Source of the DNA: Candidatus Poribacteria bacterium
GTDB taxonomy: Bacteria; Poribacteria; WGA-4E; WGA-3G
NCBI GenBank assembly: GCA_028821605.1
Contig: JAPPFM010000053.1
Location: 62,001 to 126,000 of the forward strand
DNA: 64,000 bases
Direction: 5' to 3'
Under the pieces are notes generated by a model. The model had not been told where the DNA came from, made no database searches, and worked only from the letters and a program-made list of their open reading frames with translations. Positions 1-64,000 of this stretch are shown piece after piece. Positions within the stretch are counted from its first letter, which is position 1, and each line of letters begins with the position of its first letter. Both the position numbers and the translations under genes were made by a program.

Positions 1-1
1 A

Positions 2-538
2 ATTCTGATGCAGGGTGCTGTGGACAGGCAAAGCCTGCGCGATATCAAACCGCCAGTGGAAGTGTCGCAAAGTCTGCTGCCTTATTTCATCGGTGGCGTA
101 GTGATACTCGGCTTCGTGGCGATCTCGGTGTGGTCCTATATCCGAAAGCAGCGTCAGGTCCAGCCGGTTCCTGCAACAGAAGTGGATAATGCACCGTTGG
201 CGCATGAGGTAGCATACGAAAAATTGGCAGCGATTGAGGGAGCAGATTGGCTCACGCTCGGTGATATGGAGACGTATCATACCCAAGTGGCTTATGTGCT
301 CCGCGAATATATTCGAGCGCGCTATAGAATTCCGGCACTGGAGTTGACAACAACCGCTTTGCTTCACGCAATGCTAAGAGCGCAGATAGATGCCCCCTAT
401 GTGGAACGTGTCCAGCAGTTGCTCGCCAATTGTGATAAGGTGAAGTTTGCGACCTATCAGCCGGAACTCGCGGAAGCGTCCGCACGGGTTGCCGACGCGC
501 GTTGGATTGTCGATGAAACAAAATCTTCTGTTCTGTAA
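2..538 (+). CDS. Bat/MoxR-cluster membrane protein, C-terminal part (5' end outside window)
   Basis: The frame is open from the first bases of the window, so the true start is probably upstream; an internal ATG lies at 8. What is visible is a short 'DIKPPVEV' stretch, one membrane helix (about residues 24-45 from that ATG, LLPYFIGGVVILGF), a basic stop-transfer segment and a soluble helical C-terminal domain of about 110 residues containing TYHTQVAYVLREYIRARY. This layout resembles the DUF4381/BatD-tail proteins found beside DUF58 and BatA genes; both of those lie downstream at 3850 and 4971. Family assignment is from pattern only. A 200-nt gap with a promoter separates it from the next gene. 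Confidence 0.6.
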   Translation: MLMQGAVDRQSLRDIKPPVEVSQSLLPYFIGGVVILGFVAISVWSYIRKQRQVQPVPATEVDNAPLAHEVAYEKLAAIEGADWLTLGDMETYHTQVAYVLREYIRARYRIPALELTTTALLHAMLRAQIDAPYVERVQQLLANCDKVKFATYQPELAEASARVADARWIVDETKSSVL

Positions 539-600
539 ACCGGCTTTCGTACGACGATTGTACTATTAGGAGAGGCTGAGGAATGAATCGGATAAAATTC

Positions 601-630
601 TTGACATAATTTGAAAAAATATAGTATCAT
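601..630 (+). promoter_or_regulatory. Sigma70-type promoter for the RsbW-like gene
   Basis: TTGACA at 601-606 and TATCAT at 625-630 are separated by 18 bp. The leader to the GTG start at 745 is about 108 nt. The same -35 hexamer with 17-18 bp spacing recurs at other places in this window. Confidence 0.6.
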
Positions 631-744
631 GTTTAATCAGGTTTTTCGTGAACCTTATAATTTACGGAAAGTGCCAACTTAGGTAAACGGATTTTATAGG
701 CTTCCTAAAATAAATATAAGCCATAGCAAGGAGGGAAAAATAGC

Positions 745-1176
745 GTGTCATCTGAACACAAAGTACTCCTCACTATACCGATGTATCCTGATATGGAACT
801 TGCCGCAGCAAAAACTGGCTCTGTCCTTGCTGAATTGAAGGATTTCAATGAAGAAGCGATTGAAGAGATTCAACTCGCAATCATCGAAACTTGTATCAAC
901 GCTTCTGAACACAGTCAAAGCGATGATAAAGAAGTACATATTCAATTCTTAGTTACGGACGATGAGTTGCAGGTCAAAATCACCGACCGAGGGGTTGGTA
1001 TAACTGCGGATACATTGGACGGCAGTCGCTTACTCGGTCGCCCAGGGGTATTCCCCGATCTGCGTAAGCGCGGAAGGGGCTTGCAAATTATTAAAGCACT
1101 AATGGATGAAGTGGTTATAGAGAGCAGCCCTGACGGCACAACTGTTAGTTTTACAAAGAAGAAGACAGCCGAATAG
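745..1176 (+). CDS. RsbW/SpoIIAB-like anti-sigma factor serine kinase
   Basis: A 143-residue protein starting at GTG 745, preceded by an AAGGAGGG ribosome site. It has the GHKL (HATPase_c_2) ATP-binding fold: N-box ETCINASEH (about residues 48-56), G1-type DRGVGI (about 83-88) and the G2-type loop GRGLQIIKALMD (about 109-120). Family members bind ATP, phosphorylate a STAS antagonist and sequester a partner, classically a sigma factor. Next downstream are a STAS protein (1372) and a PP2C phosphatase (1880), completing a partner-switching trio. No sigma gene is adjacent, so the target is unknown. Confidence 0.88.
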   Translation: MSSEHKVLLTIPMYPDMELAAAKTGSVLAELKDFNEEAIEEIQLAIIETCINASEHSQSDDKEVHIQFLVTDDELQVKITDRGVGITADTLDGSRLLGRPGVFPDLRKRGRGLQIIKALMDEVVIESSPDGTTVSFTKKKTAE

Positions 1177-1371
1177 GTTTTGTGTCGTTATTGCGCAAGC
1201 CTATAGAAGCTTGCGGGACAAGATGTCGGCAACACAATTTTGAATCCGTTGTGGTTTATTCACAAACTTAGGTTCAAACGTGCTGTTAAATGACACCTTT
1301 TTCTGATAAATCACTTTTCTGTTTTAAAGCATCTCGCAAGTCCATTTTGAGAATTTAAGGAGGTAAGCGAC

Positions 1372-1716
1372 TTGTTAGACAAATTCGATATTCAAATCCG
1401 CGAAGAACAGGAACACGCGGTAATTGAAACAGAGGGATACCTGAATGATGCTCTCGGAGAACAACTTGCCGAGAAGGCACAAGCACTCATTCAGAATGGT
1501 TGTACGCGGTTGGTGATTAACCTTGACAAAACATCACTCATTAACAGCATTGGTATATCGATACTTATTGAGATCATAGAAGCACTTACGGAGCACGAGG
1601 GCACCCTGAATTTCTGTGGGCTATCCGCTACACAAGAGCGAACATTCCGCATGATGGCAATTGCCAAATACGCGGGTATCTTTCCAGATGAAGAGTCCGC
1701 TATTGCCAACCTATAG
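1372..1716 (+). CDS. STAS-domain anti-sigma factor antagonist (RsbV/SpoIIAA-like)
   Basis: 114 residues from a TTG start at 1372, positioned by the AAGGAGG about 8 nt upstream. A single STAS domain fills the protein. The conserved phosphorylation loop, usually D-S-S-G, reads INSIGI here: the phosphoacceptor Ser is kept, while the preceding Asp is Asn and the following Ser is Ile. It would be the substrate of the kinase at 745 and of the phosphatase at 1880. The 195-nt gap from the kinase gene is wide for a tight operon. The family is clear; the effect of the changed loop is not. Confidence 0.87.
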   Translation: MLDKFDIQIREEQEHAVIETEGYLNDALGEQLAEKAQALIQNGCTRLVINLDKTSLINSIGISILIEIIEALTEHEGTLNFCGLSATQERTFRMMAIAKYAGIFPDEESAIANL

Positions 1717-1879
1717 CCTTTTCTTAAGCGCGAATCTCGGTCTAACAAGAGATTGAGATTTATTTCCCTTTACCTTTACGGATGCTTTTTGAGCAAATCG
1801 TACGCCACTGTCTTAAGGTATATGCGGTAGCGGCGGATAAAACAGAAAATTGGAACCAACAACACCTGGATGCAATATT

Positions 1880-3811
1880 ATGAAAGATCCGAGCAAGCCG
1901 ACTTCCGGAGACAGGTTGCAAGCCGATAAGACACAAAACACTGCAGAGCAGACTATGGAGCGGCTCATCTTCAGTTTGTCTGAGTTGGAGCATTTAGGTC
2001 AAACGGTAATCTCTGGACACAGCAATTTTAATCATTCAAGTAAAACCTATCTCCGTATCACGCTCGGCACTTTGCAAGTCACACGCGGTACAATACTACG
2101 TTACCATCCGACAAGGCAAAATCTTGAGGTCGTTGCATCAGCACCTGAAGAGGTTTTTTCCCCACTTAGTGTTGAGCCGGACGAGGTAGAGAATTTACTG
2201 CAACACCCGTTCATTGAGCGCGACGCGCTCCCAGAATCCCTTGAACAGTTCTTTGATCGAAGTGCCGAGCTTATTGAGACTATTAATATACATCTCTGGG
2301 TCCCTCTGAAAATTCAGGATGAATTTCTGGGGATGATTGGTTTGGGTAAATTTTTGGGCAGAGAGGCATTGGAAGCATGGGAGAAGGAGTTGCTAACAAC
2401 GCTCGCTCACCAAATTTCAATCGCCATCGCTTATTCACAGATGGTGGAGGGGATCCAGAGCGAGAAGTTCCGATTGTTCATGCTTGCAGAAAGTGCGCCA
2501 CAGATCTGTCAACTCTTGCAACCTGAGGCCGCCGCGGAGCAGGTCGTGCATCAAGCCGTCTCACTTCTGGACGCAAATGCCGGAGCACTCATGCTCACGC
2601 GCCCAGAACAGCAGCAGCTTGAAATGCACTACACCTTTCCAGAAACACTGATTGAGAATACCGAGGAGCATAGCGGGCTTGTTATCCCTTATGATGAGGA
2701 AGCACCCGTGCCTACAGAGGCAACATCGGCAGATATTTTGAAATCCGTTGTAAATGAAGGTATGCCAGGACACTGTCCACCAAAGTCCGACACCCTTTTC
2801 GGCGGCAAGAATTTAATGGCGGTTCCTATTCCGGGACGTGATGGAGATGTCCTTGGAGTCCTGGTTGTTGGGGATAAAGAGGAACGCGGCGGTAGTATCG
2901 CACCCTTTACCGATGAGGATGTAATCCTACTCGACTCCTTTGCAAAACAGGCAGGGGTCGCAATTGAGAACGCTCACCTCCATCAGGAAGCACTTGAGGC
3001 GCGTCAGCTGCAGGCGGAAATGGAGGAGGCACGTAAAATTCAGGTGAACCTCATTCCAGACGCACTGCCTGACATTCCGGGATACGAAATCGCTGGACAT
3101 TATGAACCGCGGGGTCCAGTCGGTGGCGATTATTATGATTGTATCGCCTTGTCTACTGGACATTGGGGACTTGCGATTGCGGATGTTTCTGGAAAGGGGA
3201 TGCAAGCTGCCCTCCTCATGGCGACCCTGCGCGCTGGACTTATCTCTGAGTTGTCCCGCGGGGACACCACCGTAGCGGAAAATGGAGAACAAGGGACATC
3301 TGACCCTGCTGTCTTGTACACCGAACTCACTGAGATGGCGTTGACACTTAACTCACTCCTTTACGCCAGCGGTACAGAGGAAAAATACGCCACTTTTTTT
3401 TATAGCCACCTTGATCCGGAAACAGATATGCTGACGACGCTCAACGCTGGACATAATCCGCCACTGCTTGTTAGAGGAGATGGCACCTATAAATGGTTAG
3501 GCGAAGAGGTTGGAGGTATCCCATTGGGAATGTTTCCAAACGATATGGTTGCAAACATTGCTGAATATGAAGCGGAACATATCCAACTCACCAGCGGCGA
3601 TGTTGTTGTGTATTATACAGATGGTGTTACAGAAACCGTGAATATTGAAGACGAGTATTATGAAGAAGATCGGCTCGTAGAGGCATCCAAAGCATGCAAG
3701 GATTCAGAGGCTGAGGGTATCCGAAAATATCTTTACGACTCGGTCATGGGATTTCAGGGCGAGGCAGATCAGTTTGACGATCTTACTTTACTTATTTTGA
3801 GGAAGCAGTAA
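1880..3811 (+). CDS. GAF-domain PP2C (SpoIIE/RsbU-type) serine phosphatase
   Basis: About 643 residues. An in-frame TTG at 1850 would add 10 residues; neither start has a clear ribosome site. The N-terminal half contains two GAF-like sensor regions (roughly residues 50-200 and 215-375), then a helical linker rich in Glu/Ala/Gln. The C-terminal half is a SpoIIE-type PP2C domain with metal-binding GGDYYD, IADVSGKGMQAAL, NAGHNPP, YTDGVTE and QFDDLTLL. It should dephosphorylate the STAS protein at 1372 in response to a small ligand or redox signal sensed by the GAF domains. Cytoplasmic; no membrane segment. Confidence 0.9.
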   Translation: MKDPSKPTSGDRLQADKTQNTAEQTMERLIFSLSELEHLGQTVISGHSNFNHSSKTYLRITLGTLQVTRGTILRYHPTRQNLEVVASAPEEVFSPLSVEPDEVENLLQHPFIERDALPESLEQFFDRSAELIETINIHLWVPLKIQDEFLGMIGLGKFLGREALEAWEKELLTTLAHQISIAIAYSQMVEGIQSEKFRLFMLAESAPQICQLLQPEAAAEQVVHQAVSLLDANAGALMLTRPEQQQLEMHYTFPETLIENTEEHSGLVIPYDEEAPVPTEATSADILKSVVNEGMPGHCPPKSDTLFGGKNLMAVPIPGRDGDVLGVLVVGDKEERGGSIAPFTDEDVILLDSFAKQAGVAIENAHLHQEALEARQLQAEMEEARKIQVNLIPDALPDIPGYEIAGHYEPRGPVGGDYYDCIALSTGHWGLAIADVSGKGMQAALLMATLRAGLISELSRGDTTVAENGEQGTSDPAVLYTELTEMALTLNSLLYASGTEEKYATFFYSHLDPETDMLTTLNAGHNPPLLVRGDGTYKWLGEEVGGIPLGMFPNDMVANIAEYEAEHIQLTSGDVVVYYTDGVTETVNIEDEYYEEDRLVEASKACKDSEAEGIRKYLYDSVMGFQGEADQFDDLTLLILRKQ

Positions 3812-3849
3812 GAACGGCAGTCAGCCGTCAGTTACTTGAGAGAACACGT

Positions 3850-4827
3850 ATGCAACAAAGTCCAGCGGTAGGACGCACATTTTTAAATCCAGAAATCCTT
3901 GCACGAATCGGGAACCTTGAGTTGATTGCGAAATTTGTGGTTGAGGGTTTTATCTCTGGACTTCACAAAAGCCCATATCATGGGTTCAGTGTTGAATTCT
4001 CACAATACCGGCAATATATGCCTGGAGATGATACCAAACATATAGATTGGAAAGCCTACGCCCGTACGGATCGGTACTATATCAAGCAATTTGAAGAGGA
4101 AACGAATCTCAATTGCTACCTGCTCTTGGATACAAGTGAGTCTATGCTCCATCCGATGGACGATGCACAGGTGGAAGATCCAGATACAGAAGATAGTGGA
4201 ACAGCACAAAGACTGACAAAGCTGCAGTATTCAAGTTTCCTCATTGCATCGCTCGCCTATTTTATGGCAAAACAGCGGGATGCTATTGGGTTTGCGTACT
4301 TTGATGATGCCCTTCACCAGTACCTTCCTGCCCGAAGTAGTACATCACATCTGCACTCGATTTTGCTCACGTTGGAGACGCTGCAAACCTCGAAAAATAC
4401 ACGGATGGGAACACCTTTGCATCAAATCGCCGAGCGTTTAACCAAACGCGGCTTAGTCCTCTTCGTCTCGGACCTCTACGATGAAAATTATGAAGAGGTT
4501 ATTAGTGGTTTGGAACATCTGCGTTATGAGGGACACGAGGTTATTGTTTTTCATGTCCTCGCACAACAGGAACTTGAATTTGTTAACTTTGAGGCAGGAC
4601 GAAGTGCAGAAGCACTTATCCGTTTTATTGATTCGGAAAGTGACACTGAGATTATCACAACACCGCAAGCGATTCAGGAAAGTTACTTGGGTAATTTCAA
4701 CGAGTTTCTTGATACCTATAGACTCGCACTGCGGCGAGCGGATATTGATTATAACGTAATAACAACAACAACACCGATTGATTTCGCTCTTGCCTCCTAT
4801 CTCGCGAAGCGGCAAGGCGTTTTCTAA
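3850..4827 (+). CDS. DUF58 domain protein (MoxR-associated, VWA-like)
   Basis: 325 residues. The DUF58 signature is seen at about residues 45-80 (FSQYRQYMPGDDTKHIDWKAYART), followed by a VWA-like fold with a MIDAS-type DTSES at about residues 94-98 (LLLDTSESML). DUF58 proteins usually work with a MoxR AAA+ ATPase and BatA-type membrane proteins in metal- or complex-assembly and stress-tolerance clusters. The BatA gene follows at 4971; the MoxR gene is not in the window and may lie upstream, before the truncated gene at 2. Confidence 0.88.
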   Translation: MQQSPAVGRTFLNPEILARIGNLELIAKFVVEGFISGLHKSPYHGFSVEFSQYRQYMPGDDTKHIDWKAYARTDRYYIKQFEEETNLNCYLLLDTSESMLHPMDDAQVEDPDTEDSGTAQRLTKLQYSSFLIASLAYFMAKQRDAIGFAYFDDALHQYLPARSSTSHLHSILLTLETLQTSKNTRMGTPLHQIAERLTKRGLVLFVSDLYDENYEEVISGLEHLRYEGHEVIVFHVLAQQELEFVNFEAGRSAEALIRFIDSESDTEIITTPQAIQESYLGNFNEFLDTYRLALRRADIDYNVITTTTPIDFALASYLAKRQGVF

Positions 4828-4844
4828 GCGAAGTCCATATTTAA

Positions 4845-4968
4845 GATAGTTATCAGTTAAGAGGTGTCTTAAGTCAGTAACAATAAAAGTAACTCTCACT
4901 GCGAGGCAACAGGCGTTTAACTGAAAACTGAAAGGTTTTTCGCAGAAAAACCGTACTGACAACTATTT
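4845..4968. repeat. Intergenic dyad element, family A, copy 1
   Basis: Fills the gap between DUF58 and BatA. The outer arms GATAGTTATCAGT and ACTGACAACTAT are imperfect inverted repeats; an inner hairpin is formed by AAAGGTTTTTC and GAAAAACC. It ends directly at the next start codon. Related copies occupy gaps near 7.1, 9.8, 10.5, 11.1, 12.6, 14.4, 30.1 and 37.5 kb. Confidence 0.7.
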
Positions 4969-4970
4969 CT

Positions 4971-7115
4971 ATGTTTTTTGGATTAGATATTTTAGCACCT
5001 TTATTCGCGGTCGCTGGTGCTGTAGGTGCCTCAATTCCACTTATTTTGCATCTACTGAACCGAGAACGCGCAAGACGGTTGGTGTTCGGCACTATCCGTT
5101 TCATCCAAATGTCGCATCAGACGAATGTACGACGACATAAACTGAAACGGCTGCTGCTTCTGCTGATGCGTATTCTGATGTTGGCACTACTCGGTTTTGC
5201 GTTTGCGCGTCCGTTCTTTGCCCAAACTTTCGTTATCGCACAGAAAACAGGGGGCAAACGGAACGCTGTTATTATTCTTGATACTTCCTATAGTATGCGC
5301 TATGAGAAGGTATTCGAGGACGCTAAGAAAGAAGGACTTAAGATTCTCGATGGCTTGGATACAGCCGATGCCGCGTGCCTCATTCTTTCGTCCGATAGTG
5401 CCCGTGTTGTTGCGCCGCTCGGTTCAGAATTCGCACACATTAGGACCGCTTTGAGCAGTGCCGAAACTACTTATAAACCTACGGATTACTTGGATGCACT
5501 GCAGATAGCAAATGAAATACTTGACCCTATTCCTATCGGTGAGAAACAGGTTTATCTAATCGCTGATATGCAAAAGCGGGGATGGGAAAACTTCATTGAG
5601 ACGGACAAACTCAACCCCGATGTCCAAATTCAGTTTGCCGATGTGCGTGCTGAACAACCGCGTAATCTTGCGATAACAGACATCAGCGTGCCGCCTGTTG
5701 TACTAAAAGAACAGAAAGCGTCATATCTTGTTGCCCGTGTCCGTAATTTCGGCGATGAAGCCGTTGAAAATCTACCGGTTCGTCTTTTCATAGATGGCAA
5801 TATGATAAACACCGTCCAACTTGACATTGAACCGGACGACCTTGGAGATGCTGTCTTCAAAGTTGATTTTCAAGATGAGGCAACGCATACAGGTTGGGTT
5901 GAACTGCCAGAAGATGCACTCGGTGCTGACAACAAACGCTATTTCACTTTACAGAGTCTGCAGTCAATCAAAGTTCATGCGGTCAGCGATAGACCTCGAA
6001 CGCAAAGCACTTATCAAACGGCAGAAACGTTTTTCATGAAAATGGCGTTTGCAGTAGGTAGTGATGCTGTACCGATTAATTTCACCGAATCGAGTTCGGT
6101 GCCGGATACGGCAACACTTGACCGCGTTGATGTTCTGGTTCTTGCTAATGTAGCCCAACTCTCTTCCAATGAAGCTGGACGCGTAGCAGCTTACGTTGCT
6201 GCTGGTGGTGGCTTGATTGTGACAGTGGGAGATAACATAAATATTGATACCTATGAACAACGTCTCGGCGGCGATATAGGGTTGATGCCCTGTAAATTTG
6301 TTCAACCCGTCGGTGATGCGTTTGACCGTCAACAGTTCCGTGTCCTGGCGACGGTGAAGTATGAACATCCTATTTTTACGCCATTCAAAGAGCCGAATCA
6401 TGGGGATTTCGGTAAAGCACGGTTCTATAGACTTTTTCAGGCGGTGCCGACAGAAGACGCTACCGTCATTGCGGCTTATGATGATGGCAGCCCCGCGCTC
6501 TTTGAGAAACCTTACGGAACTATAGGGCGTGTGCTCTGCTTCACATCAACGATAGACAGAGAATGGAATGATCTACCAATTCGTGCTGTCTATCTGCCTT
6601 TCTTGCATGAGTCTATTAAGTATCTTGCGCTTAAAGATGTAGAGTCCACGCCAGATTACCGCGTCGGGGACACTGTGGAACTGAAGGAAACCTTTGAAAC
6701 TGAGAATGAGAACGTAACAGATGGCGGAGAGGTCGCTGTTTTCAATCCGAACAATGTTGAGACGCGCTTACAGCGAGGCGAAAGTACTATAACGGGACAG
6801 ATCGGACAAGGCAGTCTCTTTTATGCAGACACATCAATACCGGGAATCTACTCGGCTCATACATCTGGCGCAGAGCCTTATTACTTTGTCGTCAACGTTG
6901 ATGCGACTGAATCCAATCTTGCTGCACGCGATGTAGAGGAACTTTCGAGTATGCTAAAGGGTACTGCAGACGAGTCGATTGAGGATACGCCTGCAGCGGA
7001 ACTGGTGGCGCAATACCGTGAGGATGTTGAAAAGAGTCAAGACGTGTGGATCTATCTCATGTTAGCGGTTTTTGCTTTGGCAGTAACGGAGATGTTCTTT
7101 GCTAACCGCGTTTAA
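4971..7115 (+). CDS. BatA/VWA-domain membrane protein with GATase-like middle domain
   Basis: 714 residues. The N-terminal BatA domain (about residues 1-85) has two membrane helices and the typical IPLILHLLNRERARR and FARPFF. A VWA domain follows, with MIDAS DTSYSM near residue 104. About residues 370-420 (VDVLVLANV, VAAYVAAGGGLIVTVG) look like the GATase1/DUF4159-type fold common in these proteins, and a last membrane helix lies near the C-terminus (IYLMLAVFALAVTEMFF). The bulk of the protein probably faces the periplasm. It acts with the DUF58 protein upstream; the exact job of such clusters is not settled. No clear ribosome site is present because a repeat abuts the ATG. Confidence 0.85.
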   Translation: MFFGLDILAPLFAVAGAVGASIPLILHLLNRERARRLVFGTIRFIQMSHQTNVRRHKLKRLLLLLMRILMLALLGFAFARPFFAQTFVIAQKTGGKRNAVIILDTSYSMRYEKVFEDAKKEGLKILDGLDTADAACLILSSDSARVVAPLGSEFAHIRTALSSAETTYKPTDYLDALQIANEILDPIPIGEKQVYLIADMQKRGWENFIETDKLNPDVQIQFADVRAEQPRNLAITDISVPPVVLKEQKASYLVARVRNFGDEAVENLPVRLFIDGNMINTVQLDIEPDDLGDAVFKVDFQDEATHTGWVELPEDALGADNKRYFTLQSLQSIKVHAVSDRPRTQSTYQTAETFFMKMAFAVGSDAVPINFTESSSVPDTATLDRVDVLVLANVAQLSSNEAGRVAAYVAAGGGLIVTVGDNINIDTYEQRLGGDIGLMPCKFVQPVGDAFDRQQFRVLATVKYEHPIFTPFKEPNHGDFGKARFYRLFQAVPTEDATVIAAYDDGSPALFEKPYGTIGRVLCFTSTIDREWNDLPIRAVYLPFLHESIKYLALKDVESTPDYRVGDTVELKETFETENENVTDGGEVAVFNPNNVETRLQRGESTITGQIGQGSLFYADTSIPGIYSAHTSGAEPYYFVVNVDATESNLAARDVEELSSMLKGTADESIEDTPAAELVAQYREDVEKSQDVWIYLMLAVFALAVTEMFFANRV

Positions 7116-7124
7116 CTATAAGAG

Positions 7125-7230
7125 GGTTATCAGTTTTCAGTACGGTTTTCTTTCAGAAAACCTTTCAGTTATCAGTAAAGAGGTGTTTAATTGAATCTGA
7201 AACCTCTTAACCGATAACCGATAACTATTT
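7125..7230. repeat. Intergenic dyad element, family A, copy 2
   Basis: Two nested hairpins: GGTTTTC/GAAAACC near 7143-7162 and AAGAGGT/ACCTCTT near 7178-7208. The right end carries the tandem motif ACCGATAACCGATAACT. It lies 20 nt before the PhyH start. Confidence 0.75.
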
Positions 7231-7250
7231 CAGACATAAAAAATAAAAAA

Positions 7251-8174
7251 ATGAACTTTGAACCAAGCGCACCGATTGAGGTGCCACAAGTCGTATCTGA
7301 TGAGCAGGTCCAATTTTTTGTGGACAACGGGTATCTTGTTGTTCCCGATCTGCTTTCGCTTGATGAAATAGAGGAATTGCGGCAGGACACTGTTACGATT
7401 GCTAAAGGCGGTCATCCGTGTGACAACCTCGAACCACTTCCTGAAGATGTCAGTGATAACGAAGTTATCAGTCGTATTCTTTGCATTCATCAACCGCATT
7501 TTGTCAGTCCAGTTATTGAGAGGTACGTTAAGCACCCGAAAATCTGCGGTATCTTGAGTCAGATCGCAGCTGCACATCTCCCGCATTCGCATTGGGATGG
7601 GAGCGTCAAGTGCATGCAATCTATGCTCTTTGTTAAACCGCCAAATTTCCAAGGGCAAGCATGGCATCAGGATGAGATTTACATTCCTACACGCGATCGC
7701 TCCTTAATTGGTGCTTGGATAGCAATGGACGACGCTACCGTGGAAAATGGGTGCTTATGGATTCTACCGGGTTCACACCGTCGCGGCTACCTCTATCCGC
7801 AGAGACCTCATGAAAATCCAGATGAGTTCGACTTCGCGGAGGAGAGTTACGGATTTGATGACACAGGTGAGGTCCCAGTTGAAGTTAAAACCGGCGCGTT
7901 GGTTTTCTTCAATGGGTATTTGCTCCATCGGTCGCGTAAAAACCGTGGTGATACGTATCGCAGAGTTCTGGTGAATCACTACTGTAATGCCTGGTCGTTG
8001 TTGCCTTGGTCGATTAGAGAGGGAGAACGTCCGGCGAGTGCTGACCGACGATGCATCATTCCAGTTTCTGGTGTTGATCCCTATGCCTGGAAGGGGTACG
8101 ATACGCCTCCTAAAACCGTTTCTCTGCGAACCTGCAAAGCCGTTGAGCAGCTGGAGACATCAGATGAAAGTTAA
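7251..8174 (+). CDS. Phytanoyl-CoA dioxygenase (PhyH) family oxygenase
   Basis: 307 residues. A Fe(II)/2-oxoglutarate dioxygenase fold with the HQDEIYIP motif (His-x-Asp, about residues 139-141), the conserved AMDDATVENGCLWILPGSH strand and a distal HRSRKNRG giving the second His and the 2-oxoglutarate-binding Arg. Members hydroxylate small molecules or lipid-like substrates; the substrate cannot be read from sequence. A second PhyH gene is at 41472-42290. It overlaps the small downstream gene by 11 nt, suggesting translational coupling. Confidence 0.9.
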   Translation: MNFEPSAPIEVPQVVSDEQVQFFVDNGYLVVPDLLSLDEIEELRQDTVTIAKGGHPCDNLEPLPEDVSDNEVISRILCIHQPHFVSPVIERYVKHPKICGILSQIAAAHLPHSHWDGSVKCMQSMLFVKPPNFQGQAWHQDEIYIPTRDRSLIGAWIAMDDATVENGCLWILPGSHRRGYLYPQRPHENPDEFDFAEESYGFDDTGEVPVEVKTGALVFFNGYLLHRSRKNRGDTYRRVLVNHYCNAWSLLPWSIREGERPASADRRCIIPVSGVDPYAWKGYDTPPKTVSLRTCKAVEQLETSDES

Positions 8175-8403
8175 GCCTTTTGACGCAGCTTACGAGTCAA
8201 AACTTGCTGTTCAAATTGCCGAACTCCGGCAAGCGTTAGAGACAATGTTGTCGCGAATTGAAACCGGCGAGGATATATTGGAGCAGTTGGAACGAATTGA
8301 CGCGTTGTCCCACGACCTCACGCCGGCAGCCCCCAAAATGCTACAGCACTATCTTGAACGGAAAAGTTATACAAAAGCGTTGGATTTACTCAGGACGCTG
8401 TAG
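8164..8403 (+). CDS. Small helical protein of unknown function
   Basis: 79 residues, starting at ATG 8164 inside the end of the PhyH gene (11-nt overlap). The sequence is predicted helical and charged (ELRQALETMLSRIETGEDILEQLERIDAL), with no signal peptide, Cys pair or membrane segment. The overlap with PhyH and conserved-looking amphipathic helices support a real gene, possibly an accessory or adaptor protein. I do not recognise a family. The TAG stop is the first base-paired part of a TAGGGG/CCCCTA hairpin (8401-8428). Confidence 0.65.
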   Translation: MKVKPFDAAYESKLAVQIAELRQALETMLSRIETGEDILEQLERIDALSHDLTPAAPKMLQHYLERKSYTKALDLLRTL

Positions 8404-8466
8404 GGGTTTTGCTTGGGTGTTTCCCCTAGCTCCTGTGGCTGCCCAGGGCGAGGTCACCTCGCCCCT
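8401..8466. repeat. Two adjacent palindromes, families E and B
   Basis: TAGGGG...CCCCTA (8401-8428) encloses TTTTGCTTGGGTGTTTC, a 17-nt string also found at about 32155-32171. It is followed by the perfect 19-nt palindrome GGGCGAGGTCACCTCGCCC (8446-8464). The second core recurs at 14101-14119 and, in related form, at 52267 and 62908. Confidence 0.75.
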
Positions 8467-8494
8467 ACCGACCTAATTCATAGGAAGGAGAAAG

Positions 8495-9253
8495 ATGGCA
8501 AGAGCGGATGGACGCGGGTTAGATGAGTTGCGCCCGGTCACAATCAAACGACACTACATCAAACATGCCGAAGGCTCAGTTCTCGTTGCAACAGGTGATA
8601 CCCATATTATATGCACAGCGTCTGTTATTGACCAGCAGCCGCGCTTCATGCGCGACCAGCGTATCAAAAATAAGGGATGGGTAACGGCTGAATACTCGAT
8701 GTTACCGCGTTCTACCTCTGAACGGATGCAACGTGAGGTAACCCGCGGAAGCGTCGGTGGTAGAACACAGGAAATTCAACGTCTTATCGGACGTTCCCTA
8801 CGTGCCGCTGTTGATTTGGAAGCTTTAGAAGAGCAGACAGTTTGGATTGATTGTGACGTTATTCAAGCCGATGGCGGGACACGTACTGCATCGATTACGG
8901 GTGCCTTCATTGCCCTCTGGGATGCCTGTCAAGAACTCGTCAAAAGCAAGAGAATCAAAAATTTCCCTATTGTTGACAACATTGCCGCAACGAGTGTCGG
9001 GCTTATCAACGGTGAACCGATGTTGGATCTCTGCTATTCGGAAGACTCAACAGCAGATGTTGATATGAACATTGTTATGACGGGAAGCGGAAAGTTTATA
9101 GAGATACAGGGCACAGCAGAGGAAAAACCCTTTTCGCGTGAAGACTACGACCAGATGCTGGATCTCGCTGTTGGCGGTATACAGCAGCTCATCCGCCTTC
9201 AGAATCGGATGATGTTGGAGAACTTAGATGAAGCTCGTATTGGCGACGCGTAA
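8495..9253 (+). CDS. rph: Ribonuclease PH
   Basis: 252 residues, near the usual 240-250. A phosphorolytic 3'-5' exoribonuclease that trims tRNA 3' ends. Family sequence is continuous: the N-terminal [13 protein letters not shown], the phosphate-site region [20 protein letters not shown] (about residues 85-104) and the catalytic [20 protein letters not shown] (about 115-134). A GGAAGGAG ribosome site precedes the ATG. The gene overlaps rdgB by 26 nt, the common rph-rdgB arrangement, which indicates co-translation. Confidence 0.97.
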
Positions 9254-9833
9254 CCAGGGAAAGGTGAGAGAACTCACACAGATGCTCCGCGTCGAGGAAG
9301 ATACCAAGCAGCAGATTGAAGTTATTTCCTTGGAAAGTTATCCAGATGCTCCAGAGGTGGTTGAGGATGGAAAAACGTATACAGAGAACGCAGCCAAAAA
9401 AGCATCCGTTATCGCTGAACATACGGCCCATCTCACCCTCGCTGATGATGCTGGATTGGAGGTAGACGCTCTCGACGGTGCACCGGGGGTCAATTCTAAA
9501 CGCTGGGCTGGTGAAGAGGCAACCGATGCTATCCGAATCGAGAAACTCCTTCAGGCACTTGAAGGTGTCACAGATAGACGTGCACGTTTCGTCGCTGTGA
9601 TCGCAGTCGTACATCCCGATTCCGCGCCTGAGACAGTTCTCGGTGTTTGTGAAGGACACATCAGGCACGCGCCTGTAGGAGAGAGCGGTTTCGGTTATGA
9701 TCCTGTGTTTGTGCCTGATGGTTACGATCAGACCTTCGCAGAATTGGGAGAAAAAATAAAAAACCAGATTAGTCACAGAGCAAAGGCGTTGGAACAAGCG
9801 ATTGTCTTGCTTCATCGCTATTCGCTGGAATAG
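9228..9833 (+). CDS. rdgB: XTP/dITP pyrophosphatase (RdgB/HAM1 family)
   Basis: 201 residues. Hydrolyses non-canonical purine NTPs (XTP, dITP, ITP) to monophosphates to keep them out of DNA and RNA. Diagnostic stretches: the N-terminal [22 protein letters not shown], the metal-binding [30 protein letters not shown] and the C-terminal [11 protein letters not shown]. The start at 9228 lies within the end of rph. Cytoplasmic housekeeping enzyme; assignment is secure. Confidence 0.96.
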
Positions 9834-9921
9834 TTGTTGGTCTTCGGTCTTCAGTTACAAGCGGTGTGGTGGTATTCCACAAGAACCCTCTTAACCGATA
9901 ACCAACAACCGATAACCATTA
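9832..9921. repeat. Intergenic dyad element, family A, copy 3
   Basis: Outer arms AGTTGTTGGTCTTCGGT and ACCGATAACCAACAACC are inverted repeats. The centre holds GAACCCTCTT, a string shared with other copies, and a GTGGTATTCCAC hairpin. It ends 16 nt before the efp start. Confidence 0.75.
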
Positions 9922-9937
9922 AAAAATAGAGGAGAAA

Positions 9938-10495
9938 ATGGCAGCACTTAACGATTTACGAAACGGGTTGGTCATCCGACTCAATGATACTATTTACACC
10001 ATAGTCAGTTGTGAGCATGTTAAGCCGGGGAAAGGCGGTGCCTTCGCACGAACAAAAATCAAACGTGTTTCCGACGGTGCCGTTTTGGACAGGACGTTTC
10101 GTGCCAACGAAAACGTCGAAACCGTTAGGCTCATGGATCACCAGATGCAGTATATGTACCGAGAGAGTGATGTACTGTGGTTTATGGACAATGAAACATT
10201 TGAACAATATACACTCCCTGTAAATCTTATTGGAGAGGACCTGAAATTCCTAAAGGAGGGTGAAACTGTCACCGTCAAAATGGAAGGGGCAGTACCACTT
10301 GCGGTTGAACTTCCGAACTTCGTTGAACTTCAAATCGTTGAGACCGATCCCGGGTTACGGGGTGACACTGTCAGCGGCGGTTCAAAACGTGCTACACTTG
10401 AGACAGGTGGCGTTGTTAACGTTCCTTTGTTTGTTCAGAATCAAACGCGTATCAAAGTTGACACACGCACCGGAAAATATGTAGAAAGGATATAG
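9938..10495 (+). CDS. efp: Translation elongation factor P
   Basis: 185 residues, the standard length. Three beta-barrel domains (KOW-like, OB, C-terminal OB). The tip loop VKPGKGGAFART carries the lysine that is modified or acts at the peptidyl transferase centre (about residue 32). The C-terminal signature is present as TGGVVNVPLFVQNQTRIKVDTRTGKYVERI. It relieves ribosome stalling at polyproline. An AGAGGAG ribosome site sits 6-7 nt before the ATG. It is followed by accB-accC, a widespread order. Confidence 0.97.
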   Translation: MAALNDLRNGLVIRLNDTIYTIVSCEHVKPGKGGAFARTKIKRVSDGAVLDRTFRANENVETVRLMDHQMQYMYRESDVLWFMDNETFEQYTLPVNLIGEDLKFLKEGETVTVKMEGAVPLAVELPNFVELQIVETDPGLRGDTVSGGSKRATLETGGVVNVPLFVQNQTRIKVDTRTGKYVERI

Positions 10496-10582
10496 TAGTT
10501 ATCAGTAACCAGTTACGAGTTACCAGTTAAAAGAAAACACCTTCTTAACTGGCTACTGGTAACTGGTAACTCGAAACTACTA
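10494..10582. repeat. Intergenic dyad element, family A, copy 4
   Basis: A near-complete hairpin: the left arm contains AGTTACGAGTTACCAGTTAA, the right arm TTAACTGGCTACTGGTAACT, around a short AAAGAAAACACC loop. It fills the whole efp-accB gap and would form a long stem in the transcript. Confidence 0.8.
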
Positions 10583-10591
10583 AAAACAGAA

Positions 10592-11110
10592 ATGCGTCAA
10601 AACAAATCCAAGGATAAACCGCAATCCGCGGAACAGGACTACAGTGAGGCTATAGAGATTGTTGAACGGTTGGCAGAAGTCCTCGACCGTACTGGTCTCA
10701 CAGAGGTCCGTATCCGGGACAACGAATTTGAGGTGCAAGTTTCTCGACACCGGAGCAGTCCAGGTGGATATGAGCAGCCGCCGCTGCAACCGGTAGAAAC
10801 AGGTATCGCGGTGGGGACACCGCAGCTGCCTGTAAAAAATGCAAATGTGGAGGCAGGTGTGCAGGCGGATAATGGATTCATCAGTGCCCCAATGCCCTCA
10901 CGCTTCTATCGTTCTCCTGCACCTGATGAACCGCCCTTCGTGGATGTCGGAGATGTGGTTGCCACGGGTGAACCTGTTGCTGTTCTCGAAGTCATGAAGA
11001 CTTACAATCCAGTGGAAGCACCATTTAACTGCGAGATATTAGAGATTCTCGCTGAAGATGGCGAAGCGGTTGAATATGGACAGCACCTGTTCCGAATAAA
11101 GCAAACATAG
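10592..11110 (+). CDS. accB: Acetyl-CoA carboxylase biotin carboxyl carrier protein
   Basis: 172 residues. An N-terminal helical region (SEAIEIVERLAEVLDRTGLTEVRI) leads through a Pro/Val-rich linker to a C-terminal biotinyl domain. The biotinylation motif reads EVMKTYNPVEAPF instead of the usual EAMKM; the acceptor Lys is in place, Ala is replaced by Val and the second Met by Thr. It carries biotin between AccC (next gene) and the carboxyltransferase. Adjacent accC makes the assignment secure. Confidence 0.94.
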   Translation: MRQNKSKDKPQSAEQDYSEAIEIVERLAEVLDRTGLTEVRIRDNEFEVQVSRHRSSPGGYEQPPLQPVETGIAVGTPQLPVKNANVEAGVQADNGFISAPMPSRFYRSPAPDEPPFVDVGDVVATGEPVAVLEVMKTYNPVEAPFNCEILEILAEDGEAVEYGQHLFRIKQT

Positions 11111-11111
11111 G

Positions 11112-11242
11112 AATAGCTGTCAGCAGTCAGCGGTCGGTTTCCATCAGCGAGAGGGCATTGTGGCGGACAAAACTGTTTCGCAGTGAGAATAACTGCCCCA
11201 CGTTCTACTGACAGCCGATAGCCGATAGCCGATAGCCAATAA
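11112..11242. repeat. Intergenic dyad element, family A, copy 5
   Basis: The left end is ATAGCTGTCAGCAGTCAGCGG; the right end is CTGACAGCCGATAGCC with two further GATAGCC copies. The middle holds GTTTCGCAGTGAGAATAACTGCC. It fills the accB-accC gap. Confidence 0.7.
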
Positions 11243-11247
11243 AGAAC

Positions 11248-12606
11248 ATGATGAAAAAGATACTGATAGCAAATCGTGGTGAAATCGCTGTCCGCATCAT
11301 CCGTGCATGTAAAGACATGGGGATTAAAACGGTAGCGATTTACTCAACCGCTGACGAAGAGGCACTGCACGTTAAATACGCTGACGAGAAATACTGCATC
11401 GGTCCGCCACCCTCAACAGCAAGTTATCTTAAATACTCAAGTATTATCACTGTCGCGGATTATGCGAATGTCAACGCGATCCATCCCGGAGCAGGCTTCC
11501 TCGCTGAGGATGCACAGTTTGCGGAGATGTGTGAGGCGCACGAAATAAAGTTCATTGGACCCTCTGTTACAGACATCCAGACGATGGGCGATAAGGTGAA
11601 GGCACGCGAGACTGTATCGAAGGCTGGCTTGAAGCTTGTGCCCGGTAGCCAGAGTGGTAAACGCAGAAACAGCAAAAAAGCGACAGTTGAAACCGCTGAG
11701 GATGCTGCAGAGCTCGCTGAGAAAATCGGTTATCCTGTTGGAATTAAAGCCGTAGCAGGTGGTGGTGGTCGTGGTATCCGAATCGCGGAGAACCGCCCGA
11801 GTCTTTTTAATCTTTTTCACACCGCAAAAGCGGAGGGTGAAGCAGCGTTTGGCAACGGTGATGTCTACATTGAAAAATGGATTGAAGAAGCGCGACATAT
11901 TGAAGTCCAAATTCTGGGAGATACCCACGGCAACCTTGTCCATTTAGGTGAACGTGAATGCTCTATCCAACGTAAACAGCAGAAACTTTTGGAAGAAGCA
12001 CCCGCTGCCTCAATTTCACCTAAACTTCGTTCTGATATCTGTAAAGCCGCCGCGAAAGCCGCAAAATCAATCGGTTACACGAATGCTGGAACCATTGAAT
12101 TCGTTGTCGATAAGGATGAGAATTTCTATTTCCTTGAAATGAATACTCGGATTCAAGTTGAGCACACTATTACTGAGAGTATCACCGGTATTGATCTCAT
12201 TAAAGAGCAGATCCGACTCGCGATGGGCGATGAACTCGGATACAATCAATCTGATGTTCAGATCCAAGGGCATGCTATTGAATGCAGGATTAATGCTGAG
12301 GACCCAGCAAACAACTTCATGCCTTCACCGGGACTCGTCACAACCTACGATCCTCCGGGCGGCATTGGCATCCGGCTTGATGGATATATCTACACCGGCT
12401 ATACCGTTCCTTCGCACTACGACTCACTCGTGGCGAAACTCATCGCAACTGGTCGGGATCGGGATGAGGCGATTGCACGGTTGAAACGCGCATTGTCTGA
12501 GTTCAAAATTGAGGGTATAAAGACTACAATTCCGCTTTATCAGGATATTCTCGACGATGACCGCTTTCTCGGTAGAGCAGTTTTTACGAATTTCTTAGAA
12601 ACATGA
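11248..12606 (+). CDS. accC: Acetyl-CoA carboxylase biotin carboxylase subunit
   Basis: 452 residues (family about 445-450). ATP-grasp enzyme that carboxylates biotin on AccB. Visible: the N-terminal KKILIANRGEIAVRIIRACK, the glycine-rich ATP loop VAGGGGRGIRIAEN (about residues 169-182), HIEVQILGD, the catalytic region FLEMNTRIQVEHTITE and the C-terminal biotin carboxylase domain (HAIECRINAEDP). A second ATG lies at 11251. Its TGA overlaps the ATG of the following FG-GAP gene (ATGA). Confidence 0.97.
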   Translation: MMKKILIANRGEIAVRIIRACKDMGIKTVAIYSTADEEALHVKYADEKYCIGPPPSTASYLKYSSIITVADYANVNAIHPGAGFLAEDAQFAEMCEAHEIKFIGPSVTDIQTMGDKVKARETVSKAGLKLVPGSQSGKRRNSKKATVETAEDAAELAEKIGYPVGIKAVAGGGGRGIRIAENRPSLFNLFHTAKAEGEAAFGNGDVYIEKWIEEARHIEVQILGDTHGNLVHLGERECSIQRKQQKLLEEAPAASISPKLRSDICKAAAKAAKSIGYTNAGTIEFVVDKDENFYFLEMNTRIQVEHTITESITGIDLIKEQIRLAMGDELGYNQSDVQIQGHAIECRINAEDPANNFMPSPGLVTTYDPPGGIGIRLDGYIYTGYTVPSHYDSLVAKLIATGRDRDEAIARLKRALSEFKIEGIKTTIPLYQDILDDDRFLGRAVFTNFLET

Positions 12607-14399
12607 AAAATAGTCATCAAGAATGGCAGTCAGGGCGATTTTCTTTCAGAAAATCTTTCGGCAGTCAGCAGTCGGCAAAGAGTGTAAAAGAAAACCTACT
12701 TCTCTTTGCCGAAAGCCGAAAGCCGATAGCCATTCTCGCGTTTGCAATCTCTATGCTAACAGCTATGACGCTAAACGCGGTTACCTTTACGGATGTCACC
12801 AACGAAGCCGGTATCGATTTCCAGCATTCAAGCGGAACCCGTTCCAGTCTACTTCCAGAGGACATGGGATCTGGCGCAGGTTTCGCCGATATAGACAACG
12901 ACGGGGACATTGACCTCTATATTGTCAATACCCCCGGTCCCTTCACACAAGATGGCGGTGGTAATAAAGGAAACGCCAATGCGTTATATCGTAACAACGG
13001 TGATGGCACGTTTACGGACATCACGCGTCCTGCAGGTGTTGGGCATCAAGGATACGGCATGGGGTGTGTTTTCGCCGATTACGACGCGGATGCCGACCTT
13101 GACCTTTACTTAACCAATTATGGCGCGAACGTGCTCTATCGAAACAACGGGGATAGCACCTTTACCGATGTGACGGAGATAGCCGGTGTCAATTGTGAAT
13201 TGTGGAGTACCGGTGCTGCCTTCGCGGATGTGGACGGGGACACCGACCTCGATCTCTACGTTTGCAACTATGTCACCTACGATTTGGAACAGCTGGAACA
13301 GATGAAGGAGGAATCGGTACAATCTGGAAAACCGGTGCCGAGTGCGCTGAATCCACATGTTTTTGAACCTCAAGATAACGTTTTTTATCGGAACAACGGA
13401 GATGGCACCTTTACCGATGCAACCGCTGCGGTAGGAGTAGCGGCGACAGGTGGTAGAAGCATGCAAGCCGTCTTTAGCGACTTTGATAATGATAACGATC
13501 TGGACCTCTATGTTGCGAATGATACCTCTACGAACCATGTCTATCGCAACAATGGTGACGGGACGTTTGCCGATGTTAGCGATGAATCGTGGGCAGCGGA
13601 TTTTCGAGGTTCTATGGGACTCACTGCCGGTGATTATGATGCTGATGGCGATATTGACCTCTTTATGAGTCACTGGGTTGACGAGGAAAACGCACTCTAC
13701 AGAAATTTGTTCAAGGAGGATGGAATCGCTGAACGCATCAGGTTTGTGGATGAATCCTATACGGCGATGCTTGCTGAAGAGAGTATCAAGCAGATTGGAT
13801 GGGGGACCGCTCTCTTTGACTACGACAACGATGGGGATTTGGATATCTTTGTGACGAATGGCAGCACTTTTCAGGAGCTCAGACGACCAGAGGTGCTTAT
13901 CCCTCAACCTGATGCGTTGTTCCGAAACGATGGGGATGGGGTGTTTACCGATGTTAGTGAGAACTCGGGAATTGCCGCACTCCCTCTCCGAGTTGGTCGC
14001 GGGGCAACCTTTGGCGACTATGACAACGATGGCGATGTTGATATTTTCATCGTCAATAACCACGCACCACCAACCCTGTTACGCAATGAGGGAATTGTAG
14101 GGGCGAGGTTACCTCGCCCTTACACAGGGCGCAACAATTGGCTGCATGTCAAACTGATCGGAACAGGCGCGAACCGAGATGCTATCGGCGCAAAAATCCA
14201 AGTGAAAACGGCAGATCAGACGCAGATACGGGAAATTTATGCCGGTGATAGCTACATGTCTTTTAACAGTCTCGTCGCTGAATTCGGCGTAGGGAACGCC
14301 TCCCGTATTGAGACGTTACAGATTACTTGGCAGAATGGAGAAACGCAAACACGCCATAATATACCTGTAAATCAGCGAATCCAGATAAGGCAAGAATAG
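12603..14399 (+). CDS. FG-GAP/VCBS repeat protein with ASPIC-UnbV C-terminus (CRTAC1-like)
   Basis: 598 residues if the ATG overlapping the accC stop is used. Residues about 8-45 are encoded by a family A repeat (GAATGGC...GCCATTC arms), after which a hydrophobic segment (IAILAFAISMLTAMTLNA) acts as a signal peptide; a later ATG at 12753 seems too late to keep it whole. Then follow at least six FG-GAP-like Ca-binding blades (DYDNDGDLDIFVTN type, LYRNNGDGTFTDVT) and the UnbV domain (about 515-595, GANRDAIGAKI, ITWQNGETQT). A 27-nt palindrome at 14097 adds an in-frame segment VGARLPRPY. Secreted or surface; ligand unknown. Confidence 0.88.
   Translation: MKNSHQEWQSGRFSFRKSFGSQQSAKSVKENLLLFAESRKPIAILAFAISMLTAMTLNAVTFTDVTNEAGIDFQHSSGTRSSLLPEDMGSGAGFADIDNDGDIDLYIVNTPGPFTQDGGGNKGNANALYRNNGDGTFTDITRPAGVGHQGYGMGCVFADYDADADLDLYLTNYGANVLYRNNGDSTFTDVTEIAGVNCELWSTGAAFADVDGDTDLDLYVCNYVTYDLEQLEQMKEESVQSGKPVPSALNPHVFEPQDNVFYRNNGDGTFTDATAAVGVAATGGRSMQAVFSDFDNDNDLDLYVANDTSTNHVYRNNGDGTFADVSDESWAADFRGSMGLTAGDYDADGDIDLFMSHWVDEENALYRNLFKEDGIAERIRFVDESYTAMLAEESIKQIGWGTALFDYDNDGDLDIFVTNGSTFQELRRPEVLIPQPDALFRNDGDGVFTDVSENSGIAALPLRVGRGATFGDYDNDGDVDIFIVNNHAPPTLLRNEGIVGARLPRPYTGRNNWLHVKLIGTGANRDAIGAKIQVKTADQTQIREIYAGDSYMSFNSLVAEFGVGNASRIETLQITWQNGETQTRHNIPVNQRIQIRQE
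12621..12736. repeat. Family A dyad inside the 5' coding region of the UnbV gene
   Basis: Outer arms GAATGGC/GCCATTC, inner arms CGGCAAAGAG/CTCTTTGCCG, and a GATTTTC/GAAAATC hairpin (12637-12653). It lies within the reading frame that starts at 12603 and is read through without a stop. Confidence 0.75.
14097..14123. repeat. Family B palindrome inserted in frame in the UnbV gene
   Basis: GTAGGGGCGAGGT and ACCTCGCCCTTAC are 13-nt arms with one mismatch around a single T. It encodes part of GIVGARLPRPYTGR, an extension absent from the equivalent position of the two UnbV paralogues at 24601 and 43161. Confidence 0.8.
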
Positions 14400-14538
14400 C
14401 CATCAGCAATCAGCCGTCGGCTATCAGCAAGAATAGCAAGGAGGCAGTCGGGGCGTTCACTTCGTTCACTTTCAGCAGTCAGCAAAGATCATAGAAGAAA
14501 ACCCTCTTCTCTTTGCCGATAGCCGATAGCCGACAGCC
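14397..14538. repeat. Intergenic dyad element, family A, copy 7
   Basis: Left part TAGCCATCAGCAATCAGCCGTCGGCTATCAGC, split by a CAGTCGGGGCGTTCACTTCG segment; the right part has AAAACCCTCTTCTCTTTGCC followed by GATAGCCGATAGCCGACAGCC. Ends 8 nt before the next ATG. Confidence 0.7.
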
Positions 14539-14546
14539 AGTAAAAA

Positions 14547-15941
14547 ATGAACACTCGTTTCTATCTATTCATTTCTATATTTTTAATTCTACTCGCATGC
14601 GGTGGAGATCCTACCCTTGAGCGCGGCAAAGCGTTTCTTGAAACAGGCGACACGACTGCTGCCATTCAGCAGTTTGAAGCGGCAATTAAGCAGAACCCTT
14701 CCAATGCCGAGGCTTACTATCAGCTCGGTTTGGTGTATGAAAGGTTAGAGGATGCGACACAAGCGAGTGATGCCTTCAGAAGTGCAGCGAGGTTGGCACC
14801 GAAACGTGCAGAAATCACCTTGGCACTCGGGCGCGTTTATTGGCACCATAATGACCGTTCCCTTGCGCTTGTTCAGTTTCAAAATCTGCTAAGGGGTTCT
14901 CCGAAAAAAGAAGTCCTCCTTCAATTGGCAGGACTCACCGGTGATGCCTACCAGGTCCAACGTCTCCGCACCGAAGGCAGCGACGATTACGAGCAGACCT
15001 TCACCGAAAAAGGGAATATGATGACGTTTACTGCCAAGTACACGGACGATTATAGTCCCGCAATCTCGCCTGATGGGAAATGGCTCGCGTTCGCCTCCAA
15101 TCGCCTTCAGAACACCGAATTGTATCTCATGGATCTCACGACGCGTTCACTCCACCAACTCACGCATACCGAGGAACTTGATGAATATATGCCCGCTTTT
15201 TCTCCAGATGGGAAGTCAATTGCCTTTGTTACAGAACGCACGCGCGGTGGTATGATGCTCCCGCCTGTTCAAGCGAGCGGCTCTGATCCCAAGAGTGCGA
15301 CGATCTATCTCATGGACGTTGATGGGAAAAACCAGCGTCCATTGATTGATATAGAGGGGGCACAACGTGCGCCTGTCTTTTCACCTGACGGGCAAAAGAT
15401 CGCCTTTGAATCCAAGGCACCTGTGCAAGAGACAGGTGGTGGTCCGGGAAGCACAGAAAATAATGATACTTTAGAAATCTACGTCATTCATATTGATGGC
15501 ACAAACAGGAAGCAGCTGACACATAACGATGTAGACGACGGACATCCAACGTGGGAACCCAATGGAAAGCAGATCGCCTTCACCGCAATGGTGGGAGACA
15601 TCTACCAGATTTTCAGCGTCAACGCAGCAGGTGGCACGGCGAAGCAATTAACATTTACGAACGCAAGTCATTATCATCCGACTTTCAGTCCGGATGGCAA
15701 GCGAATTATCTATGTCTCAAACGCGCATAACCATTATACGCTCTGGATGATGAACGCCGATGGCGCAAATAAAACGCAGCTGACCAACCACGTCGGTGCC
15801 CATTTTGAACCGAGTCTCTCACGAGATGGGAAGAGACTTGTATTTAGTTCCGACCGATCGGACCACATGCGGATCTATCTCATGGATTTGACACGACCTG
15901 TCCAACAAGAAGAATTGAAAGCGAGATTGGCAGGCTTGTAG
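14547..15941 (+). CDS. Lipoprotein with TPR and TolB-type (PD40) propeller
   Basis: 464 residues. A lipoprotein signal peptide ends in the lipobox LLAC (Cys at about residue 18), so the protein is membrane-anchored. Residues about 25-140 hold three TPR units (AEAYYQLGLVYERLEDATQASDAF). From about 165 a six-bladed propeller of PD40 repeats runs to the end, with recurring SPDGKWLAFASNR, SPDGKSIAFVTER, SPDGKRIIYVSNA and SRDGKRLVFSSDR. The TolB-like fold suggests protein or ligand binding at the envelope; no catalytic motif is seen. Confidence 0.88.
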   Translation: MNTRFYLFISIFLILLACGGDPTLERGKAFLETGDTTAAIQQFEAAIKQNPSNAEAYYQLGLVYERLEDATQASDAFRSAARLAPKRAEITLALGRVYWHHNDRSLALVQFQNLLRGSPKKEVLLQLAGLTGDAYQVQRLRTEGSDDYEQTFTEKGNMMTFTAKYTDDYSPAISPDGKWLAFASNRLQNTELYLMDLTTRSLHQLTHTEELDEYMPAFSPDGKSIAFVTERTRGGMMLPPVQASGSDPKSATIYLMDVDGKNQRPLIDIEGAQRAPVFSPDGQKIAFESKAPVQETGGGPGSTENNDTLEIYVIHIDGTNRKQLTHNDVDDGHPTWEPNGKQIAFTAMVGDIYQIFSVNAAGGTAKQLTFTNASHYHPTFSPDGKRIIYVSNAHNHYTLWMMNADGANKTQLTNHVGAHFEPSLSRDGKRLVFSSDRSDHMRIYLMDLTRPVQQEELKARLAGL

Positions 15942-16261
15942 TTTATGCAGTAGTAGACACACGCCGTCATGCCGTAAACACCGATTTCCCGATCGCTACC
16001 TCGTCCTACCGAACGCTGACTGCTAACCTATTCTATTTGTATTCTCCGCAAAAGTGTGTTTTAATTATAGTAGGATGGACACACAACTCACCTATTCAAG
16101 AATATCGGAAGGCTGGAAGAAATTTACTCCCCTTCGCCCACCCGCTTTCGGTTGAATAGAGGGATGGAAGGAACAGGGACTGGCAAATCACCTTCTACGC
16201 TTCACCCTTCCTATTTTCCGCTGTGCCTGACATTAAACACACCGAAACGGAGACAACACCC
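15942..16261. other. 320-nt gap without a gene
   Basis: No open frame looks coding. It has an AT-rich patch around 16055-16075 (TTTTAATTATAGTAGG) that could contain a promoter, though no well-spaced -35 box is present. The segment from 16110 to 16210 is rich in GGAAGG and CCTTCC strings and may be a decayed copy of the family D element of 25.5 and 27.0 kb. Confidence 0.4.
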
Positions 16262-17773
16262 ATGAAACAATACATTCAAACCACACTTCTTGTACCTGTT
16301 ATTTCGATGATACTCACTGCTTTTGTAGCGAATGCAGATACCTCCAAAACCACGACTTCGGAAGTTGTGTATCGTTATTACTATCGCGAAAATATTTTTA
16401 CCAAAAGGTATCACCGTTTTTTCCCTAATCCAGCACCTGAAGACCTCTATTACTATACCCGGATGGATGCCCTCGCAAATGTTGATGACACATCCGAAAA
16501 AGAGAGCATTGCTCTTATCGTTATCGATAGGAAACACGGTGCAGACTACGGCAACTGGCACCAAGCGTTTCTCCTTATTACGGACATCAAGACAAGGAAA
16601 CCCGAGAAAAAAGCCTTATTCAAACTTTTTGATACGGGAACTTATGTGTCGGAGGTCCCAGCAGCGAAAGCGATTGCACTTCATAATCCTCCATTCGTTT
16701 TCACTGAACCGATCAATCTCTCCTTTAGACTCGTGGATTTGACGGGTGATGGCACTTTAGACGTTTGGGTGGAATCTGCCCATGGGGTTGCGCTCATCTC
16801 TTTTGAGAACGGTGAATTCAGGGAAGTCTTCAGAAACTACACTCTTACGAGAGAGAAATTTACAGAAACCCCTGATGAATACCACCTTTACGATAATCTG
16901 GCTTCCCGTGAGGGGCGGACGTATCATCGTTTTTTGGGTGTCCCACCACCCGAAGGACTCAGTTACACGACCGTGAAGAAAGCCATTGTAAATATCGATG
17001 ACACATCCGAAAAAGAGACCATTGTTCTAATGATTGCTAATGAAGGAGATGAATGGAACCAAGCGTTTCTCCTCATTACTGATACACAAGCAGGCGAGTT
17101 TCCTAAGCAAAAAGAGTTATTCAAACTTTTCGATGGTGGTATGTATCATATTGATGTGCCTGGGAAAACCATTGAATTTCAGAGTGCCCCCTTCGTCTTT
17201 CGGGAACGGTTCAGTAGGGTCACTTGGGATTTTATCAATGCTACTCACTTTAGACTCGTGGATCTGACGGGCGATGGCACTTTAGACATCTGGGTGAAAT
17301 GTGCCTACGGTGTTGCTGTGATTTCTTTCCAAAACGGTGAATTCAAGGCAGTCTGCGGTGCCTATAGTTCTACCAGAAGGGAGGACCCGATAGAATACGT
17401 TGACTTGGATAACGATGGCATCTACGAAATCAGGATTCCCGACAGAATATCTATCAGCGGTGGTGGTGCTCGCGCGTCGTATCCGGAATGGATGAGCCTT
17501 TACAAGTGGGATGGGAACACCTACGTCTTGGATAATGAAAGATTCTATGCCGAGAATGACGAGTTCCTCATTGGGTTATTGAAACTTTATAATCATGTGT
17601 TGATGCGATATGGAAGATTTGACGAATATGGCTTCTACATAGGACTGGTATTCTACTATCGAGGCGACATTCCAATGGCGCGTAAGTATCTACAATGGAT
17701 CGCCGAACATGCCGAGAACGATAGTTATATCCAAGCCGCAGAAGACCTCCTAAAAAAACTGTCACCCCAATGA
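16262..17773 (+). CDS. Secreted tandem-module protein, paralogue 1 (two modules)
   Basis: 503 residues from ATG 16262, chosen for the GGAG ribosome site and the signal peptide (TTLLVPVISMILTAFVANA). It contains two copies of a roughly 190-residue module: YHRF-hydrophobic-P-E-LYY, then (N/D)VDDTSEKE, QAFLLITD, KKALFKLFDTGTY, FRLVDLTGDGTLDVWVES and ALISFENGEF. A C-terminal region follows (YVDLDNDGIYEI, MSLYKWDGNTYVLDNERFYAEND, FYIGLVFYYRGD, YIQAAEDLLKKL). The DxTGDGTLDxW loops resemble Ca-binding FG-GAP/EF-like turns. I do not recognise a named family. First of three adjacent paralogues. Confidence 0.8.
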   Translation: MKQYIQTTLLVPVISMILTAFVANADTSKTTTSEVVYRYYYRENIFTKRYHRFFPNPAPEDLYYYTRMDALANVDDTSEKESIALIVIDRKHGADYGNWHQAFLLITDIKTRKPEKKALFKLFDTGTYVSEVPAAKAIALHNPPFVFTEPINLSFRLVDLTGDGTLDVWVESAHGVALISFENGEFREVFRNYTLTREKFTETPDEYHLYDNLASREGRTYHRFLGVPPPEGLSYTTVKKAIVNIDDTSEKETIVLMIANEGDEWNQAFLLITDTQAGEFPKQKELFKLFDGGMYHIDVPGKTIEFQSAPFVFRERFSRVTWDFINATHFRLVDLTGDGTLDIWVKCAYGVAVISFQNGEFKAVCGAYSSTRREDPIEYVDLDNDGIYEIRIPDRISISGGGARASYPEWMSLYKWDGNTYVLDNERFYAENDEFLIGLLKLYNHVLMRYGRFDEYGFYIGLVFYYRGDIPMARKYLQWIAEHAENDSYIQAAEDLLKKLSPQ

Positions 17774-17822
17774 AGATGAAAAACGGTCCGTCATCAGACA
17801 GACCGAACCGGAGATAAAAAAC

Positions 17823-18839
17823 ATGAAGCAACACATTCAAAACACACTTTTTGGATTTGCCACCTGCCTCCTGCTGTCGGGGACGGCAGTGAGTGCTGAC
17901 CCGCCAATATCCCAAACTCCTGATGTCACGTATCAACGATTTCATTATGGATATCATCCTAAAGGGCGAATATATCACCGATTTTTACCCTCTCCTGTAC
18001 CGAAAGAACTCTATTACTCTACCAAACTCAAAGCCACTGCAAATATCGATGACACACCAGAAAAAGAAGCTATTGTTCCAATAATTGTTGGTGTAGACAG
18101 TGAGGCATTCTCCAGCAACTGGGCACAAGCATATCTCCTGATTGCTGACACCGATGCAGCCGTGCCCAAGAAAATAGACCTCTTCAAACTTTTTGATACA
18201 GGGATTTATGCGCTGGACGTGTCAGCGAAAACTATTGAACTTCACAGCCCCCAGTTCGTCTTCACGCAACCGCCGAAAGATGCGCTTAAGCCTCCCGATG
18301 TTTCCTTTAGACTCGTGGATCTGACGGGCGATGGCACTTTAGACATCTGGGTTGAATTTGGCTATGCTGTGGCTGTGATTTCTTTTCAAAACGGCGAATT
18401 CAAGGAAATCTTCAGTTCCTACACAGTTCCCGGACCTCTACCCGATGCCGAGTACGTCGACCTTGACGAGGACGGCACCTACGAAATCAAGATTCCATAT
18501 AGCATATATATTGAGGATCTTCCCGGATCACCACATCTGCCATGGATGAGCCTCTACGAGTGGGATGGAAACACATACATCTTGAATAATGAAAGATTCT
18601 ATGCCGATAATAACGATTTCCTCATTCAGTTATTGGGTGAGTATAATTATCAGATGCTTCAACGAGGAGCATTTATCAGTTACTGCGAGACATACAGGTT
18701 CTATTTAGGATTGGTATACTACTACCGGAACGTCAAGGCGACAGGGCATCTGGAGTGGATTCTGGAACATGGGAAGAATGACGATTACGTTCAAGCCGCT
18801 GAATCTATCTTAAAAAAACTGCCACCACTGCCAAGATGA
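17823..18839 (+). CDS. Secreted tandem-module protein, paralogue 2 (one module)
   Basis: 338 residues. A signal peptide (LLLSGTAVSAD) is followed by a single copy of the module seen in its neighbours (IYHRFLPSPVPKELYY, IDDTPEKEAIV, AYLLIADTD, KIDLFKLFDTGIYALDV, FRLVDLTGDGTLDIWVEF) and the shared C-terminal region (YVDLDEDGTYEIKIPYSIYI, MSLYEWDGNTYILNNERFYAD, YLGLVYYYR, YVQAAESILKKLPP). A GGAG ribosome site lies 11-12 nt upstream. It lacks one whole module relative to the genes on both sides, so module number varies within the array. Function unknown. Confidence 0.8.
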   Translation: MKQHIQNTLFGFATCLLLSGTAVSADPPISQTPDVTYQRFHYGYHPKGRIYHRFLPSPVPKELYYSTKLKATANIDDTPEKEAIVPIIVGVDSEAFSSNWAQAYLLIADTDAAVPKKIDLFKLFDTGIYALDVSAKTIELHSPQFVFTQPPKDALKPPDVSFRLVDLTGDGTLDIWVEFGYAVAVISFQNGEFKEIFSSYTVPGPLPDAEYVDLDEDGTYEIKIPYSIYIEDLPGSPHLPWMSLYEWDGNTYILNNERFYADNNDFLIQLLGEYNYQMLQRGAFISYCETYRFYLGLVYYYRNVKATGHLEWILEHGKNDDYVQAAESILKKLPPLPR

Positions 18840-18880
18840 AAACGACCTATTACCAGACAGACCGAAGCGGAGAGAAAAAC

Positions 18881-20422
18881 ATGAAGCAACATTTTCAAAC
18901 CACACTTCTTGTACCTGTTATTTCGATGATACTCACTGCTTTTGTAGCGAATGCTGAGACTCCCAAAACCATCACTTCTCAGGTCAAGTATAACTACTAT
19001 GGCTTCTATTTTCATCACGAGAAAAAGTATCACCGTTTTTTGCCCAGTCCTGCACCGGAAGGACTCCTTTACCATGTCCGAATGACAGCCGATGCAAATA
19101 TTGATGACACCCCTGAAAAAGAGACTGTTGTGCTAATTGTTGTGGGTCCAAAACCGCGCCCACCCTACGACAGTCGCAAATCCTTCGGTAACTGGCCCCA
19201 AGCGTTTCTCCTCATTACTGAAAACACTGCAGACGGAGTTCCGAAGACAAAAGCGTTCTTTAAACTTTTTGACACAGGGACACATCCGTTGGAGGTCCCA
19301 GCAGCGGAAGTCATTGAACTTCACAGTCCACCCTCCGGAAACCTCAAGCTACCGACCGATGTTTTACTTAGACTCGCGGATATAACAGGCGATGGCACTT
19401 TAGATGTGTGGGTGGAATCTGCCCACGGGGTTGCGCTCATCTCTTTTGAGAACGGCGAGTTTCTGGAAGTCCTCAGCCAGTACACGGTGACCCGAGAGAA
19501 ACTCACAAAAACTGTTGACGTTGAGTATTACTCGTACGAGATCGGGTTTGATCCTGAGGGGCATAAGTATCACCGGTTTCTCCCGCCTCCGGCAGCCAAA
19601 GGAGTTTATTACGATACCCAGAGGAGAGCCACCGCAAATATTGATGACACTCCTGAAAAAGAGAACATTGTTCTAATGACTGCTGAAACAGGACATGAGG
19701 AACCCCGCAGCGAACCGGTCCAAGTGTTTCTCCTCATTGCTGAGAACAACGGAGACATGTTGAAGAAAAAAGCGTTATTCAAACTTTTTGATGCGGGGAC
19801 TTATGGATTCGATATCCCAAGGGAAACCATTGACCTTCAGAGTGCACCCCTCATCCTCCCAGAAAAGATCATTAGTCGGGCTTGGTTAGTCGGTCATGTC
19901 TGGTTTAGACTCCTTGATTTGACGGGCGATGGCACTTTAGACGTATGGATAGAATCTTACTACGGGGTGGTTGTGATTTCTTTCCAGAACGGCGAGTTCA
20001 AGGAAGTCTGCAATGTCTACAGTTCTCATAGAAGGGAGGATCCGATGGAATATGTTGACCTCGATAACGATGGTATCTACGAAATAAAGATTCCTACCAG
20101 AATATCTATTGACGGTATCCCGGGCGCGGCGTATCCTGAATGGGTGAACCTCTACAAGTGGGATGGAACGACTTATGTTTTGAATAACGAAAGATTCTAT
20201 GCTGAGAACGACGAATTCCTCACTCACTTATTAGAGAAGTATAATGTTGGGCATCATTTTACAAGAAACGAAGTATACCATTTCTACATCGGTTTGATAT
20301 ACTACTATCGGGGCAACGCAGCAATGGCGAGAGAGTTTCTACAGCGCGTCGTCGAACATGGGAAGAAACAAGATTACATTCAAGCCGCGGAATCTATTTT
20401 GAAAAAGTTGCCACCCCGGTGA
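18881..20422 (+). CDS. Secreted tandem-module protein, paralogue 3 (two modules)
   Basis: 513 residues from ATG 18881 (GGAGAG ribosome site); an upstream in-frame ATG at 18836 overlaps the previous gene and is less likely. The signal-peptide coding region is almost identical to that of paralogue 1 over roughly 60 nt, while the mature parts have diverged. Two modules (IDDTPEKETVVLIVVG; IDDTPEKENIVLMTAE) and the C-terminal region (YVDLDNDGIYEIKIPTRISI, FYIGLIYYYRGN, YIQAAESILKKLPP) are present. Probably secreted to the periplasm or outside. Function unknown. Confidence 0.8.
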   Translation: MKQHFQTTLLVPVISMILTAFVANAETPKTITSQVKYNYYGFYFHHEKKYHRFLPSPAPEGLLYHVRMTADANIDDTPEKETVVLIVVGPKPRPPYDSRKSFGNWPQAFLLITENTADGVPKTKAFFKLFDTGTHPLEVPAAEVIELHSPPSGNLKLPTDVLLRLADITGDGTLDVWVESAHGVALISFENGEFLEVLSQYTVTREKLTKTVDVEYYSYEIGFDPEGHKYHRFLPPPAAKGVYYDTQRRATANIDDTPEKENIVLMTAETGHEEPRSEPVQVFLLIAENNGDMLKKKALFKLFDAGTYGFDIPRETIDLQSAPLILPEKIISRAWLVGHVWFRLLDLTGDGTLDVWIESYYGVVVISFQNGEFKEVCNVYSSHRREDPMEYVDLDNDGIYEIKIPTRISIDGIPGAAYPEWVNLYKWDGTTYVLNNERFYAENDEFLTHLLEKYNVGHHFTRNEVYHFYIGLIYYYRGNAAMAREFLQRVVEHGKKQDYIQAAESILKKLPPR

Positions 20423-20842
20423 GGATTGAAAACGATTCGTCATCAGTGCACCCACTGTAGGTTGGGTTGAACGGATCCCTCCGAAAAATCGGACATAGAA
20501 AATCAACTTCAAAGCTTAGGGGATCCCCGAATGTCCCAAAGCCCGAGTGAAACCCAACACTGTTTTCTGAAAGCGGTGGTTTTGTTGGGTTTTGCTCTAT
20601 TGGCTTACAAAAAAGGCACATTGGCAAGTTAGAGTTTCAGGAATAACAAGAAGGATTAAATTTTTTACCGCTTAGCCCAACCTACGGGACTAAACCCTTG
20701 ATTTTATTGACTTTTCGCTTGTTTTAAGTCGTGAAAAATGATATAATCATTGCAGTTAAAAAGGGAGGCTGCAACCTCAACCGTGAGTGCATTTTCACAA
20801 AGTTTGTGAATGAATCTATGCGATGATGAAAGGCTGTTTTGT
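20423..20842. other. 420-nt gap: repeat element (family C) and promoter region
   Basis: From about 20450 to 20690 the sequence holds GTAGGTTGGGTT (20457-20468), AAACCCAACAC (about 20550), TTTGTTGGGTTTTGC (about 20581) and AGCCCAACCTACGGG (about 20674): two nested inverted repeats around a GGATCCCTCCGA/GGGGATCCCC segment. A promoter follows at 20719-20747. It marks the left boundary of an AT-richer island. Confidence 0.6.
20719..20747 (+). promoter_or_regulatory. Promoter for the methyltransferase-HNH gene
   Basis: TTGTTT (20719-20724) and a perfect TATAAT (20742-20747) with 17-bp spacing; about 95 nt of leader precede the ATG at 20843. Confidence 0.55.
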
Positions 20843-22192
20843 ATGGAAACCATGAATATTAAGTCAAAGACGATATTCACGGGTGACAATTTACCGATAA
20901 TGCGTGGGATAAATAGTGAGTCCATTGATCTCATATATTTGGACCCACCATTTAATAGCAAGACTAACTACGCAGCCCCTATAGGTTCAAAAGCTGCTGG
21001 TGCGGAATTCAAAGATACGTGGACACTTTCAGACGTAGACAACGCATGGCTTGATCTAATTGAGACGAAATATCCCGCTCTGAACCGAGTTATCCATGCT
21101 GCTATGACGAACAGCGATAAATCTTATCTCATTTACATGTCTGCTCGGTTACTGGAAATGAAGCGTATTTTGAAAGATACTGGCAGTATCTACCTACATT
21201 GCGATACGACAATGAGTCATTATCTCAAGTTAGTTATGGATGCGGTGTTTGGGAAGGGAAACTTTCGGAATGAGGTCGTTTGGAAACGAACCGCAGCACA
21301 TAATGATTCTGCAATTTATGGGAGTATTCATGACACTATACTCTACTATTCAAAAGGTGATACCCCCACCCTTAATGAGCAATATCAACCCTATTCTGAC
21401 GAGTATCTCAAGAGGTATAAGCATACGGATGAAGATGGTAAAAGATTTTTGGACAGAGACCTAACCGCTGGTGGTTTAAGTGGCGGTGGGTATCAGTACG
21501 AATGGAACGGCATTACTAAAATTTGGCGGTGTCCGTTTACCACTATGCAGGAATATCATAAATCTGGTAAATTATACTACACTCGCAATGGAACACCGAG
21601 ATTAAAGCAATTTTTAGATGATATGCCAGGTGCGCCTGTTCAAGATGTTTGGATTGATATACCCCCTATAAACTCACGAGCCAAAGAAAGGGTTGGTTAT
21701 CCAACCCAAAAGCCCCTTGCTCTCCTTGACCGCATTATCAAAGCCTCGTCTAACAAAGGCGATGTGGTTTTTGATCCATTCTGCGGTTGTGCGACAACTC
21801 TCGTCGCAGCAGATAGACTTCAACGGGATTGGATAGGGATTGACATATCAGAGAAAGCTGCTGAATTAGTTGTTGAACGTATTAGGGCAGATCAAGGACT
21901 ATTTGAAAATATTATCAATCGCGAGGATATTCCCAAGCGCACAGATTTAGGTGATATTCTGCGATATAATCACCCTAAAAACAAGACCCAATTATATGGA
22001 GAGCAAAGCGGGTATTGTAACGGATGTGGTACACACTTTGAGAAACAACACCTTGAAGTTGACCACATTATTGCAGAAAATGTTGGGGGAACTGACCACA
22101 TTGAGAATCTTCAATTGCTCTGTAGTCATTGTAACAGAGTTAAAGGTGCGCGTGGGCAAGAGTATCTGATCTCAAGACTGAATAAAGATTGA
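20843..22192 (+). CDS. DNA methyltransferase (beta-class N6A/N4C type) fused to C-terminal HNH domain
   Basis: About 449 residues. The start at 20843 has an AAGG site 9 nt upstream; an in-frame ATG at 20810 lacks one. The catalytic motif IV LDPPFNS comes first (about residues 33-39), and the SAM-binding motif I VVFDPFCGCATTLVAA comes late (about 305-320), the order of beta-class amino-methyltransferases. The last about 60 residues form an HNH-like zinc unit: YCNGCGTHF, LEVDHIIAENVGG, HIENLQLLCSHCNRVKG, with two CxxC pairs. A methylase carrying its own nuclease-like domain suggests restriction-modification or a phage-directed function. No separate restriction gene or specificity subunit is adjacent. 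Confidence 0.88.
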   Translation: METMNIKSKTIFTGDNLPIMRGINSESIDLIYLDPPFNSKTNYAAPIGSKAAGAEFKDTWTLSDVDNAWLDLIETKYPALNRVIHAAMTNSDKSYLIYMSARLLEMKRILKDTGSIYLHCDTTMSHYLKLVMDAVFGKGNFRNEVVWKRTAAHNDSAIYGSIHDTILYYSKGDTPTLNEQYQPYSDEYLKRYKHTDEDGKRFLDRDLTAGGLSGGGYQYEWNGITKIWRCPFTTMQEYHKSGKLYYTRNGTPRLKQFLDDMPGAPVQDVWIDIPPINSRAKERVGYPTQKPLALLDRIIKASSNKGDVVFDPFCGCATTLVAADRLQRDWIGIDISEKAAELVVERIRADQGLFENIINREDIPKRTDLGDILRYNHPKNKTQLYGEQSGYCNGCGTHFEKQHLEVDHIIAENVGGTDHIENLQLLCSHCNRVKGARGQEYLISRLNKD

Positions 22193-22258
22193 ACTGTAAA
22201 AACTAACCTTAAGCAATTCAAAACCACTTATTGCAAATTATTTCAGGAGGAAAAGAGA

Positions 22259-23830
22259 ATGAATAAACAACAAAAAGGTCCAAGAAGACATCATTGGAGA
22301 CCACAATGGTATTTAAATGGATTTTCTATACCAGATAATCCAGAGCGTTGTCACGCACTTAATGTTGTATCAGGTCAAGCAATATATAATAGTCATATAA
22401 AAAATCTGGCTGTTGAAAAGGATTTTTACAGATTTTCAGATGATTTTTCGGGTATAGAGCCTCAAGTATCACAATTTGATGGTGTCGTGAGCTCCATATT
22501 CTCTGAAATTGTTTCAGAGAATCAAATGACATTCAGTAACCAACATGAATACGAATATAAAACAGAAATGATGTTGCGTTTTATTGCATACATGATGGCT
22601 TTTGATCCTGCCGTAAGAGACAGCATAATTCATGCAGCTAAATTTATAGCACCCGAAGATATTACCGATAAGAATGATGTAGAACCTATTCCACTGCATA
22701 TAGCCTTTTACTTAGAGTATTTAGGAATTATTAGAAATATGGGAAGTAAAATCGGATTCAAAACATTCACCGCAAGTGATGATAATTTTTTTATTTGCCC
22801 AGATATCATTAATTTTACAGCAACTTATGATAACGAGTTACACTTATGTTTCCCCGTACATAAAAACCTATGCTTCTACGGCTGTTCTTCAAAAGAAATT
22901 TTAGATACACTTAACCCATCTATTGCAGAAATCAATACAATGCTTCTATTTGAGAGTAGGCAATTTGTATATTTTCCCAGTTGGGATTTAAAAATAGATA
23001 ATGGGATCAGTGAAATTCCGATTAAAGATTTAAAAAATAAAGGGATAGATGAAATGATAGAAGTATGGCTACAAAAAAACCCTACTATCATTAACCCTTT
23101 AAATACTGACCTAATCTTCCACATAACAGAAAAACACATACCTGATGACGCGAAAAAAGAAGTCGCAGACTACATAGAAAAAACAATAAGCGATATTAAA
23201 TCTGACATATACGCAATGTGCATTGTGCATGATGAAAACTTTGATGGACGCAGCCCCTTAAGTTTAGACAAATTCACGGAAATCGCGATGCATGTCTCTA
23301 AACTGGCAAACATAAACATTAAGCATTTTTTGTCGGAGAGCATAGCAACTGTATTCTTTCGAATGCATGAGTCTAACGACGGATCAAGCATGACGTTGCG
23401 TGTGGCAAAACGAGATAGTATTAAATCTGATGATGATGCATTAAATTCAAAAATTGTGTGTAATATTATGCCATTTAATCAATGGGTGGAAGTCGTTACA
23501 AACACATTCTACGACAATGAAGGAATCCGTATTGCAACAGAGGGTGCTAATGCTTTAGAATGTCCAACGCATGCACGAGATGCACACTTCTTTTTAGCAG
23601 AGTTTGTATCTCATACACAGATGGAATTAAATGGTATCCGTGAATTGTCCAGGCATGGTAAAGCTGTAGCTAACATTGACGTGCAATACTCGCGGGGGGA
23701 AGTAACAACATCAAATATGAAGTATGCCTTGCTTTTTTTAACTGAAAAAGATGGTGAACTAGTAGAAAATTGTAGTATGCGGGATATTTCAGAAAAAGTT
23801 ATGTCAATTATTGATTCACAATGGGATTAG
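22259..23830 (+). CDS. DUF4238-like protein
   Basis: 523 residues with a strong CAGGAGG ribosome site 9 nt before ATG. The N-terminus RRHHWRPQWYLNGFS, followed by IKNLAVEKDFYRFSD, matches the DUF4238 pattern (H-x-x-P/W-x-x-YL-x-x-F). The rest is mixed alpha/beta without a motif I recognise; residues about 300-450 are rich in Asp/Ser and look like a separate domain. The biochemical role is unknown. Base composition is clearly AT-richer than the flanking operons, and it sits between the methyltransferase-HNH gene and another orphan, all co-directional, pointing to an acquired island. Confidence 0.7.
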   Translation: MNKQQKGPRRHHWRPQWYLNGFSIPDNPERCHALNVVSGQAIYNSHIKNLAVEKDFYRFSDDFSGIEPQVSQFDGVVSSIFSEIVSENQMTFSNQHEYEYKTEMMLRFIAYMMAFDPAVRDSIIHAAKFIAPEDITDKNDVEPIPLHIAFYLEYLGIIRNMGSKIGFKTFTASDDNFFICPDIINFTATYDNELHLCFPVHKNLCFYGCSSKEILDTLNPSIAEINTMLLFESRQFVYFPSWDLKIDNGISEIPIKDLKNKGIDEMIEVWLQKNPTIINPLNTDLIFHITEKHIPDDAKKEVADYIEKTISDIKSDIYAMCIVHDENFDGRSPLSLDKFTEIAMHVSKLANINIKHFLSESIATVFFRMHESNDGSSMTLRVAKRDSIKSDDDALNSKIVCNIMPFNQWVEVVTNTFYDNEGIRIATEGANALECPTHARDAHFFLAEFVSHTQMELNGIRELSRHGKAVANIDVQYSRGEVTTSNMKYALLFLTEKDGELVENCSMRDISEKVMSIIDSQWD

Positions 23831-23887
23831 CCCAAATAATGTATTCTATCATTAATCATATAAACGATATACAAAAGGAGATATTAA

Positions 23888-24445
23888 TTGTATAACTATA
23901 AAGAAAGTGTAAATCAGAAAATTATCATAATGGAAGGATTTGTTCATAATATTGAGCATGGAATATCTAAATCCAGAAAGATGTCCAATTTTTATGCCCC
24001 CAACTTTATTGTTAATCCTTATATTTGTGCATTGATATTTGAATTGTCCATAAAGAGCATGTGGGAACTATCATATTCAAAATCATTTGGTGATAGTGGC
24101 GAAATTAGAAAATATGGACACAATATCAAAGACATATATAAAGACTTGAACACAGATTTTCAACAAAACATATTAAGGTTGTATAATGAAGAAGTTGATA
24201 ATATAAAACCAATGGTTGTAGCATACGGATCACAACATTGTTGTTTCCTCACATTGGACGAATGTCTCACAGAAAACAAAAACATAGTTATGAATGCAAA
24301 ATACCGATTTATACCTGGAAGTAAAATCAATGTAGTCACATGTACTATCCCTTCTAATGGAGAATTAAAAATGAGTGGTCAGCAGCCTCCTCTTTTTCTA
24401 AAACACCTTATTTCAATCATAAAAAATGAGTTAAATAAGGTTTAG
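23888..24445 (+). CDS. Helical protein of unknown function (HEPN-like impression)
   Basis: 185 residues from TTG 23888, placed by AAAGGAG 8 nt upstream; the first ATG (23930) would remove 14 residues. Residues about 40-90 contain long amphipathic helices ending in KYGHNIKDIYKDL, a layout reminiscent of HEPN-type proteins, but the Rx4-6H ribonuclease motif is not visible. No membrane segment. AT-rich like the DUF4238 gene 57 nt upstream, probably its operon partner. Could equally be an unrelated helical protein. Confidence 0.6.
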   Translation: MYNYKESVNQKIIIMEGFVHNIEHGISKSRKMSNFYAPNFIVNPYICALIFELSIKSMWELSYSKSFGDSGEIRKYGHNIKDIYKDLNTDFQQNILRLYNEEVDNIKPMVVAYGSQHCCFLTLDECLTENKNIVMNAKYRFIPGSKINVVTCTIPSNGELKMSGQQPPLFLKHLISIIKNELNKV

Positions 24446-24600
24446 CACAAGGAGACGCAAAATCAATCGCACGAAAAATCGTGCATTGTACTGCCATCGG
24501 AAATTTAGACCACTCTCTAAACCAAGATTGTGATATAATAACAATCTACTTGAACGGAGTATCCGATGACAGTACACTGCCTATATCTATACTATTTATT

Positions 24601-27003
24601 GTGAAACTCAATTTAACTAATCCCAAAACTACTAATTGCGTTTCTATTTTTCTTATCTTCCTCATTAGTGTTGGCTGCAATACAGATTCACCCCAAAGTG
24701 GCGCAAACCCGCAAGTCACCGCGCACTATCAGCGAGGCATGGACGCGTTAGACAGGAATAACTTCGTCGAAGCGGAAGAAGCGTTTCAGGCGTGTCTACG
24801 AATTGATGCCAATGCCCACGATGCACGCATGTTGCTTGCACGTACCTATATCAGACAGCAGAAGTTTGCTCGTGCCGAGGAGACGTTACAAACGCTGATA
24901 AACCTGCTTAAACAGGTCCCGGAAGCGAAGGATAAACTTTCAAGAGCCTATCTAACGTTAGCGCAGGTTTTCAGTTATCAACAACGTTTTTCTGATTCCA
25001 CAGCCGCCCTCACCAGTGCTTTAGAGGTGAACCCCGACGATACCGAGGCACGTATCAGACTCGGCTATTTCTTAGGCGCGCCCCAACAGATGCTCGTCCC
25101 TGATCTCTCAGCATCCAAACGGCAGTTTGAAAAGGTACTGGAACTTGAACCGAATAATCTTGAAGCGATGCTCCAACTCGGCTTAGCTGAATTCCGCCTC
25201 GGTGAAGCCGATAAAGCCGCAGAGCGATTTGAAAATATCATCCAAAATTACCGCCGCCATTCTGGTGCGTATTACTATCTCGGTGTCTATCATCTCCGAC
25301 ACGGCGCGCCTGAAAAGGCTGTTGAGAATTTCAAAGCGTCGCTCCAGCTCAAACCTCGCGATCCCGAAACCTTATGGAACCTATGGACGGCATCTAATGA
25401 ACTCGGTGGCTATCCAGCAGACTTACCGGAGGAGTTTAAAATAGCCATCAGTGGCGTTTGGATGGAAGAAAGGAAGAATGGAAGGATGGGTGTCCCCCAA
25501 TCTTCCACCCTTCCATCCTTCCACCCGATAGCCGATAGCCAATTCACCGACATTGCCCCCGACTTAAAGATGGACAAGATTGATGGCGGACGCGGCAGTG
25601 CTTGGGGCGATTACGATAATGATGGGGATTTGGATATCGTTGCTGTCGGGACGTACCAGCCACACGCGCTTTACCGAAATAACGGCGATGGCACATTTAC
25701 TAACACAGCGGTGCAAGCAGGCATCGCCGATCCGAGAGGCGGTTGGGGTTCGCTTTTCGCTGATTACGATAACGACGGTTACCCTGACCTCTATATCACG
25801 CGTGGGGGTTGGTCTGGTGCAGCGGAGAATACGCTCTATCATAACAACGGGGATGGCACATTCACCGATGTTACGCACGCCGCGGGTGTTGCGGACCCGC
25901 AGAGCAGTTTCTGTGCTGCTTGGGCAGATTATGACAATGATGGCTATATTGACCTCTACGTTGCGGACGGTGTTATTGGTGATGGTGCTGCGAACGTCTT
26001 ATACCGTAACAACGGTGATGGCACGTTCACGAATACTGCTGAAGCAGCTGGTGTGGCGAATACTGGAAACTCTCTCGGAACGGCTTGGGGGGATTACGAT
26101 AAAGACGGGTATATTGATCTGCATGTCGTCAATTTCGGACAGTCCAATGTACTTTACCGTAACAACGGCGATGGCACGTTCACCGATGTCACGCCGACAA
26201 CCGGTATGAATCTCCCCGTTACGGATGCGTTTGTCACCTTCTTTCTCGATGTGGACAACGATGCAGATCTGGACATCTTCATCTCAAATTCCGGCTCGTT
26301 TCAAGCCTTCATCGCCGGGCAAATAACTGGAACTGCGCCACACGATGGCGATAGGCAGGTACTGTATCGGAATAACGGCGACGGCACCTTTACAGATGTC
26401 ACCCATGCGTCAGGACTCTATCACGCTTTCGGCGCGATGGGCGCAAACTTCGGCGACATCAATAGCGACGGTTACCTTGACATCTATCTTGCCACTGGCG
26501 CGCCACAGATGGGACGACTCGAACGCGACGCGCTCTTCCGCAACAACGGCGATGGCACTTTTACCGATGCCACTTTCGCTTTGGGGTTAGGCAACATTGG
26601 AAAAGGACACGGCGTAACTTTCGGTGATATTGATACGGACGGTGATGTTGATATCTACGTGCCTGTCGGGGGTGCGTTTATTGGGGACCAGTGGCATAAC
26701 CTTTTCTATCAAAATACGGGGACAGGGAACAACTATCTTAATTTGAAACTGGTCGGGGTCAAAAGTAATCGAGATGGTATCGGTGCTAAAGTGACGCTGC
26801 GTGTTGGTAGCAGTGTGATTTACAGAGAAGTCAGCGGTGGATGTGGTTTCGGTTCAACGAATAGTCTACCACTTGAGATCGGACTCGGAAAGCACACAAA
26901 AGTTGATACGCTTGAAATCGTCTGGCCCTCCGGTCAGGTAGATACGCATCGGAATCTATCAGTCAACCAGAGATTGGTCATCACTGAGGGAGAGGACCTA
27001 TGA
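24601..27003 (+). CDS. TPR + FG-GAP/VCBS + ASPIC-UnbV lipoprotein
   Basis: About 800 residues from GTG 24601, chosen because it places a lipoprotein signal (IFLIFLISVGC) at the N-terminus; the frame is open back to 24481 with no good start. Residues about 40-280 hold six or more TPRs (AHYQRGMDALDRNNFVEAEEAF, HSGAYYYLGVYHLRHGAPEKAVENF). An in-frame palindrome (25461-25540) bridges to FG-GAP blades (DYDNDGDLDIVAVG, LYRNNGDGTFTDVT) and a UnbV domain at the end (SNRDGIGAKVTLRVGSS). Probably a surface-anchored binding protein. ATGA overlap with pncB. A TATAAT at 24534-24539 may be its promoter. Confidence 0.87.
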   Translation: MKLNLTNPKTTNCVSIFLIFLISVGCNTDSPQSGANPQVTAHYQRGMDALDRNNFVEAEEAFQACLRIDANAHDARMLLARTYIRQQKFARAEETLQTLINLLKQVPEAKDKLSRAYLTLAQVFSYQQRFSDSTAALTSALEVNPDDTEARIRLGYFLGAPQQMLVPDLSASKRQFEKVLELEPNNLEAMLQLGLAEFRLGEADKAAERFENIIQNYRRHSGAYYYLGVYHLRHGAPEKAVENFKASLQLKPRDPETLWNLWTASNELGGYPADLPEEFKIAISGVWMEERKNGRMGVPQSSTLPSFHPIADSQFTDIAPDLKMDKIDGGRGSAWGDYDNDGDLDIVAVGTYQPHALYRNNGDGTFTNTAVQAGIADPRGGWGSLFADYDNDGYPDLYITRGGWSGAAENTLYHNNGDGTFTDVTHAAGVADPQSSFCAAWADYDNDGYIDLYVADGVIGDGAANVLYRNNGDGTFTNTAEAAGVANTGNSLGTAWGDYDKDGYIDLHVVNFGQSNVLYRNNGDGTFTDVTPTTGMNLPVTDAFVTFFLDVDNDADLDIFISNSGSFQAFIAGQITGTAPHDGDRQVLYRNNGDGTFTDVTHASGLYHAFGAMGANFGDINSDGYLDIYLATGAPQMGRLERDALFRNNGDGTFTDATFALGLGNIGKGHGVTFGDIDTDGDVDIYVPVGGAFIGDQWHNLFYQNTGTGNNYLNLKLVGVKSNRDGIGAKVTLRVGSSVIYREVSGGCGFGSTNSLPLEIGLGKHTKVDTLEIVWPSGQVDTHRNLSVNQRLVITEGEDL
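25461..25540. repeat. Family D palindrome plus family A tail, in frame within the TPR-UnbV gene
   Basis: Left arm GGAAGAATGGAAGGATGGG, right arm CTTCCACCCTTCCATCCTTCC, then CCGATAGCCGATAGCC. It encodes NGRMGVPQSSTLPSFHPIAD, located exactly between the TPR and FG-GAP parts. The adjacent pncB gene carries a homologous element read in the same frame. Confidence 0.85.
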
Positions 27004-28472
27004 AATCCATTGAATGGAAGGAAAAAGCGAAGTTGGAAGGAGGGAAGCAGGGAAGGATGGATGCCCCCCACTCTTCCACTCTTCCACTCTTCCACTTTTC
27101 TCCGCCGAGATCCGCCTTGCTCACTGAGGATGAGATGGCACTCTTCGTTGATTACTATCAACTCACGATGGGACAAGCCGATTTCGATGCACAGAATAAT
27201 TCTGTTATCACCGCGAACTACTACGTCCGCACGATTCCACAAGGGCAATATCTCATTGCTGCTGGATTGGAACAGGTAATCCACTACATCTTAAATCTAC
27301 GCTTCACCGATACCACACTTGACTGGTTAGCACAACGAGGAGACCTGCACGCTGACTACCTTACCTCCCTTAAAGACTTCCGCTTCGACGGTTCCGTTTT
27401 TGCTGTTCCTGAAGGCACGCCTATTTTTCCCAATGAACCGATTATCAACGTCACGGGTCGCTCCAGAGATGTCCAACTCTTTGAAACCTATCTGCTGTGT
27501 GTGATGAATTTCCAGACCTTGATTGCCACAAAAGCCTCACGGATTGTGCAAGCCGCGCGCGGTAGACCCGTGTTTGACTTTGGGGCGAGGCGGGCACACG
27601 GCAGGGATGCCGGTATCCTCGCCGCCCGCGCGTCCTTCATCGGTGGTGCGAGTGGAACATCATTGGTGCTTGCAGGACACTATTTCGATATTCCATACGT
27701 CGGCACAATGGCGCATAAATTCATCTCCGAACGACCTACCGAATTGGAGGCGTTCCGCGATTATGCCGTAGCCTTTCCAAACAGCACAACGCTCCTGATA
27801 GATACGTACGATACACTTCAAGGGGCAAGAAACGCGTGCATCGTCGCGAGGGAGATGGAAGCACGAGGTGAACGATTACGCGCAGTCAGACTGGATAGCG
27901 GTGATCTCTTAGCACTTAGCAAAGAGGTTCGGGGCATCTTTGATGCCGAGGGACTTGACTATGTCCAAATTATCGCAAGCCATGAACTTGATGAATTCCA
28001 GATAGACACGTTGCTCAAAAACGGAGCACCGCTTGATAGTTTTGGGGTGGGGACGCGTCTCGCTACAGGAGCTAACTTCAATTCATTCACAGGCGAAGGT
28101 GGGACTTCTGCTTTGGGTGGTGTCTATAAGTTGGTCGAGCGTGATGGTAGACCTGTTGGGAAACGATCACTTGATGAGCCTGCCAAAGCGACGCTACCGG
28201 GCAGGAAGCAGGTCTATCGTGTCCCCGATGCTAACGGGAATTATACTAAAGACGTTGTGACGCTTTGGGATGAGCCAATTTCTGAGGGACAGCCTCTCCT
28301 GATACCGATTATTCGAGACGGGGAATTGGTATACGATTTTCCAAGCCTGTATGACATTCAGACCTTGATGACCGCAGAGTTCAAAAAATTGCCGGATTCG
28401 CATAAAAGTTTAACGGGAGCGAAACCCTATCTTGTTGAAATAGATTCGGTTTTGCGTGAAGGAATTTCTTGA
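27000..28472 (+). CDS. pncB: Nicotinate phosphoribosyltransferase
   Basis: 490 residues from the ATG overlapping the previous stop. Converts nicotinate and PRPP to nicotinate mononucleotide in NAD salvage. Core evidence: DYYQLTMGQADF, FDFGARRAHGRDAG, SFIGGASGTSLVLAGHYFDIP, GTMAHKFI and RLDSGDLLALS. The first about 40 residues are encoded by a family D palindrome and are not part of the family; an internal ATG at 27135 (MALFVDYYQLTMG), with GAGG 5 nt upstream, matches the usual N-terminus. Either start may be used. Its 3' end overlaps the convergent AAA gene by 46 nt. Confidence 0.95.
   Translation: MKSIEWKEKAKLEGGKQGRMDAPHSSTLPLFHFSPPRSALLTEDEMALFVDYYQLTMGQADFDAQNNSVITANYYVRTIPQGQYLIAAGLEQVIHYILNLRFTDTTLDWLAQRGDLHADYLTSLKDFRFDGSVFAVPEGTPIFPNEPIINVTGRSRDVQLFETYLLCVMNFQTLIATKASRIVQAARGRPVFDFGARRAHGRDAGILAARASFIGGASGTSLVLAGHYFDIPYVGTMAHKFISERPTELEAFRDYAVAFPNSTTLLIDTYDTLQGARNACIVAREMEARGERLRAVRLDSGDLLALSKEVRGIFDAEGLDYVQIIASHELDEFQIDTLLKNGAPLDSFGVGTRLATGANFNSFTGEGGTSALGGVYKLVERDGRPVGKRSLDEPAKATLPGRKQVYRVPDANGNYTKDVVTLWDEPISEGQPLLIPIIRDGELVYDFPSLYDIQTLMTAEFKKLPDSHKSLTGAKPYLVEIDSVLREGIS
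27013..27100. repeat. Family D palindrome forming the 5' coding region of pncB
   Basis: Left arm rich in GGAAGG (27013-27060), right arm of repeated CTCTTCCA units (27071-27100). Encodes GRMDAPHSSTLPLFH, matching GRMGVPQSSTLPSFH in the preceding gene. Confidence 0.85.
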
Positions 28473-30043
28473 ATCACAGGAATGACATAACTCCGAATCG
28501 TCAGGTTTTCTGCGAATGTCTCCGTTTCTACACGCGGTTCTGCCTCTTTTCGATGATCAAAGACAACATAGTATCCTTCAGTGGCTCCCTCCGATTTGAG
28601 ATAAGTGGCGAGCTGCTGCTTGCCTGCTTGATAGCGGTTGTTTCCTCTCCAAATCTTTGTTTCGATGATATATTTCCGTTTGTTGTATGTAATGAGGATG
28701 TCTATCCTACCGCGTCCTGTTTGGACCTCAATGTACATGCTACCACCCACGGCCTGGACAAACTGGTCAAGGTAAGTAAGAAGGAGGTGGCGGCCAACTG
28801 ACTCCTTAGGGGTTTGAGGCACTTGCAGGATCCGGAAACCGGCACGTGTAATAAAATCTCGGAAGTTATCAAGTAACGGGGCTATAGCAATATGTCCTAT
28901 GTCGGTGAGATAACCCCGGAAACCCATGCGATTATCTACCGGAAAGTATTCCTCCTCTAATCCGTTTACTGCTGGCTTGAATGCACGCAAAATTCTGTAG
29001 AGATAAATCGGATTGGCAATTTCACACATGCCATCAGTCCCTCTGGAGATAACTCCATAACTTACGAGTTCATTGATATTGTCGTCATCTATATTGAAGG
29101 GTACGCCATCCTCATGCGCGGTAATCCGCATAAGGATTTTTTCAAAGCGTGGGTCTTTTCGGATATTGGTTGTTAGATGCTGGATGTTGGTATTCTGAGT
29201 GTGGAGGAGCTGTGCGTGTGCCGTTGTCCAGTGTTCCATCGTAATCGGCTCGGTTTTCGGAATGTTCAATTCCTCGGTGAGAATCTGTGCGAATCGGTTG
29301 ACAAGCACCGGTTGTCCGGCAGTCTGTTTGTGAATAGAAGTCACGACCTCGGACGCGAATACTTGACCAACTTCGTCGGTGTATTGACCAAGGAGTTCTT
29401 GCACCTGTTCAAGCGTAAAGTTAGGTAAATGGAATTCCTGCTGAATGTTGAAGGGTGAGACAGACCTATCGTAGTTGAGTTGGATGATATTCTTGATACC
29501 GACGATGCCGACGCTGTGCGGACATCGCGTCCGCCCCGAAAGATAGATACGGCGTAACGAACGCAGGAACCCCGTAACAGCATCGCGTGGAATAGCATCA
29601 AATTCGTCAATCAGGAGGACAACCTTCTGATTTTTTAGAAAACTGGCAAGTTTGCTAAAGAACCTTCTCATTGAAATGTGATCGTTTATCTCCACATTAT
29701 CCAAGAAGTGTAGGAGCACTTCAGAGGGGCCCTCTTCCTGTCTCTGGAGGACTTCCTCAATTTCTTCACGGATGTCGTTATAGAAATATCTATAAAAATC
29801 TGCAGGTGCGGAGTTCTCGTACTCCTCAAAATTCAGTTGAATGGGGAAGTAGGTCGGATCTGCAGTTGTGAGCGTGTCAAGTGCCAGTTGAAAAAAGGTT
29901 GTTTTGCCGGTTTGGCGCGGCGCGAAGAGCACGATATACTTGCCTTGTTTGACGCGGTCGATGAAATCGGCAGTTTCTTCCGTGCGTGGGACAATATAGT
30001 TATCCTCAAGATACAAACGACCTTCGGTCCCAAAACGTCTCAT
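28427..30043 (-). CDS. AAA-like ATPase with C-terminal PD-(D/E)XK nuclease-like domain
   Basis: 538 residues from ATG 30043 (GGAG 7 nt upstream); an in-frame TTG at 30079 is less likely. Walker A is FAPRQTGKTTFF (about residue 40), Walker B VVLLIDEFDAIP (about 142-153), and the ARM-type AAA_14-like core is followed by a winged-helix-like stretch. The last about 100 residues show a PD-(D/E)XK pattern: GRGRIDILITY then YIIETKIWRG and a Q-containing helix. This architecture belongs to a family of probable mobile-element or defence-linked ATPases of unknown role. It follows the TPR gene by about 60 nt on the minus strand. Confidence 0.85.
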   Translation of the reverse strand: MRRFGTEGRLYLEDNYIVPRTEETADFIDRVKQGKYIVLFAPRQTGKTTFFQLALDTLTTADPTYFPIQLNFEEYENSAPADFYRYFYNDIREEIEEVLQRQEEGPSEVLLHFLDNVEINDHISMRRFFSKLASFLKNQKVVLLIDEFDAIPRDAVTGFLRSLRRIYLSGRTRCPHSVGIVGIKNIIQLNYDRSVSPFNIQQEFHLPNFTLEQVQELLGQYTDEVGQVFASEVVTSIHKQTAGQPVLVNRFAQILTEELNIPKTEPITMEHWTTAHAQLLHTQNTNIQHLTTNIRKDPRFEKILMRITAHEDGVPFNIDDDNINELVSYGVISRGTDGMCEIANPIYLYRILRAFKPAVNGLEEEYFPVDNRMGFRGYLTDIGHIAIAPLLDNFRDFITRAGFRILQVPQTPKESVGRHLLLTYLDQFVQAVGGSMYIEVQTGRGRIDILITYNKRKYIIETKIWRGNNRYQAGKQQLATYLKSEGATEGYYVVFDHRKEAEPRVETETFAENLTIRSYVIPVIQEIPSRKTESISTR

Positions 30044-30065
30044 TCCTTTTCTCCGATAGGTTAGG

Positions 30066-30103
30066 GCTAAGTCTGACAACTGATGGCTGACTGCTGACCG
30101 CTA
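30066..30103. repeat. Partial family A repeat between TPR and AAA genes
   Basis: Carries CTGACAACTGATGGCTGACTGCTGACCGCTAT, matching the GTCAGCAGTC arm of the longer copies; only one arm is present. Confidence 0.55.
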
Positions 30104-32092
30104 TTAATCAGATGCTGCTTTTTCTGTTTTAAGACGTTTTCGATTCTCTTTGATGAACCGCATCACCGCATCTGGATCCGTAGCTTGCAAATTTCCAAGA
30201 GCACTGACTTCCTCTAAGAGCATCGTCATTTGCATGGGATCGTCCGTGAGGTGTTCTTCCGCCCTTTCGTAATAATAGGCAGCCTGCGCGGTTTGACCCT
30301 GATTTTCGTTTATGGCGGCGAGGTAGACATAAGCAGCAGCGAGACGTGGGGACTGGAGCCGATTTTGAATGAACTCCTCGAAAGCAAAGCGAGCATCGTT
30401 GTAACGTCTGTCATCGTAATGAACACGTCCAATCCGAAACTGTGCTCTATCGGCGAAACTATCCTTATATCCCCCTGCGAGATAACGATCCCGTTCTGGA
30501 TATCCAATCGTGGTTTCATAGGCTTGTAGTGCTTCATTGTAGCGGTGCAGACTTCTATAGAGTTCACCGAGTTGAAAATTTGCCATCATCGCCTGCAAAG
30601 TGTTCGGATGCTTTTCGATAACCCATTTGTAAGACTGGATCGCTTCGTTGGGGACAGAGAGTTGATCCGCATAGATAAGCCCACTACGATAGAGTGCCTC
30701 AGCAGCATGGATTGAATCGGGGTGATGTTCTGATACCTCTTGGTATGCCTCAATTGCCTTTGGATAGTCCTGCAAGGGTTTCCGTTCATAGATGGTACCG
30801 ATTTGCAACCGTGCGCGTGCGGCTTCTATAGGTGTGAGTTCTCTATTTTGGAGTTGCTCACGCAGATTTTCGATGGCTGTAAGTTGTTGCAGTGTAGGGA
30901 GTTGTTCCGCCGCTTGTTCTGCCTGAGGTGTATGCGGTGCCCTCGCAATGAGGTTTCGTGCGATATTTAATGCCTCGGGAAAGTTTCGATCCGCGAGCGC
31001 AGTCTCCAATCGTTTTAATTCCACTTCCGCCATCTGTTCTGCGAGTTGCTCAATCTTCTTACCAATTTCTGCGCTTACTTCAGGTATACTCTTATCATGC
31101 ATCGATATTTGCCCTAAATACCCCGGGTCAAGTTGTGGTAGATAGGCGTGAAGGAACGTTTCAAAAGCCTCTATCGCTTTCGGATAGTTCAGGCTTTTCT
31201 CATAGCAAACACCTGTCCAGTAAAGGACAGCGTGCATATTCCAAAAGTTCGGATATTTCTGTTTCAGTTTCTCAAATATAGGAGTCGCCAACGAATACTT
31301 CCCAGCTTTACGATGGATATTTGCCATTTGGAAGAGTGCTTCCGCAGCGAAGTTACTGGTTGGATAATCGTCGATGACTTTTCTGTATGTTGCCATTGCT
31401 CGGGCTGATTGGTTGAGAACAGTATGTCGGACGTGTGCGATGCGCCATCTGGCTTCTGGTGCCACAATTGCATTGGGATGTGCTTCCAAAAGTGACTCGT
31501 ACTCTGCTATCGCCTTTTCGGGTTGATTGAGTTGGGAGGGATTCCGATAGAGTTCGGCTATCTGGAATTGAGCAATAGCAGCAAGGGGTGTGCCTTTATA
31601 CTGGATCATAATGCGCTGCTGCTCCCTGAGGTCAGCGAGCGCAGTATTAATGTCCCGAATTTTCTGCAAGCCGGTTTTGTGTACAAAGTGTGAGGCAGGG
31701 GCAAGTTTAATCAGCCTATCAAAGGTTTGGATAGCGTCCTGATAATTGCCCATACGGCTATGGACATCACCTTTTTTGATGATGGCGAGGTAGACTTCCT
31801 CTGGCGGAAGTCCCTTCTCTTCAAGGTTCAGAATTGTGTCGTAAGCCTCGACCGCCTTAGTATATTGGTGCGTATAGTTATAATAGATTTCGCCGATATG
31901 GTAGTAGCACCAACTTTTCACCTCAATGTCTTTGGTCGATTCGGCAAGTGCTTCAAGCTTTTTGTTGGCTTCTGCATAGTCTCCTGCCTCAACTAAAACG
32001 TGCACCTCTTCAAGATGCGCGTGAACAAATGAACAGAAGAGAAGGGGCAGCAGCACGTGTAAGAGAAGTATAAGTCTACTTCGCGTTTCCAT
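30104..32092 (-). CDS. Exported TPR-repeat protein
   Basis: 662 residues. A signal peptide (LILLLHVLLPLLFCSFVHA) precedes a continuous array of about a dozen TPR-like hairpins, such as YYNYTHQYTKAVEAYDTIL, GNYQDAIQTFDRLIKLAP, DYPKAIEAYQEVSEHHPDS and RYNEALQAYETTIGYPE. The pattern is like YbgF/BamD-type periplasmic scaffolds. It lies downstream of an ECF sigma/anti-sigma pair in the same direction with a 290-nt gap, so it may belong to that regulon. No enzymatic motif. Confidence 0.88.
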   Translation of the reverse strand: METRSRLILLLHVLLPLLFCSFVHAHLEEVHVLVEAGDYAEANKKLEALAESTKDIEVKSWCYYHIGEIYYNYTHQYTKAVEAYDTILNLEEKGLPPEEVYLAIIKKGDVHSRMGNYQDAIQTFDRLIKLAPASHFVHKTGLQKIRDINTALADLREQQRIMIQYKGTPLAAIAQFQIAELYRNPSQLNQPEKAIAEYESLLEAHPNAIVAPEARWRIAHVRHTVLNQSARAMATYRKVIDDYPTSNFAAEALFQMANIHRKAGKYSLATPIFEKLKQKYPNFWNMHAVLYWTGVCYEKSLNYPKAIEAFETFLHAYLPQLDPGYLGQISMHDKSIPEVSAEIGKKIEQLAEQMAEVELKRLETALADRNFPEALNIARNLIARAPHTPQAEQAAEQLPTLQQLTAIENLREQLQNRELTPIEAARARLQIGTIYERKPLQDYPKAIEAYQEVSEHHPDSIHAAEALYRSGLIYADQLSVPNEAIQSYKWVIEKHPNTLQAMMANFQLGELYRSLHRYNEALQAYETTIGYPERDRYLAGGYKDSFADRAQFRIGRVHYDDRRYNDARFAFEEFIQNRLQSPRLAAAYVYLAAINENQGQTAQAAYYYERAEEHLTDDPMQMTMLLEEVSALGNLQATDPDAVMRFIKENRKRLKTEKAASD

Positions 32093-32382
32093 CTTTTTCT
32101 TACTATGGCCTCCTGTTAACCATCAACTTGTGCTTTAACATTTATAACGGAGGGTTTTTGCTTGGGTGTTTCTTCGCGTTGATTGGTTAAATCGTTCCAC
32201 TTCGTTTCGCGATGAATTTCGGTGAAGTCTGAACCTTTTTGAACCTAAAGCATGTTCTCAACTTCGATGAAAATCGTTGCGAGATGAAATTATGCCTTAA
32301 ATGGCATAATTTGTCCGCCGTCCGCTATTCGCTATGGGATGGCTTCGGCTTTCTGCATTTACATTTGGAGCAACGCCCAGAT
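32093..32382. other. 290-nt gap downstream of the anti-sigma gene
   Basis: No coding frame. It contains TTTTGCTTGGGTGTTTC (about 32155), shared with the hairpin at 8401, then GTTCCACTTCGTTTCGC and a TTATGCC...GGCATAA inverted repeat (about 32290-32309) that could act as a terminator for the anti-sigma gene, plus CGCTATTCGCTATGGGATGG repeat-like DNA. Confidence 0.5.
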
Positions 32383-32994
32383 TTAATTGTTTTTTAAAGA
32401 AAGGTTCTGAAGATGTGCGTCCGCAACCTTCGTCCAATTCGTACCCTGTGCCTGTTCTTTCATTCGGTAAAGTCGGCCTTCTGTTTCCCATGCATCGTTT
32501 CGGAGGTGATGTGTAATCAGTGCCTCCTCCAGATTTCGTTGAATGTCCTGCTGACGGTATTGTTCAATCCGAGCATAAGCGGATTGCGTTTCGGGCAGTT
32601 GCAACGTCGGTTCTGGTTGAAATGGTTTTCCAATGAATATGACGGCGGCAATCAACGCGACAGCGATGCTGCTTGCCGCGGCGGTTTTATACCAGCCGAA
32701 GGGTGATCTGATGTTCGCAATGTGGGAGCGAACGCGTGAAAATAGCGTTTGCTCGTGTGTCGCGGCGAGCCGTTTGTACACATTCATTTCAATATTTTGA
32801 AGTGCGAGTTCAGGCACGTTTACTTCTGCCTGCGCCTTATCTGTCAGCTGAAGCACAGTGTCGAAGGATTGAACTGCTTCGGTACAGTCCGGACAGTTCT
32901 TGAGATGTTCCTCGAAGGGCTCCTCTTCTTCTGGCGACAGAAGTTTATAAACATAATCAATGGCTTGCCCTTCGGATTTTATACATTTAGGCAT
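32383..32994 (-). CDS. Zinc-finger anti-sigma factor (single-pass membrane)
   Basis: 203 residues. The N-terminal anti-sigma zinc-binding module has the FEEHLKNCPDC (HxxxCxxC) signature at about residues 28-38. A helical linker leads to one membrane helix at about residues 107-125 (AASSIAVALIAAVIFIG) and a charged extracytoplasmic tail of about 75 residues (YARIEQYRQQDIQRNLEEALI). Located 164 nt after the ECF sigma gene, its expected partner: it should hold the sigma at the membrane until a signal releases it. Confidence 0.87.
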   Translation of the reverse strand: MPKCIKSEGQAIDYVYKLLSPEEEEPFEEHLKNCPDCTEAVQSFDTVLQLTDKAQAEVNVPELALQNIEMNVYKRLAATHEQTLFSRVRSHIANIRSPFGWYKTAAASSIAVALIAAVIFIGKPFQPEPTLQLPETQSAYARIEQYRQQDIQRNLEEALITHHLRNDAWETEGRLYRMKEQAQGTNWTKVADAHLQNLSLKNN

Positions 32995-33158
32995 AAGTTC
33001 TTCTCCTCTCTTTTTTAACCTAAGTTGCTACTTACAAGATTTTAGACAGACATCTACCGTTTTTGATTGAAAATACAAAGAATTTCCACTAATTCTGGTG
33101 TTCTATGGTGTTCTACCCCCACAATCCTTGTTTATTTAACATGAGTGAGGTTTTTAGT

Positions 33159-33740
33159 TTAGATTTCATTGTTTTCCCAGAGGGGTCGTAATAACGTTTG
33201 CAGCCGTTTAACGGCTCGGTGAAGGTGAATCTTCACGGTACCTTCTGCCATATCGAGGGTTTCAGCGACCTCTTTAAGTTGCAAGCCTTCATATCGACTT
33301 AACATGAAAACTGCTTTCTGTTTCGGGGAGAGTTGATCGACTGCCTCGCGGATGATACGCCCGCGTTCCTGCTCTTCTAATTGTCTGACTGGATCACTGT
33401 ATAGATCGTTCGCAACGAGGTTGGCTTCAGGAACTTCCATGTCTTCCAATGCATAGACGGGATGTCGCGTTTTTGTCCGGTGGTAATCGATAGCGAGATT
33501 GGACGCGATTTTGTAAAGCCACGTTGAAAATTTGGCTTTTGGTTGCCAATTCTCCAACGCGCGGTACGCCTTAAAGAAGACTTCGATGGTGATATCTTCA
33601 GCGTCCTCATAATTTCTGACCGAGCGCAGAAGATACGAGAAAATCTTTGATTTGTAACGTTTCATCAACTCATCAAAGGCATTTTGGCGACCCGATTGGA
33701 ACTGAGCGACTAACATTTCATCGTCAATCAATTTGTCCAT
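33159..33740 (-). CDS. ECF-type RNA polymerase sigma factor
   Basis: 193 residues. Region 2 spans about residues 10-85 (FDELMKRYKSKIFSYLLRSV, EDAEDITIEVFFKAYRAL, FSTWLYKIASNLAIDYHR) and region 4 about 128-182 (LSPKQKAVFMLSRYEGLQLKEVAETLDMAEGTVKIHLHRAVKRL). It is followed by the anti-sigma gene and preceded by a good housekeeping-type promoter at 33845-33873. The target regulon probably includes the exported TPR protein downstream (inference). Confidence 0.95.
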   Translation of the reverse strand: MDKLIDDEMLVAQFQSGRQNAFDELMKRYKSKIFSYLLRSVRNYEDAEDITIEVFFKAYRALENWQPKAKFSTWLYKIASNLAIDYHRTKTRHPVYALEDMEVPEANLVANDLYSDPVRQLEEQERGRIIREAVDQLSPKQKAVFMLSRYEGLQLKEVAETLDMAEGTVKIHLHRAVKRLQTLLRPLWENNEI

Positions 33741-33844
33741 AATTCCCGACTTTTTGACTATCGGTTTGAAAGTTGTGTCTTACCTGGTGCAAGCGGCAGA
33801 CGATAGCATGCTAAATACTTTCTTAAACGAGAGTCGTTTGAATA

Positions 33845-33873
33845 AGTTTACAGAATTTGTGGCCCGTTGTCAA
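33845..33873 (-). promoter_or_regulatory. Promoter for the ECF sigma gene
   Basis: On the minus strand, TTGACA (33873-33868) and TAAACT (33850-33845) with 17-bp spacing; the leader is about 100 nt. Confidence 0.55.
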
Positions 33874-34035
33874 GAATTTTCAATTTTTATTGATGCAGTT
33901 CCAAAACATCTGGTTAAAACGCTTGATTTTCAGGTGTAGTTGGTTTAAAATAAATTTGCGTAAAATAAACTGAATTAACGAAGCTGTAGGATGCTGTCTG
34001 TATGCTGCAGTCCTACACTAATGGAGGAACTTTTT

Positions 34036-35073
34036 GTGGCACACACACATACTCATTCCGAACGGAAGCCTTTGTTTATCCCCGCTTCGGAAACAGCAGC
34101 GGGGATGGCACAAGCAGCGGGGAACTTTCTGGACACACTGACACCCCCGTTACGCGAAAAGGCAGCACTCCCATTTGACGGAAACGAACGGTTCCGGTGG
34201 CACTACATTCCGATTGAAATGTGGGAACGGGAAGGCGTGTCTCTTAAAGAATTAAATACGAAACAGCAGGAAGCAGCGTTCGCGCTCATGGAAAGTGGCT
34301 TAAGCGTGAAAGGATACCAAAAAGCCCGCGCCATTATAAATTTGGAGACGACGCTTGGTGAAATCGAGAAAGCCGCTGGGGAAGCCCGACTTATGCGCGA
34401 CCCAAGTTTGTATTTTTTCACCGTGTTCGGAGATCCGACGGATAATGGCGCATGGGGGTGGCGCGCTGAGGGACACCACGTTTCGCTTAACTTTACCGTC
34501 GTCAATCGTGAACTCATTTCGCCGAATCCATTTTTCTTTGGGTCAAACCCCGCAGAGGTACCCGAAGGTGAGAAGAAGGGATTAAGGGTCCTTTCCACCG
34601 AAGAAGACGTGGCACGCCAACTTCTTTCGAGTCTGAATAATACGCAGAAGGGACAAACAATCATCAATGCCGAGGCACCCTCCGATATTTTGACGCGTGA
34701 TGTACCTAAGGTTGAGTTTGAGGCTGTTGAAGGATTAGCCGCAGAATCTATGGAAACACACCAACGTCAACTCTTGATGGATCTCGTTCATGAATACATT
34801 GACCGTCTCCCTGACGAAATCGCACAGATTGAGCTGCGCAAACTACGCGAGGGGAGTGTCAATGATATTCATTTCGCATGGGCAGGGGGCGAAACGCCGA
34901 AGACACCTCACTATTATAGGTTGCACGGTCCATTTTTCTTTGTGGAGTATGACAACACCCAGAACAATGCGAACCACATTCATTCCGTGTGGCGACACAT
35001 TGAGGACGATTTTGGTGTCGATCTGCTCCGATTACACTATAACAAATCGGACCATCATGACCATGATCATTAA
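34036..35073 (+). CDS. DUF3500 family protein
   Basis: 345 residues from GTG 34036, set by GGAGG 8 nt upstream; earlier ATGs at 33991 and 34021 lack a site, the latter overlapping the ribosome site itself. Family features: RWHYIPIEMWEREGVSLKELN, YFFTVFGDPTDNGAWGWRAEGHHVSLNF, ISPNPFFFGSNPAEV and a terminal NHIHSVWRHIEDDFGVDLLRLHY. Both ends are His-rich (AHTHTHSER and DHHDHDH), which may bind metal. DUF3500 proteins occur in planctomycetes and related bacteria; function unknown. No signal peptide. Confidence 0.88.
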   Translation: MAHTHTHSERKPLFIPASETAAGMAQAAGNFLDTLTPPLREKAALPFDGNERFRWHYIPIEMWEREGVSLKELNTKQQEAAFALMESGLSVKGYQKARAIINLETTLGEIEKAAGEARLMRDPSLYFFTVFGDPTDNGAWGWRAEGHHVSLNFTVVNRELISPNPFFFGSNPAEVPEGEKKGLRVLSTEEDVARQLLSSLNNTQKGQTIINAEAPSDILTRDVPKVEFEAVEGLAAESMETHQRQLLMDLVHEYIDRLPDEIAQIELRKLREGSVNDIHFAWAGGETPKTPHYYRLHGPFFFVEYDNTQNNANHIHSVWRHIEDDFGVDLLRLHYNKSDHHDHDH

Positions 35074-35088
35074 GTTAATCAGGGCAAT

Positions 35089-35121
35089 AAAAAAGCCTCC
35101 AAAATTTTTGGAGGCTTTTTT
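35089..35121. terminator. Bidirectional rho-independent terminator
   Basis: AAAAAAGCCTCCAAAA and TTTTTGGAGGCTTTTTT form a 16-bp stem between convergent genes (DUF3500 and the CBM9-like gene). A-run on one side and T-run on the other suit both strands. Confidence 0.9.
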
Positions 35122-35135
35122 ATAGAGTTGTCCTG

Positions 35136-35969
35136 TTATCGGGTGGATTTCAATTTACTCCATGTCGTGGCTAACTTATTAGCTGCCTCAACGGCGAGGA
35201 CTTCATCGGTAAGGGTAACCAGCCCCGTATGTTCCGAGTTCTTACCGAAAACAATAGAGTGCGTATACCATCCACTCCATCCCTTTTGCCCCTCTTGTCC
35301 TGCAGCTTTATCACCGTCATTAACACAGATGCCGAGACCGAATTTAAACCCATCACTGAATTTATCGCCTTTTACTTGCAATTCTTCAGCAGTGAATCTA
35401 AGTTCATAGTAGGTTTTCTTTTCACCTTCGTTGCGGACAACAGCGATGTCGTCGCCAGGGACGACACCTGCACCGCCTGGCTTTTCATTTAAAGCCCCAG
35501 GAAGTATATTCTTTCCTTTGTCATCTAAGCCGACATTGTAGAGCCACATCTGCAGCCCGGCGGTCCGTTTGCCACTCATTTCAAAGGCGAGTTGCGCACC
35601 GTCGCCGTTCCATGCTGCGGCTGCTGCATGTTCGTGCTCGTCATCCGTAACAATAAGCGCGAGATAGACGGCTTTTGAATCCCATACGATCATGAAACAG
35701 GTTTCATGATCCTTGGCACCGTTCCATTTTCCGCCCCCATGTTCCTGAAAGACATTGCCATTGTACTCGACACCGCAGAAGGGTTTTCCATCGGTGCCTT
35801 TGACTGTGTTAAGGACACCGTCCCATTCGCCAAGGTCACCATCGATTTTAACATCAACCCCTGTGAGGGCTTTATATTCGTCATGGGTTTTACTTCGCCA
35901 CTGGGCATCTGCTATGGTGCTTGTGAACAGCACGAATAAGGTTATTGCAGTCAAAATATATTTGTTCAT
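35136..35969 (-). CDS. Secreted CBM9-like domain protein
   Basis: 277 residues from ATG 35969 (GGAGAAGG ribosome site). A signal peptide (YILTAITLFVLFTSTIADA) is followed by a domain like the family 9 carbohydrate-binding/DOMON-type beta sandwich: VDVKIDGDLGEWDGV, FMIVWDSKAVYLALIVTDDEH, WNGDGAQLAFEMSG, YYELRFTAEELQ, FKFGLGICVNDGD. It ends in NKLATTWSKLKSTR, a tail resembling that of the secreted protein at 44955. Probably periplasmic or secreted sugar binding; ligand unknown. Confidence 0.82.
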   Translation of the reverse strand: MNKYILTAITLFVLFTSTIADAQWRSKTHDEYKALTGVDVKIDGDLGEWDGVLNTVKGTDGKPFCGVEYNGNVFQEHGGGKWNGAKDHETCFMIVWDSKAVYLALIVTDDEHEHAAAAAWNGDGAQLAFEMSGKRTAGLQMWLYNVGLDDKGKNILPGALNEKPGGAGVVPGDDIAVVRNEGEKKTYYELRFTAEELQVKGDKFSDGFKFGLGICVNDGDKAAGQEGQKGWSGWYTHSIVFGKNSEHTGLVTLTDEVLAVEAANKLATTWSKLKSTR

Positions 35970-35985
35970 TTTTCCTTCTCCTTGA

Positions 35986-37602
35986 TTACCGATTACCAAT
36001 GATTTTTCCTGCATCGTCACCACCCAAACAGAAAATATATCGATCGCTTGAACCGATATAGAGCAGTCCATTGGCAATCGCGGGTGATGAATAAAGTTCT
36101 ATATTTCGGGTAACAATTCTCGTATTAAACTCCCACTGTACCTCTCCACCGTCAATAGAGAGGGCATAGATATATCCGTTTTTTGTTGCGGCGTAGACGG
36201 TGTCCATCGTCACGGCGGGTGAAGAGACGACGGGTCCACCAAGATGCGTTTTCCAATTGAGTTTTCCGTCTGTTGATTGGAGAGAATAGACGTATCCATC
36301 GCGCGAACCGAAGGTGACGGAACCATCCTGAACAGCAATCGCTGTCATGACGGCATCCTCTGCCTCATGTTCCCATACGATGTCGCCGGTTTCTGGGTCA
36401 AGCGCAACGACCTTACCGGCGGGGACGGGCGCGCTATCCGAAAAATTGCCTCTTCCAAGCCCGAAAAAGACGAGATTTTCATCGGTACTTGGACTGCCCC
36501 ACACAGGATACGGCATCTGCTTCGACCATGCTTCAGCACCTGTTTGAGCATCGACAGCGTAGATCCGATAATCCCCATAGCCTGTGCCAAAGTAAACCTT
36601 GTCTTTATGCACGACAGGAGACATGTCCGCATGAATGTCTTTATAGTGCCATATCGCTTGCCCTTCCAATGCATCGATACAATAAACCCCATCGGCTCCT
36701 GCTGTAAAATAGAGTTTGCCTTGGCTGATGAAAGGGGTCGATTCAACATGGCTTGCTGTTTGGAAGGACCAGATAAGTTCACCGGTTTTCGCGTCAAGGC
36801 ATCGGAGGCGGCAATCGCTATCTTGGTGATAGCCTTCACCGATATAAACCCTACCACCAGCGACTGCAGGGGATGAAAAGATTGGGATAGATGAAGCGTG
36901 TCGCCAGAGCACCTTCTGTGTTTTTGTATCAATACAGTAGGTTGCTCCACCGAGCGAAAATATTGAACCGTGTGAGGATCCGATATAGAGGCGATTCCCA
37001 ACAACTGCTGGCGACGAAGAAAAGTCAACCGCCATGGCTCCTTCCTCTCTGAAAACCCATGCCGGTGTTTCTTTTGTTGGACCTGGGAGTGTGTCTGCAT
37101 GTCCTGTCCGGTTTTTTCCGCTTCGGAAAGTTGCCCATGTCTTGTTGAGATGTGTACTTCCGGTGTCTGTGTTCTGAACCGTTGCCTCAAGTCCCTGTGT
37201 TGTCGGATTCGTCGCTATCTTGATCAGGTTGTAGGTTCCCCATACGAATCCCACAAGGAAAATTAGACTCAGAATGGAAACTGTGATTTTGTGGGCAATC
37301 GCGAAGTCACGAAACTTGTAGAAAAGCATTTTGGTTGTGTCCCGCGCAAACACGAGGGCAGTGATGAGCGCAACCCCAACAAAGGCAAGAATCTGTGGGA
37401 CGATACTCAACAGTGCTGTAAGGGGTCCCAGCAGCTGCGGGATAACCGCATGCGCGGGGTTGGCAGAAGCCAAAAAAACAAGAGAGAGGCTTACTATTAG
37501 CAGCAATTTTGTATTGGCTGTCGGTTGTCGGCTTTTGAAAACCTTCAGAAAAGAGGTTTTCTTGCTGACTGCTGACTGCCATTTTAATTTTGCTTTTCTC
37601 AT
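35986..37602 (-). CDS. PQQ-like beta-propeller membrane protein
   Basis: Up to 538 residues. The first about 25 residues are encoded by a family A repeat (WQSAVSKKTSFLKVFKSRQPTAN), then come one or two hydrophobic segments (LLLIVSLSLVFLASANPAHA; ILAFVGVALITALVF) and another membrane helix (ITVSILSLIFLVGFVWGTY). From about residue 165 a PQQ/PQQ-DH-like eight-bladed propeller is seen with repeated FSSPAVVGNRLYIGS, IFSSPAVAGGRVYIGEG, VVSSPAVTMDTVYAATKNGYIYAL. No PQQ-ligand or catalytic motif; such propellers often bind protein partners. A TTG at 37508 could be the original start. Confidence 0.85.
   Translation of the reverse strand: MRKAKLKWQSAVSKKTSFLKVFKSRQPTANTKLLLIVSLSLVFLASANPAHAVIPQLLGPLTALLSIVPQILAFVGVALITALVFARDTTKMLFYKFRDFAIAHKITVSILSLIFLVGFVWGTYNLIKIATNPTTQGLEATVQNTDTGSTHLNKTWATFRSGKNRTGHADTLPGPTKETPAWVFREEGAMAVDFSSSPAVVGNRLYIGSSHGSIFSLGGATYCIDTKTQKVLWRHASSIPIFSSPAVAGGRVYIGEGYHQDSDCRLRCLDAKTGELIWSFQTASHVESTPFISQGKLYFTAGADGVYCIDALEGQAIWHYKDIHADMSPVVHKDKVYFGTGYGDYRIYAVDAQTGAEAWSKQMPYPVWGSPSTDENLVFFGLGRGNFSDSAPVPAGKVVALDPETGDIVWEHEAEDAVMTAIAVQDGSVTFGSRDGYVYSLQSTDGKLNWKTHLGGPVVSSPAVTMDTVYAATKNGYIYALSIDGGEVQWEFNTRIVTRNIELYSSPAIANGLLYIGSSDRYIFCLGGDDAGKIIGNR
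37507..37585. repeat. Family A repeat within the 5' coding region of the PQQ gene
   Basis: Contains GGCTGTCGGTTGTCGGC, a TTGAAAACC...GGTTTTC hairpin, and GCTGACTGCTGACTGCC on the plus strand. It lies in the first 30 codons of the minus-strand frame. Confidence 0.7.
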
Positions 37603-37620
37603 CTTCAGTTACCTCGTGCG

Positions 37621-38796
37621 TTACTTGGACGCTTCCAAAAATCCTGTGGCGAAATGTACCAGATTCTCAAGCATCCGACGATTTTTGGAGACTTGTGCGC
37701 TCCTATCGTTGCGGAGACTGGTGACGAGATACATTCCTTTTCCGTATTTCAGTTTGGCAACGACAATTTCTTTTCCATTGTTGGTGGTTGCCAGTACTTG
37801 ATACTTTTCGTTCCATCCGTTCCATGTATCATCAAGCGCGAGTTGCCCTGAACGGATACGATTGGGTGCCTTAAAGAGTTCACCTGCGTGGGCTGTCGGT
37901 TTGAAATCATTTCGGTGTGGGCTTTCCACACCGTTGAGGGCTTCAGGCAGCCACCCCGTCTCACATGGACGGTTGTCATCGCTATCCTGTCCAGAAGAAA
38001 TGACTATGCCGCCGTTCTTTACAAATTCTTTAATCTTTCTCTCTTGTTCCCTGTTGAGTCGGTATCTGCCTTCGGAGAGTGCACGGAAACCGAGCCATAG
38101 GATGTCTGCTTCACGAAGGGTCGGTAAATTTCGGTCGGTCGTTGCGTGATAGACAAAACCGAAGTCCGCTACAGCATCGAGTTCAGCGATAGCACGGGGT
38201 TCTGACTCATATCTGTCTGTTTTGAGCAATAGGAGTTGAAGGGCATCTCCACTGAGCATCGTACGCAATTCTTCTTGAAAATCCTGTGTTGAATCGCGTC
38301 TTGAGACTTTGTCGTTATTGAGGTATTTTTCAGTGTGTGTAAACAGCCACCACCCCCATTCGTTTCGCTGTTTTGTGGTTTGGGTTTGAAACCATTTCCC
38401 ACTTATGTGTGCGAGGCTATCAATTCGTCTGCCTTCTTTGAGATAAAAGATGATAATCGGCGCATCCTGTTTTATAAGGCGCATTGCCTCTTCTCTGTGA
38501 TCCACTTTTCCTTTGTAGACATCAAGTCGGATCTTGATCTCCTGAAATTCACTGGTGCCTTTGAGATTTTCTACGACCTTGACTTTCGCTGTCTTTCGCT
38601 TGGTATTAACCTCAGTAACGGTTCCGAATACGACGTTGGTGCTTTCGGAAACAATTTGTCTGACGGTGTACCGTTTTGCGATGTATCCTTCAGCAGGGAC
38701 CTGGATCAGCATGAGGGCACTCATAATAAGTAAACTAAACAGGGAGTACGATTTCCAAATAGTGCGTAATTTACAATTTAAGGTTGATGTTCGCAT
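37621..38796 (-). CDS. Exported protein with GATase1-like C-terminal domain
   Basis: 391 residues from ATG 38796 (GGAGG site 10 nt upstream). A signal-anchor (SLFSLLIMSALMLIQVPAEG) leads to an N-terminal region starting RYTVRQIVSESTNVVFGTVTEV, an arrangement seen in exported proteins of planctomycete-type bacteria. The C-terminal half (ADILWLGFRALSEGR, KIKEFVKNGGIVISSGQD, GKGMYLVTSLRND) resembles the GATase1/DUF4159-like fold also present in BatA-type proteins, without a catalytic Cys. It is 18 nt upstream of the PQQ gene and probably cotranscribed. Function unknown. Confidence 0.75.
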   Translation of the reverse strand: MRTSTLNCKLRTIWKSYSLFSLLIMSALMLIQVPAEGYIAKRYTVRQIVSESTNVVFGTVTEVNTKRKTAKVKVVENLKGTSEFQEIKIRLDVYKGKVDHREEAMRLIKQDAPIIIFYLKEGRRIDSLAHISGKWFQTQTTKQRNEWGWWLFTHTEKYLNNDKVSRRDSTQDFQEELRTMLSGDALQLLLLKTDRYESEPRAIAELDAVADFGFVYHATTDRNLPTLREADILWLGFRALSEGRYRLNREQERKIKEFVKNGGIVISSGQDSDDNRPCETGWLPEALNGVESPHRNDFKPTAHAGELFKAPNRIRSGQLALDDTWNGWNEKYQVLATTNNGKEIVVAKLKYGKGMYLVTSLRNDRSAQVSKNRRMLENLVHFATGFLEASK

Positions 38797-38849
38797 TGAA
38801 TTTTTCCTCCTGTGTTCATCGTAGAATATGCTTATAGGATTCCACAAGC

Positions 38850-38975
38850 CTCCCAGATATTTAGTAGATCCGAAGCGAGTTCATTGTAGTCAATCGTTTA
38901 ACTTGTGGGTCCCCGTGTGGCTACGGATATTCACACGTTTCCCCATGCTTTAGCTTGGGGTTATTGACCCAATTT
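38850..38975. mobile_element. Possible IS200/IS605-type right-end remnant
   Basis: On the plus strand, GTGGGTCCCCGTGTGGCTACGG is followed by ATATTCACACGTTT and the hairpin CCCCATGC-TTTA-GCTTGGGG (38941-38960). This string order resembles the 3' end of tnpB genes and the terminal hairpin of IS605-family elements. No transposase or tnpB frame is present, so it would be a relic or a non-autonomous copy. It overlaps the last codons of the YbjQ gene. Confidence 0.4.
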
Positions 38976-39285
38976 TAACAGCGGTTCCGGTCGCCGTCAC
39001 CATCAGCATGCCGTTATTGGCACCCAGTACTTCATAGTCGATGTCAATACCGACGACGGCATTAGCTCCTTTGCGTCGCGCTTCATCTTCCAGTTCTTGG
39101 AGGGCTGTTTCACGGGCTTCCGCAAACTTGCTCTCGTAAGTGCCTGAACGTCCATCGACAAGGTCCGTGAGACCTGCCATAAAATCGCGAAAAACGTTCG
39201 CACCCATAATCGCTTCACCAGTAACAAGGCCGAAGTATTCTCGAATCGGTCTACCTTCGATTGTGTTTGTGGTTGTCGTAATCAT
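38950..39285 (-). CDS. YbjQ/UPF0145 family protein
   Basis: 111 residues from ATG 39285, which overlaps the previous stop as TAATG. Family pattern: [24 protein letters not shown], a helical middle ([35 protein letters not shown]) and a final beta strand ([13 protein letters not shown]). Members form small pentameric proteins of uncertain role, sometimes called putative heavy-metal-binding proteins. Translationally coupled to the upstream D-threonine-aldolase-like gene. Confidence 0.9.
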
Positions 39286-40397
39286 TATTGTGCCTTTCCT
39301 CTCGCGGCGATCTCCCAAACGGACTCAACAATCCCGTTACGGATGCCGTAATACCTATCATGAAGATTCACTGTCGTACAACAGTGGGATGGTAAAATTT
39401 CAATTTTATCCCCCGGTGTGAGGGGAACGTTTACATCGGACACCTGTATTTTTCCGTGCTCCTCGGAAAGTCCGGTCATCTCTACGCCTGTTATACCAAG
39501 GGGTTGGGGAACGCCGAACTCTTTTGCGAGGACTTTCAAACCTGTATCTACAATCATTCGATCAGGGGTTGGGCGACTCACGACGGTTGCCAAAACCGAC
39601 AGCGAGCAGTCGAACTGTTCGCCAACACCTTCTACATTTCGGTAGGTGGAATCCATAAAGACATAGGACCCTGCCTGTACCTCTGTCATTTCAGGGATAC
39701 TTCCTGTGATATTGAAGGTGCCAGTACCACCACCACTCATGATGGGAACCTCTACGCCACGCTTTTCAACGTAGTGTTTTGCCTCGATTAAACGTTGCAT
39801 GGCTTCGCGTGCTGCGGCATCCCGTTCTGCTCGGTCCGGTCTGGAGACCGTATGTCCCTCATAACCCATTAAGCCTTCAAACTTCAAGTTTGGACTTTGA
39901 CGTATCTGCTCAGCGAGTTCTAATGCCGGTTTGCCCGGTTCAACCCCACACCGGTCCATACCGATGTTCACCTCTATTAAGGTTCTGACGGTTACGCCTT
40001 TGGCAGCGGCAGCCTCGGAGATGGCTTGCACGTTCTGCGGACTATCGACTGCAACCATGATCTCCGAGTGCTTCGCGAGGTTGATGAGGCGTGCAATCTT
40101 TTGTGCGCCGACAACTTGATTGGCGATCAGCACGTCTCGAATGCCAGCGTGAATGGCTGCTTCTGCCTCACCGAGTTTCGCACAGGTAACGCCGATGGCA
40201 CCAGCTGCGATCTGTTTATGGGTGATAATTGGCGTTTTGTGCGTCTTCATGTGAGGTCTCAGCGACGCGTTCACTGTGGTGAAGTAGTCCGCCATCGTCT
40301 GTATGTTAGCTTCCATTTTATCCAAATCGATCAGCAGTGCCGGTGTGTCTAATTCAGTTTTGTGCATGCCGATGAAGGGTTCAGTATTGTTGTTCAT
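39285..40397 (-). CDS. D-threonine aldolase / D-serine dehydratase-like PLP enzyme
   Basis: 370 residues. Fold-type III (alanine racemase-like) PLP enzyme: N-terminal [19 protein letters not shown] lysine in [10 protein letters not shown] (about residue 51), MDRCGVEPG, and a zinc-binding C-terminal [18 protein letters not shown]. The His-Cys metal pair and the N-terminal barrel fit the DSD1/DTA family, which cleaves D-3-hydroxy-amino acids or dehydrates D-serine. Substrate cannot be settled from sequence. It lies 13 nt downstream of the FAH gene, same strand. Confidence 0.9.
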
Positions 40398-40410
40398 TAT
40401 GCCTTGACTC

Positions 40411-41364
40411 CTAAAGTTGCTTAACGGGGTTTGACAACGTGCCGAACCCGTCGATTTCTATCTGGACAACATCGCCTGCAGCGAGCGGCAGATCGTTCGG
40501 AACGATAATACCGGTACCCGTCGAAACAACGGTCCCAAATGGAATTGGATTATCACGCATCAGAAATTCGGTGAGCTCTTCAAATTTCCAGTTGATTTGA
40601 GATGTGTTGACATCACCTTGATAGAGTGTGTCTCCATCGCGAAGGACGGTGCACTGCATATCCAGATTGTACGGATCGTCCACTTCGGATGGTGTAACAA
40701 GCATAGGACCAAGTGCACAGCATCCGTAAAAGACTTTGGATTGTGGGAGATAGAGGGGGTTGTCGCGTTCAATGTCCCATGCGGATACGTCATTACAGAG
40801 GGTATATCCGATGATTTCTCCTTCGCTGCCGAGGACGTAGGCAAGTTCTGGTTCGGTTGCTGTTAGCGTGGAATCGCTCCGAATGCCAATGAAACCGTTC
40901 GGTCCGACGCAACGTGCCGGAGTTGCTTTGAAGAATATTTCAGGACGGTCGGCGTAATAGACGCGGCTGTAGATATCCTGTTCGCTGTCATCGTCGCGCA
41001 TATCCGCACTTCGTTTGTAGGTTACACCGCACCCCCAAACCTCAGGAGAATCGATCGGAAATAAAAGATGTGGGGTGTTTTCGTCAGGAGCAACATCTAA
41101 TTTTTTAAGCGTGAGTCCCTCAGGTTCGGTAGAGGCGTTTCCCACATCTGGAAGTGTACCGAGTTGGATCGGTGCAGGGGTTGCCACTTTCTCTTGGATG
41201 TCGGCAAGTATAACCCCAATGCTCATCTGTTCCCTATCTGCGAGTTCCAGGACTTCTAATACACCCGGTGATTCCTCGCTGGTTACGTCAATCACTTCCT
41301 CATCGCGGGTGACAATCCCAACCCGCTTCCCTAAGTTGGGTAAATGAAATTGAATTAGTTTCAT
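40411..41364 (-). CDS. Fumarylacetoacetate hydrolase (FAH) family enzyme
   Basis: 317 residues from ATG 41364 (IQFHLPNLGKRVGIV); the longer frame adds 25 unlikely residues. FAH fold: VWGCGVTYKRSADMR, ATEPELAYVL with the metal-binding Glu pair, NDVSAWDIERDNPLYLPQSKVF and the terminal VVSTGTGIIVPNDLPLAAGDVVQIEI. The LPQSK and CCALGPMLV stretch is like 2-keto-3-deoxy-pentonate dehydratases, so a role in pentose or uronate breakdown is possible; other FAH reactions are not excluded. Neighbouring genes (PhyH, aldolase-like) fit small-molecule catabolism. Confidence 0.88.
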   Translation of the reverse strand: MKLIQFHLPNLGKRVGIVTRDEEVIDVTSEESPGVLEVLELADREQMSIGVILADIQEKVATPAPIQLGTLPDVGNASTEPEGLTLKKLDVAPDENTPHLLFPIDSPEVWGCGVTYKRSADMRDDDSEQDIYSRVYYADRPEIFFKATPARCVGPNGFIGIRSDSTLTATEPELAYVLGSEGEIIGYTLCNDVSAWDIERDNPLYLPQSKVFYGCCALGPMLVTPSEVDDPYNLDMQCTVLRDGDTLYQGDVNTSQINWKFEELTEFLMRDNPIPFGTVVSTGTGIIVPNDLPLAAGDVVQIEIDGFGTLSNPVKQL

Positions 41365-41471
41365 ACTTTTAATTTTACCTTGCGGTTCGGTGTGGAGGGT
41401 TTGGGCAAGATCGTTCTTCTTCGTACACCCGCTTTCCACTTCGTTCCAAGCTTCGCGCTTTCGTTTTTAAT

Positions 41472-42290
41472 TTAGGAAAGTTCGAGTTCTGCCCATGTCT
41501 TAGCGTCTTTGACGACCGCGTCCGGTGTCCGTTGTGAACTCAGTAAATGTCCTTGTGTTGTCCGAAGCGTCGGTTGTCTGGCATCTTGATAGCGCCAATC
41601 TAAGCTCCATCGTATGTATTCAGTGCGGTTCGGCAAACCGCGGTGAAATAAGAGATTACTGAAAATAACGACATCTCCCGGCTCAATCTCAATACGTACC
41701 GCATCCCCTTCAACCGGCTTGATATAATCATCGTGGATGCGGAGATAGTATTTGTCTTGTTCGTGTGGAACAACGCCCCACTTGTGGCTCTGCGGAATGA
41801 ATTCCATACACCCGTTTTCAATATTGACGGGTACTAAAGGGGTCCAGACGTTCATCATTCGTAAGACATCTGCTTCCTTTGAAGTATAGCCAGCATCTTG
41901 ATGCCATAGGACCTCTGTTCGCTTGTTTGCGGGTAGCTTCGGACGAACGGAATAGTTTGGGTACAATCGTATCTCTGGACCGAGGATGATACCCGCGAGT
42001 TCAAGTAGGATAGGATGGGCGAACACGCCGAAAAACCCTTCCCGATGTAGTTCAGGACGAAAGATCGTTGGGTTTTCATCTGGATAATTTTCGTATATCT
42101 GAATCAGGCGGATTTCAAAGGGCGAATCTGAAAAAGTATCTGTCAGTTTTCCCTCTGCACACCGCTGCAACGCGAGTTCAGCGACTAACGCCTCGCATTC
42201 GTATTTGACTGCGTCAAGCGTTTCCTGCTCCAAGATGCCGCGCAGAATGGCAAACCCGTTTTCATTGAAGTTACTGATGACTGCTTCCAT
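41472..42290 (-). CDS. Phytanoyl-CoA dioxygenase (PhyH) family oxygenase, second copy
   Basis: 272 residues. Iron site HQDAGYTSKEAD (His-x-Asp, about residues 128-130), core NIENGCMEFIPQSHKWG, and the distal LFHRGLPNRTEYIRWSLDWRY containing the second His and the Arg that binds 2-oxoglutarate. Differs clearly from the copy at 7251, so not a recent duplicate. Lies 56 nt downstream of cysC and upstream of the FAH and aldolase-like genes, in the same direction; substrate unknown. Confidence 0.9.
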   Translation of the reverse strand: MEAVISNFNENGFAILRGILEQETLDAVKYECEALVAELALQRCAEGKLTDTFSDSPFEIRLIQIYENYPDENPTIFRPELHREGFFGVFAHPILLELAGIILGPEIRLYPNYSVRPKLPANKRTEVLWHQDAGYTSKEADVLRMMNVWTPLVPVNIENGCMEFIPQSHKWGVVPHEQDKYYLRIHDDYIKPVEGDAVRIEIEPGDVVIFSNLLFHRGLPNRTEYIRWSLDWRYQDARQPTLRTTQGHLLSSQRTPDAVVKDAKTWAELELS

Positions 42291-42346
42291 TTTCCTGCTC
42301 TCTGTGCGGTCCCGTTCGCGTTGCGCGATATACCTTTTCTCGCATT

Positions 42347-42979
42347 TTAGTTTCCAGCAGGGACTAAACCAGTTTCTACAAGGGACGCGACAACCGCATG
42401 TGCAGATTCTTCAATAGAGAGTTCCGCTGTATTCACCGTAACTTCGGGGTCAATGGGCGGTTCGTAAGGCGCGCTGATGCCGGTAAATTCCTTAATCTCT
42501 CCAGCACGCGCTTTTTTGTATAAACCCTTCGTATCGCGTTCTTCACAGACTTCAAGCGGACAGTCGACGAAAACTTCAACGAACCTGCCCTCAGCAATGA
42601 GTTCCCTTGCTTGATCCCTGTCGGCACGATAAGGTGAGATGAAGGCTGTCATGACGATGGTTCCTGCATCCGCAAAAAGTTTCGCCACTTCACCGATACG
42701 CCGGATGTTTTCCTCGCGGTCTTCGGGTGAAAATCCCAAATTCTTGTTCAATCCGTGTCGGACGTTGTCGCCGTCCAAGACATAGGTATGATGCCGCTGC
42801 TGATGTAAGACGTGTTCAACTGCATTCGCTAATGTTGATTTCCCTGATCCCGAAAGACCTGTAAACCAAATCACACAGCCTTTCTGATTCAGCAATTTTT
42901 CTCTGTCTTCTGCTGTGACAATTGCGTCGTGCCACGTAATGTTAGTTGCTTTCTGTTGAGCCAATCGATTATTCCTCAC
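42347..42979 (-). CDS. cysC: Adenylylsulfate kinase
   Basis: 210 residues from GTG 42979. Phosphorylates APS to PAPS. P-loop [14 protein letters not shown] (about residues 38-51), [26 protein letters not shown] (APS site), the [13 protein letters not shown] region and the lid [25 protein letters not shown]. No sulfurylase gene is nearby; a PAPS-supplying role for sulfation is possible since exported sugar-binding proteins are abundant (inference). A near-consensus promoter lies 70 nt upstream. Confidence 0.96.
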
Positions 42980-43048
42980 ATATTGATAAAGTGAAAAAAT
43001 TGAGGTTTTCCAAACCAGCCTCTATTGTCAAATCTGATCGTAAGTAAT

Positions 43049-43077
43049 ATTATACGCGCAGGGTGAAATAATGTCAA
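43049..43077 (-). promoter_or_regulatory. Consensus promoter for cysC
   Basis: On the minus strand, TTGACA (43077-43072) and TATAAT (43054-43049) separated by 17 bp: a perfect sigma70-type match. Confidence 0.75.
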
Positions 43078-43160
43078 CCTAAATGAGACTTAAACTAGCG
43101 TGGGTTCGAGAATAAAAACGGAGATGGATGTAGGTTGGAAGGAATCACCATCATACGATC

Positions 43161-44864
43161 TTACCTTGGCGGATTTTCGATGATACGGATAACTTGGTTT
43201 ATGGGGCTGTCCATATCTGAAAAATCGAGCGTTTGGCTGTGGCCCTTTTGCCATTTTACTTTGATAGATTGTATTGTTTCTTGTGTGCCGATACCAAAAT
43301 GGAGCATGGGTTCGCTACCAGAGGCGTAACTTCCACCACACGTTGCTTCTCTGAACTGCGTCGTCTCGTTTGTATGTACCCAGACTTTCGCTCCAATACC
43401 ATCGCGATTGCTTTCCGTACCGACGAGTCGAATTTTTACCCAGTTGTGTGTTTGGGAATCGCTTCGCAGTAACACAGGAGCCTCACTGCAACGTGTAACG
43501 AGAATATCCATCGCACCATCGTTGTTGTAATCACCGATGGCTACACCACGCCCGACAATAGGACGCTTAAAAAATGGACCGGCTGTCTCGGATACGTCTT
43601 TAAACTGCCCGTTTCCCGTGTTCTTAAAAATCTGGCTCTTCTGTTTGTAGGAGAGCGATGGCGTAATATCCGATACGTTGTCCCATACATGTCCATTTGC
43701 GACGAAAAGGTCAACCGTGCCGTCGTTGTCCGCGTCGAGAAACTGGGTTCCGAAACCGAGTTGTGAAAAACTTGAATCGGCAAGACCTGCTTCAAAGGTG
43801 GTCATCGTGTAGAAGCCGTCACTGTCGTTGTGAAAGAGACTGTTAATTTCCAGAGAGAAGTTTGTAATAAAGAGGTCACCTACTCCGTCATTATCGTAGT
43901 CACCGATGGCGATGCCCATACTGGCGGTTGCGCGTCCTTCTGAGTTGTAAGCGACCCCCGCGGTGGCAGCGATGTCTGTGAAGGTGCCGTTTCTGTTATT
44001 GCGATAAAGAAAATCAGGAACAGCATCGTTGGCGACGAAAATATCGGGATAACCATCGTCATTGTAATCTGTGAAGAGCGTGCCTAACCCTTTACCGGTG
44101 TTGTGAACGCCTGCACGGGTTGTAACGTCCGTGAAAGTACCATCACCGTCGTTTCGATAAAGCGTGTCACGCACCCCCGGATATTCGTGCGGACCACAGT
44201 AGATATGAATCCCTTCCAAAAAGCAGGCGTGGGCGGTCTCAAGTTGATAGTCCAGATAGTTCGCTACGTAAAGGTCGAGGTATCCGTCAAGGTTGAAATC
44301 GCCGAAGGAGGCACTGACACTCCAGTTGCCGTCCCCGACACCCGCGTGCGATGTAACGTCGGTAAAGGTGCCGTCACCGTTGTTCCGGTATAACTGGTTT
44401 TTACCGAAATTGGTGAGGTAGAGGTCGGTGTCGCCATCGTTGTCATAATCCGCGGCGAGACATCCCATCCCGTAACCCTTGTTTTGTTGAAGTCCTGCAC
44501 CTACTGTGACATCGACAAATGTTCCATCCCCCTTATTGCGATAGAGAACATTTGTATGGTCAGGATGTCTGTGGGGCTGTGGCGTGCGACTGAGAGTGCC
44601 GCTGTTGACGAGGTAGACATCGAGATGCCCATCGTTGTCGTAGTCGAAAAAGAGTCCACCGGATCCCATCGTTTCTGGGAGGTATTTCTGTTCGGATGCG
44701 CCGTTGGTGTGTTTGAAGTGGATACCGGCTTGCTGCGTCTGATCCGTAAAGTGGAGTGTTGTTTCAGCCGCGGACGGTATCGCAGTGCAGCTGATAAGTA
44801 TCAGGCAGGTGAATAGGCGGATTTCTGACTTGACACTCAGCGAGAAATAACAGTTGTTTTTCAA
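43161..44864 (-). CDS. FG-GAP repeat protein with ASPIC-UnbV domain (CRTAC1-like)
   Basis: 567 residues. A signal peptide region (LFTCLILISCTAIPSAAET) precedes FHFTDQTQQAGIHFKHTNGA-type opening sequence and at least seven FG-GAP blades (DYDNDGHLDVYLVN, LYRNKGDGTFVDVT, DYNDDGYPDIFVAND). The UnbV domain occupies about residues 485-565 (SNRDGIGAKVWVHTN, FGIGTQETIQSIKVKWQKG). It lacks the repeat-derived insert seen in the 12603 paralogue. Probably exported, Ca-binding, adhesive or structural. One of three UnbV genes here. Confidence 0.9.
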   Translation of the reverse strand: MKNNCYFSLSVKSEIRLFTCLILISCTAIPSAAETTLHFTDQTQQAGIHFKHTNGASEQKYLPETMGSGGLFFDYDNDGHLDVYLVNSGTLSRTPQPHRHPDHTNVLYRNKGDGTFVDVTVGAGLQQNKGYGMGCLAADYDNDGDTDLYLTNFGKNQLYRNNGDGTFTDVTSHAGVGDGNWSVSASFGDFNLDGYLDLYVANYLDYQLETAHACFLEGIHIYCGPHEYPGVRDTLYRNDGDGTFTDVTTRAGVHNTGKGLGTLFTDYNDDGYPDIFVANDAVPDFLYRNNRNGTFTDIAATAGVAYNSEGRATASMGIAIGDYDNDGVGDLFITNFSLEINSLFHNDSDGFYTMTTFEAGLADSSFSQLGFGTQFLDADNDGTVDLFVANGHVWDNVSDITPSLSYKQKSQIFKNTGNGQFKDVSETAGPFFKRPIVGRGVAIGDYNNDGAMDILVTRCSEAPVLLRSDSQTHNWVKIRLVGTESNRDGIGAKVWVHTNETTQFREATCGGSYASGSEPMLHFGIGTQETIQSIKVKWQKGHSQTLDFSDMDSPINQVIRIIENPPR

Positions 44865-44904
44865 TGTTTCCGTATATCCCGCGTTGTTGGTAGCAGTTAA
44901 TTTT

Positions 44905-44940
44905 TAAAAAATAAAGGCACCCAGCGAGTGGATGCCTTTA
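44905..44940 (-). terminator. Rho-independent terminator after the CBM-like gene
   Basis: AAAGGCACCCA / TGGATGCCTTT (one mismatch) with a GCGAG loop at 44913-44939; on the minus strand it is followed by ATTTTTTAAAAATT. Confidence 0.8.
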
Positions 44941-44954
44941 AGTGTGTGCTCTAC

Positions 44955-45659
44955 TTAGAATCCGCCTTTGAGCGCACCCCAAGTTGTCGTAAGTTTGTTT
45001 TGCGGTTCAACAGCAGTCTGTGGATCGGTTTCATTCGGATCGAATTCGACATCTGTTGTCGCGAAAATTTGGTCGATATATGTGCCATCTTCGCGATGCG
45101 CGATGTGCAGTGTATGCTCACCAGCATCCAGTTCCACGGGAACCGGATCGTCGCCATGCTGGATAAGTTCAGTCCCTTCAAAGGGACCGTCGCGCGTATT
45201 CAATCGGAACCAGACCCAATCAGTCGTATAGTGTTCCCTGAGTTCCCCTGCTTCAAAGAAATCCCAGATGTTCATGGTGGCATCGTTGGTAGAAGCAACA
45301 TCACCATCGGCGGCATCGAGTGCCCAGTAGACGGAGTTATCGGCAACTGTAGGCGCAATCACACGCCCCCAGAAGTGCCAATCATCTGCATCAACCGAGA
45401 ATTCGTATTTTACCCAGTCACCACCATCGTTTCCAGTACCGTTAGCGGAACCGATGAATTTACCGCCGGACGCTTCGGCGATGGTGTAATCGTCTACGCC
45501 TTCACCTGCGTTGCCCGGTTGATCGGATGGGACTTCAAATATTTCAAATTTCGCGCCGTTTGAATCGTTAAAGGCTTCCGCTTCCCAACTTATATATTTT
45601 TGTGCGAATGCGGGCGAAACAATAAGGATCAACATTATCAGTAGAATGGTAGTTCGCAT
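44955..45659 (-). CDS. Secreted CBM6/35-like protein
   Basis: 234 residues from ATG 45659 (TTG 45668 is an alternative; TAAGGAGG lies upstream). A signal peptide (ILLIMLILIVSPAFA) precedes a beta-sandwich resembling CBM6/35: YISWEAEAFND at the start, GGKFIGSANGTG, DWVKYEFSVDADDWHFWGRV and a final HTLHIAHREDGTYIDQIFATTD. It ends with NKLTTTWGALKGGF, a tail shared in pattern with the CBM9-like protein at 35136. Probably extracytoplasmic carbohydrate binding; ligand unknown. Confidence 0.8.
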   Translation of the reverse strand: MRTTILLIMLILIVSPAFAQKYISWEAEAFNDSNGAKFEIFEVPSDQPGNAGEGVDDYTIAEASGGKFIGSANGTGNDGGDWVKYEFSVDADDWHFWGRVIAPTVADNSVYWALDAADGDVASTNDATMNIWDFFEAGELREHYTTDWVWFRLNTRDGPFEGTELIQHGDDPVPVELDAGEHTLHIAHREDGTYIDQIFATTDVEFDPNETDPQTAVEPQNKLTTTWGALKGGF

Positions 45660-45708
45660 TAACAACAAACCTCCTTAAGTAAAATAGATTAAAACCAGTA
45701 TAACAGAT

Positions 45709-45740
45709 TGCAGAAAAAAGTGCTACTTTTTTCTGCATTT
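45709..45740. terminator. Perfect 13-bp hairpin, probable terminator
   Basis: TGCAGAAAAAAGT and ACTTTTTTCTGCA around a GCT loop (45709-45737), followed by TTTTT on the plus strand. It lies 100 nt past the end of the minus-strand zinc-ribbon gene, so it may close the moeB transcript. Confidence 0.6.
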
Positions 45741-45842
45741 TTCATAACGGAACACAAAAATCAAACAAAGACAAACTGTGCCTTTGTAAAACGACTTGAA
45801 GATCACTTCTACTGTTGTAGAACGCAGCGTGTATTCTCTAAG

Positions 45843-46085
45843 TTACATCAGCGCGTCTTCAACTTCTTCAGGGAGTTCGACTGTGCTTGGGTCAACATCG
45901 ATCGGATACTCGGTGCCGTACACTTCAACGAGTTCATCAAAAGTGACGTTGTCTACACGTTCGAGGTCATCACCGGGGTAGACGAGCCAAACACCGTAAC
46001 AGCCATCGCAACTGACGAGATCTGTGTCGTCTTGTTCAATCGGGAACTGCGTCAGTGGATTATTACAATCCGGACAAGGTAGCAT
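45843..46085 (-). CDS. Small zinc-ribbon protein
   Basis: 80 residues. Two Cys pairs, LPCPDCNNPL and VSCDGCYGVW (about residues 4-7 and 26-29), form a TFIIB-type zinc ribbon at the N-terminus; the remainder is acidic (DVDPSTVELPEEVEDALM). It starts 36 nt after the rhodanese-MoeB gene and is probably cotranscribed, suggesting a partner in the sulfur-transfer reaction, but a direct role is inference only. Not a ThiS/MoaD protein: no C-terminal Gly-Gly. Confidence 0.75.
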   Translation of the reverse strand: MLPCPDCNNPLTQFPIEQDDTDLVSCDGCYGVWLVYPGDDLERVDNVTFDELVEVYGTEYPIDVDPSTVELPEEVEDALM

Positions 46086-46121
46086 GTGTATTTCTCCTCG
46101 GAGTGGTTTTGATGTTAAAGG

Positions 46122-47309
46122 CTAATCGGCAGCAGGTGCGAAGGTCTCTGGATTTTCCGCCGCCGCATCGTAATCATCAATCAATTTGGTAACGGTTGGG
46201 TTATCGCCGCAAAGTGGGCAATTCTCATCTCGGTTAATTTTCATCTCGCGATAGGTCATACCGAGTGCGTCATAGAGGATGAGCCTACCGATAAGGGGTT
46301 CGCCGATACCGATAATGTATTTAATCGCTTCTGTTGCCATCATGACACCAATTACGCCTGGGAGCACGCCCAGGACACCAGCCTCACTTCAACTGGGCAC
46401 CATACCTGGTGGCGGTGGTGTTGGATACATGCATCGGTAGCAGGGTCCCTCCTGCGGTTTAAAGAGTGATACCTGTCCCTCAAATTGGAAAATACTGCCG
46501 TGAACAATCGGTTTATTCATCAATACAGCAGCATCGTTGACGAGGAAACGAGTGGCGAAATTATCGCATCCGTCGACAATCAGATCATATTCCGAAAAGA
46601 TTTCTTCAACGTTATCAGCAGTCAAACGAAGGTTATACGGCGTGATGTCGATATCCGGGTTCAACGACTTAATTGTTGTCGTCGCGGATTGTACCTTCGG
46701 TGTGCCGACCGCTTCTGTCCGGTGAAGTATCTGACGCTGTAGATTGCTTAACTCTACGACATCGGAATCGATAATGCCCATGTGTCCGACACCAGCAGCA
46801 CCGAGGTATACCCCTGCAGGTGAACCTAAACCACCTGCACCGACGAGTAGCACCTTGGCATCCAATAGTTTCGCTTGTCCCTGTTCTCCGACTTCGGTAA
46901 GCATAAAGTGTCGGCTATAGCGATCGAGCTGCTCGTGCGACATGGGTTTATCTTGAGCAGTGGCGTAACCCGCTGCTGACCAATCGCGATATCCACCAGC
47001 AAGGGAGACGGTGTCCGTGTAACCCATCTCACGAAGCGACTTAGCCGCAAGAAGAGAACGAAGTCCCGCCGCACAGTAGACGACGACCTTTTGGTCGCGA
47101 TCGGGAATATAGTTTTCAACCGAAAATTCCAGCATGCCACGTGTGACGTGGACTGCATTCGGGATATAACCAGCACGGTATTCATCTTCATCGCGGACAT
47201 CGAGTAGCACGAAATCGCTGTCTTTTTCCTGTTCGGCTTTTACGTCGTCGATGGTTACCTCTGGGATTTCTGTTTTGGCTTCCTCAACGATTTGCCTGTA
47301 AGATTTCAT
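46122..47309 (-). CDS. moeB: Rhodanese-MoeB/ThiF E1-like enzyme with in-frame TGA (probable selenocysteine)
   Basis: 395 codons if TGA at 46391-46389 is read through. The N-terminal rhodanese domain (about residues 17-115) has its active Cys in VVYCAAGLRS. The adenylating domain follows: LDRYSRHFML, ATP loop VLLVGAGGLGSPAGVYLGAAGVG, SNLQRQILH, DGCDNFATRFLVND, zinc pairs CYRC and CPLC. The sequence PPPPGMVPS-(TGA)-SEAGVLGVLPGVIGVMMATEAIK continues the family alignment without gap; the TGA replaces the crossover-loop Cys (C-x-E-A-G) that is E. coli ThiF Cys184 / MoeB Cys187. A stem-loop 21 nt downstream has SECIS-like geometry. The alternative is a nonsense mutation. Activates ubiquitin-like sulfur carriers by adenylation. 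Confidence 0.85.
46357..46374 (-). promoter_or_regulatory. Candidate bacterial SECIS element
   Basis: On the minus strand CCUGGG-CGUGCU-CCCAGG forms a 6-bp stem with a six-base loop. The loop begins 21 nt after the TGA and has G at its second position, as known bacterial SECIS elements require. The GUG before and CGU after may extend the stem around a bulged U. Confidence 0.6.
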
Positions 47310-47394
47310 AAGATTTTCTCCTGCAGAGACGGAATATGAAGATCTGCGCTTTCATATTCTTGTTTCATGAATTTTAGTTTCTTGCGTTTGCAAA

Positions 47395-47423
47395 ATTATA
47401 CCATAGAGGCGTGATATTGTCAA
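47395..47423 (-). promoter_or_regulatory. Consensus promoter for the rhodanese-moeB operon
   Basis: On the minus strand TTGACA (47423-47418) and TATAAT (47400-47395) with 17-bp spacing. Divergent from the PHP promoter at 47455. Confidence 0.75.
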
Positions 47424-47454
47424 TCTTTTATTTTCTCAACCAATTGGACAATTA

Positions 47455-47484
47455 TTGACAAATGGATTGTAGACACGCTAAAAT
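47455..47484 (+). promoter_or_regulatory. Promoter of PHP hydrolase copy 1
   Basis: TTGACA (47455-47460), 18-bp spacer, TAAAAT (47479-47484). The spacer and leader resemble those of copy 2 at 48566. Confidence 0.65.
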
Positions 47485-47570
47485 AAATGTGGACATGCGA
47501 GATCCATTCAATAGATTCATACATCACCGCCTAAAGACGTGAACACATCATCACGCAATAGGAGTTATCG

Positions 47571-48446
47571 ATGTTCAACGCAAATCCCTTCCGCCAACCC
47601 GGACAGTGGTACCGAGGAAATACACATAGTCATAGCACAGAATCCGACGGTCAACTTTCCATGTCGGATCGATTCGCAGCCTACCGTGAAGCAGGCTACG
47701 ATTTTTTAGTCCTAACAGATCACCGTAAGGTTAATGACGTGAGTACTTACAGCACGTCGGACTTTCTGGCGATATCAGGAAGCGAAGTGCATCCTGAAAA
47801 CCCCTATGGTGGCGCGACCTATCATTTTGTAGCCATTAATATTCATGAAGCAGTGAATTGCGCAAAGATGCACCCGAACGCTGTGCTTGATGACATTAAG
47901 GCGCAGGGCGGCGAAGCTGTTTTATGTCATCCCTACTGGTCTGGACACACAATTACAGATTATCTACCATTGCGGGGCTATTTCGCGATTGAAGTCTACA
48001 ATGATGGCTGTATGGAGATCGGCAAAGGATTTTCAGAACAAGCGTGGGACGATTTACTGGATAGAGGTGGACCCGTTCTCGGCATCGCTTCTGATGATTC
48101 ACACGGCACCGATCACGATTGCTTCCACGGATGGATTATGGTCAAAGCACAGGAACTGACCATTGAGAGTATCATGGAAGCACTCAGGACAGGCGCATTC
48201 TATTCTACACTTGGACCCAAAATTGAGGATATGGTATTAGAGGATAACGAGGTAACGGTTAAGTGTTCGCCAGCACAATCGGTTGTTTTTAAAGCACAAT
48301 GCAGTCGGGGTCAACGAATCCTGCCACCCGATGGTGAACTCTTAACGGAGGCAACCTATAGCATTCCAGAAAGTGTCAAGTATGTTCGGGTTGAAATAAC
48401 CGACGAAACCGGTAAAAAAGCCTGGTCAAACCCGTTTTTTTTCTAA
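47571..48446 (+). CDS. CehA/McbA-like PHP-domain metallohydrolase, copy 1
   Basis: 291 residues. PHP motifs: GNTHSHSTESDGQ (HxH near residue 19), FLVLTDHRKV, AVLCHPYWSG and GIASDDSHGTDHDCF, together forming a multi-metal phosphoesterase-type site. No signal peptide, so cytoplasmic. CehA/McbA-type members hydrolyse esters or carbamates; natural substrate unknown. The following gene is about 90% identical at protein level by eye, a recent tandem duplication with its promoter and leader. A GGAG site lies 7 nt upstream. Confidence 0.9.
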   Translation: MFNANPFRQPGQWYRGNTHSHSTESDGQLSMSDRFAAYREAGYDFLVLTDHRKVNDVSTYSTSDFLAISGSEVHPENPYGGATYHFVAINIHEAVNCAKMHPNAVLDDIKAQGGEAVLCHPYWSGHTITDYLPLRGYFAIEVYNDGCMEIGKGFSEQAWDDLLDRGGPVLGIASDDSHGTDHDCFHGWIMVKAQELTIESIMEALRTGAFYSTLGPKIEDMVLEDNEVTVKCSPAQSVVFKAQCSRGQRILPPDGELLTEATYSIPESVKYVRVEITDETGKKAWSNPFFF

Positions 48447-48470
48447 CGTAAGTAGGACTACTTATTCTTC

Positions 48471-48515
48471 GGTTTTTTGTCCAAAAAACCTTAAATCCCC
48501 TTATCAGGGGACTTT
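48471..48515 (+). terminator. Two consecutive hairpins after PHP copy 1
   Basis: GGTTTTTTG/CAAAAAACC (48471-48490) and TCCCCT/AGGGGA (48496-48511) followed by CTTTT. They separate copy 1 from the promoter of copy 2. Confidence 0.65.
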
Positions 48516-48565
48516 TCGCATATTTTACGGGAAAACTGAATAATCCTGTGAAATTTGAGCAATTA

Positions 48566-48595
48566 TTGACAAGCGAATTTTGAATATGCTACAAT
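48566..48595 (+). promoter_or_regulatory. Promoter of PHP hydrolase copy 2
   Basis: TTGACA (48566-48571), 18-bp spacer, TACAAT (48590-48595). A 25-nt leader segment (48641-48665) is identical to 47531-47555 of copy 1. Confidence 0.65.
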
Positions 48596-48681
48596 AGATG
48601 TGGACGCGCGGAATCCGTCCAATAGCTTAAGACATCGTCCCTAAAGACGTGAACACATCATCACGGAACAAGGAGCAACCA

Positions 48682-49557
48682 ATGTTTAACGCAAATCCTT
48701 TCCGCCAGCCGGGGCAATGGTATCGAGGAAATACACATAGCCATAGTACAGAATCCGATGGGCAGCTTTCCATGTCGGATCGATTCGCAGCCTACCGTGA
48801 AGCAGGCTACGATTTTTTAGTCCTAACAGATCACCGTAAGGTTAACGATGTGAGTGCTTACAGCACGTCAGATTTCTTGGCAATATCTGGAAGTGAAGTT
48901 CATCCATCAAACCCTTATGGCGGTGCGACGTATCATTTTGTCGCGATTAACATTCATGAGACGATCAATTGCGCAAAGATGCACCCGAACGCAGTACTTG
49001 ATGAGATTAAAGCGCAGGGGGGTGAAGCCGTTTTGTGTCATCCCTATTGGTCCGGACACACGATTACGGATTATCTGCCGTTACGCGGATACTTCGCCAT
49101 TGAGGTCTACAACGACACCTGTATGGGCATCGGCAAAGGTTTCTCAGAACAGGCGTGGGATGATCTGCTCGATAGAGGTGGACCCGTCCTCGGCATCGCT
49201 TCGGACGATGCACACGGAACCGAACATGACTGCTTTCACGGGTGGATTATGGTGAAAGCGGAAGAGTTGACCATTGAGAGCATCATGAAAGCGTTCCGAA
49301 CAGGCGCGTTTTACTCTACACTCGGACCCGAAATTGAGGATATGGCGTTAGAGGATAACGAAGTAACGGTTAAGTGTTCGCCAGCACAATCGATTGTTTT
49401 TAAAGCGGAGTGTAGTCGCGGTCGACGAATCCTCCCGTCAGACGGTGAACTCTTGACGGAGGCAACCTATAGCATTCCGAACGGTGCGAAATACGTTCGG
49501 GTTGAAGTGACAGATGAAACCGGTAAAAAAGCCTGGTCGAACCCGTTCTTTTTCTAA
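48682..49557 (+). CDS. CehA/McbA-like PHP-domain metallohydrolase, copy 2
   Basis: 291 residues from ATG 48682 (AAGGAG site 6 nt upstream), equal in length to copy 1. The same metal motifs are kept (THSHSTESDGQ, LTDHRKV, CHPYWSG, ASDDAHGTEHDCF). Differences are scattered conservative changes, so both copies look functional. Having its own promoter allows separate expression. Substrate unknown. It is followed 32 nt later by a glycosyltransferase gene. Confidence 0.9.
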   Translation: MFNANPFRQPGQWYRGNTHSHSTESDGQLSMSDRFAAYREAGYDFLVLTDHRKVNDVSAYSTSDFLAISGSEVHPSNPYGGATYHFVAINIHETINCAKMHPNAVLDEIKAQGGEAVLCHPYWSGHTITDYLPLRGYFAIEVYNDTCMGIGKGFSEQAWDDLLDRGGPVLGIASDDAHGTEHDCFHGWIMVKAEELTIESIMKAFRTGAFYSTLGPEIEDMALEDNEVTVKCSPAQSIVFKAECSRGRRILPSDGELLTEATYSIPNGAKYVRVEVTDETGKKAWSNPFFF

Positions 49558-49589
49558 GGCAAAACCTTGACGTTTTCGTTGGTGCTGTA

Positions 49590-50618
49590 ATGCAAAACAT
49601 TCTGGTGTGCCAAACAGGTGGCTGGATCGGTGATATGGTGCTGCTGACACCCGCGTTGCGTGCGTTGAAGCATGCCTATCCCGAATCCCATCTGGAACTC
49701 CTCTTACGTCCTCGTGTCGCAGATTTAATGGAAACGCACCCCTATGTTGATGCCTGCCTTGTTGATGGGAAAGCGGACGGGCGTAACCGATCACTAATGA
49801 AGTCGGTCCGTCAGATACGTAATGGGGCTTTTGACGTTGCTGTTGTGTTGCATCCGACTTCGTTCCGAAACGCACTGCTACCATTCCTTGCACGAGTGCC
49901 AATTCGCGTGGGGACGAGTGTGAGTGGACGTGGAATGCTGCTGACGACATCCTTCAAAGACGATACAACCGTCCATGAGGTGCGTCGGTATCTACGGGTG
50001 CTTCAATTACTGGATGTTGATCCTGTTTCGGATGTTTTAGAGTTTTGGCATACAGATACTGACCGTCAGTTTGTTGGAAGTCTTTTGGATCATGAGGGTG
50101 TTTCACCACAGGATCGGCTTATTGCCGTCAATTTAGGTACAACGTGGAGGACAAAACGGTGGGATGTAGCAAATTTCGCCGAGGTTATCCGACAGATCGG
50201 GTACCTTGCACCAGAGACCAAAATTGTATTAATCGGATCCTCTACAGAAGAGGCACTTACCGAGGAGGTGTCTGCTTCACTACCGATAGTTAATCTTGTC
50301 GGTAAAACCTCGATTCTGCAACTCGGTGCGCTATTGGAAAGATGTGAGGTGTGTTTGACTTCTGATAGCGGGCCCATGCACATCGCTGCAGCGGTTGGGA
50401 CACCGACGGTCGCACTTTTCGGGCCAACCGATCCGGTTCGGCATCGTCCTTACAGTAATGGGCATGAAGTCATTGAAAAGTCTGTCTCATGTCGCCCGTG
50501 CTATAAACGGACATGTCAGCGAACAGATGTGCCTTATCTTTGCATGAAGGAAATTAGTATCGGTGAAGTCGTAAATGCATTGGAGTTAAAATTACATAAG
50601 AAGGCACATGTTGCCTAA
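49590..50618 (+). CDS. Glycosyltransferase family 9 (heptosyltransferase-like)
   Basis: 342 residues. GT-B fold of the ADP-heptose:LPS heptosyltransferase family: ILVCQTGGWIGDMVLLTPALRALK at the N-terminus, VAVVLHPTSFRNALLPFLA, IAVNLGTTWRTKRWDVANFAEVI, and the donor-site TSDSGPMHIAAAVGTPTVALFGPTDPVRHRPY near the C-terminus. Implies an outer membrane with LPS-like sugars, or another heptose/hexose transfer. Acts at the cytoplasmic face of the inner membrane. Confidence 0.93.
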   Translation: MQNILVCQTGGWIGDMVLLTPALRALKHAYPESHLELLLRPRVADLMETHPYVDACLVDGKADGRNRSLMKSVRQIRNGAFDVAVVLHPTSFRNALLPFLARVPIRVGTSVSGRGMLLTTSFKDDTTVHEVRRYLRVLQLLDVDPVSDVLEFWHTDTDRQFVGSLLDHEGVSPQDRLIAVNLGTTWRTKRWDVANFAEVIRQIGYLAPETKIVLIGSSTEEALTEEVSASLPIVNLVGKTSILQLGALLERCEVCLTSDSGPMHIAAAVGTPTVALFGPTDPVRHRPYSNGHEVIEKSVSCRPCYKRTCQRTDVPYLCMKEISIGEVVNALELKLHKKAHVA

Positions 50619-50645
50619 CGTCACAATTACAAAAAGGAACACTGA

Positions 50646-51395
50646 ATGAAGGATATCCGCGCACTAATATTTGATTTCGGCGGAACCTTAGATGGAAACG
50701 GTATCCATTGGTTGGAGCGGACGTATCAGTTTATCCATGAGCGTCATCCAGAAATTACACGTGAAGCATTCGATGAGGCAGATAGAGCAACGATAACAGA
50801 ATTTGCACTCGGTGATTCTTCCATTGAGTGGTCTTACCAAGACGGTTCAATGTTACCGGTCGGTGCAGTCGCGTCTGAGCATGCGGCGCGTTGTTCGTTG
50901 CGGGAGACTGCCGATGCGATTGCAGTGGGGATTTACAAGCGATTAGGTTTGAGCGAGCGAATGAAAGATGAATATGTCGAGTGGTTTTGCGCGGGTGCTT
51001 CTAAGAGTCTCACAGAAAATCGACGATGGCTCGAAACGCTTCACAGCACCTATCAACTCGCTGTGATTAGTAATAACTTTGGGAATACCCGCGGTTGGTG
51101 TGATGAATATGGACTCACCCCTCTGCTTGGATCGATTATAGATTCAACCGTTTTGGGGATAGCAAAGCCGGACGCTCGCATTTTTGAAGCAGCTTTGTCG
51201 AAATTGAACGTTGCGTCTGTGCATGCCATCTACGTTGGCGATAGTTATTCTGCAGATATGGTTGGCGGCAAGAACGCCGGGATGTGGACGGCGTGGCTCG
51301 TTGGTGATCAACCCAGAGCGTGTCCGGATCCGTCCATGGTAGATGTGCAACTCTCTCATCTACACGAATTGACCAATTTTTTGGATTTGAAATAG
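50646..51395 (+). CDS. HAD-family hydrolase
   Basis: 249 residues. HAD motifs: LIFDFGGTLDGNG (motif I; nucleophile Asp, with Gly where the acid/base Asp normally stands), AVISNNFGN (motif II region), GIAKPDARIFEAAL (Lys, motif III) and YVGDSYSADMVGGKNAG (motif IV). The missing second Asp (DxD reads DFG) is worth noting, as in some phosphonatase or dehalogenase-like members. A C1-type helical cap lies at about residues 20-100. It follows the glycosyltransferase by 27 nt, hinting at a role in sugar phosphate metabolism. Confidence 0.88.
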   Translation: MKDIRALIFDFGGTLDGNGIHWLERTYQFIHERHPEITREAFDEADRATITEFALGDSSIEWSYQDGSMLPVGAVASEHAARCSLRETADAIAVGIYKRLGLSERMKDEYVEWFCAGASKSLTENRRWLETLHSTYQLAVISNNFGNTRGWCDEYGLTPLLGSIIDSTVLGIAKPDARIFEAALSKLNVASVHAIYVGDSYSADMVGGKNAGMWTAWLVGDQPRACPDPSMVDVQLSHLHELTNFLDLK

Positions 51396-51468
51396 AACTT
51401 TTGGAAGGTAATGGGCAGAAATCTCGTTCTGCCCATCGGATTAGGATTGCCGGAATAAGCGTGTATCG

Positions 51469-52134
51469 CTACATTTCTCGGTGAAGAGCGATAACTTTAC
51501 CGAGTATTATCACGTCTTTCGTGTCAAAGACGCTCGGTTCAATAGTGGGATTTTCCGGTTGTAACCGGACTCGGTCGCCATCAACGAAGAAACGTTTCAC
51601 TGTTGCTTCGTCTTCAACCATTGCTACGACAATATCACCCGGATCGGCATCAGGCTGCCTTCTAACAATCACAAAATCACCTTCCATGATTCCAACGCCG
51701 ATCATGCTGGATCCGATGATACGAAGTGCGAAGCACTCGTGATCGTTTAGCATGCGCGTCGGCATCGGCAGGGTGCCTTCAATATTCTGTGATGCGAGGA
51801 GGGGTGTGCCTGCTGCGACGCGCCCAAAAATCGGTATCTCCGTAATATCGCGTTGCGTTTCCGATAATGCCGGATTTGCATTTTGGCCTTCTAACCATTT
51901 ACTGGTCGCGAGTTTCGGGTCCGCTTCCTTCAAAATGGAAATTGCACGTGGTTTGCCATCTTCCCGGTCAATATACTTTTTTTTCTCAAGCGCATTGAGA
52001 TGATCATGTGCAGCTTTTTCAGAAAAGCCGAATTCGCTACCTATCTCGCGTATCGTCGGTGGGTAGCCCTCTTTGATACGCCGCTGGATATAGGTAAAAA
52101 TCTCGCGTTGTCTATCGGTCAAATTCTTTGCCAT
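51469..52134 (-). CDS. lexA: LexA repressor
   Basis: 221 residues. The N-terminal winged helix reads LTDRQREIFTYIQRRIKEGYPPTIREIGSEFGFS. The S24 autoprotease shows the Ala-Gly cleavage site (GRVAAGTPLLASQ, about residues 107-108), catalytic Ser in IGSSMIGVGIMEGD and catalytic Lys in DEATVKRFF. Represses the SOS regulon and is cleaved when RecA is activated. uvrB, a typical SOS gene, lies 3.6 kb away. Promoter 40-70 nt upstream. Confidence 0.96.
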   Translation of the reverse strand: MAKNLTDRQREIFTYIQRRIKEGYPPTIREIGSEFGFSEKAAHDHLNALEKKKYIDREDGKPRAISILKEADPKLATSKWLEGQNANPALSETQRDITEIPIFGRVAAGTPLLASQNIEGTLPMPTRMLNDHECFALRIIGSSMIGVGIMEGDFVIVRRQPDADPGDIVVAMVEDEATVKRFFVDGDRVRLQPENPTIEPSVFDTKDVIILGKVIALHREM

Positions 52135-52174
52135 GAATTAATCTCCCGTAGTAAATATCAGTTTATATTTATAT

Positions 52175-52203
52175 ATTATCCTGTATTTAGTTTAAAAATG
52201 CAA
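52175..52203 (-). promoter_or_regulatory. Promoter of lexA
   Basis: On the minus strand, TTGCAT (52203-52198) and GATAAT (52180-52175) with 17-bp spacing in a very AT-rich stretch. I could not identify a LexA operator with confidence. Confidence 0.5.
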
Positions 52204-52223
52204 GAAAAAAATCAAATATTTTT

Positions 52224-52313
52224 AGGACTTACGCAATTTTCTTATGAACAGCGACTACTACGCGCCGCTGGCGAGGTTTCAAACCTCGCCAGCGAAGAAG
52301 CTGCGTAAATCCT
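52224..52313. mobile_element. MITE-like element with AGGACTTACGCA ends
   Basis: A 90-nt element bounded by AGGACTTACGCA (52224-52235) and its inverted copy TGCGTAAATCCT (52302-52313, one mismatch). Inside lies a perfect 27-nt palindrome, GCTGGCGAGGTTT-C-AAACCTCGCCAGC (52267-52293), related to family B. No transposase gene is present. The terminal sequence is like the ends of some insertion sequences. Confidence 0.7.
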
Positions 52314-52405
52314 GATTTTATGTCGGCATGTTCGCGTTGCCTTCAATTAGAAAATTGAAACCGAACACTGCTATTAACGTCATTAATTAGGGGAAAATTT
52401 ACAAA

Positions 52406-53071
52406 ATGCGAAGGATTGATCTCGTTACACATTTTTTCATGAAGCACCGCGTTGCTTTTCGTTATATCTGTTTACTAATTGCTTTCGTCATCGGAACCGT
52501 GGGTGTGGGTTTAGCAAAAGAGAAGATAGAGAAGGTGAAACTTGATGCCATCGTTGCAGATTTTACACTCAAGGATGCTGATGGTGAACCGCATGCTTTG
52601 TATAAGTTGAGCAGGGATAAACCCGCTACAATTGTCCTGTTTCTCGCCACACAATGCCCAGTGGCGACAGACTATGTGGAGCGGATTGTAGCCTTGGTTA
52701 AAACTTATGGCGAAAAGAAAGTACAGTTTATTGGAATCAATTCAAACAAACAGGAGAAGATTGAGGAAATTTCGGAATACAACGAGAAGCACGGCTTTGA
52801 ATTTCCCGTGCTAAAAGATCCAGAAAATAAAATTGCTGACTATTTCGGTGCGAGAAGAACCCCAGAAGTCTTTCTTCTCGATGCAAAACGTGTGCTACGC
52901 TACGCTGGTGCAATTGACAACAGTCCAAAGGAACCGACGAGACACTACCTCAAAGGTGCTTTGGATTTAGTCATCGCCGGGAAAGATATTCCGAAGGCAT
53001 CCAAAAAAACGAGAGCAATCGGGTGTACAATTAAACGCGTTCGGAAGACGGGTGTGGATAGAACACCTTAA
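52406..53071 (+). CDS. Exported redoxin (AhpC/TSA-type thioredoxin-fold protein)
   Basis: 221 residues. One N-terminal membrane/signal segment (FRYICLLIAFVIGTVGVGLA), then a thioredoxin fold: DFTLKDADGEPHALYKL, the redox-site LFLATQCPVATDYVERI with a single Cys (about residue 88) rather than CxxC, VQFIGINSNKQE, ARRTPEVFLLD and a C-terminal RAIGCTIKR that may supply a second Cys. Likely a periplasmic thiol-peroxidase or redox partner. The ATG at 52406 keeps the signal; an internal one at 52439 is possible. Confidence 0.85.
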   Translation: MRRIDLVTHFFMKHRVAFRYICLLIAFVIGTVGVGLAKEKIEKVKLDAIVADFTLKDADGEPHALYKLSRDKPATIVLFLATQCPVATDYVERIVALVKTYGEKKVQFIGINSNKQEKIEEISEYNEKHGFEFPVLKDPENKIADYFGARRTPEVFLLDAKRVLRYAGAIDNSPKEPTRHYLKGALDLVIAGKDIPKASKKTRAIGCTIKRVRKTGVDRTP

Positions 53072-53132
53072 ATAAATTCTACCTTCAAGCCTTAATCTTT
53101 TTATTCAATATCACACAAGGAGCAAGAAACAG

Positions 53133-55643
53133 ATGCTTCGATTCTTATACCACTGTTTTCAGGCAGTCCTAACTCTATTCTGGAGTACATGTATTCTCGT
53201 ATTTGTAGCGATTTTCGCTGGCATTGGGTTCGCAGGGGGTATGCTGCTCGCGTGTTGGGAAGATGTACGCGACATTGACTTAGATCGACTTGAATACGAT
53301 GTTGATGTTCAGACGTGGCGGCAACATTTGGAGGTTTACTCTTCAGTTTGTAAAGTACAAAAGACAGATAAAGTTGTGTTCCTGCTTGATAAGTTGGAAC
53401 GTTTGGAATACAGAAAGGTCTCGGAAATCATTCCAAAGTTGAGCCCGCCGGGGTCGTATGCTGTATCTTTGGATGCCCCTGTATCTTGGGATCCAAAGGC
53501 TGAAAAAAAACCGAATGGAACTGTGCGTATCCATCTACGGGACTTTGAATATCCGCATCTTGATGTGGAGGCAGGACACGTTCAAATTTCAGTTAAGAAC
53601 GGAGAAATTGCCGCTATCCGGAATGAAGGTGGTTCTGTACGCCAAAATTTCTACCTTGAACCGGAGAAGATAGACGAATTTGCTGACGATGAAGGTTCCA
53701 CGCGCCGTCTGATTCCACTACTGGAAATGTCTGACAAGGTCATAGGGGCATTTGTTGCTATTGAGGACCGGCGGTTTTATGAACATTGGGGAATTGATAT
53801 TGTACGCCTCGCTGGTGCGTTTAGAGATAAATTGTTGTATAACCGTCGCTTGTCTGGTACAAGCACGCTAACACAACAGTTGGCGCGAAATATCTATCTC
53901 TTTAAGCAGCGATCAGACAGAAGTGTCGTTCGGAAAGCCAGAGAGATACTCCTTGCGGTGAGAATTGAGAAGGCTTTTTCTAAGGATGAGATTTCCGAGC
54001 GTTATCTGAACCATGTTGATTTAGGGAGATCCATGTATGGCGGGAAAACGTACCACGGCGTTCATCAGGCGGCACTCGGCTATTTTGGAAAAGAGGTTTC
54101 GGAATTAAGCAATCATGAGTCTGCATTGCTCGCAGCACTTCCGAAAGGTCCCCACGCGTTCTCGCCGCTTTTCAACCCCGAGCGCGCTAAAAATCGACGT
54201 AATATAGTACTTGATGCCATGTTTGAGCAAGACTATATCGCTACCGAATCTGAATGGCACACAAGCCGAGATGCGCCGCTCCTTCCACAAAACCTGCACC
54301 AAAGAGGCACAAGAGCTGCCTTCAAGGAAGCCGGGCACTTTCTTGAGGAGGTCCATAAAAAACTCCGCACTCTTCCTGAACTCAAAGAGAATTTGTATAG
54401 CGGTGGGTTGAAGGTTTACACAACTATAGACATGAGCATGCAGGTTGTTGCGGAGAAAGGAACAGCAAAGCACCTCCGCGTGATGGATAATACCTACGGT
54501 CCAACGAGTCTACCGGATTATGATGCCAGTAAACAGAATCCAAACAGTGTTAATCTGATTGATGATTACCTGCAAGGAGCAGTCATTGCGTTTGAACCCA
54601 GGACGGGGCACGTTAAAGCGATGGTGGGCGGTAGAGATTACAACATCACGGGAGATCAAATTAGTTTCTATAATCGCGCCGTTGGAACTGCAAGGCGGCA
54701 ACCCGGTTCCGCCTTTAAGCCGATTGTTTTTGCTGCCTTGTTAGAAAAACCTGCAATCGTAACACCCGGAACGGTTATTATTGATGAAGAGTGGGGGATG
54801 GTGCCTTTTCCTGGACAGTGGTGGGCTCCCAGCAATTACACAGAAGGGAGATTTAGGGGACCGGTCATCATGCGCGACATTCTCACGAGTTCCATTAACG
54901 TCCCAACGGCAAAGGCAGTATTGGAAACACCTATAGCCGAGAACGGTAAATGGGAGGGGCTAAATCGCGTCATAAATTTGGCAAAAAGGATGGGCATTAA
55001 AAGTCCGCTGAATCCATTCCCCGCGCTCTCCTTAGGTGCAGCTGAAATGACAGTCCTTGAGCTGACCTCCGCATACGGGATTTTTGCAAACGGTGGTGTC
55101 CGTGTGGAACCGATATACATTCAGTACGTCGTTGACACAGACGGAAACATTATCTATTCCTCGGATGAACTTCAGGTTCAACGTGCCCGCGTGCTGGATG
55201 AAAAAGTGGCGTACCAGATTACCTCGTGTTTGGAAAATGTGATTAAACATGGGACCGGCAGACGCGCGATAAATATGGGGCTAACTCGACCCGCCGCTGG
55301 TAAAACAGGAACAACCAATGAGTATGTGGACGCTTGGTTCGTCGGCTATACCACAGATCTGATTGTCGGCGTTTGGGTCGGATTTGATAAAAATCGACCG
55401 AATCGACCAAATTACAATCAGCAAGGGGCGTGGGCAGCACTGCCGATCTGGGCGGAATTCATGATTAATGCAGCCCGGGGGCCTAAGAAGGAATTTCCTG
55501 TTCCTGAAGGCATTGTCTTCGCGGAGATTGACAAAGTGAGTGGTCGTCTTAAACGCGCAGGCAAATGTCCAGAGGAAAACATTAGCAGAGAGCCGTTCAT
55601 CGAAGGACAACAACCAAAAGAACTTTGTCATCTTCATAGATAG
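53133..55643 (+). CDS. Class A penicillin-binding protein (PBP1-type)
   Basis: 836 residues. N-terminal membrane anchor (about residues 10-40), GT51 transglycosylase (about 205-380: AIEDRRFYEHWGIDIVRL, GTSTLTQQLARNIYL, KAREILLAVRIEKAFSKDEISERYLN) and transpeptidase with SAFKPIVFAA (SxxK, about 532), SSINVP (SxN) and KTGTTNEYVDAWFVGYT (KTG, about 719). Builds and cross-links peptidoglycan in the periplasm. A roughly 150-residue extra segment sits between anchor and GT domain. Ribosome site AAGGAG upstream. Confidence 0.95.
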   Translation: MLRFLYHCFQAVLTLFWSTCILVFVAIFAGIGFAGGMLLACWEDVRDIDLDRLEYDVDVQTWRQHLEVYSSVCKVQKTDKVVFLLDKLERLEYRKVSEIIPKLSPPGSYAVSLDAPVSWDPKAEKKPNGTVRIHLRDFEYPHLDVEAGHVQISVKNGEIAAIRNEGGSVRQNFYLEPEKIDEFADDEGSTRRLIPLLEMSDKVIGAFVAIEDRRFYEHWGIDIVRLAGAFRDKLLYNRRLSGTSTLTQQLARNIYLFKQRSDRSVVRKAREILLAVRIEKAFSKDEISERYLNHVDLGRSMYGGKTYHGVHQAALGYFGKEVSELSNHESALLAALPKGPHAFSPLFNPERAKNRRNIVLDAMFEQDYIATESEWHTSRDAPLLPQNLHQRGTRAAFKEAGHFLEEVHKKLRTLPELKENLYSGGLKVYTTIDMSMQVVAEKGTAKHLRVMDNTYGPTSLPDYDASKQNPNSVNLIDDYLQGAVIAFEPRTGHVKAMVGGRDYNITGDQISFYNRAVGTARRQPGSAFKPIVFAALLEKPAIVTPGTVIIDEEWGMVPFPGQWWAPSNYTEGRFRGPVIMRDILTSSINVPTAKAVLETPIAENGKWEGLNRVINLAKRMGIKSPLNPFPALSLGAAEMTVLELTSAYGIFANGGVRVEPIYIQYVVDTDGNIIYSSDELQVQRARVLDEKVAYQITSCLENVIKHGTGRRAINMGLTRPAAGKTGTTNEYVDAWFVGYTTDLIVGVWVGFDKNRPNRPNYNQQGAWAALPIWAEFMINAARGPKKEFPVPEGIVFAEIDKVSGRLKRAGKCPEENISREPFIEGQQPKELCHLHR

Positions 55644-55794
55644 TCCGCATCTCTCTACACATTTTTGATGGAGTACGGTATACTATATAAGACGTACATC
55701 TGCCACACAAATTTCTTGTAGCCTTAATATGGATACTGCTTGCAAGCCCGAATTGTAAAGACAATTGAAACTCGACAAGGAGCAAGACATCAAA

Positions 55795-57852
55795 ATGAGA
55801 GAGAATTGGGAATTGCTGACAAAGATTGACGATCCAAAAGATGATGACCCGGAATCGGATGCCCTACAATTTGAACTAATCTCAGACTTCACACCTCAGG
55901 GCGACCAACCGCAAGCCATTGACGAACTCACAGACGGACTCCAACGTGGAGACAAAGCGCAAACACTCCTCGGCGTGACAGGTTCAGGAAAAACCTACAC
56001 AATGGCGAATGTGATTCAGAATGTACAATTGCCAACACTCGTTATCTCACCCAATAAGACGCTTGCTGCACAACTTTACAACGAATTCCGGACTTTTTTC
56101 CCCAATAACGCCGTTCACTACTTCGTCAGCGACTACGAGTACTATCAACCTGAAGCGTATATCCCTGCAACTGATACCTTTATTGAAAAAGATGTCCGCA
56201 TCAATGAAGAGATTACACGGATGCGGCTTGCCTCGACAGCGTCTTTAATCTCACGTCGCGATGTTATCGTTGTGGCGAGCGTTTCTTGCCTTTACGGTCT
56301 CGGATCACCTGATGAATTTGAGAATCAGAGAGTTCAGATAGAGGTCGGAGCGGTCGTCCGACGCGATGCTCTGCTGCGAGCCTTGGTTGATATTCAATAC
56401 GTCCGCAACGATGTTGAGTTCTGGCAAGGTGTGTTCCGTGCTCGTGGCGATGTCGTTGAAGTGTTTCCTGCTTATAGTGAGAATGCCTATCGCATTGAGC
56501 TTTTCGGTGATGAAATCGATCGGATTAATGAGATTGATACCACAACCGGGGAAGTATTGGCACAACGCGACTTCCTTGAAATCTACCCCGCCAAGCATTT
56601 CATGACCGACGGTGAAATCTTCGACCAAGCGTTGATTAATATTGAACTTGAACTTCAGGACCGGATTCTGGAATTTGAGAAAGAGAATAAATTGCTCGAA
56701 GCGCAACGTATTGAGCAACGCACTCGCTTCGATCTGGAGATGTTGCGCGAGGTCGGTTACTGCTCCGGTATTGAAAATTACTCACGGCATCTCTCAGGAT
56801 TGCAACCCGGGGATCCTCCGTATTGCCTGATGCACTACTTCCCTGATGATTTTCTGCTCTTTATCGATGAATCCCATGTGACGATTCCGCAGCTACGAGG
56901 TATGTATCGTGGCGACAGGTCGCGAAAGGAGACGCTTGTCAAATATGGCTTCCGTTTGCCCTCCGCATTGGACAATCGTCCCCTCCGTTTCGATGAGGTT
57001 GAAGCGCGTGTCAATCAAGTGATCTTTGTCTCCGCGACACCCGGTCCCTATGAAATGGAGAGCGGCACGCAAATTGTTGAGCAGATTATCCGCCCGACAG
57101 GACTCATTGATCCCCAAATTACGATCCAGCCAGTGAAGGGACAGATCGACCATCTCATCGGTAGGATTAAGGAGCGTGTGAAGCGTCAACAACGCGTCCT
57201 TGTAACGACGCTCACCAAGCGGATGGCGGAGGACTTGACCGAGTACTTAACGGAAGCGGGTATCCGTGCTGACTATATGCACTCTGAGATTGACGTGTTC
57301 GATCGTGCGCGTATTCTGCGCGAACTTCGTGAGGGGGTTTTCGATGTGCTGGTCGGGATTAACCTCCTGCGAGAAGGACTTGATCTCCCTGAGGTCTCTC
57401 TCGTTGCGATCTTAGATGCTGACCGACCCGGTTTCCTCCGTTCTGTCAGATCCCTCGTTCAGACGGCTGGACGTGCTGCACGGAACGTTGACGGTGAGGT
57501 GCTTTTGTACGGGGATAGCGTTACAGAGGCAATGGGAGAAGCGATACAGGAGACACAGCGCCGACGTGATATTCAACTCCAGTATAACACCGATAACAAC
57601 ATCACACCCGCGACAATTGAGAAGGCAATTCAGGAGCTGATTGCTGAATCGAGCGAGGAGTATAAGACCGAGAAATCTGATAAGCCGCCTATCGTGGCGG
57701 AAACCATTGAACCACAAGATATTGAAGCGATGATTACGGACTTAACACGGCAGATGCGAAAAGCAGCATTGGACCTTGATTATGAGGAAGCCGCCGCCTT
57801 ACGCGACCAGATCGCTGAACTGAAGGAGCAATCGGCGGGACAGTCGGCTTGA
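55795..57852 (+). CDS. uvrB: UvrABC system protein B
   Basis: 685 residues from ATG 55795 (AAGGAG site 12 nt upstream); a TTG at 55765 would add 10. Nucleotide excision repair helicase-like damage verifier. Walker A LLGVTGSGKTYTMANV, beta-hairpin SDYEYYQPEAYIPATDTFIEKD, YSRHLSGLQPGDPPYCLMHYFP, DEAD-type box LFIDESHV, motif VI region LVQTAGRAARN, and the C-terminal UVR motif (MRKAALDLDYEEAAALRDQI) that binds UvrC. A possible -10 TATACT lies at 55679. Confidence 0.97.
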   Translation: MRENWELLTKIDDPKDDDPESDALQFELISDFTPQGDQPQAIDELTDGLQRGDKAQTLLGVTGSGKTYTMANVIQNVQLPTLVISPNKTLAAQLYNEFRTFFPNNAVHYFVSDYEYYQPEAYIPATDTFIEKDVRINEEITRMRLASTASLISRRDVIVVASVSCLYGLGSPDEFENQRVQIEVGAVVRRDALLRALVDIQYVRNDVEFWQGVFRARGDVVEVFPAYSENAYRIELFGDEIDRINEIDTTTGEVLAQRDFLEIYPAKHFMTDGEIFDQALINIELELQDRILEFEKENKLLEAQRIEQRTRFDLEMLREVGYCSGIENYSRHLSGLQPGDPPYCLMHYFPDDFLLFIDESHVTIPQLRGMYRGDRSRKETLVKYGFRLPSALDNRPLRFDEVEARVNQVIFVSATPGPYEMESGTQIVEQIIRPTGLIDPQITIQPVKGQIDHLIGRIKERVKRQQRVLVTTLTKRMAEDLTEYLTEAGIRADYMHSEIDVFDRARILRELREGVFDVLVGINLLREGLDLPEVSLVAILDADRPGFLRSVRSLVQTAGRAARNVDGEVLLYGDSVTEAMGEAIQETQRRRDIQLQYNTDNNITPATIEKAIQELIAESSEEYKTEKSDKPPIVAETIEPQDIEAMITDLTRQMRKAALDLDYEEAAALRDQIAELKEQSAGQSA

Positions 57853-57881
57853 TGCTTCAAATAGGGTTCAGAATTTAAAAC

Positions 57882-57910
57882 TTGTATCTCAAAGTGTAAT
57901 CTGCTAAAAT
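57882..57910 (+). promoter_or_regulatory. Promoter of the rubredoxin-like gene
   Basis: TTGTAT (57882-57887), 17-bp spacer, TAAAAT (57905-57910); about 65 nt before the ATG. Confidence 0.5.
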
Positions 57911-57979
57911 GCAGTCGTTGTATTGTAACTTTAAAACCTATAGCTTCAATTTATTTCAAAATAGAGAAAGGAATTTGCA

Positions 57980-58237
57980 ATGTTTGTTTGTGTAGCCTGT
58001 GGTTATTTGTGGAAGGAAGCAGATAGCCCGCCAGAGGAGTGCCCTGCGTGCACGGCACCCAAAGAAAAGTACATTCCTTACGATGATAGAGCAGAGCGAT
58101 GGGTGAAACGTGCAGTGGCAGCACATGTCATGTATCCAGATGAAGAAGGAGCAGACCTTCGCGCGGAGAACTCTGCACTCTCGTCGCACATCAGGTTTGC
58201 CCTTGTTGGCTTACTCGGTGACTTACCGAAAGAATAA
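57980..58237 (+). CDS. Rubredoxin-like small protein
   Basis: 85 residues. Two Cys pairs, FVCVACGYLW (CxxC) and EECPACTAPKEKY (CxxC), give a rubredoxin/rubrerythrin-tail-like metal knuckle in the first 35 residues; the spacing between them (about 16) is shorter than in rubredoxin proper. The remaining 50 residues are helical (RAERWVKRAVAAHVMYPDEEGADL). Electron transfer or zinc binding are both possible. Single-gene transcript with its own promoter and terminator. Confidence 0.8.
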   Translation: MFVCVACGYLWKEADSPPEECPACTAPKEKYIPYDDRAERWVKRAVAAHVMYPDEEGADLRAENSALSSHIRFALVGLLGDLPKE

Positions 58238-58245
58238 AGCGTTGG

Positions 58246-58280
58246 AGGAGCCTCAATTCCGTAGTTGAGGCTTCTTTTCC
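58246..58280 (+). terminator. Rho-independent terminator after the rubredoxin-like gene
   Basis: AGCCTCAA / TTGAGGCT with loop TTCCGTAG (58249-58272), followed by TCTTTTCC. Confidence 0.8.
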
Positions 58281-58325
58281 GTTTTCTATTGTATTCCTTA
58301 TTTTTTTATTTTTCTAATTGATAAT

Positions 58326-58423
58326 TGAAAATGCCGACAGCCCTGTTTTCTAACTGAGGGCTTTGAAAGGAAAGGGAGCGGCACTGCCCAATATCAGGGC
58401 TCTATCTGAGAAGAGGTGCCGCA
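58326..58423 (+). promoter_or_regulatory. Structured 5' leader of the M16 operon (unassigned)
   Basis: AGCCCT...AGGGCT and a longer-range GCGGCAC (58378-58384) / GTGCCGC (58416-58422) pairing that encloses CCC..GGG, ending directly before the start codon. This would sequester or expose the ribosome site AGAAGAGG. It matches no riboswitch I recognise. Confidence 0.4.
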
Positions 58424-58430
58424 ATGAAAA

Positions 58431-59948
58431 ATGAAACAGATACGTTATTTGCTGATTCTATCCTTCGTTGCTTTACACGGGATAGCATCAGCGCAAGACC
58501 TCGGAGATCGGGTGGTAGAGCATATCTTTCCCAACGGTCTGAAGTTGTTGATGATTAAACGCGATACCTCTCCTACGATCGCACCGTACATCCTCTTTAA
58601 AGCCGGTTCCGTAGATGAATCAGATGATACACGCGGTATCGCACACATGCTCGAACACATGTTGTTCAAAGGCACTAAAACAATCGGCACCAAAGACTAT
58701 GAAAAAGAACAGGTAGTGCTTGCCGAAATTGATCGGATAGGCGACGCACTCGATATGGAACGCGCAAAAGGTTCCAGAGCAGATGCAGAAAAGATAACTG
58801 AGTTAGAAGAGGCACTCAAAACACAACAGGAACTCGCAAAAGAGTGGATTGTCACCGGCGAATACACCGAAATATATACACAACACGGTAGCACGGGCTT
58901 CAACGCTGGAACTTCGGTTGACTATACCATTTACACTGTGGAGTTGCCGTCTAACAAGTTAGAGTTATGGGCGACACTAGAGTCTGACCGGCTTAAGAAC
59001 GCTGTTCTACGAGAATTTTATGTAGAGCGCGAGGCGGTCAAAGAGGAACGCCGGATGCGCGTTGATACCCAACCGGGTGGTAAACTCTATGAACAGTTTA
59101 TGGCTACTGCATTCGCTGCACACCCTTACGGCATACCGATCATCGGATGGCCCTCGGATATTGCCATGCTGAATCGGCGCAAGGCGGAAGAGTTTTTTCG
59201 TATCCACTACGCCCCGAATAACTCTGTCATGGCTATTATCGGGAATATCGACATAGGCAAGACCATCTCGCTCATTGACAAGCATTTCGGTGATATACCG
59301 TCACAGCCGCTCCCTCCTGAAGTGACAACTAAGGAACTGCCACAGGAAGGTGAACGTCGTGTGGAAGTCGAATTTGATGCCGAACCGCAAATCATGATTG
59401 GATACCATAAACCGACAATTCCACATTTCGACGACTATGTACTCGATTTTATCAGCGCGATCCTTTCCGATGGACGCACCTCTCGGTTTTACAAAAACAT
59501 TGTTGAGAAGGGGATAGCCATCTCTGCTGATTCATTGAACGGGTATCCGGGGGCGCGCTACGACAATCTTTTCGTCATAGATGGTGCACCACGATCGCCA
59601 CACACAACTGTCGACCTTGAAGAAGCGATTTACGCCGAACTTGAAAGGCTCAAAACCGAACCCGTTGCTGAGAAAGAGTTCAAACGGATTCTCAAACAGG
59701 TAGATGCCAGTTTCATCCGAGGGCTCAGCTCGAACGCTGGTATGGCACGTCAACTCACCTTCTTTGAAGCGATCGCTGGCGATTGGCGTTATATTCTACA
59801 ATGGCGTGAAAACATATACAAAGTTACGCCAGAGGACATCATGAGAGTTGCAAAAACCTATTTCACGAAAAGCAACCGCACCGTCGGTACACTCGTTAAA
59901 AAAGAGGCAGAAGCACCCGCCGGTGAAGATACGGAGGGCAGCGAATAA
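58431..59948 (+). CDS. M16 family zinc metallopeptidase (active subunit)
   Basis: 505 residues. A signal peptide (YLLILSFVALHGIASA) precedes the M16 fold. The inverted zinc motif HMLEHMLFKGT (HxxEH, about residue 65) and the downstream Glu in YVEREAVKEERRMRVD complete the metal site; about 60 helical residues are inserted between HxxEH and GSTGFNAGTSVDYT. The C-terminal half is the second M16 domain (AEPQIMIGYHKPT, DGRTSRFYKNIV). Stop and next start overlap as TAATG. Partner is the HxxEH-less protein downstream, as in two-subunit M16B peptidases. Confidence 0.93.
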   Translation: MKQIRYLLILSFVALHGIASAQDLGDRVVEHIFPNGLKLLMIKRDTSPTIAPYILFKAGSVDESDDTRGIAHMLEHMLFKGTKTIGTKDYEKEQVVLAEIDRIGDALDMERAKGSRADAEKITELEEALKTQQELAKEWIVTGEYTEIYTQHGSTGFNAGTSVDYTIYTVELPSNKLELWATLESDRLKNAVLREFYVEREAVKEERRMRVDTQPGGKLYEQFMATAFAAHPYGIPIIGWPSDIAMLNRRKAEEFFRIHYAPNNSVMAIIGNIDIGKTISLIDKHFGDIPSQPLPPEVTTKELPQEGERRVEVEFDAEPQIMIGYHKPTIPHFDDYVLDFISAILSDGRTSRFYKNIVEKGIAISADSLNGYPGARYDNLFVIDGAPRSPHTTVDLEEAIYAELERLKTEPVAEKEFKRILKQVDASFIRGLSSNAGMARQLTFFEAIAGDWRYILQWRENIYKVTPEDIMRVAKTYFTKSNRTVGTLVKKEAEAPAGEDTEGSE

Positions 59949-62098
59949 TGAAGAAACAAACCTTTACCAGATTGAGCATCGCGACGCTGATTGCCTGCCT
60001 TATCGTGTGGGGTATTCCGTCTACATTCGCGAAACCACACGAAGAACTTACCTTTGAACCGATCGAATTTAAACCGCCTGTTCCAGAGAAACGGATGCTC
60101 TCAAACGGGATGGTGCTTTACCTCCTTGAGGACCACGAGTTACCGCTTTTCAACATCAGCGGCTTGATTAAAACCGGTGACATCTACGATCCTGCGGATA
60201 AGGTGGGTTTATCATCAATATTCGCAAGCGTTATGCGAACAGGTGGCACGGTATCGCGTGAACCGGACGCACTGAACGAGGAATTAGAATCAATGGCGGC
60301 TTCTGTTGAAGTCGGCATGTCCCGCGAGTACGGCACCATTAATCTCTCAACACTCGCAGAAGACATCGAGAAAGGATTGGAAATCTTTGCGGATGTACTC
60401 AGGCATCCCGCATTTCGTGAAGACAAATTGGAACTCCGCAAGCAGCAGTCGATCGAACGTATCCGTCGCCGCAACGATAATCCTATTCAACTCGCGTGGC
60501 GCAACTTCTCTGCGCTGCTTTACGGAACCGACCATCCCTTCGGGTGGTATACCGAAATGGAAGGCATAGAAAGTATCACTGTTGATGATCTCAAAGCCTT
60601 TCATGCGAAATATTACCATCCCGACAATATGATGCTCGCGATTACCGGTGACTTTGAAACGGAAACCTTGATCGCACAGTTGGAAAAAGTGTTTAAGGGT
60701 TGGGAACCCGCAGCTATTGCATTCCCTGATGTTCCAACCGTGGATCCTACCCCGAAACCCTCCGTTAATTATATTTTCAAGAATCTCCCGCAGTCAGTGA
60801 TGCTCATCGGGCATTTCGGCATCAAGCGCACACCTGATTTCCCTGACTTCTTTGCACTTCGGGTCATGAACGATATACTCGGTGAAGGCGGATTCACGTC
60901 TCGCTTGATGAGGGAAGTGCGCGAGAAACACGGTCTCGCTTATATGGTCGGTAGCATAATGCAGACGAGTTACTACACGAATCCGGGGGAGTGGTTCGCT
61001 TATTCGCAAACCCGTACCGAGAAAACGGCAGAAGCGATCTCACTCATTGTTAATGTCGTCAAAGGTCTCCGAGATACGCCTGTACCGGAAGCAGAGTTGC
61101 AGCGTACCAAAGATTCACTCATCAATTCGTTTGTTTTTGGATTTGAGAGCAGTGCGCAGATCGCCTTTCAGCAGATGATGCTCGACTATCGCGGTTATGC
61201 ACCAGGTTTCCTTGAAACCTATACGGATAACATCGCCAAAGTCACGGCGGCGGATGTACAGGCAGTCGCACAGAAGTATCTCCAGCCGGACGCACTCACG
61301 ATTGTCACTGTCGGAAACAAAGCCAATTTTGACCGACCGCTTGATGAGTTCGGGGAAGTTAACGTGATTGAGATAGAGCAACCCGCACCTCCACCACCTG
61401 CAGAACCGATGCCTGAAGCGAGTGAAGGCGACATGGCGAAAGCCAAAGAAGTCATCGCGATGGCAGTTGACGCTTATGGCGGACTTGAAAAATTGCAAGC
61501 GGTGAAAAACATTGTTGTAGAGGGACGCACGGCGGCTAATTCACCGATGGGACCGATGAATCTTGATGTAAAAATATACCAAGTCTATCCGGACAAACTC
61601 CGGCAAGATATCAAGATGCCCCAAGGAGAAATGAGTGTTGCCTTTGATGGCACTTCTGGAGTTGTCCTGACTCCTATGGGACCGCAACCCTTGCCTCCGG
61701 AAATGACGGCTTCCTTGAAAGACAGCATTTTCAGAGAGCCGATTTGGCTACTTGCCAATCTGATGCAGGACCATGGTTCGGTCCAACACGCTGGCACGGA
61801 AGAGGTAATGGGAAAACCCACTGCCATCCTGCTTGTCAAGCAGCCTTCGGGTGAAATGCTTAAAGTCTTTATCAGTGAAGAGACCCACTATATAGTGAAA
61901 ATGGAATTCCGCGAGACGGAACAGGGTGTTGCACTTAATAAGGAATACCTCATGGACGATTATCGTGATGTAAACGGGGTCAAAATCCCTTATCATCTTG
62001 TCCAGAATGTAGAGGGTGAACAGTTCACTGAAACTCGTGTAAGTAGTGTCACAATAAACGCTGAACTTGACGAATCTCTATTTCAGGAGCCGAAGTGA
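59948..62098 (+). CDS. M16 family protein (inactive subunit) fused to a LolA-like domain
   Basis: 716 residues. Signal peptide (LIACLIVWGIPSTFA), then two M16 domains (about 45-460). Where the partner has HMLEH this protein has SSIFASVMRTGGT, so the zinc site is lost; the R/Y substrate-binding region in the second domain is retained (GGFTSRLMREVREKHGLAY). After a Pro-rich linker (QPAPPPPAEPMPEASEG) there is an extra about 220-residue domain (YGGLEKLQAVKNIVVEGR, LRQDIKMPQGEMSVAFDG, YRDVNGVKIPYHLVQNV) like lipoprotein-sorting LolA/DUF4292-type folds. Overlaps the next gene by 4 nt (GTGA). Confidence 0.9.
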   Translation: MKKQTFTRLSIATLIACLIVWGIPSTFAKPHEELTFEPIEFKPPVPEKRMLSNGMVLYLLEDHELPLFNISGLIKTGDIYDPADKVGLSSIFASVMRTGGTVSREPDALNEELESMAASVEVGMSREYGTINLSTLAEDIEKGLEIFADVLRHPAFREDKLELRKQQSIERIRRRNDNPIQLAWRNFSALLYGTDHPFGWYTEMEGIESITVDDLKAFHAKYYHPDNMMLAITGDFETETLIAQLEKVFKGWEPAAIAFPDVPTVDPTPKPSVNYIFKNLPQSVMLIGHFGIKRTPDFPDFFALRVMNDILGEGGFTSRLMREVREKHGLAYMVGSIMQTSYYTNPGEWFAYSQTRTEKTAEAISLIVNVVKGLRDTPVPEAELQRTKDSLINSFVFGFESSAQIAFQQMMLDYRGYAPGFLETYTDNIAKVTAADVQAVAQKYLQPDALTIVTVGNKANFDRPLDEFGEVNVIEIEQPAPPPPAEPMPEASEGDMAKAKEVIAMAVDAYGGLEKLQAVKNIVVEGRTAANSPMGPMNLDVKIYQVYPDKLRQDIKMPQGEMSVAFDGTSGVVLTPMGPQPLPPEMTASLKDSIFREPIWLLANLMQDHGSVQHAGTEEVMGKPTAILLVKQPSGEMLKVFISEETHYIVKMEFRETEQGVALNKEYLMDDYRDVNGVKIPYHLVQNVEGEQFTETRVSSVTINAELDESLFQEPK

Positions 62099-62874
62099 AA
62101 ACACTAAATTTACGCGTCCAATATTTTCAGGATAGCACGCCAGCTGATGTGCCGTGCCGTGAAACCGCTTTCATCCGGCGCGAATTTGAGATGCCGTTAC
62201 CCGTTGATGAGACCGCTTTGGTCCTCGTTGATCTCTGGAACGTGCATTTCATTGAGAGTTGGATAGAACGCGCGGCGCAGATAACGAAGGAGTGCGTTGT
62301 ACCTGTGATAAATGCCGCACGGGAGGCGGGTGTGACGATCGTTCATGCCCCTTCTCCGTCGGTAGCAGCGCAATACCCGCAACTCGAACGGCACAAACCG
62401 CCTGAACCGGCTACACCTTCAGCATGGCCCCCCTCCGATTTCCGAAGTCGAGAGGGTGACTACGCCGTTTATCAGGGACCTCGCAGCCAACCGCCAGGGA
62501 TCGGTATCCATTGGGATAAGCTCGCGTCGCAACTCGCGGTCTCCCCTGCAATTGATGTCAAACCGGAAGAGTTCGTCATTGCAACGGGGCAGCAGTTGCA
62601 TGAACTCTTGGAGGAGCGGGGTATCTTGCATCTGCTCTTTGCCGGTTTTGCAACGAATTGGTGTGTCTTGGGTAGGGATTACGGTATCCGTTCGATGGCA
62701 CGGTATGGCTATAATATCATCCTCTTCCGTGATGCCACGACCGGCGTGGAATTCCCGGATACTTACGATAATCTGTTTACAACAGAGATCGCCATTCGGG
62801 AGGTGGAACAGCAGTACGGGTTTAGTGCATCGAATGCTGATTTTTTTGCAGCTGTTGAGGGGCTTCCAGTATAG
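62095..62874 (+). CDS. Isochorismatase-like cysteine hydrolase
   Basis: 259 residues from GTG 62095, overlapping the M16 gene. Cysteine hydrolase fold: catalytic Asp in LVLVDLWNVHF (about residue 43) and catalytic Cys in FAGFATNWCVLGRDYGIRSMA (about 190), with FRDATTGVE downstream. Family members hydrolyse amides or isochorismate-type ethers; the substrate is not evident. Translational coupling to the M16 pair suggests coordinated expression, though the functional link is unclear. Confidence 0.9.
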   Translation: MKTLNLRVQYFQDSTPADVPCRETAFIRREFEMPLPVDETALVLVDLWNVHFIESWIERAAQITKECVVPVINAAREAGVTIVHAPSPSVAAQYPQLERHKPPEPATPSAWPPSDFRSREGDYAVYQGPRSQPPGIGIHWDKLASQLAVSPAIDVKPEEFVIATGQQLHELLEERGILHLLFAGFATNWCVLGRDYGIRSMARYGYNIILFRDATTGVEFPDTYDNLFTTEIAIREVEQQYGFSASNADFFAAVEGLPV

Positions 62875-62907
62875 AATTCTGTTAATAAATTCACGTTTTT
62901 CATTGTC

Positions 62908-62935
62908 AGGCGAGGTCTCCGTGCCTCGCCTCTTT
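62908..62935 (+). terminator. Family B palindrome acting as probable terminator
   Basis: AGGCGAGG / CCTCGCCT with loop TCTCCGTG, then CTTTTC, 34 nt after the isochorismatase stop. Confidence 0.6.
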
Positions 62936-63100
62936 TCGTACGGAAACTTCTTACTGATGTGTGTTTCTACCCAATGTGTGTTGTCCAAATTTTTATAGTT
63001 CCAATATTCTCTAAAAAAACCAAAAAACATACGACTTTTGAAGGAGCCATTCGTAGGAATAACAAAACCAAAGCGCATAGGACACAAAATCAAGGATGGA

Positions 63101-64000
63101 ATGATGAAGTATACCGATATGCTGGAAAGTATTAATGATATTCTTTGCCTAGAACTTCTCTCTAATTCTCATTCAATTGCTGTTTCGCCTGATGGCAATC
63201 AGCTTGCTGTTGTTGTTCAGAATTATCGTAGACATCAAGCAAGGAGGATATCTGAACGTTTCCTACCATCAGGTTTGAACAAGGGGTTTGAAGGAAGTGA
63301 AATTTGGCTTGCTACTGTTAGGAACGGAGAATCACGAAATCTCACACCGAATTGGGGGACAAGTTATAGACCTGCATGGTCACCGGATGGAGAGAAACTG
63401 GCTTTTTATTCGGATAAGCATGGGAAGGCACAGTTATGGGTATGGGAAAGGGGCGAAAATGAGCCGCGACTCGCGAGTGAGGGCACAATTCGACCATTTT
63501 CGCAGAGCGGTCCACCGCCGCTCTGGACACCTGATGGAACGCGTATCGTTGTCAAGCTGCAACCGGAACCAGAGGTGATCGAAGAAACACTGCCAGACAA
63601 AGAAGCGGTATCTGTTACAGTCTTTGCGAGTTGTGCTCCTGAGGAAACACCTGTAAACAAAGAAAATCCCGAAGGTGAATCTGAACTATGGTGGCCCTCG
63701 TGGGGACATTGGTTTCGCTCAGATGTAGGGGTGATAACAGTCGCAACAGGTGAAGTCCAGACGTTAGCGCAAGCATTCCATCCATTTGGTCTTCGTCTTT
63801 CACCTGATGGGACAACTGTGGGGGTTGTAAACTTTCGGGGATTTGAGAAATTAGAAAACGCTCAAGGAATATACGAGTTTTATCTTTTTCCGCTTGATGG
63901 CACTCCGCCAAAATTGATTGCGGATTCACTTAAGTTCCATGGAATTTTGTTTAGTTGGTCTCCAGATGGTCGCTATATTGCTTATACAACAGAGGGGTAC
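63101..64000 (+). CDS. S9-type peptidase or TolB-like propeller protein, N-terminal part (3' end outside window)
   Basis: 300 codons open to the window end; ATG at 63101 (another at 63104) with CAAGGATGGA upstream. The sequence shows propeller repeats: SIAVSPDGNQLAVVVQN, EIWLATVRNGESRNLTPNWG, PAWSPDGEKLAFYSDKHGKAQLWVW, PLWTPDGTRIVVKL, LRLSPDGTTVGVVNF, FSWSPDGRYIAYTTEG. The pattern is that of DPP/acylaminoacyl peptidase (S9) propellers, which would be followed by an alpha/beta hydrolase domain outside the window. No signal peptide is seen. A TolB-only protein is the alternative. Confidence 0.8.
   Translation, partial: MMKYTDMLESINDILCLELLSNSHSIAVSPDGNQLAVVVQNYRRHQARRISERFLPSGLNKGFEGSEIWLATVRNGESRNLTPNWGTSYRPAWSPDGEKLAFYSDKHGKAQLWVWERGENEPRLASEGTIRPFSQSGPPPLWTPDGTRIVVKLQPEPEVIEETLPDKEAVSVTVFASCAPEETPVNKENPEGESELWWPSWGHWFRSDVGVITVATGEVQTLAQAFHPFGLRLSPDGTTVGVVNFRGFEKLENAQGIYEFYLFPLDGTPPKLIADSLKFHGILFSWSPDGRYIAYTTEGY

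What the first reader, a model, noticed from the sequence alone, without database searches (positions are those of the whole stretch)
16262..20422. Undescribed tandem family of secreted modular proteins
Three adjacent genes encode proteins with 2, 1 and 2 copies of a roughly 190-residue module (YHRF..P.P..LYY, N.DDT.EKE, LFKLFD.G.Y, DLTGDGTLD.W, ISF.NGEF) plus a common C-terminal region. The signal-peptide DNA of copies 1 and 3 is nearly identical over about 60 nt while the mature parts diverge, which suggests gene conversion or selection for variation. I know no named domain with this pattern. Varying module number could diversify binding.
Basis: partly seen in the sequence, partly recalled or inferred. 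Interest (0 to 1): 0.65.

Follow-up and report, generated by a model that had tools for sequence, protein, structure and literature searches.

The report
Tandem exported FG-GAP/TPR protein genes
Three neighbouring genes in a Candidatus Poribacteria genome (a phylum best known as sponge symbionts) encode exported proteins made of one or two copies of a repeated unit that contains a known calcium-loop beta-propeller repeat (FG-GAP) plus a helical tail; related arrays differ in gene and module number between genomes, but what the proteins do is unknown.

Summary
Three adjacent same-strand genes (16262-17773, 17823-18839, 18881-20422) encode a Sec-type signal peptide, 2, 1 and 2 modules, and a shared C-terminal region. 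The module period is about 171-180 residues, not 190. Genes 1 and 3 share a 61-nt identical run in signal-peptide DNA. 'No named domain' is only partly right: the DLTGDGTLD...DLDNDG part is FG-GAP_3 (PF13517, above cut-off in two of three proteins), the model weakly matches integrin-type propellers, and the tail is TPR-like; the rest of the module matches nothing. The family is in about 21 of 85 Poribacteria genomes, in two genera, with 1-6 genes per array. Where flanks are 82-95% identical, the same site holds 3, 5, 2 or 1 genes; in 19 other genomes it is empty and in 8 it holds other cargo (restriction-modification, TIR, secreted ankyrin genes). Genes are mosaics of one another, but a flanking single-copy gene is just as mosaic and orthologues are under purifying selection, so 'selection for variation' is not shown. 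Best reading: a lineage-specific, birth-and-death family of exported binding proteins.

The parts
16262..17773 (+). gene 1: signal peptide + 2 modules + C-terminal region (503 aa)
   Evidence: ORF and translation; domain layout
17823..18839 (+). gene 2: signal peptide + 1 module + C-terminal region (338 aa)
   Evidence: AlphaFold2 model mean pLDDT 80.6
18881..20422 (+). gene 3: signal peptide + 2 modules + C-terminal region (513 aa)
   Evidence: low-confidence model, mean pLDDT 58.7
16262..16336 (+). signal peptide of gene 1 (MKQYIQTTLLVPVISMILTAFVANA, AxA-type site; by eye)
   Evidence: read from the translation; 61-nt identical run with gene 3
18881..18955 (+). signal peptide of gene 3 (by eye)
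16406..16846 (+). gene 1, N-terminal module
   Evidence: profile piece match
16910..17368 (+). gene 1, second module
   Evidence: FG-GAP_3 best stretch residues 334-389
17390..17767 (+). gene 1, C-terminal region (third FG-GAP-like loop + helical tail)
17961..18428 (+). gene 2, single module
18318..18344 (+). gene 2, DLTGDGTLD calcium-type loop (residues 166-174)
   Evidence: sequence; all but residue 172 invariant in 28 relatives
18441..18836 (+). gene 2, C-terminal region
   Evidence: helices at residues 256-332 in the model
19025..19489 (+). gene 3, N-terminal module
19559..20020 (+). gene 3, second module
   Evidence: FG-GAP_3 best stretch residues 346-401
20045..20416 (+). gene 3, C-terminal region
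   Evidence: weak TPR_2 match 466-493, E 0.005
17780..17820 (+). 41-nt leader before gene 2, repeated before gene 3 (18839-18879, 80%) and weakly before gene 1 (16219-16259, 61%); carries the likely ribosome-binding site
   Evidence: direct repeat family D12
14547..15941 (+). conserved left flank: TPR + PD40 propeller protein
   Evidence: Pfam; matched in 35 of 38 genomes of the genus
24481..27003 (+). conserved right flank: TPR + FG-GAP + ASPIC/UnbV protein
   Evidence: Pfam; matched in 36 of 38 genomes
20810..24445 (+). other cargo at the same site: DNA methylase-HNH gene, DUF4238 gene, 185-aa gene
   Evidence: Pfam and PADLOC; the methylase gene recurs without the array at this site in other genomes

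Best explanation
A lineage-specific multigene family of exported proteins in Candidatus Poribacteria. Each protein is sent out by a cleavable Sec signal peptide and folds into a partial or composite FG-GAP-type beta-propeller (each module carries one clear FG-GAP calcium-type loop and, by fold only, a second degenerate blade; a third loop lies in the C-terminal region), followed by a short TPR-like helical tail. Such surfaces usually bind a partner, so the most likely role is binding of a ligand or protein in the periplasm or outside the cell. Copies arise and are lost in tandem arrays (birth and death) at several loci, one being an insertion hot spot between a TPR-PD40 gene and an ASPIC gene; recombination between copies at conserved blocks shuffles modules, and single-module genes seem to have arisen repeatedly by loss of the N-terminal module. 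Shown: architecture, distribution, copy-number change, mosaicism. Inferred: export, calcium binding, propeller fold, direction of module loss. Guessed: the partner.
For: Anatomy. FG-GAP_3 at 30.7 and 31.2 bits against a cut-off of 26.9 in genes 1 and 3; it matches all 28 single-module proteins scanned at E up to 1, best 8.6e-06. Model of gene 2: strands in hairpins around the loops, five helices at the C-terminal end; the leading solved-structure matches are mostly propellers, including integrin alpha heads, probability mostly 0.9-1.0 but E 2e-3 or worse and TM 0.2-0.3. Distribution; none found in viral contigs. Copy number: 1-6 genes per array; same site with flanks 82-95% identical holding 3, 5, 2 and 1 genes, and under 0.6 kb in 19 genomes. 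Module tree: N-terminal modules one clade (96/92), second modules plus eight single modules one clade (99/97). Mosaicism: gene 3 is 85-93% identical to one G008 gene over residues 81-200 and 82-97% to another over 181-440; MaxChi permutation p 5e-4, PHI 0 of 200.
Against: No function or localisation is tested. The first part of the module (NIDDT...FKLFD) shows no FG-GAP similarity by profile comparison, so 'two blades per module' rests on the model alone. The structural matches are weak and the two-module model is poor. Three or five blades would be unusual for a closed propeller. Export is judged by eye.
Confidence: 0.55

Rival explanations
1. A host- or phage-facing recognition repertoire: exported variable binding proteins kept diverse by selection, as in surface-antigen families.
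For: Copy number and content change at one site while flanks stay 82-95% identical; module mosaics with strong breakpoints bunched at the end of the signal peptide and at the two FG-GAP loops (72 of 96); the same site holds secreted ankyrin-repeat genes in two other genomes; both genera with the family belong to one family of the phylum.
Against: dN/dS 0.13-0.33 between orthologues (one block 0.71); a neighbouring single-copy gene is equally mosaic (4.5% of triplets against 2.8%); no host or phage partner known.
Confidence: 0.25
2. Neutral paralogue turnover of a periplasmic scaffold or accessory protein; differences in number carry no meaning.
For: Purifying selection; recombination no higher than in a flanking gene; broken copies in this genome's second array and a stop in one G008 gene.
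Against: Arrays of up to six mostly intact genes and repeated module-number change in many genomes; absence from most genomes of the same genus outside about 20 speaks against a house-keeping role.
Confidence: 0.3
3. A row of immunity proteins against secreted toxins of rivals.
For: Tandem divergent exported paralogues are typical of orphan immunity genes (general knowledge); the site also holds defence genes.
Against: No T6SS sheath gene (PF05591) found in this genome; no toxin gene seen beside the arrays that were read; no PADLOC match for genes 1 and 3.
Confidence: 0.05

Closest known systems
FG-GAP_3 repeat proteins (Pfam PF13517, called VCBS in PMC3909097)
   Same: DxTGDGxxD / DxDNDGxxE loop followed by a strand; Pfam match above cut-off in genes 1 and 3
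   Different: Few loops per protein, a stretch of roughly 100 residues between them that matches nothing, and a TPR-like tail
Integrin alpha-chain beta-propeller head
   Same: Weak fold match over about 200 residues; FG-GAP-type loops
   Different: Seven-bladed and membrane-bound in integrins (general knowledge); here three to five candidate blades and no anchor seen
Eukaryote-like repeat proteins of sponge symbionts (Kamke 2014, PMC3909097)
   Same: Same phylum; that paper reports TPR, WD40, LRR and PF13517 as abundant
   Different: 'FG-GAP' does not occur in its text and the passages read do not describe this module or the arrays

Membership tests
FG-GAP_3 (PF13517) | Score above the curated cut-off (26.9 bits) | tested here: met
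   30.7 and 31.2 bits for genes 1 and 3; 18.3 bits, below the cut-off, for gene 2
FG-GAP_3 (PF13517) | Whole module explained by FG-GAP repeats | tested here: not met
   First part of the module shows no profile similarity to FG-GAP repeats of the window's ASPIC proteins
Integrin-type beta-propeller | Closed propeller of similar fold | tested here: inconclusive
   Propellers lead the matches, but no E below 1e-3 and TM 0.2-0.3
Integrin-type beta-propeller | Calcium bound in the loops | not testable with these tools
   Loop pattern present in sequence only
Tetratricopeptide repeat | Score above a TPR cut-off | tested here: not met
   Best 17.3 bits against 27 (gene 3); helical hairpins in the model only
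Eukaryote-like repeat proteins of sponge symbionts | Interaction with the sponge host | not testable with these tools
   Proposed in the literature for such proteins (PMC3909097); not tested for this family

The most novel reading that the evidence does not exclude
An uncultured symbiont keeps a recombining repertoire of exported propeller modules, swapped at conserved calcium-loop blocks and placed in an insertion hot spot that it shares with defence genes, as a variable recognition system towards its sponge host, its phages or its neighbours.
Probability: 0.2. Interest if true: 0.7.

Novelty: new variant of a known kind. Interest (0 to 1): 0.4.

Why it matters
Sponge-associated Poribacteria are proposed to deal with their hosts through eukaryote-like repeat proteins whose roles are unknown (PMC3909097). 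A family with clear orthologues, clear gains and losses and a fixed insertion site gives a concrete, testable candidate, and the hot spot itself is a place to look for further variable cargo.

Tried and rejected
NCBIfam gave nothing; PHROGs gave nothing for genes 2 and 3 and, for gene 1, one weak match of unknown function (E 0.001) and one poorer one, neither followed; PADLOC gave nothing for genes 1 and 3. The TcdB_toxin_midN match (22.4 bits, cut-off 24.8) lies on the same loop and was set aside as part of the FG-GAP signal. PDB search by sequence gave no usable match. Weak C-terminal matches in seven further genomes proved, in the one read, to be the TPR part of a thioredoxin-like protein, so the count of 28 genomes probably includes seven that are not real members. 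Viral contigs: no relative. Type VI secretion: no sheath gene found. WD40 and ECF-sigma genes beside some arrays are not a constant partner. The idea that mosaicism is special to the array was tested on flanking genes and dropped.

Full report
Check. The three genes, their 2-1-2 module layout, the shared C-terminal region and the near-identical signal-peptide DNA are as described. The within-gene period is 171-180 residues. Intergenic gaps are 49 and 41 nt, with a repeated leader that holds the likely ribosome-binding site, so the three are probably one transcript (inferred).

Anatomy. Gene 2 reads: signal peptide about 1-25, module about 47-202, C-terminal region about 207-338. In the model strands 64-125 surround the NIDDTPEKE turn, strands 161-200 surround DLTGDGTLD, strands 210-254 surround DLDEDG, and helices follow from 256. 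The second and third loops resemble each other, and the FG-GAP repeats of the neighbouring ASPIC proteins, over 17-19 columns at low probability; the first does not by sequence. Pfam places the second-to-third loop stretch in FG-GAP_3. Structure comparison puts propellers first but weakly. The two-module model is poor.

Distribution. A profile found the family in 28 of 85 genomes of the phylum at E 0.001; seven of these are weak tail-only matches, and the one read is a TPR tail of another protein, leaving about 21, all in two genera of one family. The pattern scan of the species genome collection returned only Candidatus Poribacteria, though it finds close relatives only. Arrays hold 1-6 genes. 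Sponge association of the individual genomes was not checked; the phylum has sponge-associated and free-living branches (PMC8546597).

The site. The left flank (14547-15941) and right flank (24481-27003) are conserved in the genus. In 31 genomes where the distance could be read, 19 have under 0.6 kb between them, 4 hold this family (3, 5, 2 and 1 genes) and 8 hold 3.4-7.5 kb of other sequence: type III restriction-modification, a methylase with a DpnII-like gene, methylase-HNH with DUF4238 genes, a CAP12-type TIR gene, an IS1595-type transposase, and secreted ankyrin-repeat genes, in different genomes. The window itself holds the array plus methylase-HNH and DUF4238. So this is an insertion hot spot. 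The family also sits at other loci in other genomes.

Evolution. The module tree has three groups: N-terminal modules of two-module genes, second modules, and single modules; eight single modules fall among the second modules, which fits repeated loss of the N-terminal module. Gene 3 is a mosaic of two genes of genome G008 with a change near residue 190; gene 1 matches a G008 gene at 86-97% in windows from residue 361 to 480. Strong breakpoints lie mostly in residues 20-40, 160-200 and 340-380 (72 of 96; triplets are not independent). The same scan on the flanking TPR-PD40 gene gave 4.5% of triplets above the threshold, against 2.8% for the array and 0% for the ASPIC gene, so recombination is real but not peculiar to the array. 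Orthologous pairs show dN/dS 0.13-0.33; one block of gene 3 shows 0.71.

A second array in this genome (contig C41) has two genes that both change frame at an A7 tract, and in one of them an FG-GAP loop runs straight into the C-terminal loop (FRLADVTGDGTYEIKIPD). Whether the A7 tracts are real or sequencing error cannot be told here.

Conclusion. A real family, undescribed as far as these libraries show, built from known repeat types. Binding is the likeliest work of such a fold; the partner is unknown. Variation in number is shown; selection for variation is not.

Noticed in passing
L097:814-1728: Thioredoxin-like protein with a TPR tail has an in-frame TGA in YTDW*GFCKRLDAET, a possible selenocysteine (UxxC); a 245-residue open frame gave the same weak match in seven genomes (L096-L102), of which only L097 was read.
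   Followed up: partly
L059:6089-9340: A 1084-residue open frame that begins like an ECF sigma factor and goes on with leucine-rich-repeat-like and other extracellular-looking stretches ends just before an array gene's open frame (read by eye, no profile search).
   Followed up: partly
window 15941-24481 and the same site in L109-L116: Insertion hot spot with restriction-modification genes, a CAP12/Pycsar-type TIR gene, a transposase and secreted ankyrin-repeat genes in different genomes.
   Followed up: partly
window 14547-15941: The flanking TPR-PD40 gene is itself strongly mosaic among genomes; in about a dozen genomes only its part after about base 400 matches by DNA.
   Followed up: partly
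L065:7804-10146: Two genes of this genome's second array change frame at the same A7 tract; the longest A run at this place is six in 39 of 73 modules.
   Followed up: partly
L066:10561-12162: One two-module gene of the G008 array is split by a single in-frame TGA.
   Followed up: no
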